Notes under the pieces: generated by a model
What the model was told of the DNA's origin: nothing
Database searches by the model: none
Seen by the model: the letters and a program-made list of their open reading frames with translations, nothing else
In this document: one piece after another, positions 1 to 23,951 of the stretch
Layout of the letters: every line of letters begins with the position of its first letter
Position numbering within the stretch: the stretch's first letter is position 1
Assembly: GCA_001687465.1 (NCBI GenBank)
Contig: LVLI01000297.1
Coordinates: 1-23,951, forward strand
Length of the DNA: 23,951 nucleotides
Origin: Halocafeteria seosinensis
Taxonomy: Eukaryota; Sar; Bigyra; Bicosoecida
Direction: 5' to 3'
Made by a program: the position numbers and the translations under genes

Positions 1-2754
1 GGGTACATACTCAAATGTGCGTGCTGCAAAGAATAGAAAGAACGGGGAAGAAGTGGCTGTCAAGCTCATGAAGAAACCATTGCTGAAAAATGACCGGAAG
101 TTCGTGGATACGGTCCTGGATGAGATCAAAGTGCTCAAGCAGGTATGTTCCGAGCCTTCTACACATTATTCCCCCTACAATTTTGCATTCCACACTCGCT
201 GATATCGATGCCAGTTGGATGAAGCAGTGGAAGGAGTGGGCGTACTTCAGGTTCGAGCGTGCTATTATGAAGAGGGACGCGTAGCTATCGTTACCCAGCG
301 TTGTAGAGGAGGGGATATGTTTGATATGTACGTGATGTGTGTTCTATCGACTGCTCGATGGCGACTAACAGTGGTGACTAAGTGCATTTGTACGTGGACT
401 ACGTTCTGCAGGATTCTTGGCATGGCAGAGCAAGGCAAAAGCTACAGTGAGAAAGAATGCGCCCGGGTATTCAACAACCTCTTCTTGATACTGAACAGAA
501 TCCACAAGAAGGGGCTGTTGCTGCACAATGATCTCAAACATGAGAACTTTCTATTGGAGGAATTTCATCCAGAGTCGAAGATTGTGGTCGCTGATTTCGG
601 CTTCGCTACCGTACGTGACCTCTGCTGGTGGAAATACTCGTGTTATTTGTATTTTTTTGAGACTTCTTTGTTGTGCTTGTCTGGCCAGCCTCTGCCCCGT
701 GACAACATTCAAAAGGAAATAAGAGGCCAACGCAACGGGACATGGGGTTACATGGCTCCGGGTATGTGAACTGATGCATGGTTATTCGTCGGCAAGATAT
801 TGATTGACATATCCTGTCTCATTGCAACCCAGAGCTGATAGACAAAAATGTGCATTCTGTAAAGACGGATTGCTGGGCCATGGGAGTAGCTTTATACATA
901 GCTTTAAAGGCGGCTCTTCCATTTAATCCGGAGAGGGTTCGGGTACGTAACACTATGTATCATTATGGAAGTATTGTGGCTTATCTGACGGGACGGCTTT
1001 GTGAGAGCAGAGGCACGGTTCGTCGGCTATTATGAAAACGCGTTTGAGACTCGAAGATCCAAAAGGTATTGGTATGAGTCGCGATGCAGCTGTACGTCAT
1101 CCATACGGCGCTTCATTGCAATGCATAGCGTGGACCCGTGAGCATGCAATCACGACACATTTCGCGATTCACAGGATTTGTTAAGTCACTTGTTGTGCTT
1201 CAATGCGTATGAACGATTTGACACGGACAAAGCTTTGGCTCACCCATTCCTTAGCGAATGGAGGCGTCAAAATGCTACGGAGCTTACTTCGCTACTTCCA
1301 GAATTGAAGAAATTTCGCATGCGCCAGAAGTTCCGAGTGAGTACTTCTTTTGTAGAACTTTGAACTCTTACTTTTCTAGACACTTCTTGTACCCTGCTTA
1401 CTACAGGCTGCGTGCCATGCTGTTGAAGCAGGATCGTACTTCAATCGTTGCGGTATACTTAGGTCTATCGTGAAGGAGCAGCAACTACCGGCAATGCAGT
1501 TCGAAAAGCTGCGTGAAGTGTTTAGCAAATACTGCAGCGCAAGTGCTGGAGTCAACCGGTAAGAGAGATAGGCTGCGCCTGCCCTTGAAAGTGTTGTTAC
1601 TGTTTTTTATATCCTCTGGCAGTACAAGGCAGCGTTTCTCCGCGGATCTAAAGTCGTTCAGCCGCATAATGGAGGAATTAGGACTGAGTCAGTTGCCGGT
1701 TCAGCGAGTTTTTGAAGTTTTCGACACAGGTGCGGATTTGATGTGCTATCGTCTAGAACTCCAATCCTCCCTTCTTAACAGTGATATTGATTTACAGATC
1801 GAGACGGGAAAGTCGATTTCCAAGAGTTTATGTGTGGGCTGGCATTGCTTCAAGGTCCATCGGAAAATGGTCTGAAAAGTGGGTGCCGCTGTTGAAACCG
1901 ATTGTCTCCCTCTATATGTATGAGTTGTTTCACGAGGTAACTGCAGCCTGCTTCTCAATATTCGATCAAGATGGGAATGGCTTGTTGGATCCGTACGAAC
2001 TTATGAGTATCTTGGAGCTTTCATCTACTGGAGACAAACGCAGAGATGTCGATTTGGCCAATACACTCGAAGAAATGATGGATAAGATTGATATCGATGG
2101 TACGCTTGGAGTCAGAAAAGTTATGTATCTTAGTGTTAAATATGCTGGCTGAAGCTGCTTACAGGAGATGGATATATCACTTTCGAGGAATTCCGGAATG
2201 GTGTAAAAGACTACCCGCTCCTCGCAAACTCCCTATTGGGGCAAATTCAGGGAGCAGTCTCCGCAAGTGGACGGAACTTGTTTGCCAGGAATCACTCAGT
2301 TGGACAAGGTTCTTCCAAGCACCTTAAGAAAGCAATAGTGATAGTTCCATCCGGATCCGAAAGATCGATTCAGGAGCAACTGGAAGATTTTGGGATTGAT
2401 TCAGAGCTCAGAGATCCGTCTTCGTTGAGCGAAACGGACAATACGCTGGCCAACGTTAGGAGCTCCGGCGTGAATGCAATTCTTGTCGGGATTGATGGCG
2501 GTTCTGTCGAGCTACCGCGGAGAGTAGCTTCTGAAAGCGACCTTCCTGTTGTTGCTTTCCCATGGAATGCGGAAAGTATGGAATCCAATGAAATTAAAGA
2601 TCTATTTTGGAATACTGCCCAAAGTGATGCCGGTGATGCGCTATCAATGACTGTCTCCTCGAAACACGCGGCTGAATGCGCTGCCCGTATCTGTAATTCG
2701 CGTGCAGAAGTGGAGCTTTCTCTCAGCGCATCCCAAACAGAGAGCAGCAACTAG
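1..2754 (+). CDS. CaMK/CDPK-type protein kinase with EF-hands and PurE-like tail (paralogue A, 5'-partial)
   Basis: Predicted calcium-regulated Ser/Thr kinase; the 5' end lies outside the window. Exons: <1-142, 215-327, 412-610, 689-761, 833-942, 1011-1091, 1175-1336, 1407-1558, 1623-1729, 1798-1878, 1947-2099, 2165-2754 (reading frame starts at base 2; 653 codons present). Visible in order: end of the Gly loop (GTYSNV), VAVK lysine, catalytic HNDLKHEN (in place of HRDLKPEN), DFG, MAPE, then a basic helix KFRAACHAVEAGSYF like CaMK autoinhibitory/calmodulin-binding segments. Three canonical EF loops follow: DTDRDGKVDFQE, DQDGNGLLDPYE, DIDGDGYITFEE. The segment where CDPKs usually have a fourth EF-hand is degenerate. 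About nt 2326-2705 encode a PurE-like alpha/beta domain (IVIVPSGSE, ILVGIDGGS, ELPRR, LPVVAFPW, AAECAARI). Exon joins were checked by frame and by alignment with B and C. Kinase and EF-hand assignment is secure; the tail assignment is inference. Confidence 0.9.
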
Positions 2755-3128
2755 GCAAGTGACTAGTGCTCTAATACCGCCATTCCTTCCTATAGCTTGA
2801 AAGTGTGACTCCAACTTTTGTGAAGAGTTCGCTGCCTCTCTTCCATTGCCTTGCCTTTAGCCAGTATGCAAGGTATAATTTATTTTGTGACACGGCAACA
2901 AAAGCTTCTGATAAAGAACTGGTAATCTCTTCGTGGCATAATTTCATCAGCTAGTAACTTCCCTTTGCGGAATGTCGGTTGTTTGACTTCAGCTCCGAAC
3001 TTCCGGCTCGTCCGAGTCTGAAGTCGCAAGTCGCTACCACGGGTTCATTTGGGTCCGATCTTCGTGTATTGTTGTTGAACCGAATCATCCATTGTTGTCA
3101 TTTCTTTTGTCCACTGAGTTTGCTGCTC
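2755..3128. other. Intergenic spacer between kinases A and B
   Basis: This holds the 3' flank of A and the upstream region of B. The B frame stays open upstream to about 2979, but no ATG precedes 3129 and the translation there resembles neither paralogue. I see no RNA gene, repeat or clear promoter motif. Confidence 0.5.
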
Positions 3129-5641
3129 ATGTCCCGCGACGGTGGTGGTGGTGTCCCGTTCGGTAGACAGGCGCTACGAATTCGAAGCGTCATGAACGCC
3201 GACGATATCTATTCGTTGACGGAGGACGAGAAAAATCTGTTCGTCCTGGATTCTTCCTTAGAAGACAACTATGAGCTCAGGGAGGAGCTCGGCTCGTACG
3301 TAGGCTATACGGTGCATGGGATGAGCTTGAGGAATCACATGAACTACCTGGTAGCTGATCCCACACAGAGGAGCGTTCGGCGCGATTCGGGCTGCCGTAG
3401 ATCGCAGGACGGGAACCGAGGTAGCCGTGAAAATAATGAAACAAAGGCTATTGCGCTACAATTCGCGTCTCGTGCGCGTGATCCTCGATGAAGTGAAAGT
3501 CATGAAGCATGTAAGTACCGGTCTCACTCTTTCCTGTATGGAATGCGCCGGGCGAATCCCCATGCGATCCCTCGTGATTTCTTCACATGCTTCCATTTGC
3601 ACTCCCATGATGCCACAGCTCGCCGACACAATGGGCCAGACGGGAGTTCTCAGTCTCATTGAAGCCTTCTATGACCAGGGAGGAGTAGCTGTCGTCATGC
3701 CGAAATGCACGGGCGGCGACTTGTTTGACCGGTAAGCACCTCAACGGATCTATTCAGCTTCGCAGACTTCAGTCAGAACTCCTGGTGATACGAACGCGTT
3801 ATGGCTGCAGCATAGTGGAACTAGCTGAGACGAATGACAAGTACACTGAGCAAGATTGCGCACGACTGTTCAATATTCTGTTCCAACTTGTCTCTTCCGT
3901 ACACAAGAACGCGAAACTCCTGCATAACGATCTGAAACATGAACATTTCATGTTGCAATACCCGGACAATGAATCGAAATTTCTTATTGCAGATTTTGGA
4001 TATGCTTCAGTAAGTTTTTTTCGTGCCGCTGTTATACTGTATGTTAGCGACGAGTGGTTTCCAGCACTTACCCGCGAGCGGAATCAATGGAGAGCTTAAA
4101 GGTACTAAGCCGTCAGGGACACATGCGTATATGGCACCAGGTATGAAATTGTGAAGCATCAAAGGACTGAATATGTATCTAGCATCCAATTTGGTTTGGC
4201 AGAAATCTTTGAAAGATTTGTTTACTCCGTGAAATCGGAAGCTTGGGCCATGGGAGTGGCTTTGTACATCGCGCTCAAAGCGCGATTCCCGTTCCAACCA
4301 TCTCAAATCAAGGTTTGATAGTTTAAGGAACGTCTTTCATGCTTTGACCAAATTTAGAAATATATGCTTTTGAAAGCGCTACAGGATTACGGTTTAAAGG
4401 CGATAAAGACTAGTGCCGCAAGTATTCATCGCGGAACTGACTTGGCTGGTTTGAGTGAAGATGCAGCAGTACGTGCACTTTAGCTAAGTATGCCCTTAGC
4501 GATTCCCTTATCTATCCATTTGTTCTTCAGGATCTCATTCGCAAACTACTTGAGTTGGACCCGGAAAAGAGATATGATGCAGAGGATGCACTAGACCATC
4601 CCTTCCTCAAGCGGTGGAGAGCGCAAAATTCTGCTGACCTTGACCTAATCCCGCAGTTGGAACGCTTCCGAGTTCGTCATAAATTTCGAGTACGTAAACG
4701 ACTATTCGTTTAGGAAGCTTAATTGGAAGTAACTCGCTCGATACACGTACAGTGTGCTTGCAGGGCTGTTGAAGCAGGATCGTATATGAACCGCTGTGCT
4801 TTGCTGAAGGCGATCATACTGAACAATGCCCCGGAGAACTCTGAAATTCCATCTATTCAGGTAGACAGAATCCGTCAAATGTTCTCCAGGCATTGCAAAT
4901 GGACGCGACAACCGACTTCCGGCAGGTATGTTAATTCAGGATATCCTGAAACTGCGGACATATGTGGATACAACGTTTGCAAACAGGTGGCAAATGCTGG
5001 TGAGCTTGGAGGCGTTCAAGAAAGTTATGACAGATCTTGAGCTTCAGCACCTACCGTTAGAACGGATGTTTGCCGTTTTTGACTCTAGTAAGTATGAATA
5101 CAAGTACCAATGGTATATTCTCGGATAAATTCATTACTTCGGTTCAGATGGCGACGGAGTAGTTGACTTTCAAGAGTTCCTGTGTGGTTTAACTCTACTG
5201 AACGGCGTAAATATGGAGACTTTACGCTGTACGTACGCACCGTTAGAGCACTCACTGCTTGCAACGCATCTACAGTGTATGCTTTCCTTCTTTCCAGGTT
5301 GTTTCGATATTTTTGACCACGATGGGAACGGCGTGTTGGATCCAAATGAATTGATGAACATTCTGGAACTGGTTGCCACAGGAGATGAGCTGACGGATGA
5401 GGCTCTTGTTATGAATCTTCAAGTCATGATGGATGAAATTGACATCGACGGTATGTATCCCGATCGGGATTTTCAGGTTGTTCCGAAGAAGAATCATTCG
5501 AATGCCGCAGGAGATGGCTACATCACCTTCGAGGAATTCCGAAAGGGGGTGCGAAAATTTCCTGTGTTGGCTAATGCTCTGTTGGGAGAAGTTCAGGGCG
5601 CTCTTTCAGCCACCGAGCAGCACCTATTCGGAAGCGGATAA
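3129..5641 (+). CDS. CaMK/CDPK-type protein kinase with EF-hands, no tail domain (paralogue B)
   Basis: Exons: 3129-3295, 3369-3510, 3619-3731, 3811-4009, 4065-4140, 4203-4312, 4385-4468, 4531-4689, 4753-4925, 4987-5087, 5148-5228, 5298-5450, 5511-5641 (562 aa). An internal ATG at 3192 (MNADDIYSLTEDEKN, 541 aa) aligns better with the start of paralogue C and may be the real start. Features: Gly loop GSGAFG restored across intron 1, VAVK, HNDLKHEHF, ADFG, MAPE. The junction helix KFRCACRAVEAGSYM follows, then EF loops DSNGDGVVDFQE, DHDGNGVLDPNE and DIDGDGYITFEE. The Mg2+-coordinating Asn of the catalytic loop is His here (codon 3944-3946), whereas A and C keep Asn, so catalysis may be weakened. 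The protein stops about 30 residues after the last EF loop, where A and C continue into the PurE-like domain. It is convergent with the next gene, 60 bp away. Confidence 0.9.
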
Positions 5642-5701
5642 TACCGAGCAAGCACGGATCCTCTTAACAGTCGTTTGGTTAAACAATCAACGTCTAATAC
5701 C

Positions 5702-8480
5702 TTACGCCTCAGCTTTTGCATCTTTCAGTTCGGTTCTTAATTTGTTATGTTCCCTTTCTAGCCATTTTTCCCGCTCCTCCAGTTTCTCCAAACGACTCTT
5801 CACCTCTCGTTTTCGTACGTCAACCTTATCACGTAGCAGTTGGATCTGAGAGTTTAGAATAGAGAGAATCAAATAGCAACCGCCGCAGTCAGCAGCGTCT
5901 GTGCACACGTACATTTATCCGAGAATTTCTTGCCTCCTCCTCAGGAATTGTACCATTTTGTTCTTTGCTATGAAGCTCCTTTTCCAACTCCTCAATCTGC
6001 AACGAACAGAGCGCAGCTTTATCTCTTGAGACGTTCCAATAAGATGTGCACGCTAACGACATTACCTTCTGTTCCTCTTCGTGGATATCCTTGAAATCCT
6101 CTTCAGCCTCCTTAAATTCCCCTTGAAGTTGTAGCCGAATAGTGCGATATTCCAGAAACTTTCGCGCGAACTTATCCTTGTCCACGAGATGTTGTACCGC
6201 CGCACGCAGCAAAGATCGGATGCGCACAACGGGATCCAGCTCTGTAACTTCGTGCGCCTCACTTGGAGCTGAATCAGATTGGCCACTGATTGACTCCTCA
6301 CATCCCGGTAAAGAGCAGTACATCTTCGCGGGTTCAATCAACTGAGCAGCAAGGAGCAACTGTACATACGGTTGAACAAACGCAACGTCTCCTTTCCGCG
6401 GGGCCTTCTCGCTGACGGACTGCAGAAGGTTTGAATACTTGAACCTTAAATTATTCTTACTTTGACGATACGGTAGACCTGTGCGAGTGAAAATATGGTC
6501 CTTTAACATTTGTGGAAACCGCCAATCGAAGCGCACACACACATAAAAGCACATACCTGTAGGGCCCACGGAATCGGAAAGATTAGCAAGGGTACATAGC
6601 GTATGAAATGCCGTCACGGAAAATGCAGCGATCTCACTATTTGCAGGAAGGGAGCTTTTCGGGACGGGCTCAGCTTTACCGTCCACGGACATATGGATTC
6701 GACGTAAGTCACTTAGTACCTCAACATCGGACGACAGATCGACTGAGGGGACATGCAGGAAATCAGCTACTGAGGCCGAAACACAATCCACAATTTCTTC
6801 TAAAGCCCTCTCGGAGGCCTTAGTGACGTGATCTTTAACTAGGTCGACGGTATCCTTTTCCAGTGTAGGATGCCTGTTTTCTTTTGCCAGTTCTTCAGCC
6901 ATGTTGGATAGATGTCTATCAAATCTTTTCAGCCAAGCTGCGATATCGGCGGTCCGGGTTCCGCAAGTTTCCCGTACCAAACTAACGATAGAATCAATGA
7001 ACTGCTTGTCCAAGCAAGCCGTGTGCCCAGAGAGTTTCTCGAACTGGTTACTTCCATATGCATTGATGGTATCGAAAAGCGCCTCGAAACGAGTATTCTT
7101 ATGCACAAAACTTAAATCGATAACCGTTGCCCACTTCTGCCGTTCCACACCCCGTAGAAGGGGTTGCTCTGGTCCATCAAGCACAAAGTGTACCAAATTC
7201 GCTCTATTCTTCTGGAGCGATGTCGAACTGACTTGGCGCAGAGCTGCATCAACAAGAGCAGCAGCCGATAGGTTAGAGCTAGTTTCGTTGAAATGCACTA
7301 AATCCGATACCACGCCTTCTAACACGGTCGGATTATCGCTAACAACGAACTTGGAGGAGCTAGAGTGGGTATCCAGTCGTTCTCTCAACCGATGAAGATG
7401 ATCTGTAGTGCAGACCACGAGCGTTGGTTTCGCGTGAGCTTCTCCGGATTTACTTCGCTCGACGAGTTTATCCAAGGCCTCAATGTACACACGAGCAACA
7501 TAAATGGCATTCAAGGACAGTAACGTGCGATGTAAGTAGTTCGCTGAAGAGATATCTGTTGAGTTGTAGCTCTGGCGGACAGTGTTGATATAGGCCCTTG
7601 CTTCGGGAATCCACAGAACGGCATAGACCGCTCGCAGCAGTCGGTGTAGTGGGGAGCAAACGGCAGGTACGACTACAGTTCGCGATTCCATTTTGCTCAC
7701 TGAAGGAATTTCTACGACATGACGATTCCGCTTTCTCAGTTCGGCAATGGCATTGTTTTTGAATGCTCGACGACCACTTCCAGGGAGTCCTTGCACTCGG
7801 ACCGCTTTGGTTTCTTCTACCACTGCAGATGTTACAGAGCTTTGTGCCGTTGTTTCCCCGTTCTCACGTTGTTCGTTCTCTGAAGGGCCAGGAGCTTCTT
7901 GTTGTTCAGTAGCACTCTTGATTTCCTCGGAGACGTTCAGCGCCCGGAGAACTTCGCTCATTTGACGGCTTTGAGCTTGGTGAATGAAGTTCCTCACCAA
8001 GTCGGGGACGAAAAAGTGTTCTTCGGCTACCGAAACAGCTACTCGATGGCCTCTATCGGCAACTTGAGTGACGTCGTTCGAGTACATATAGTACGATCCG
8101 CCCACCACAGATGCCAAAGCCCCTACCGTCATTCCAACAAGAGAGCCTTTGCCTCGACTTTTACCCTTCTTATTATGTTCAGAGGTGCCATTGCCATCAT
8201 TATTGGAAGTGTTTTCGGTCCCAGACGAAGCTGTAGTTTCAGCTTTTCCCTCAGATTGCACCCCTTTCGAGGCTGTCTCGGTTGACATACACCTCCATGA
8301 AGAACTATGCAAAGTACCACATGCAAGTTCTGATTGATTACCGCGTTTTAAAGTCGAAAACGGAGCCGTATGGACTTTAATACGCCTCGAATTCGCCCCA
8401 AGCCCACTGCCATATCTTAGGTTCCTCCGAGCAAACGACACCTTTTCCACTGTTACCCTTCTCATCATCGTGTCAGACAC
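5702..8480 (-). CDS. Predicted mitochondrial membrane protein with degenerate P-loop and C-terminal coiled coil
   Basis: Exons on the minus strand: 8480-6557, 6478-6066, 5996-5913, 5845-5702 (854 aa). The first 60 residues are Arg/Ser-rich and lack acidic runs, like a mitochondrial presequence. A polar Ser/Thr/Gly-rich linker precedes one membrane span at about residues 113-133 (SLVGMTVGALASVVGGSYY). Residues 231-240 read GLPGSGRRAF, a Walker A-like loop in which Lys is replaced by Arg. A hydrophobic strand LVVCTTD near 354-360 could be the Walker B position. From about residue 730 the protein is charged and heptad-like. This coiled coil continues smoothly across the last two introns, which supports them. 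The layout recalls membrane-anchored inner-membrane proteins such as Yme2/RNA12 (P-loop) or Mic60 (span plus coiled coil), but I see no diagnostic motif of either. The first two introns (78 and 69 nt) are in frame without stops, so an unspliced reading is also open. Confidence 0.7.
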
Positions 8481-8857
8481 CTTCTTACCTAGCTAGGCAG
8501 TCATTCAAGCGGTACCCCAAGTGTATAGAACATGTGTCAACAAACGTAAATGGACGTAAACTTCTTCTGCTCGGGTTTTTGAAGCGCTGGACGCTTTTCC
8601 GCACAAACTTCAAGTTGGAATCCGAACTTCCGAAGTGACTTGTTTGCGGGAAGTGCAAACTGCTGTTGGTCTGGAACAAGGCAAAGTGGCTACTTTCTGA
8701 TTACCGAACATAGTGAATTTATATCATGCGTTTATTCATACATATATACACGTGATTAATTACGGTATGGTAGCACTAGAACGCTAATATATGTACCAGC
8801 TACTGTATGTTATCTCACACTGCACTATTAAGCGACGCCAAACGAATTCAGTAGAGC
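8481..8857. other. Intergenic spacer between the P-loop protein and the U-box gene
   Basis: Both flanking genes are on the minus strand, so this is the upstream region of the 5702-8480 gene and the 3' flank of the U-box gene. About 8700-8800 is markedly AT-rich, which fits a 3' UTR or promoter. No ORF here is convincing. Confidence 0.4.
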
Positions 8858-9862
8858 TCACGTCCGAGAGCTGGAGTCTCCACATTTGAGACCTTCTTTA
8901 ACTTTTTTCTGTTGTTGGTGTATCCATGACCATAGTTCGCTCCGCAGTCCGTTGTTGCGGACAACCTGCATCGAGGGAAGAAGGTTATTTGTCAATGGGG
9001 AGGTAGGCTTGACTTTCAACCAACGCCTGGCTACGTCGAACTCGTAATTGTATCCATCACTCAGCGTAACAGGATCTCTCATTACTTCGAACGTAACTGG
9101 ACAAACTAAGCACCCGGGACATTCTTCCTCAATGTTGCAGCCTTGATCTCGCAGCTCTTCAATGGCGTTTTCCAGTTGCTCTTCGTCTTCATGTTGTGGT
9201 CCAACTACTCGGATTAGTAGTCCCTGCTGGACTTCGTTCGGGCGATTCCGTTCGTGCCAGTGGGGTCTCCGTTCGTGTCGGTAGACTCTATCCCTGGGAG
9301 TACTGCTGGAAAATAATGTTGCTGCACCGTCAGGGGGATTTCGAAAGAAGATTCGAGGATGGGGATTTCTGTTTCCCGGTGTCGCAAAAGTGTCCCCCAG
9401 TTCAGCAATGTGGCAATTTTCCAAGGTGGTCCTGGCTCTATCACCATTGTTTTGATGAGGAGAAGACCCATCGGCTTGGTTTGCCGAAAGGTGGTGAGGT
9501 GTGTTCGTTGCGACTGGTCGCTGGCGTTGACCAAGTTGGCAACCATTGAAGCCTCTAGGAAGGCATTGACATTCCGGATCTGTTGCTCTTATGCTCGATC
9601 CACGTTGCTGGTGAGTTTGGAGCTGGTTTTGGATTGTCTGCATCTTGTGGGGATGTCGATGTAGCAAACGCATTTCTTCGAGCGTATAATCCATTGCATG
9701 CCGTATGCGTACTTCCTGATATTCTGATCTAGGCTGATGAACACGACATGGACGTTGTGCTATCTGGTACCATTTAATTCCATGGATGTCCTCCGTATTC
9801 CCAACCGACTCTGCGGGTGTGTGTGTTGCACAAGACAGAGGGAACATACTGCCGGCACTCAT
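8858..9862 (-). CDS. U-box domain protein, probable E3 ubiquitin ligase
   Basis: Single-exon gene of 334 aa. Residues about 254-313 form a U-box: CPVTFEVMRDPVTLSDGYNY, then WLK, a TSPLTN turn, the LLPSMQVVRN loop, and an ending NGLRSELWSWI. In this family the domain recruits an E2 ubiquitin-conjugating enzyme through a zinc-free RING-like fold. Just upstream lies an acidic helix (HEDEEQLENAIEELRDQ). The N-terminal 200 residues are rich in His, Gln, Arg and Pro without a recognisable substrate-binding domain; no ARM, WD40 or TPR repeats are seen. The substrate therefore cannot be guessed. The start used is the first ATG of the open frame; the low-complexity N-terminus makes it less certain than the C-terminal domain. 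Confidence 0.85.
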   Translation of the reverse strand: MSAGSMFPLSCATHTPAESVGNTEDIHGIKWYQIAQRPCRVHQPRSEYQEVRIRHAMDYTLEEMRLLHRHPHKMQTIQNQLQTHQQRGSSIRATDPECQCLPRGFNGCQLGQRQRPVATNTPHHLSANQADGSSPHQNNGDRARTTLENCHIAELGDTFATPGNRNPHPRIFFRNPPDGAATLFSSSTPRDRVYRHERRPHWHERNRPNEVQQGLLIRVVGPQHEDEEQLENAIEELRDQGCNIEEECPGCLVCPVTFEVMRDPVTLSDGYNYEFDVARRWLKVKPTSPLTNNLLPSMQVVRNNGLRSELWSWIHQQQKKVKEGLKCGDSSSRT

Positions 9863-10236
9863 GATCGATGTAGTTGTTGTAGATTGGTACTACTAATTCA
9901 GAAGCTACCACACTTTCTCCCTCTTATAAACGTTCAATAGCTCAACATCTGTATCAATTCATACACATGTGACTATCTACCTACAAAGCAGCAATGTAAA
10001 GCAAGATAATTCTTTACGGACTCCGCTTCACAAGCACAATCCGTGCCAAGAACAGTTCATGATGAACTCTTAGGAAACTTAGTGGCCCCTAACAGGAAGA
10101 ATTTGACGAATCGGGCAGTATGTAATCATTTCTCTCACAAACGGGAGCTAGAAACAGGCAATCTCAGTCTGGATAGAGAATCATCATGTCGTCAAGGTAC
10201 CCACTGACACGGAACCAGGCAGTATGGTACCATGCC
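9863..10236. other. Intergenic spacer between the U-box gene and kinase C
   Basis: This holds the 3' flank of kinase C and the upstream region of the U-box gene, both minus strand. I see no gene, tRNA or repeat. Short ORFs overlapping 10164-10500 are antisense shadows of the last exon of kinase C. Confidence 0.4.
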
Positions 10237-13192
10237 CTAGGCAGAAGAGGTGGATTCCTCTGCCATGGAAAGTTCAAATTCATTGCGCGTGTTACAGATG
10301 CGGGCTGCCGCTTCAGCTGCATGAGCTGCAGACCACACCAAACATGGCGGGTCAGAGGGGTCCGCTTGAGCAGCGTGGCAAAAGACTGTTTGTAGCTCAT
10401 CTGGGGAAGTACCCGGGGCTAAGCACGGGAAAGCGACCACAGGAAGATCTGTCAGTCCAGCTACGCTTCGGGGAAGCTCCGCGTAAGTGGAAGTAAAGCA
10501 AACTATCACAACGTGAAACCCCGTTGCTCGAGCGCTCCGGAGGGAAAGCTGCATCTCAGAAGCGCGCTTTGACGCCATGGTAACTCCAAAATCAGCTAGC
10601 ACGTGCTGACAAGAATTCATCTTTGACGAATCCGCATCATCCGGCAGTATGAACAGCGCACGCTTTACCCCAAAGCATGCGACAGAGGTGCTGGCCGGAA
10701 TATCATCCGGGTGCTGATCTTTCACATACAACCGCCGTCCGCTGGTAGACACAGACGCCTGCACGTCTCCAAGCAAGACATTGGCTAGCAAAGGATACTC
10801 TTGGACGCCGTTCCGGAATTCATCGAACGTAATATACCCGTCACCTGAATTGAGCGAGAATGGTAATGTAAAGCGAATAAAGTCGATAGGGTACTCCGTC
10901 TCTAATTTCTCGCTCGACGTACCGTTGATGTCGATTTCGTCCATAACGCTATCCAGGTCTGCCGCCACTTCGCGATCTCGTGCATGGTTACCTGAAGACG
11001 CAAATTCAAGTATGCTGGTAAGCTCCTCGGCATCAAGGAATCCATTACTGTCAGTATCGAAAATATCAAAGCACACTGCAAGGATAAATCAACGATGAAG
11101 TCGACCATGGCGGTTGGAGGTTTCAGTTACGAAACAAGTACGAATAATTAATACACGCTATGATAATGAAGCAAAACCTCTTACACTTAAGTGTCCGCTC
11201 TGAAGGACCATGCAACAAGGCTAGGCCACAAATGAATTCTTGGAAATCCACAGTGCCATCCCCATCTGCGTACTCAGCTAACAGTCAATTATGCCCCCGT
11301 TTATCACTCTACCAAGGACCAGATCAGCATACCAGAGTCAAATACAGTGAAAAGTCGATCAATAGGTAGATGACCAAGATCTAATTCCTTCATCACTTCG
11401 ATAAACGATTCCCGAGACACGCTGAAACGGGACCTTTGACTGCATATCACTCCATTTTTTTTGGGTTTTTTTTTTTCATATGAGTCTCAGGTCAAATAGT
11501 ACATAACGGAAGCACTTACTTGGTGGTAACGTTATTCGAGCGATACTGGCAGTGCCTATTGAAAATTCCTCGCAATTTTTCAAAATGCATCGGTGGGAAG
11601 TCTTTTTCGGGAATCATTGATTTCAAAATCCCGAGCCGATTCAAAAACGCCCCGCCCTCAATTGCTCGACAGGCACCCTGTTCAGTTGAAGGAATTTTCA
11701 TTTTGTGTCCTTGCGCAAAGACGAAATATACAGCTTACGCGAAATTTCTGTCGAGCTTGGAAGCGCCTCAAGGCGGGTTCTAAGCTCGATAACTCGGCAG
11801 GGTTTTGCTCCCTCCACTTCCGCAGAAACGGGTGCTGCAAGGCCTGGTCTGCGTCGAACCTTTCACTTGGTTCAATTTTTAAGAGCTTGTCAATAAGGTC
11901 CTGAGTCCAAACAGATTGTGCACCGTGTCCGTTGATTTATAGCCACAATCTGTTAAATTCAGAACTTACAGCGGCATCCTCCCCAACAGTTAGATTCTTT
12001 CGAAGGATGCGCTTTGCACGGTAAATCTCCCGAACACCATATTTCTGCGTACTAAGGAATAAAGTCTAATCCTATATTCTATCAGGAAAGTTGTCAATGC
12101 TTCAACTCACTCGAACATTGGTAGGGTTGAAAGGTAGAGCGGCCTGGAGCATGATATACAGTCCTACCCCCATCGCCCAGCAATCCGTTTTAACCGATTG
12201 AACATGCCGTTCCAAAATCTCTGAATCACCATTTGCGCATTTGCGAGTTAAGCGTTAAACGCACAATTTCTGGTGGAGCAACGGATTCAAAAACTCATAC
12301 CTGGCGCCATGTATCCCCAAGTTCCTTCCCGCGGGCCCCTCATTTCTTTGAAAATGTTCTCTTGAGGAAGGTACTGGACCCAAGATAGACAACTATACAC
12401 TAGAAACAATAAAATGAAAGTGACAGACGTGAACATCGTACCTTCGCCATCCCAAAGTCTCCAATGATGATACCAGCGTCCTCACTGTTACTTGTCCACA
12501 GGAAGTTTTCATGCTTCAGGTCATTGTGAATAACTTTTCCTTGCTTATGCATCCTACTCAAGGTCGTAAAAAGATGATGAAACATTCGTGCACACTCCTT
12601 CTCGCTGTATTTGTCCTGTTGCCGATTCAGTTCGTAGATTCTGTTACGACCAGGAAAGCATTGTTTCAGTTCTCTTAGAAACAATGGATCTGCCAAGGCA
12701 TTACTCACTTATCAAAGATGTTTCCTCCATCGCAGTATTGTGTCAGTATGAATACACGTCCTTCGTTGTAATAGCAATTTACCAGCTGCAACATCCCTGT
12801 TGAATCAGTGCTATTCTTGAGCTGCAACGGAGACAAGCCGAGATATCACCCGTCCGAAAGCGAGAGTCGATAATTGCGCTTCTTCTTACATGCTTAAGAA
12901 CGCGAATTTCATGGAGCACCTGCTGTGTGAATAAAGGTGTGTCCGCACTCAAGGGTTGCTTTAAACACTTGACAGCCACTTTTTGGCCTGTTTGGCGATG
13001 GGTTGCCAAGTACACATTGGAAAACTTGCCTCTGTGGAGCAGAGCAGCAAGCCGAATAATCAAACTACCTCCCCAAAATAAGTTTCTGGAGACTTACTTG
13101 CCGAGAAAATTGGAGAGCTCATAATCCTCATCCACGCGTTTATACACGAAAAGCTCCCGATCCCGCGGCGATAAGACCTCGTCTTTGCTCAT
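10237..13192 (-). CDS. CaMK/CDPK-type protein kinase with EF-hands and PurE-like tail (paralogue C, complete)
   Basis: Exons, minus strand: 13192-13098, 13031-12890, 12821-12709, 12640-12442, 12373-12301, 12220-12111, 12044-11970, 11900-11739, 11677-11520, 11439-11333, 11265-11185, 11075-10923, 10844-10237 (691 aa). It is the only complete tailed paralogue in the window. Gly loop GKGKFSNV (31-38), VAVK Lys53, HNDLKHEN (155-162), DFG (178-180), MAPE (205-208). CaM-type junction helix KFRGACRAIEGGAFL follows (about 321-335). EF loops: DSDGDGTVDFQE (410-421), DTDSNGFLDAEE (445-456), DINGDGYITFDE (487-498). The segment where CDPKs have their first EF-hand is degenerate. Residues about 550-673 are the PurE-like domain (RALFILPDDAD, HVVIVCF, ELPRS, DLPVVAFP, AAHAAEAAARI). 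It is more eroded than in A: the Gly-rich loop is gone. Ca2+ binding by the EF-hands presumably relieves autoinhibition, as in related kinases; the tail's role is unknown. Confidence 0.92.
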
Positions 13193-13847
13193 CTTTTTCA
13201 CTCGTTTATTGGCATGCATGAATGGTGTTCGACACCGGAGGACGTGTGCCGTCCGACGGGCTTTACAACAAGGGTAATAGGCACTGGAATGACGCTTCGT
13301 AAAGTATCAAACAACCCTTCAGAATGCAGTGAGTCAACAGATATGGTTTGTTTGCTTTGCTACGACACACGTCAATCTTTTCTACCGACTCGCCTTTCTG
13401 GGAATTCAGCAAGCATGGAGTTCGACGTTGCTTGTGTGCATGGAATGAGCTTGACTTGCTACGGGGACGCACGTATACGCCGAGTTTGATGCTTATAATT
13501 GAATGCTTTATTTCGATGCACACAGTCGGAAAATGGTACAATTGTATCTTGGAATCCTGTTCTTCGGACATGTCGTGTAATCCGTGTTCAGCGGTCCCCA
13601 ATGATGTAGAAAGCGTCGCTTACAAGTTTACCGTAAGCACGCTGTGTTCTGTCGGTCGGTTCTTCCTTCCATATACGAAGGCTGAGTTTAGTGAATTCCA
13701 CGAAGACTGCTCAACTTCGCTCGCAAGTTGAAGTTGGCACAGTCTAGGCTGTACATGCACTGCTGTACAGAGACGATTTTATCACTGCAATTGTCCGTGT
13801 TTACACGACTACAAGCCAGTGTGCGCCTGTTCATCCAATTAGGGACC
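13193..13847. other. Divergent intergenic region between kinase C and the 2OG oxygenase
   Basis: This 655-bp region separates two divergently transcribed genes and probably carries both promoters. Short ORFs on both strands show no family resemblance and no good splice continuation into the oxygenase. I identify no specific regulatory motif. Confidence 0.4.
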
Positions 13848-15265
13848 ATGGATCGAACAGAAATCCCGGTTGTGAATATTGCCGCGCTCACGGGGACTTC
13901 CAGCGGAGGAGAATCGTACACATCGCAACAGAAGCAATGCACCGCTGAAGAGATAGGACGCGCATGCGATGAAGTGGGGTTTTTCTATGTGATGGGTCAT
14001 GGCGTGGATCCGAACTTATTGAAAACGCTGTTCCAACAAGGGCGAGACTTTTTTGCCAAGCCAGTGGAGTACAAGGATGGAATCTCTATGCACAACAGTA
14101 ATGTATTTCGCGGCTATTTCAGACTCGGGGATGAATTGACCAATAAAAAACCAGACTGGAAGGTTAGCTCTTTCGTCATCACTCCCTTGGATCAGCAACT
14201 ACTACCCTTCCTTCATTTTGGGATTGAATGGTGCAGGAAGGGTTATATTTCGAGCGGGAGCTTTCTGAACAACATCCTGATGTGAAAGCTGGGATACCCA
14301 TGCATGGACGAAATCAGGTATGCTTGAGATATACCATTTCTTGTTCTCTATTCCCAGGGAACGTTGATTCCGGACGAGGGACTGCAGTTTCCCAGCGAGG
14401 AAGACTTTCCCGGAATGAAGCAAACTGTATTGGACTACATGTCTGCGATGACAAAGCTGGGGCATCAAATCATGACCGGTGCGTCCATTCAAAGATGTTT
14501 GGGCATGCCAAAAATGCGTGATTCTTGTTATGCTGTAAATGCAGGAGTGTCTCTCAGCTTGGGACTACCCGAGAATTTCTTCAAGGATAGATTCACTGAC
14601 GATCCATTTACACCGTTTCGACTGTTTCACTACCCAGCTCAAAGTTGTCAAACCAATGACGAAGAAAAACCGTGGGGAGTTGGAGAGCATACTGATTATG
14701 GTGTATTAACGATATTAGCTACCGATGACGACGGGTTGGAAGTGAAGCTGCGCAATGGAAATTGGGTAACGGCGCCTTACATTCCTAATGCGTTTATTGT
14801 AAATAGTAAGGAACTTCCCAGGCAGCACGTGCCAGTCGTTGGTGTAGATAATGATTGAAACTTCTGGAATCTATTGTGGTTTCTCTGTTTGCAGTTGGAG
14901 ATATGCTTGAGATATGGACGAACGGTAAATACAAGGCGACTCCTCATCGAGTACGTAGTACTTCTCAGAGGAATCGTCTCTCGGCTCCGTTCTTCTTCGA
15001 TCCTAACTTTCATTGTATCGTGGAACCGCTGGAAGGATTGGGCCCCTCGTCTGTCTTTCGAAGTGAGGATGCGGCAGATTGCCAGAACACTGTAGACACC
15101 GGCGTTTCGGAAGATGCAAAGTATAGTCCTTCCCAAGCCCAAGCTGCTGTCAATGCATACCGCTTGGGAAACCCGCACATAAAAATTCGATATGGGGATT
15201 ACATACTGAACAAGGTTTTGACGGTATTTCCTCAGCTGTCCAAAAATGCTCTTCAAGATTGGTGA
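13848..15265 (+). CDS. 2-oxoglutarate/Fe(II)-dependent oxygenase, isopenicillin-N-synthase-like family
   Basis: Exons: 13848-14162, 14237-14317, 14358-14478, 14545-14805, 14895-15265 (382 aa). The N-terminal DIOX_N-type region reads IPVVNIAAL then GRACDEVGFFYVMGHGV. The C-terminal double-stranded beta-helix carries the iron ligands H221 and D223 (GEHTDYGVLT) and H277 (KATPHRV), and the 2-oxoglutarate-binding RxS motif R287-S289 (RLSAPFF). All catalytic residues of the family are present, so an active soluble enzyme is expected. The substrate cannot be read from the sequence: relatives act on hormones, flavonoids, peptides and other small molecules. Intron 2 is only 40 nt. Intron 3 (66 nt) is in frame and stopless, but its removal gives the family-like SLGLPENFF context. 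The ITPase gene begins 77 bp downstream on the same strand. Confidence 0.92.
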
Positions 15266-15342
15266 CGTGTAATAGTTAATGTAAAGTACTTGGGTTTGTT
15301 AAAGGCACATCAATCATCGGTACCAATAATTAACCAATTAAA

Positions 15343-16180
15343 ATGAGTTCTCGTCCTATCATAACCTTTGTAACGGGGAATTCCAACAAGCTACAGGAAG
15401 TCGTTAAGATATTGGGTACAGATGTCTCATTCGAGTTACAGAATCGAAGTGTGGATGTCCCAGAGATCCAAGGAGAGCCAGAAGATATCGTGCGAGTAAA
15501 ATGCCAGAAAGCAGCCAAACGAGTAAGCGAGCACTGGACCTGATTGATGGCGTTTCAAAAAAGTTACCTAGTCTTCGGATATCCAGGTTGGAGGCGCTGT
15601 TATGGTGGAAGATACTTCGTTGATTTTCAATGCAATGAACGGCCTTCCGGGGGTGTACATCAAGTCGTTCTTGGATAAACTGGGACTGGAAGGACTGAAC
15701 AAAATGCTTAATGGATTTGATGACCGTACTGCATATGCTCAATGCTTGTTTGCATTCACCGAAGGTCCTGAACAAGAAGTCCAGATTTTTACAGGGCGCT
15801 GCCACGTACGTGATGTTTCCCCCTTCTGTTTCAGGCTAATGCTGCTCTGCTGCCCTCTCCACAACTAGGCGAATAATATCATGTGGGTGTTGTGTCTGTG
15901 GAACTCATTATACAGGGCAAAATTGTGCCTCCTAGGGGAGACACCACGTTCGGATGGGATCCCATTTTCCAACCTCAAGGATATGACCAAACGTAAGCGG
16001 ATTGACCAAGGACACAGTCGGTTATACCCCCTATGAAATACTATGCCTCAATGTTGCAGGTTTGCTGAAATGGATAAGGAGGTCAAGAATGGAATCAGTC
16101 ATCGGTATAAAGCGCTCTCAGCCTTGGTGAGTTACCTGAGGGAAAACGGCGAGCAAATAGCAAGGCGCATCCCCAAGTAA
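15343..16180 (+). CDS. Inosine/xanthosine triphosphate pyrophosphatase (ITPase, HAM1 family)
   Basis: Exons: 15343-15522, 15587-15805, 15916-15992, 16060-16180 (198 aa, normal length for the family). The family hydrolyses ITP, dITP and XTP to the monophosphates and pyrophosphate, cleaning the nucleotide pool of deaminated purines. Diagnostic segments are intact: [12 protein letters not shown] near the N-terminus, the [19 protein letters not shown] active-site region, [18 protein letters not shown], and a C-terminal [11 protein letters not shown]. The start ATG follows a short AT-rich leader (TTAACCAATTAAA). The product is expected to be cytosolic because no presequence is seen. The gene converges on the minus-strand gene ending at 16245, only 64 bp away. 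Confidence 0.95.
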
Positions 16181-16244
16181 ATGTGATGTATGATTAAGAT
16201 GCTTCAATAGTGTGTGGGTTGCTGAGCAAAAAAGGGTGCTGTGT

Positions 16245-17432
16245 TTATTTGGAGAGCTCGGCTAGCTGCCGTTCTAATTGAGCAATTCTCTGCTCCTGTT
16301 GCTCGAGTTTCGTCATAGCTCTTCTTGTGTGCTTCGGTACTATCAATTCACTGGTGTCTTTCAGAGCGCTAGAAGGTGTCTGCTTCGGCTTTGGATTCGC
16401 TTTCGAAGAGAGCGTACTCGTAGAAGCCCCGAACGCACCTTGGTACTGTGGCATAGTATCGATTATACCTAGAGCGTTTTCATCTGAATGCAAAGTTGTC
16501 TTTCCCAAGCTAGCAGCTTGTTTGGCATGTCCTGAAGAGTCCGTTATATACATTCTGGATACAATATTCTTCAAGTTCGCTTCAAGTCCATCAGATAACT
16601 CTATCTGGCTAACCAGCTGCGGTTGGGATTTGGACTTGCTGCGGCTAGGTGTAGCAGGCGATTCACTGTGTGTTGGCTCCTGTGTAGCAGCACGAGTCTT
16701 ATTCAGTGGATTAGAAGAAACGGACTCCGCTGAACCAAAAGACGACCTGTAACTGGAAATACTATCAGTCCTATAGGCCAAGTAGCCATCGACTCTGTTA
16801 TCCCTGTTGCACTGGTAGTTCGAGTCATCTGAATAGATTGAGCGTCTTGTCGAGGCTCCACTATTTTTATGCTCTGTGTTTCCAAATTCCTTGTCGTCTA
16901 CATCGTAAGGATACCACACTTTATTCTTGTGGTTTTCCCGAAACTCGTACCAACGCTTTTGCGGATCGGTCATGAGATGGTACCTGGTGTTACCTTTCAG
17001 TGCTGTCAATTCAGCATTGGGATGCTCTGCTTGAGTGGTCGGTTGTGACAGTCTCGTTGCGGCTAGGTTCTGCGCATACTTCTGTCTCCGTGTAGCAGCG
17101 AGTTCCCCACGTGGATAATGGGGCGTTCCTGAGGGCAACTCTACTACATCGCGAAGGCTCTTTCTTCCCAACGTGCCACCATGTTCAGGACGCATATAGT
17201 CTATCGTCGTGTTTCTGCAGGAAGCATTGCTTAAAATATCTCTCATACCTCCATTTTTGGAATCACTTTGCCAAGCGGCAGGTTTTCTCCTTCCCGCGTA
17301 GCAGGCAATCGCGTCAGGGCCACTATCTGCTGTTGCTGACTGCTGCTCAGCGGGAACCACACCGTTAGCATGGACGACTCGATGCCTCCGGGGCATTCCA
17401 TTATAGGGATCTCTTTTAGTACCACTTGACAC
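16245..17432 (-). CDS. Ser-rich protein of unknown function with C-terminal coiled coil
   Basis: Intronless ORF of 395 aa that I do not recognise. The composition is rich in Ser, Thr, Arg, Asn and Gln, and most of the length looks disordered. A more ordered, aromatic stretch lies around residues 150-177 (RYHLMTDPQKRWYEF, NKVWYPYDVDD). Two serine-rich tracts follow (SISSYRSSFGSAESVSS and SPATPSRSKSKSQPQ). The last 23 residues form a short amphipathic helix (TKLEQQEQRIAQLERQLAEL) with heptad spacing, suggesting oligomerisation. There is no signal peptide or membrane span. The length of open frame and the coherent C-terminal helix argue that it is a real gene. Cytoskeletal or scaffold roles are possible but unsupported. 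Confidence 0.65.
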   Translation of the reverse strand: MSSGTKRDPYNGMPRRHRVVHANGVVPAEQQSATADSGPDAIACYAGRRKPAAWQSDSKNGGMRDILSNASCRNTTIDYMRPEHGGTLGRKSLRDVVELPSGTPHYPRGELAATRRQKYAQNLAATRLSQPTTQAEHPNAELTALKGNTRYHLMTDPQKRWYEFRENHKNKVWYPYDVDDKEFGNTEHKNSGASTRRSIYSDDSNYQCNRDNRVDGYLAYRTDSISSYRSSFGSAESVSSNPLNKTRAATQEPTHSESPATPSRSKSKSQPQLVSQIELSDGLEANLKNIVSRMYITDSSGHAKQAASLGKTTLHSDENALGIIDTMPQYQGAFGASTSTLSSKANPKPKQTPSSALKDTSELIVPKHTRRAMTKLEQQEQRIAQLERQLAELSK

Positions 17433-18035
17433 TGCAGTCGGTTTGACGAATTACGTTTTGTTCATGCGTAGCTTGTGTAAGTGTTGGACGTTGACTCACT
17501 TGGCTCAACTTTTTTTCGGTTTCTCGTCCTTGTAGGACCCGAATCGACAGTGGGAGCCACCATTTTCTTACCCGCTGTACATAAGACCAAATTGTACATT
17601 AACTACGAATGGGTAACGAACATGCTTGGTAATGACGTACTCTTGGTAGACCTTCTGAGGTTTCTAGCCACAGGCGACTCCATGCCAATTTTAGTTGACC
17701 AACAAACGTGCCCAGTTGCTATGATGAATTTGTATATTCCTTTGTTCTTCTCTTAAACTTGGAACGTTTTGTTTAACAACAGTGTATAATGCATGTGGAC
17801 TGCGGGAAAACGCGTCAACAAACCGACAAAATTTGATTTCACAACGTGCATTTGGCGCGTCGAACTAGTCAAATAGTGTGCATTGCCGCACGGCCCTACT
17901 GTGTCCTCTCGTGAAACCCTCCGACTTTAACCCCCAGAGAGTAAGTATACTGAGGCATCTCAACTGGTCTCAGATCAAAGCGGTGGAATCCACTGTACCA
18001 ATCTCATGACTACCAATCAGAGCACTGTATTTGAC
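17433..18035. other. Intergenic region between the Ser-rich gene and the EF-hand gene
   Basis: About 600 bp without a gene I can support. It is the upstream region of the 16245-17432 gene and the 3' flank of the EF-hand gene. A 91-codon plus-strand ORF (17481-17756) has no recognisable domain and no splice partner, so I leave it uncalled. Confidence 0.35.
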
Positions 18036-19045
18036 TCAGCTGCTAGTTTTCTCCTTTTCCATGTCTGTTGATGATGCATTCATTTGCGTGTTTTGTCTGA
18101 CGGACTCTCTCAGGCTGCGAGACTCTTCGTCATCTTCATCCTCGTCATCTTCTTCTACCCCGACCCAGTTATAAAAAGCGAATAAAAACTCTTTGAACGT
18201 AATTCGACCATCTTTGTCCCTGTAGTTCCAAAAAAATTGCTAGAAGAAAAAAGAAGCAAATATAAAAGAGGAAAATCTTACCAGTCCAATTCGTTCCATC
18301 TGTCTTCACTGAGAAGACCCGTAGCGCTAGAATTGCTTTCATGCGGTCTTTCCATTCCAGGGGACTGCTCACGGATTGTTTTAATGACTTCTTCATACTG
18401 AATGTATCCATCTTGGTCCTCATCAAAAAGAATGTACGCTTCGATAACCAGGCGAAGAGCGTATATCATCTTTTGAGCTTCGCCAAGAAGCATGACATCT
18501 TTGTTCTCGATAGGCGCACTGTGGTCGCGCGGTGTTTCATACAAAGCACCCTCGGAAGTCGTAGAGTCCTCCGCCTCTATGTTGCCTTCCGAAAGCTCTT
18601 TGCTGATTCTGTGAAATGTAAAAGATTTGTACCAGTATGTGTTTGTTCTTTCACTAGAGCCAGGGTGCTAAAATACCAGAGAAGAGACTTACTTGGATGT
18701 CCCTTGCTCCTGGCGAGCCGCAACTTGCATTATCGGAAAGAGCTTCAGTATACTGCCAATACATAGGGCTAGTAGGAATTCTCGGAAGCTGAGTGCTTCA
18801 TTATATTTCATATCCGCTTCCTGCGTGTATGTAGTTCAGAAGAAGTGGGCGATGGAAGCTCAGAGCAACAAATGTCTTTCCGCACGTACATCGAACATCT
18901 CTTGTACCAAATCATCGCTGACGGCAGCTCCTAAAGACGCTAAAGCTGATTTCAATTCGTTTCGGTCAATTTTCCCATTACCATCCAAATCGAATCGCTC
19001 AAAGACCTGCACAGCGCCGTCATCCGAGCGTTGAATAAACTCCAT
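18036..19045 (-). CDS. Four-EF-hand calcium-binding protein with acidic C-terminus
   Basis: Exons, minus strand: 19045-18890, 18820-18693, 18608-18282, 18219-18036 (264 aa). EF1 loop DLDGNGKIDRNE (19-30) is canonical. The second, around YNEALSFREFLLALCIG, is degenerate. EF3 DEDQDGYIQYEE (157-168) and EF4 DWDKDGRITFKE (203-214) are canonical. The EF4 loop is completed only when the last intron (18281-18220) ends at CTACAG, which fixes that acceptor. After EF4 comes a run of Asp/Glu (VEEDDEDEDDEE) and a polar tail. The long linkers between EF1-2 and EF3-4 set it apart from calmodulin. The layout is closer to calcineurin-B/CBL-like sensors, but the subfamily is unresolved. No myristoylation signal is present. 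Probably a cytosolic Ca2+ sensor. Confidence 0.85.
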
Positions 19046-19193
19046 ATTTCATCAACACCCCAACCTTATAACAAAAGAGGTAAGTTTAACATACTGATCG
19101 GATGGTTTTAAAGGCTTCTCGTAAAATAGGGAACTTTAACACAATGCGGTTGAATGACTTGGAACTGCAAGTTGCGACGAAAGAAACGTCGTG

Positions 19194-19569
19194 TTAGAGT
19201 CGACATGCAGCATTCCTTCTTGCTAATATAGATTCAGCATACTTCAATCCCGGTGTAGAGTTCTTGCTTCCTGATTTCGTATGGTTAACAATCAGTTTCA
19301 TGGCATCTTGAACACGCTTCTCCAAATTGGACAATTCCCGGTAGGACCTGGCATTCAAGTTCAAGTGGTAAAATGAGCCCAAGCTCCGGCATGCGTCCCT
19401 ATGTTGAACTGAGCGATACGTACGAAGTGGATGAACCTCTCCCCTTCCTGTCATTAGCACTATGACCGCTACTGTCGCTGTCAGGACGAGAAGCAGCAGG
19501 CTGTGTCTCCGGCGCGACGCCCCGTTTGCTGCTTTTGCTCCCTCCTAGTGAACTCTTACACGCGCCCAT
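19194..19569 (-). CDS. Small protein with predicted N-terminal lipidation signal
   Basis: Exons, minus strand: 19569-19424 and 19347-19194 (99 aa). The start MGACKSSLGGSKSSKRG has Gly2 and Cys4 followed by basic and serine residues, the classic pattern for N-myristoylation plus palmitoylation and hence membrane-leaflet targeting. A disordered Ser/Gly/Arg segment follows. The second exon encodes a helical stretch (SYRELSNLEKRVQDAMKLIV). The intron (19423-19348, 76 nt, GTACGT donor) keeps the frame; without it the protein would end at 56 residues. It lies on the same strand as the EF-hand gene, 148 bp upstream of that gene's start. I do not recognise the family. The splice model is plausible but not backed by homology. 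Confidence 0.55.
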
Positions 19570-20289
19570 TATGATGAAAATAGTATCACAGCTTATCCAA
19601 ACCAACAAGTCAACCAACAAACGCTACTATATTACTAAGTATAAANAGAAAGACTCCAAACCTGTTTGTGAAGGTGGGTGGAGAGCGAGCGTTAAGTCCA
19701 GTGTAAGTTCTTGTTGGTGCACCCGAAACTTGGTCCCCACAAGTGCACTTGATTGGCGAGAAGTGCGAGCAAACAATGGCTTTAGAGGCAAAGACAAGAG
19801 GTATCCCGCCTCAGAATCCATGAGAATCCAAAGGAATCTCTGAATCTCAGTATACCGGTATGGTCAGCCGATGAATCCCAATTCCATATGGGTCATACAA
19901 CACACACAAATGTGACAGATAGCCCACCGGCCGGGAAGTTGACCACATCCTCTTAACGAGGAGCGGTAAGCGCCCGTGTTAAGCAGCGACGGGCCCGCTG
20001 TTCCTGGTAGTCAACTTCGGCTCTAACGGGCATCTGGACGCTATAGTTATTGTACGGTCTTCTATTTCCAGGTGCATCTACAGTTTCCCCCTAAATTTTG
20101 CACATTGAGGTAAGGTTGGAAGCCTCGAGAGTTGCGCACAACCCAGCCCATACCCTGAGCATTTCACTGGCGATGAGGATATATGACTTATGTTGTGTCT
20201 ATATGTGTTTATTACGTGTATTTTTGGGGTATCTAACGAAGTTTATATGGGTTTACGAATCGTCGACCCTTTCGTCATTTTCCCGCCAT
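19570..20289. other. Gene-poor stretch with one ambiguous base
   Basis: No coding region is supported here. Base 19646 is an N, so sequence quality or assembly continuity may be reduced at this point. The only structure noted is the inverted-repeat element at 19930-20021. Confidence 0.5.
19930..20021. other. Inverted-repeat element able to fold as a three-way junction
   Basis: An outer stem pairs 19936-19943 with 20010-20017 (8 bp, perfect) and extends by 19930-19933 with 20018-20021 past a 2-nt bulge. Inside it, 19948-19952 and 19958-19962 form a 5-bp hairpin with a 5-nt loop. A second, longer arm pairs 19963-19966 with 19995-19998 and 19973-19977 with 19989-19993. It is not a tRNA, since no T-arm or anticodon arm fits. 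It could be a structured RNA, a DNA cruciform or a fold-back mobile remnant. Pairing was read by eye only. Confidence 0.3.
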
Positions 20290-22210
20290 CGTTAGCGGCC
20301 ACCGAAACATTCGGTTCCGGTCGGGCTTTTGCTCAGGTCTGACTGGTCTTACGCGATATTTCCCAATATTTGTGAGAAGATACGAAGGCGTATCCGTGCA
20401 GAGTATCAAATGCCGAGCATCGCCATCAGCAACGTTTTGCGGTACGCATTCAACTGAATCAGCCACATACAAGGAGTCTTGGAATGCCCGGTGGATACAT
20501 GGTCTCTCTTGATGCTTTCTTCATGATGACGTGTAAATGCTAAGTTGCCAGAAAAGTTTCGGTGGATGGCAAGCTCAAGCGAAACTTCTCTGGAAAGCTC
20601 AAGGGCCCATAGAAATTTTGCCTGCTCGGTTCGCGGCGGGAAAACGGAGGCGATTTTCTTAGCATTTTCCTCACGTGATTAGTCAAAGAAAATTCTACTC
20701 CATTATGAACGAATTCATGCCATTAAAGAGGCCCTCATGGTAGGTAAAGCCCTGAGTACCGAAGAATCCGTTGATATCCAGCTGGTCGCCCGCTCAGGTA
20801 TGGCTCCCCTTATCTTGAAAGATTCGATACGCGTAGTGCATGAACTTTCTCATACTGGAACACACACCGCAGAAATCTCGTAGTCCATGAAACCGATGCG
20901 GCGTCAGGCCCTATAAATGCACCACATCATATCATCTATATTTTGTCTCCAGCTTTTCGCTTCTACCAAAAGGGATTCAATTTTCACTACTACGACACTA
21001 GTTGACCTCTGCCGCGAAGGGTTTCGTTTCTTCTGCAACTGACGGTGAGGGGATTGCCTAAGCCTGCGGACATCATCAAAGTTGTTTTCGACGGTGTTCT
21101 CGTTCTGTTCTATGCCCATTTAACGGTGCGGAATTGAACAATTCGAAGACGACTTTCAAATGAACTCTCTTTCCAGAATGCAGTCCAAATGATGCCAGAC
21201 ACAGGATTCCTTGCAAGAGTCCAAAACTTTTTGAAGGATTCCAATTCGGAATAGACGATTGAGCTTATGATTCCCTACTTTGAGTATTTTGAGCCCAACA
21301 ATAAGATCATCTCACGCACCGCTATTTAATCTCGGTGCCTTGCCCGGCCATTTGTTCATCGACTTCGTCCACCAATTTTCCGGGGCAAGGTCCTCTTGTG
21401 TACACCGATACAAAATAAGGTTATTCCAACTCATCAACCTCTTCGTCCACCCACAGGCAAAGTCGCGGATGGAAGACTGTCAGTCTCCTCTTGTAAGTCT
21501 GTACTTCTCTAATATCTTCTCCCCAACCCTACTCTTCTGGGTCAGCTTCTACCTGCAGAACTTCTTATCACCTTCCCTGTGACTCTCCGAGAACGCAGAC
21601 TCATTATACCCCGTACCGGGTTTCTGTTCACCAAAGCGATCAGCAACTTCGTCGCAGATGTACACTGACTATGGTCACTTTACTGTCGCATCTGACGCCA
21701 ATACCTAGGGATAAAGGAAAGCGAGCGTGTCTACGTATCTTTAGTATCACTCTAACCATCAGCGTCCACACCAGGTACCGCTTCAACTGAGTTGAATTTT
21801 GTCGCTCTTCTAAGTGACTTCTACGTCCACTCTGTCAGGGCATTTATCTTTGCGCTAAGGTCGGTAGGTCTCACAAAAAGGATAACAAAAAGAAATGAAG
21901 GGGCTATCCGGTACCCGATGAAGACGATTCAAACTTTTCGATGTGGAAAGACGTGAAAAGCACTTTGAACGGCCGTCTACTTCCCGGTACCACTTGGTTC
22001 GCGAGTCTTGTAGGGCGCTACTCCTATTGTTGGAAGTTATACCATTCTGGCGGACATTCATTGGGTATGAATGGTCACCGTCAGAAACAGTTGAGTTGAG
22101 TCGGCGGAAAGTCAACCAGTGGCGCAGTCACTCGCTGGACGAATATCTCCTGGTACACATTTATCCCTGAGGACCGATCCTCCCAGCCATTGCAGGTCGC
22201 CTCCCGCTTC
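20290..22210 (+). mobile_element. Possible decayed Ty3/gypsy-type retroelement pol remnant
   Basis: Several fragments, interrupted by stops and frame changes, resemble pol segments in the expected plus-strand order. At 20336-20392, GLTGLTRYFPIFVRRY resembles the end of gypsy reverse transcriptase (FLGL..YYR.FI). At about 20699-20880, a frame with HAIKEAL and later VVHELSHTG resembles the integrase zinc-binding region. At about 21338-21400, PGHLFIDFV resembles the first catalytic Asp region of integrase, and at 21658-21687 MYTDYGHFTV the second. At about 22138-22190, EYLLVHIYP and the following frame vaguely recall a chromodomain. No LTR, primer-binding site or gag was found. The spacing between the two integrase Asp regions (102 codons) is longer than usual. 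Each match alone is weak; the order is the main argument. Confidence 0.35.
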
Positions 22211-22464
22211 TAAAGGCTGCGTCTCTTCTGCAGATTCTACTGGGAGAATATGTACATCCCCATTTCCCTAACCGGCTGCTCTAACACACTACCCGTACGG
22301 TTTTCTTGGTACTTCTCGACCATTGTTTACGGTCTTCATCCTGATCGTCCTCTTCCCCTTACCAGGAGGATAGAGCTTCAAATCAGCGGGCCACGTCAAT
22401 AGCTCAAAGTCTTCCGATCGATTAGCTTGCAGTTGTGCAAGCAGTATTTCTAAGTCGTTACGCC

Positions 22465-22731
22465 TTAAGCGCATGCAGTTGCGCTTGGTGTATAGCCCGT
22501 CATTTTAGATTTTATAGCAGAACTGGTCCCTTCATGGATATTGGAAGGTAAATCAGTCTGCTTAACCTTCCACTCAGCGTACCGTGGCCCATTATAGGCG
22601 GTACGCCCTGCTAGCAGCGCCAGTGTTCCTAGTCCTGTAACCCACACACATCCTGCATAGTGTAAATCCCGGATACAATACACACGAACCAGGAGCCACC
22701 ACGGCTGTTTCGGGGCCTTGTCTGCACCCAT
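22465..22731 (-). CDS. Doubtful small membrane protein
   Basis: An 88-codon ORF with a basic start (MGADKAPKQPWWLLVRVYC), one hydrophobic segment (GCVWVTGLGTLALLAG) and a polar tail. The composition is protein-like and matches a small single-pass membrane protein, but I recognise no family, and neighbouring ORFs give no coherent splice model. It may be chance. Confidence 0.25.
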   Translation of the reverse strand: MGADKAPKQPWWLLVRVYCIRDLHYAGCVWVTGLGTLALLAGRTAYNGPRYAEWKVKQTDLPSNIHEGTSSAIKSKMTGYTPSATACA

Positions 22732-22805
22732 CTCTTCGATCTAAAGAACGCTTTAGCAAGAGCATCTTCCACTGAAGACACAGATAAAGCAATTCTCTCA
22801 AGGGA

Positions 22806-23027
22806 TCACCTGAATTTCCTTAGAGTCTTTTTAGTAATCCGGGCATCATCCGTAAGGCCCGGGTAGTTGTTCGGTTGGACGACCAGTATTGTGTCTTCTT
22901 CTTCTACGGCTAGTGTCTCCTCTACTTTTGCCTCATCCGAGATCCATTGGTATATAATAGTGACCATACAACTGAGTATATAATGCACAGTCTGTACCAT
23001 AAAGTCGGATCCAAAATCTTCCCTCAC
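22806..23027 (-). CDS. Doubtful short ORF, possibly an exon
   Basis: A 73-codon ORF whose second half is acidic and protein-like (EETLAVEEEDTILVVQPNN, then TDDARITKKTLRKF). It ends at a potential AG|GTGATC donor, so it could be an exon of a longer minus-strand gene. I could not join it convincingly to the ORF at 22465-22731 or to anything upstream. No family recognised. Confidence 0.2.
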   Translation of the reverse strand: MREDFGSDFMVQTVHYILSCMVTIIYQWISDEAKVEETLAVEEEDTILVVQPNNYPGLTDDARITKKTLRKFR

Positions 23028-23399
23028 AAGTTGAAGTGCAAAAAACGCGCGTGCGGCCGGAGGAGTACACAGTGTTTACAGTGTATGGAATTGATCATCC
23101 TTGATGCAAATACCAAGTTGGATAATGATTGGAAGCTAACAAGTAATATTCACGTGGAGAAGGTGTCCAATTGTTGTAGCAAACAGGACAAAAATCCGGA
23201 CAGTTCTCTCCTTGAGGTCCCTGCGGATCATATTGGCCCAAAAAGCGTCATACATGCAAAGTATGTGTAGCACTACTTGAGTGTTGTGTCTTAAGGTTTT
23301 CTGAGATGTTCATATCTCTGTATGGCTGTGACGTAAATGACGAAGGGTTCGACAGAAGGAAAGGGCAGTGCACCACCTCCATTTTGCTTTGCAATCTAT

Positions 23400-23651
23400 C
23401 TAGCATTTGCGCTTTGGCACCCGAAGCATAACATCACCACGAGGGGTGGTCATCACGTCCACATGCCCATATTGAGCCCAATAGTAGGGTAATTGTCTCA
23501 TGTATCGGGATGACTGTAACGCCTGGGTGAGGGTCCACACCTCCCCTTTGTCTGCCCCCACAAGCGGCACGCTGTACGCCCCCCTTGGTGTCCCCTTCGA
23601 GACGTCCCTAGTTATGGGGTCTCGCCCGTTCCCCACGAGGGACGTTGGAGC
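23400..23651 (-). CDS. Doubtful 3' exon of an unknown minus-strand gene
   Basis: The open frame ends in a coherent, evenly composed C-terminus (QLPYYWAQYGHVDVMTTPR, then GDVMLRVPKRKC). No in-frame ATG starts it; upstream the frame runs past a GTG to a stop near 23675, with an AG that could be a splice acceptor. It overlaps the Ser/Pro-rich plus-strand ORF, and at most one of them is likely to be coding. Family unknown. Confidence 0.25.
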   Translation of the reverse strand, partial: APTSLVGNGRDPITRDVSKGTPRGAYSVPLVGADKGEVWTLTQALQSSRYMRQLPYYWAQYGHVDVMTTPRGDVMLRVPKRKC

Positions 23652-23919
23652 AGAAGATGAAGCAGATTGTTTCTATCCGACTCCTTCACCATCTCCCACT
23701 CCTACTTCTAGTGGAAGCCAAACTCCCACTGCGTCACACTCCATGTCTCCGTCTTCAACATCTTCCCCCTCATGGACAACATCATCGACGCCCAGCAGTT
23801 CTTGCAGTAGCACACCTTCCCCCTCTTCCACTGCAAGTCCAAGTCCGTCGAAATCAGTTAAACCCAGAGTCCAGAAGCCAAATGTGCCCTACCAGAGAGG
23901 GAAACGCAGAATAAGATAA
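23500..23919 (+). CDS. Doubtful Ser/Pro/Thr-rich ORF
   Basis: A 139-codon plus-strand ORF. From about residue 59 it is a low-complexity run of Ser, Pro and Thr (PTPSPSPTPTSSGSQTPTAS and onward), ending in a basic tail (QKPNVPYQRGKRRIR). Such composition occurs in cell-wall or extracellular glycoproteins, but here there is no signal peptide in view. The antisense strand is also open for much of its length with a Gly/Glu/Val-rich frame. Which strand is used cannot be decided. Confidence 0.25.
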   Translation: MYRDDCNAWVRVHTSPLSAPTSGTLYAPLGVPFETSLVMGSRPFPTRDVGAEDEADCFYPTPSPSPTPTSSGSQTPTASHSMSPSSTSSPSWTTSSTPSSSCSSTPSPSSTASPSPSKSVKPRVQKPNVPYQRGKRRIR

Positions 23920-23951
23920 TCATTGTCAAAACGTAGCCCCGAACACTACAC

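Follow-up and report, generated by a model that had tools for sequence, protein, structure and literature searches.

CaMKII is a calcium-regulated kinase whose C-terminal hub domain, of NTF2-like fold, assembles the holoenzyme. PurE, the N5-CAIR mutase of purine synthesis, is described as an octamer in a section of PMC11451730, and PAICS, the animal SAICAR synthetase-AIR carboxylase, is likewise described as an octamer in a section of PMC9376930, where an active-site histidine (His303 in human PAICS) is also presented as universal in class I and class II PurE. We read His303 of PAICS as the histidine of the SAHR motif. Here we describe a locus in which two EF-hand protein kinases end in a PurE-like tail.

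The window analysed, that is, the whole stretch of 23,951 nucleotides, is contig C212 of the Halocafeteria seosinensis genome (30.6 Mb, 605 contigs); the species is a salt-loving bicosoecid flagellate. Six P2X-receptor pieces, of which one exceeds the cut-off, occur in this genome, a loose fit to the 13 such genes reported in PMC5447177, a paper that also reports five calcium-dependent kinase genes raised 2.2- to 20-fold at high salt. Three related EF-hand kinase genes were modelled in it, A and B on the forward strand and C on the reverse strand. Introns of the three models, at predicted splice sites, are all GT-AG and 55-109 bases long, and the models contain no internal stops. The features are as follows:

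2-2099, forward strand: gene A, exons 1-11, kinase domain and EF-hands, with predicted splice sites (exons at 2-142, 215-327, 412-610, 689-761, 833-942, 1011-1091, 1175-1336, 1407-1558, 1623-1729, 1798-1878 and 1947-2099)
2165-2754, forward strand: last exon of gene A; a single open frame, closed by TAG, covers the second half of the final EF-hand, a linker and the PurE-like tail
2323-2751, forward strand: PurE-like tail domain of A, 143 aa
3129-5641, forward strand: gene B, tail-less paralogue, 13 exons, 562 aa, ending 17 residues past FPVLANALLG
10237-13192, reverse strand: gene C, tail-bearing full-length paralogue, 13 exons, 691 aa; the transcript-derived protein P0001 starts 9 residues further upstream
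10240-10716, reverse strand: PurE-like tail domain of C, 159 aa including linker, Pfam AIRC 33.8 bits (E 2.9e-8)

Elsewhere in the window, an open frame at 8858-9889 (reverse strand) contains a U-box domain (48.6 bits) and is likely a ubiquitin ligase, and two open frames at 13695-14855 (forward strand) with DIOX_N and 2OG-FeII_Oxy matches likely form a 2-oxoglutarate-dependent dioxygenase gene. No Pfam match at E 0.01 was obtained for an open frame of 867 residues at 5892-8492 (reverse strand), nor for a low-complexity, Ser/Thr/Pro-rich open frame at 23488-23916 (forward strand).

The model of gene A comprises 12 exons and 11 GT-AG introns, with its 5' end missing at the contig start, and this spliced model places the last exon at exactly the coordinates proposed in the first-pass annotation. 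Pfam recognises a kinase domain (Pkinase) at 149 bits in protein A and at 178 bits in protein C, together with three EF-hand_1 stretches in each. An open frame at 2140-2754 (forward strand) includes the final part of the last EF-hand (DGYITFEEFRNGVKDYPLLANSLLG...), passes unbroken into about 125 residues of PurE-like sequence and closes with the TAG at 2752-2754; in gene C, the open frame at 11088-10237 (reverse strand) likewise continues from EF-hand into tail without interruption. With EF-hand and tail read in a single frame in A as in C, the link between them is independent of predicted splicing. The link from kinase to EF-hands rests on predicted splices and is supported in C by P0001 through exon 11. 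Base composition says little about a recent transfer of the tail: G+C content of body and tail is 0.473 versus 0.488 in A and 0.471 versus 0.548 in C, and third-position G+C is 0.502 versus 0.444 in A and 0.513 versus 0.506 in C.

P0001 follows the gene C model through exon 11 and ends within an intron that is retained ahead of the tail. This intron 11 (window 11184-11076), kept in the transcript-derived protein, cuts C off before the tail. Gene B is covered by P0003, also transcript-derived, which differs from the model at two residues and retains the last intron; this intron 12 (5451-5510) adds 20 residues within the last EF-hand loop. The intron retention in B and C transcripts could be either unspliced RNA or regulated retention. 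No transcript across the tail was found for C or A, and no transcript-derived protein was seen for A. A further transcript-derived protein, P0002, corresponds to another kinase gene, on contig C142. All three proteins (P0001-P0003) bear GECG01, the prefix of the H. seosinensis transcriptome.

The tail is missing from three paralogues, namely B, the C142 gene (ending ...RRLFGNE, stop) and a gene on contig C582 (ending ...RNLFGNQ, stop), so the kinase family can do without it. VAVK, DFG and APE, which we take together with the catalytic loop to be kinase motifs, are present in A and C, where the loop reads HNDLKHEN, and their presence makes A and C likely active kinases; the three EF-hands of each suggest calcium control. 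In B (window 3811-4009) and C142 (P0002) the catalytic loop reads HNDLKHEH, with His in place of the usual Asn that A and C keep, and the kinases of the tail-less clade may be inactive or otherwise altered. A tree built from the kinase part unites B, C142 and C582 as a clade (support 1.0); C582 is partial in this tree and the three outgroup proteins were taken from the 120 listed homologues. The outgroups adjoin C (support 0.758), and the tree thus fits either a gain of the tail in the ancestor of A and C or an earlier gain followed by loss in the B clade.

We searched 5.8 billion proteins with an alignment of the A and C last exons, and five proteins were returned at E <=10 among 4241 candidates. 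The top two, the metagenome proteins P0121 (E 1.1e-45) and P0122 (E 8.5e-45), are 59% identical to tail A and 43% identical to tail C, respectively, and the next three, P0123 and P0124 (near E 6.5e-5) and P0125 (E 0.31), have intact PurE motifs. P0122 starts with MVNALLGDVQSSVSASGRRLYV, the sequence found in C just past the last EF-hand; the junction is thus conserved in another source and the fusion is no assembly accident. An assembly chimera, or a separate gene for the tail, was ruled out by the single open frame in A and in C together with this same junction in P0122. Searching with the C tail as part of the full protein left no match at E 0.001 among 2261 candidates, and none of 200 stretches on viral contigs that fit a pattern was confirmed. 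The first-pass annotation knew of no described CaMK or CDPK with such a tail, and no kinase-PurE fusion was found in the open-licence papers searched; PF00731 is absent from the 120 homologues listed of 235. By domain architecture, we regard the tail-bearing proteins as a variant of EF-hand kinases.

The excised tails score above the Pfam AIRC cut-off of 30 bits (A, 33.7 bits, E 3.1e-8; C, 33.8 bits), and the whole proteins fall slightly below it (28.9 and 29.4 bits). Across NCBIfam the best family is purE (A, E 4.8e-8; C, E 3.5e-7), at scores of 32.7 and 29.8 bits that are far from its equivalog cut-off of 149.6 bits. The best PDB match of tail A is PurE (1o4v, E 3e-5). A profile of the four tails (A, C, P0121 and P0122) matches a 28-row PurE profile with probability 97.1 (E 4.9e-11), and when it was compared with the PDB, PurE chains ranked first (1o4v, E 1.8e-8), with human PAICS 265-390 at E 0.0013. 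The 28 rows comprise 26 of 80 PurE loci plus P0124 and P0125; P0123, a near copy of P0124, was omitted. Scored singly against this PurE profile, A and C reach 24.6 bits each and P0121 21.7 bits, where 1000 shuffles of each sequence (of which 797 to 862 obtained a score; 844 for A) reached at most 9.6, 6.6 and 5.9 bits, whilst P0122, at 6.3 bits, lies barely above its best shuffle of 5.7. The AIRC scores of P0121 and P0122 (23.1 and 20.6 bits) are under the cut-off. Chance is excluded as the source of the likeness between tail A and PurE.

The AF2 model of tail C (pLDDT 85.6, pTM 0.79) has PurE 3kuu as its best Foldseek match (E 1.9e-7), and the best structural matches of the AlphaFold tail models are PurE and PAICS, with the tail model matching PAICS residues 266-400; 28 of the 32 rows of the AF2 input alignments were PurE, and this fold match is therefore not independent of the sequence match. 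Foldseek superpositions on PurE have, in most rows, an rmsd of about 7-11 Å over some 150-168 columns, as compared to about 2.6-3.5 Å over some 125-129 residues. The high rmsd over the longer span suggests that the long last helix of the modelled tails is placed differently than in PurE.

Taken together, sequence comparison indicates that the tails are a domain homologous to PurE (AIR carboxylase). The first-pass annotation had claimed a PurE domain fused to the C-terminus of an EF-hand kinase, and this is borne out by the profiles, the profile-profile comparison, the fold models and the relatives; the motif pairings it listed between tail A and PurE were recovered in the alignments, and the fold search it proposed as a check, performed on the AF2 models with Foldseek and VIA, gave the PurE/PAICS fold with no unrelated family on top.

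We then compared the four tails with PurE column by column, where a PurE-conserved column is one shared by at least 89% of the 28 PurE sequences. Only 9 of the 56 such columns are identical in all four tails, and the GSxSD, SAHR and GAGGAAH loops are eroded. Within the 15 columns of the GSxSD, SAHRxP and AGGAAH loops, a single one, the SAHR Ser, persists throughout the four tails, and eight are lost in every tail, both His columns among them. The catalytic His column holds L, N, M and E in A, P0121, C and P0122, respectively; P0122 has two His residues a few positions upstream of this column, where the loop alignment is doubtful. In the phosphate loop GSxSD, Gly is replaced by Pro in all four tails, the first and the second Ser are each found in one of four, and Asp is found in three. 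Outside the loops, L24, G56, A75, L80-P81-V82, P86 and A123 (P0124 numbering) are unchanged in every tail. At five columns the four tails share a new residue (V4A, G9P, G84A, V85F and N122H, P0124 numbering), which points to a single origin and a new constraint. Where the last helix begins, the four tails share a strongly conserved segment, HAAE..ARICN, that is unlike PurE. The PurE stretch GxDSLLSIVQMPxG is heavily changed, and octamer contacts may thus be lost.

We also searched the genome, an intron-rich draft assembly, exon by exon for the purine-pathway families PurC, PurD, PurH, PurK, PurM/PurL, PurE and PurA. No match to PurC (PF01259), PurD or PurH was found in the 30.6 Mb genome, and the same searches were positive in 14/14, 13/14 and 12/14 control genomes, respectively. 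For PurK, the two ATP-grasp matches were identified as biotin-dependent carboxylases, one of which contains acetyl-CoA carboxylase domains, and for PurM/PurL the AIRS_C matches proved to be SelD. PF00731 matches only tails A and C, and no canonical PurE was recognised elsewhere in the 30.6 Mb by this search. As a positive control, PurA, which is also needed for salvage, was recovered from a single locus, in seven pieces, when searched for exon by exon in the same way. The absence of recognised purine-synthesis families is strong but not final. With six families (PurC, PurD, PurH, PurK, PurM/L and canonical PurE) unrecognised and PurA found, Halocafeteria probably performs no de novo purine synthesis, the pathway probably having been lost. 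The tail is then unlikely to serve de novo synthesis or to respond to intermediates of that pathway, barring a ligand taken up with food.

We propose, at what we judge to be even chances, that the tail is a PurE pseudoenzyme, domesticated and without catalysis, which would act as a scaffold bringing kinase chains together in oligomers. With the active site stripped and core positions kept, a structural role is the best explanation, and because PurE and PAICS both form octamers, a hub that clusters kinases is the simplest inference, weakened by the changed DSLLSIVQMP stretch. Oligomerisation had also been suggested in the first-pass annotation, and it is the reading we prefer. A PurE domain would have entered an ancestral kinase gene in a single event, before the split of A and C; with no purine pathway left to serve, the domain would have been retained for self-association, and calcium binding to the EF-hands would activate kinases held in the oligomer. 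A more specific version, which we offer only tentatively, is that the CaMKII plan has been reinvented, in that purine synthesis was lost and a catalysis-stripped PurE domain became an octameric hub clustering EF-hand kinases.

Other roles for the tail were weighed against this scaffold. A tail that still works as an N5-CAIR mutase or AIR carboxylase tethered to the kinase might be read from the matches to both Pfam AIRC and NCBIfam purE, but no tail has a His at the catalytic column, the NCBIfam equivalog cut-off is missed by far and no pathway partners are recognised; the missing catalytic residues and the unrecognised pathway together lead us to reject an active PurE. The first-pass annotation had inferred that the kinase may sense a nucleotide-like ligand through this domain. 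A tail that binds a phosphorylated small molecule, such as a nucleotide or sugar phosphate, and so tunes the kinase would have precedent, since PurE binds a ribonucleotide (structure titles 1d7a and 2nsj) and the 3opq entry is, by its title, a crystal of octameric PurE whose central channel contains fructose-6-phosphate, and the Ser of SAHR is matched by Ser in all four tails. However, the phosphate and base loops are degraded, with 1 of the 15 active-site columns kept in all four, and the purine pathway that would make the cognate ligand is not recognised in the genome. Nucleotide sensing is thus not supported, given the eroded loops, the catalytic His absent from 4/4 tails and the unrecognised families of the ligand-making pathway, and we regard the broader role as ligand sensor as rather unlikely.

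A docking or autoregulatory role, in which the tail would bind the kinase/EF-hand part or a partner protein without oligomerising, we likewise consider improbable. The HAAE..ARICN segment, conserved but unlike PurE, could be a new interface for such a module; no partner is known, however, and on present evidence docking is indistinguishable from a hub. That the tail is a functionless relic, drifting since an accidental fusion, appears very improbable: it diverges faster than the kinase, A and C being identical at 56/148 positions (38%) in the tail and at 139/263 (53%) in the kinase domain, and three paralogues lack it, but both tails have stayed open for more than 140 codons with fold-forming positions retained, new residues are common to the four tails, and related tails occur in other sources.

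Compared with class I PurE (N5-CAIR mutase; PF00731 AIRC, TIGR01162), the tails share the domain family and the predicted fold, but they lack the catalytic His and the active-site loops, they are fused to a kinase, and no purine pathway is recognised in their genome. As in PAICS, an N-terminal partner precedes the AIRc domain; here, however, this partner is an EF-hand kinase and not SAICAR synthetase, whose domain is absent from the A and C chains (Pfam finds kinase and EF-hands), and the AIRc domain looks inactive from its residues. Like CDPKs and other EF-hand protein kinases, A and C combine a kinase domain with C-terminal EF-hands in a single chain, and unlike them they carry a PurE tail. 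Were the scaffold reading true, a housekeeping enzyme domain would plainly have outlived its pathway within a signalling protein. Should the tail be a hub, evolution would have found two separate ways of clustering calcium-activated kinases, through C-terminal domains unrelated to each other, and the one described here would reuse a metabolic enzyme. The likeness to CaMKII is one of working only: the fold of the hub differs, and A and C would oligomerise through a PurE-like domain.
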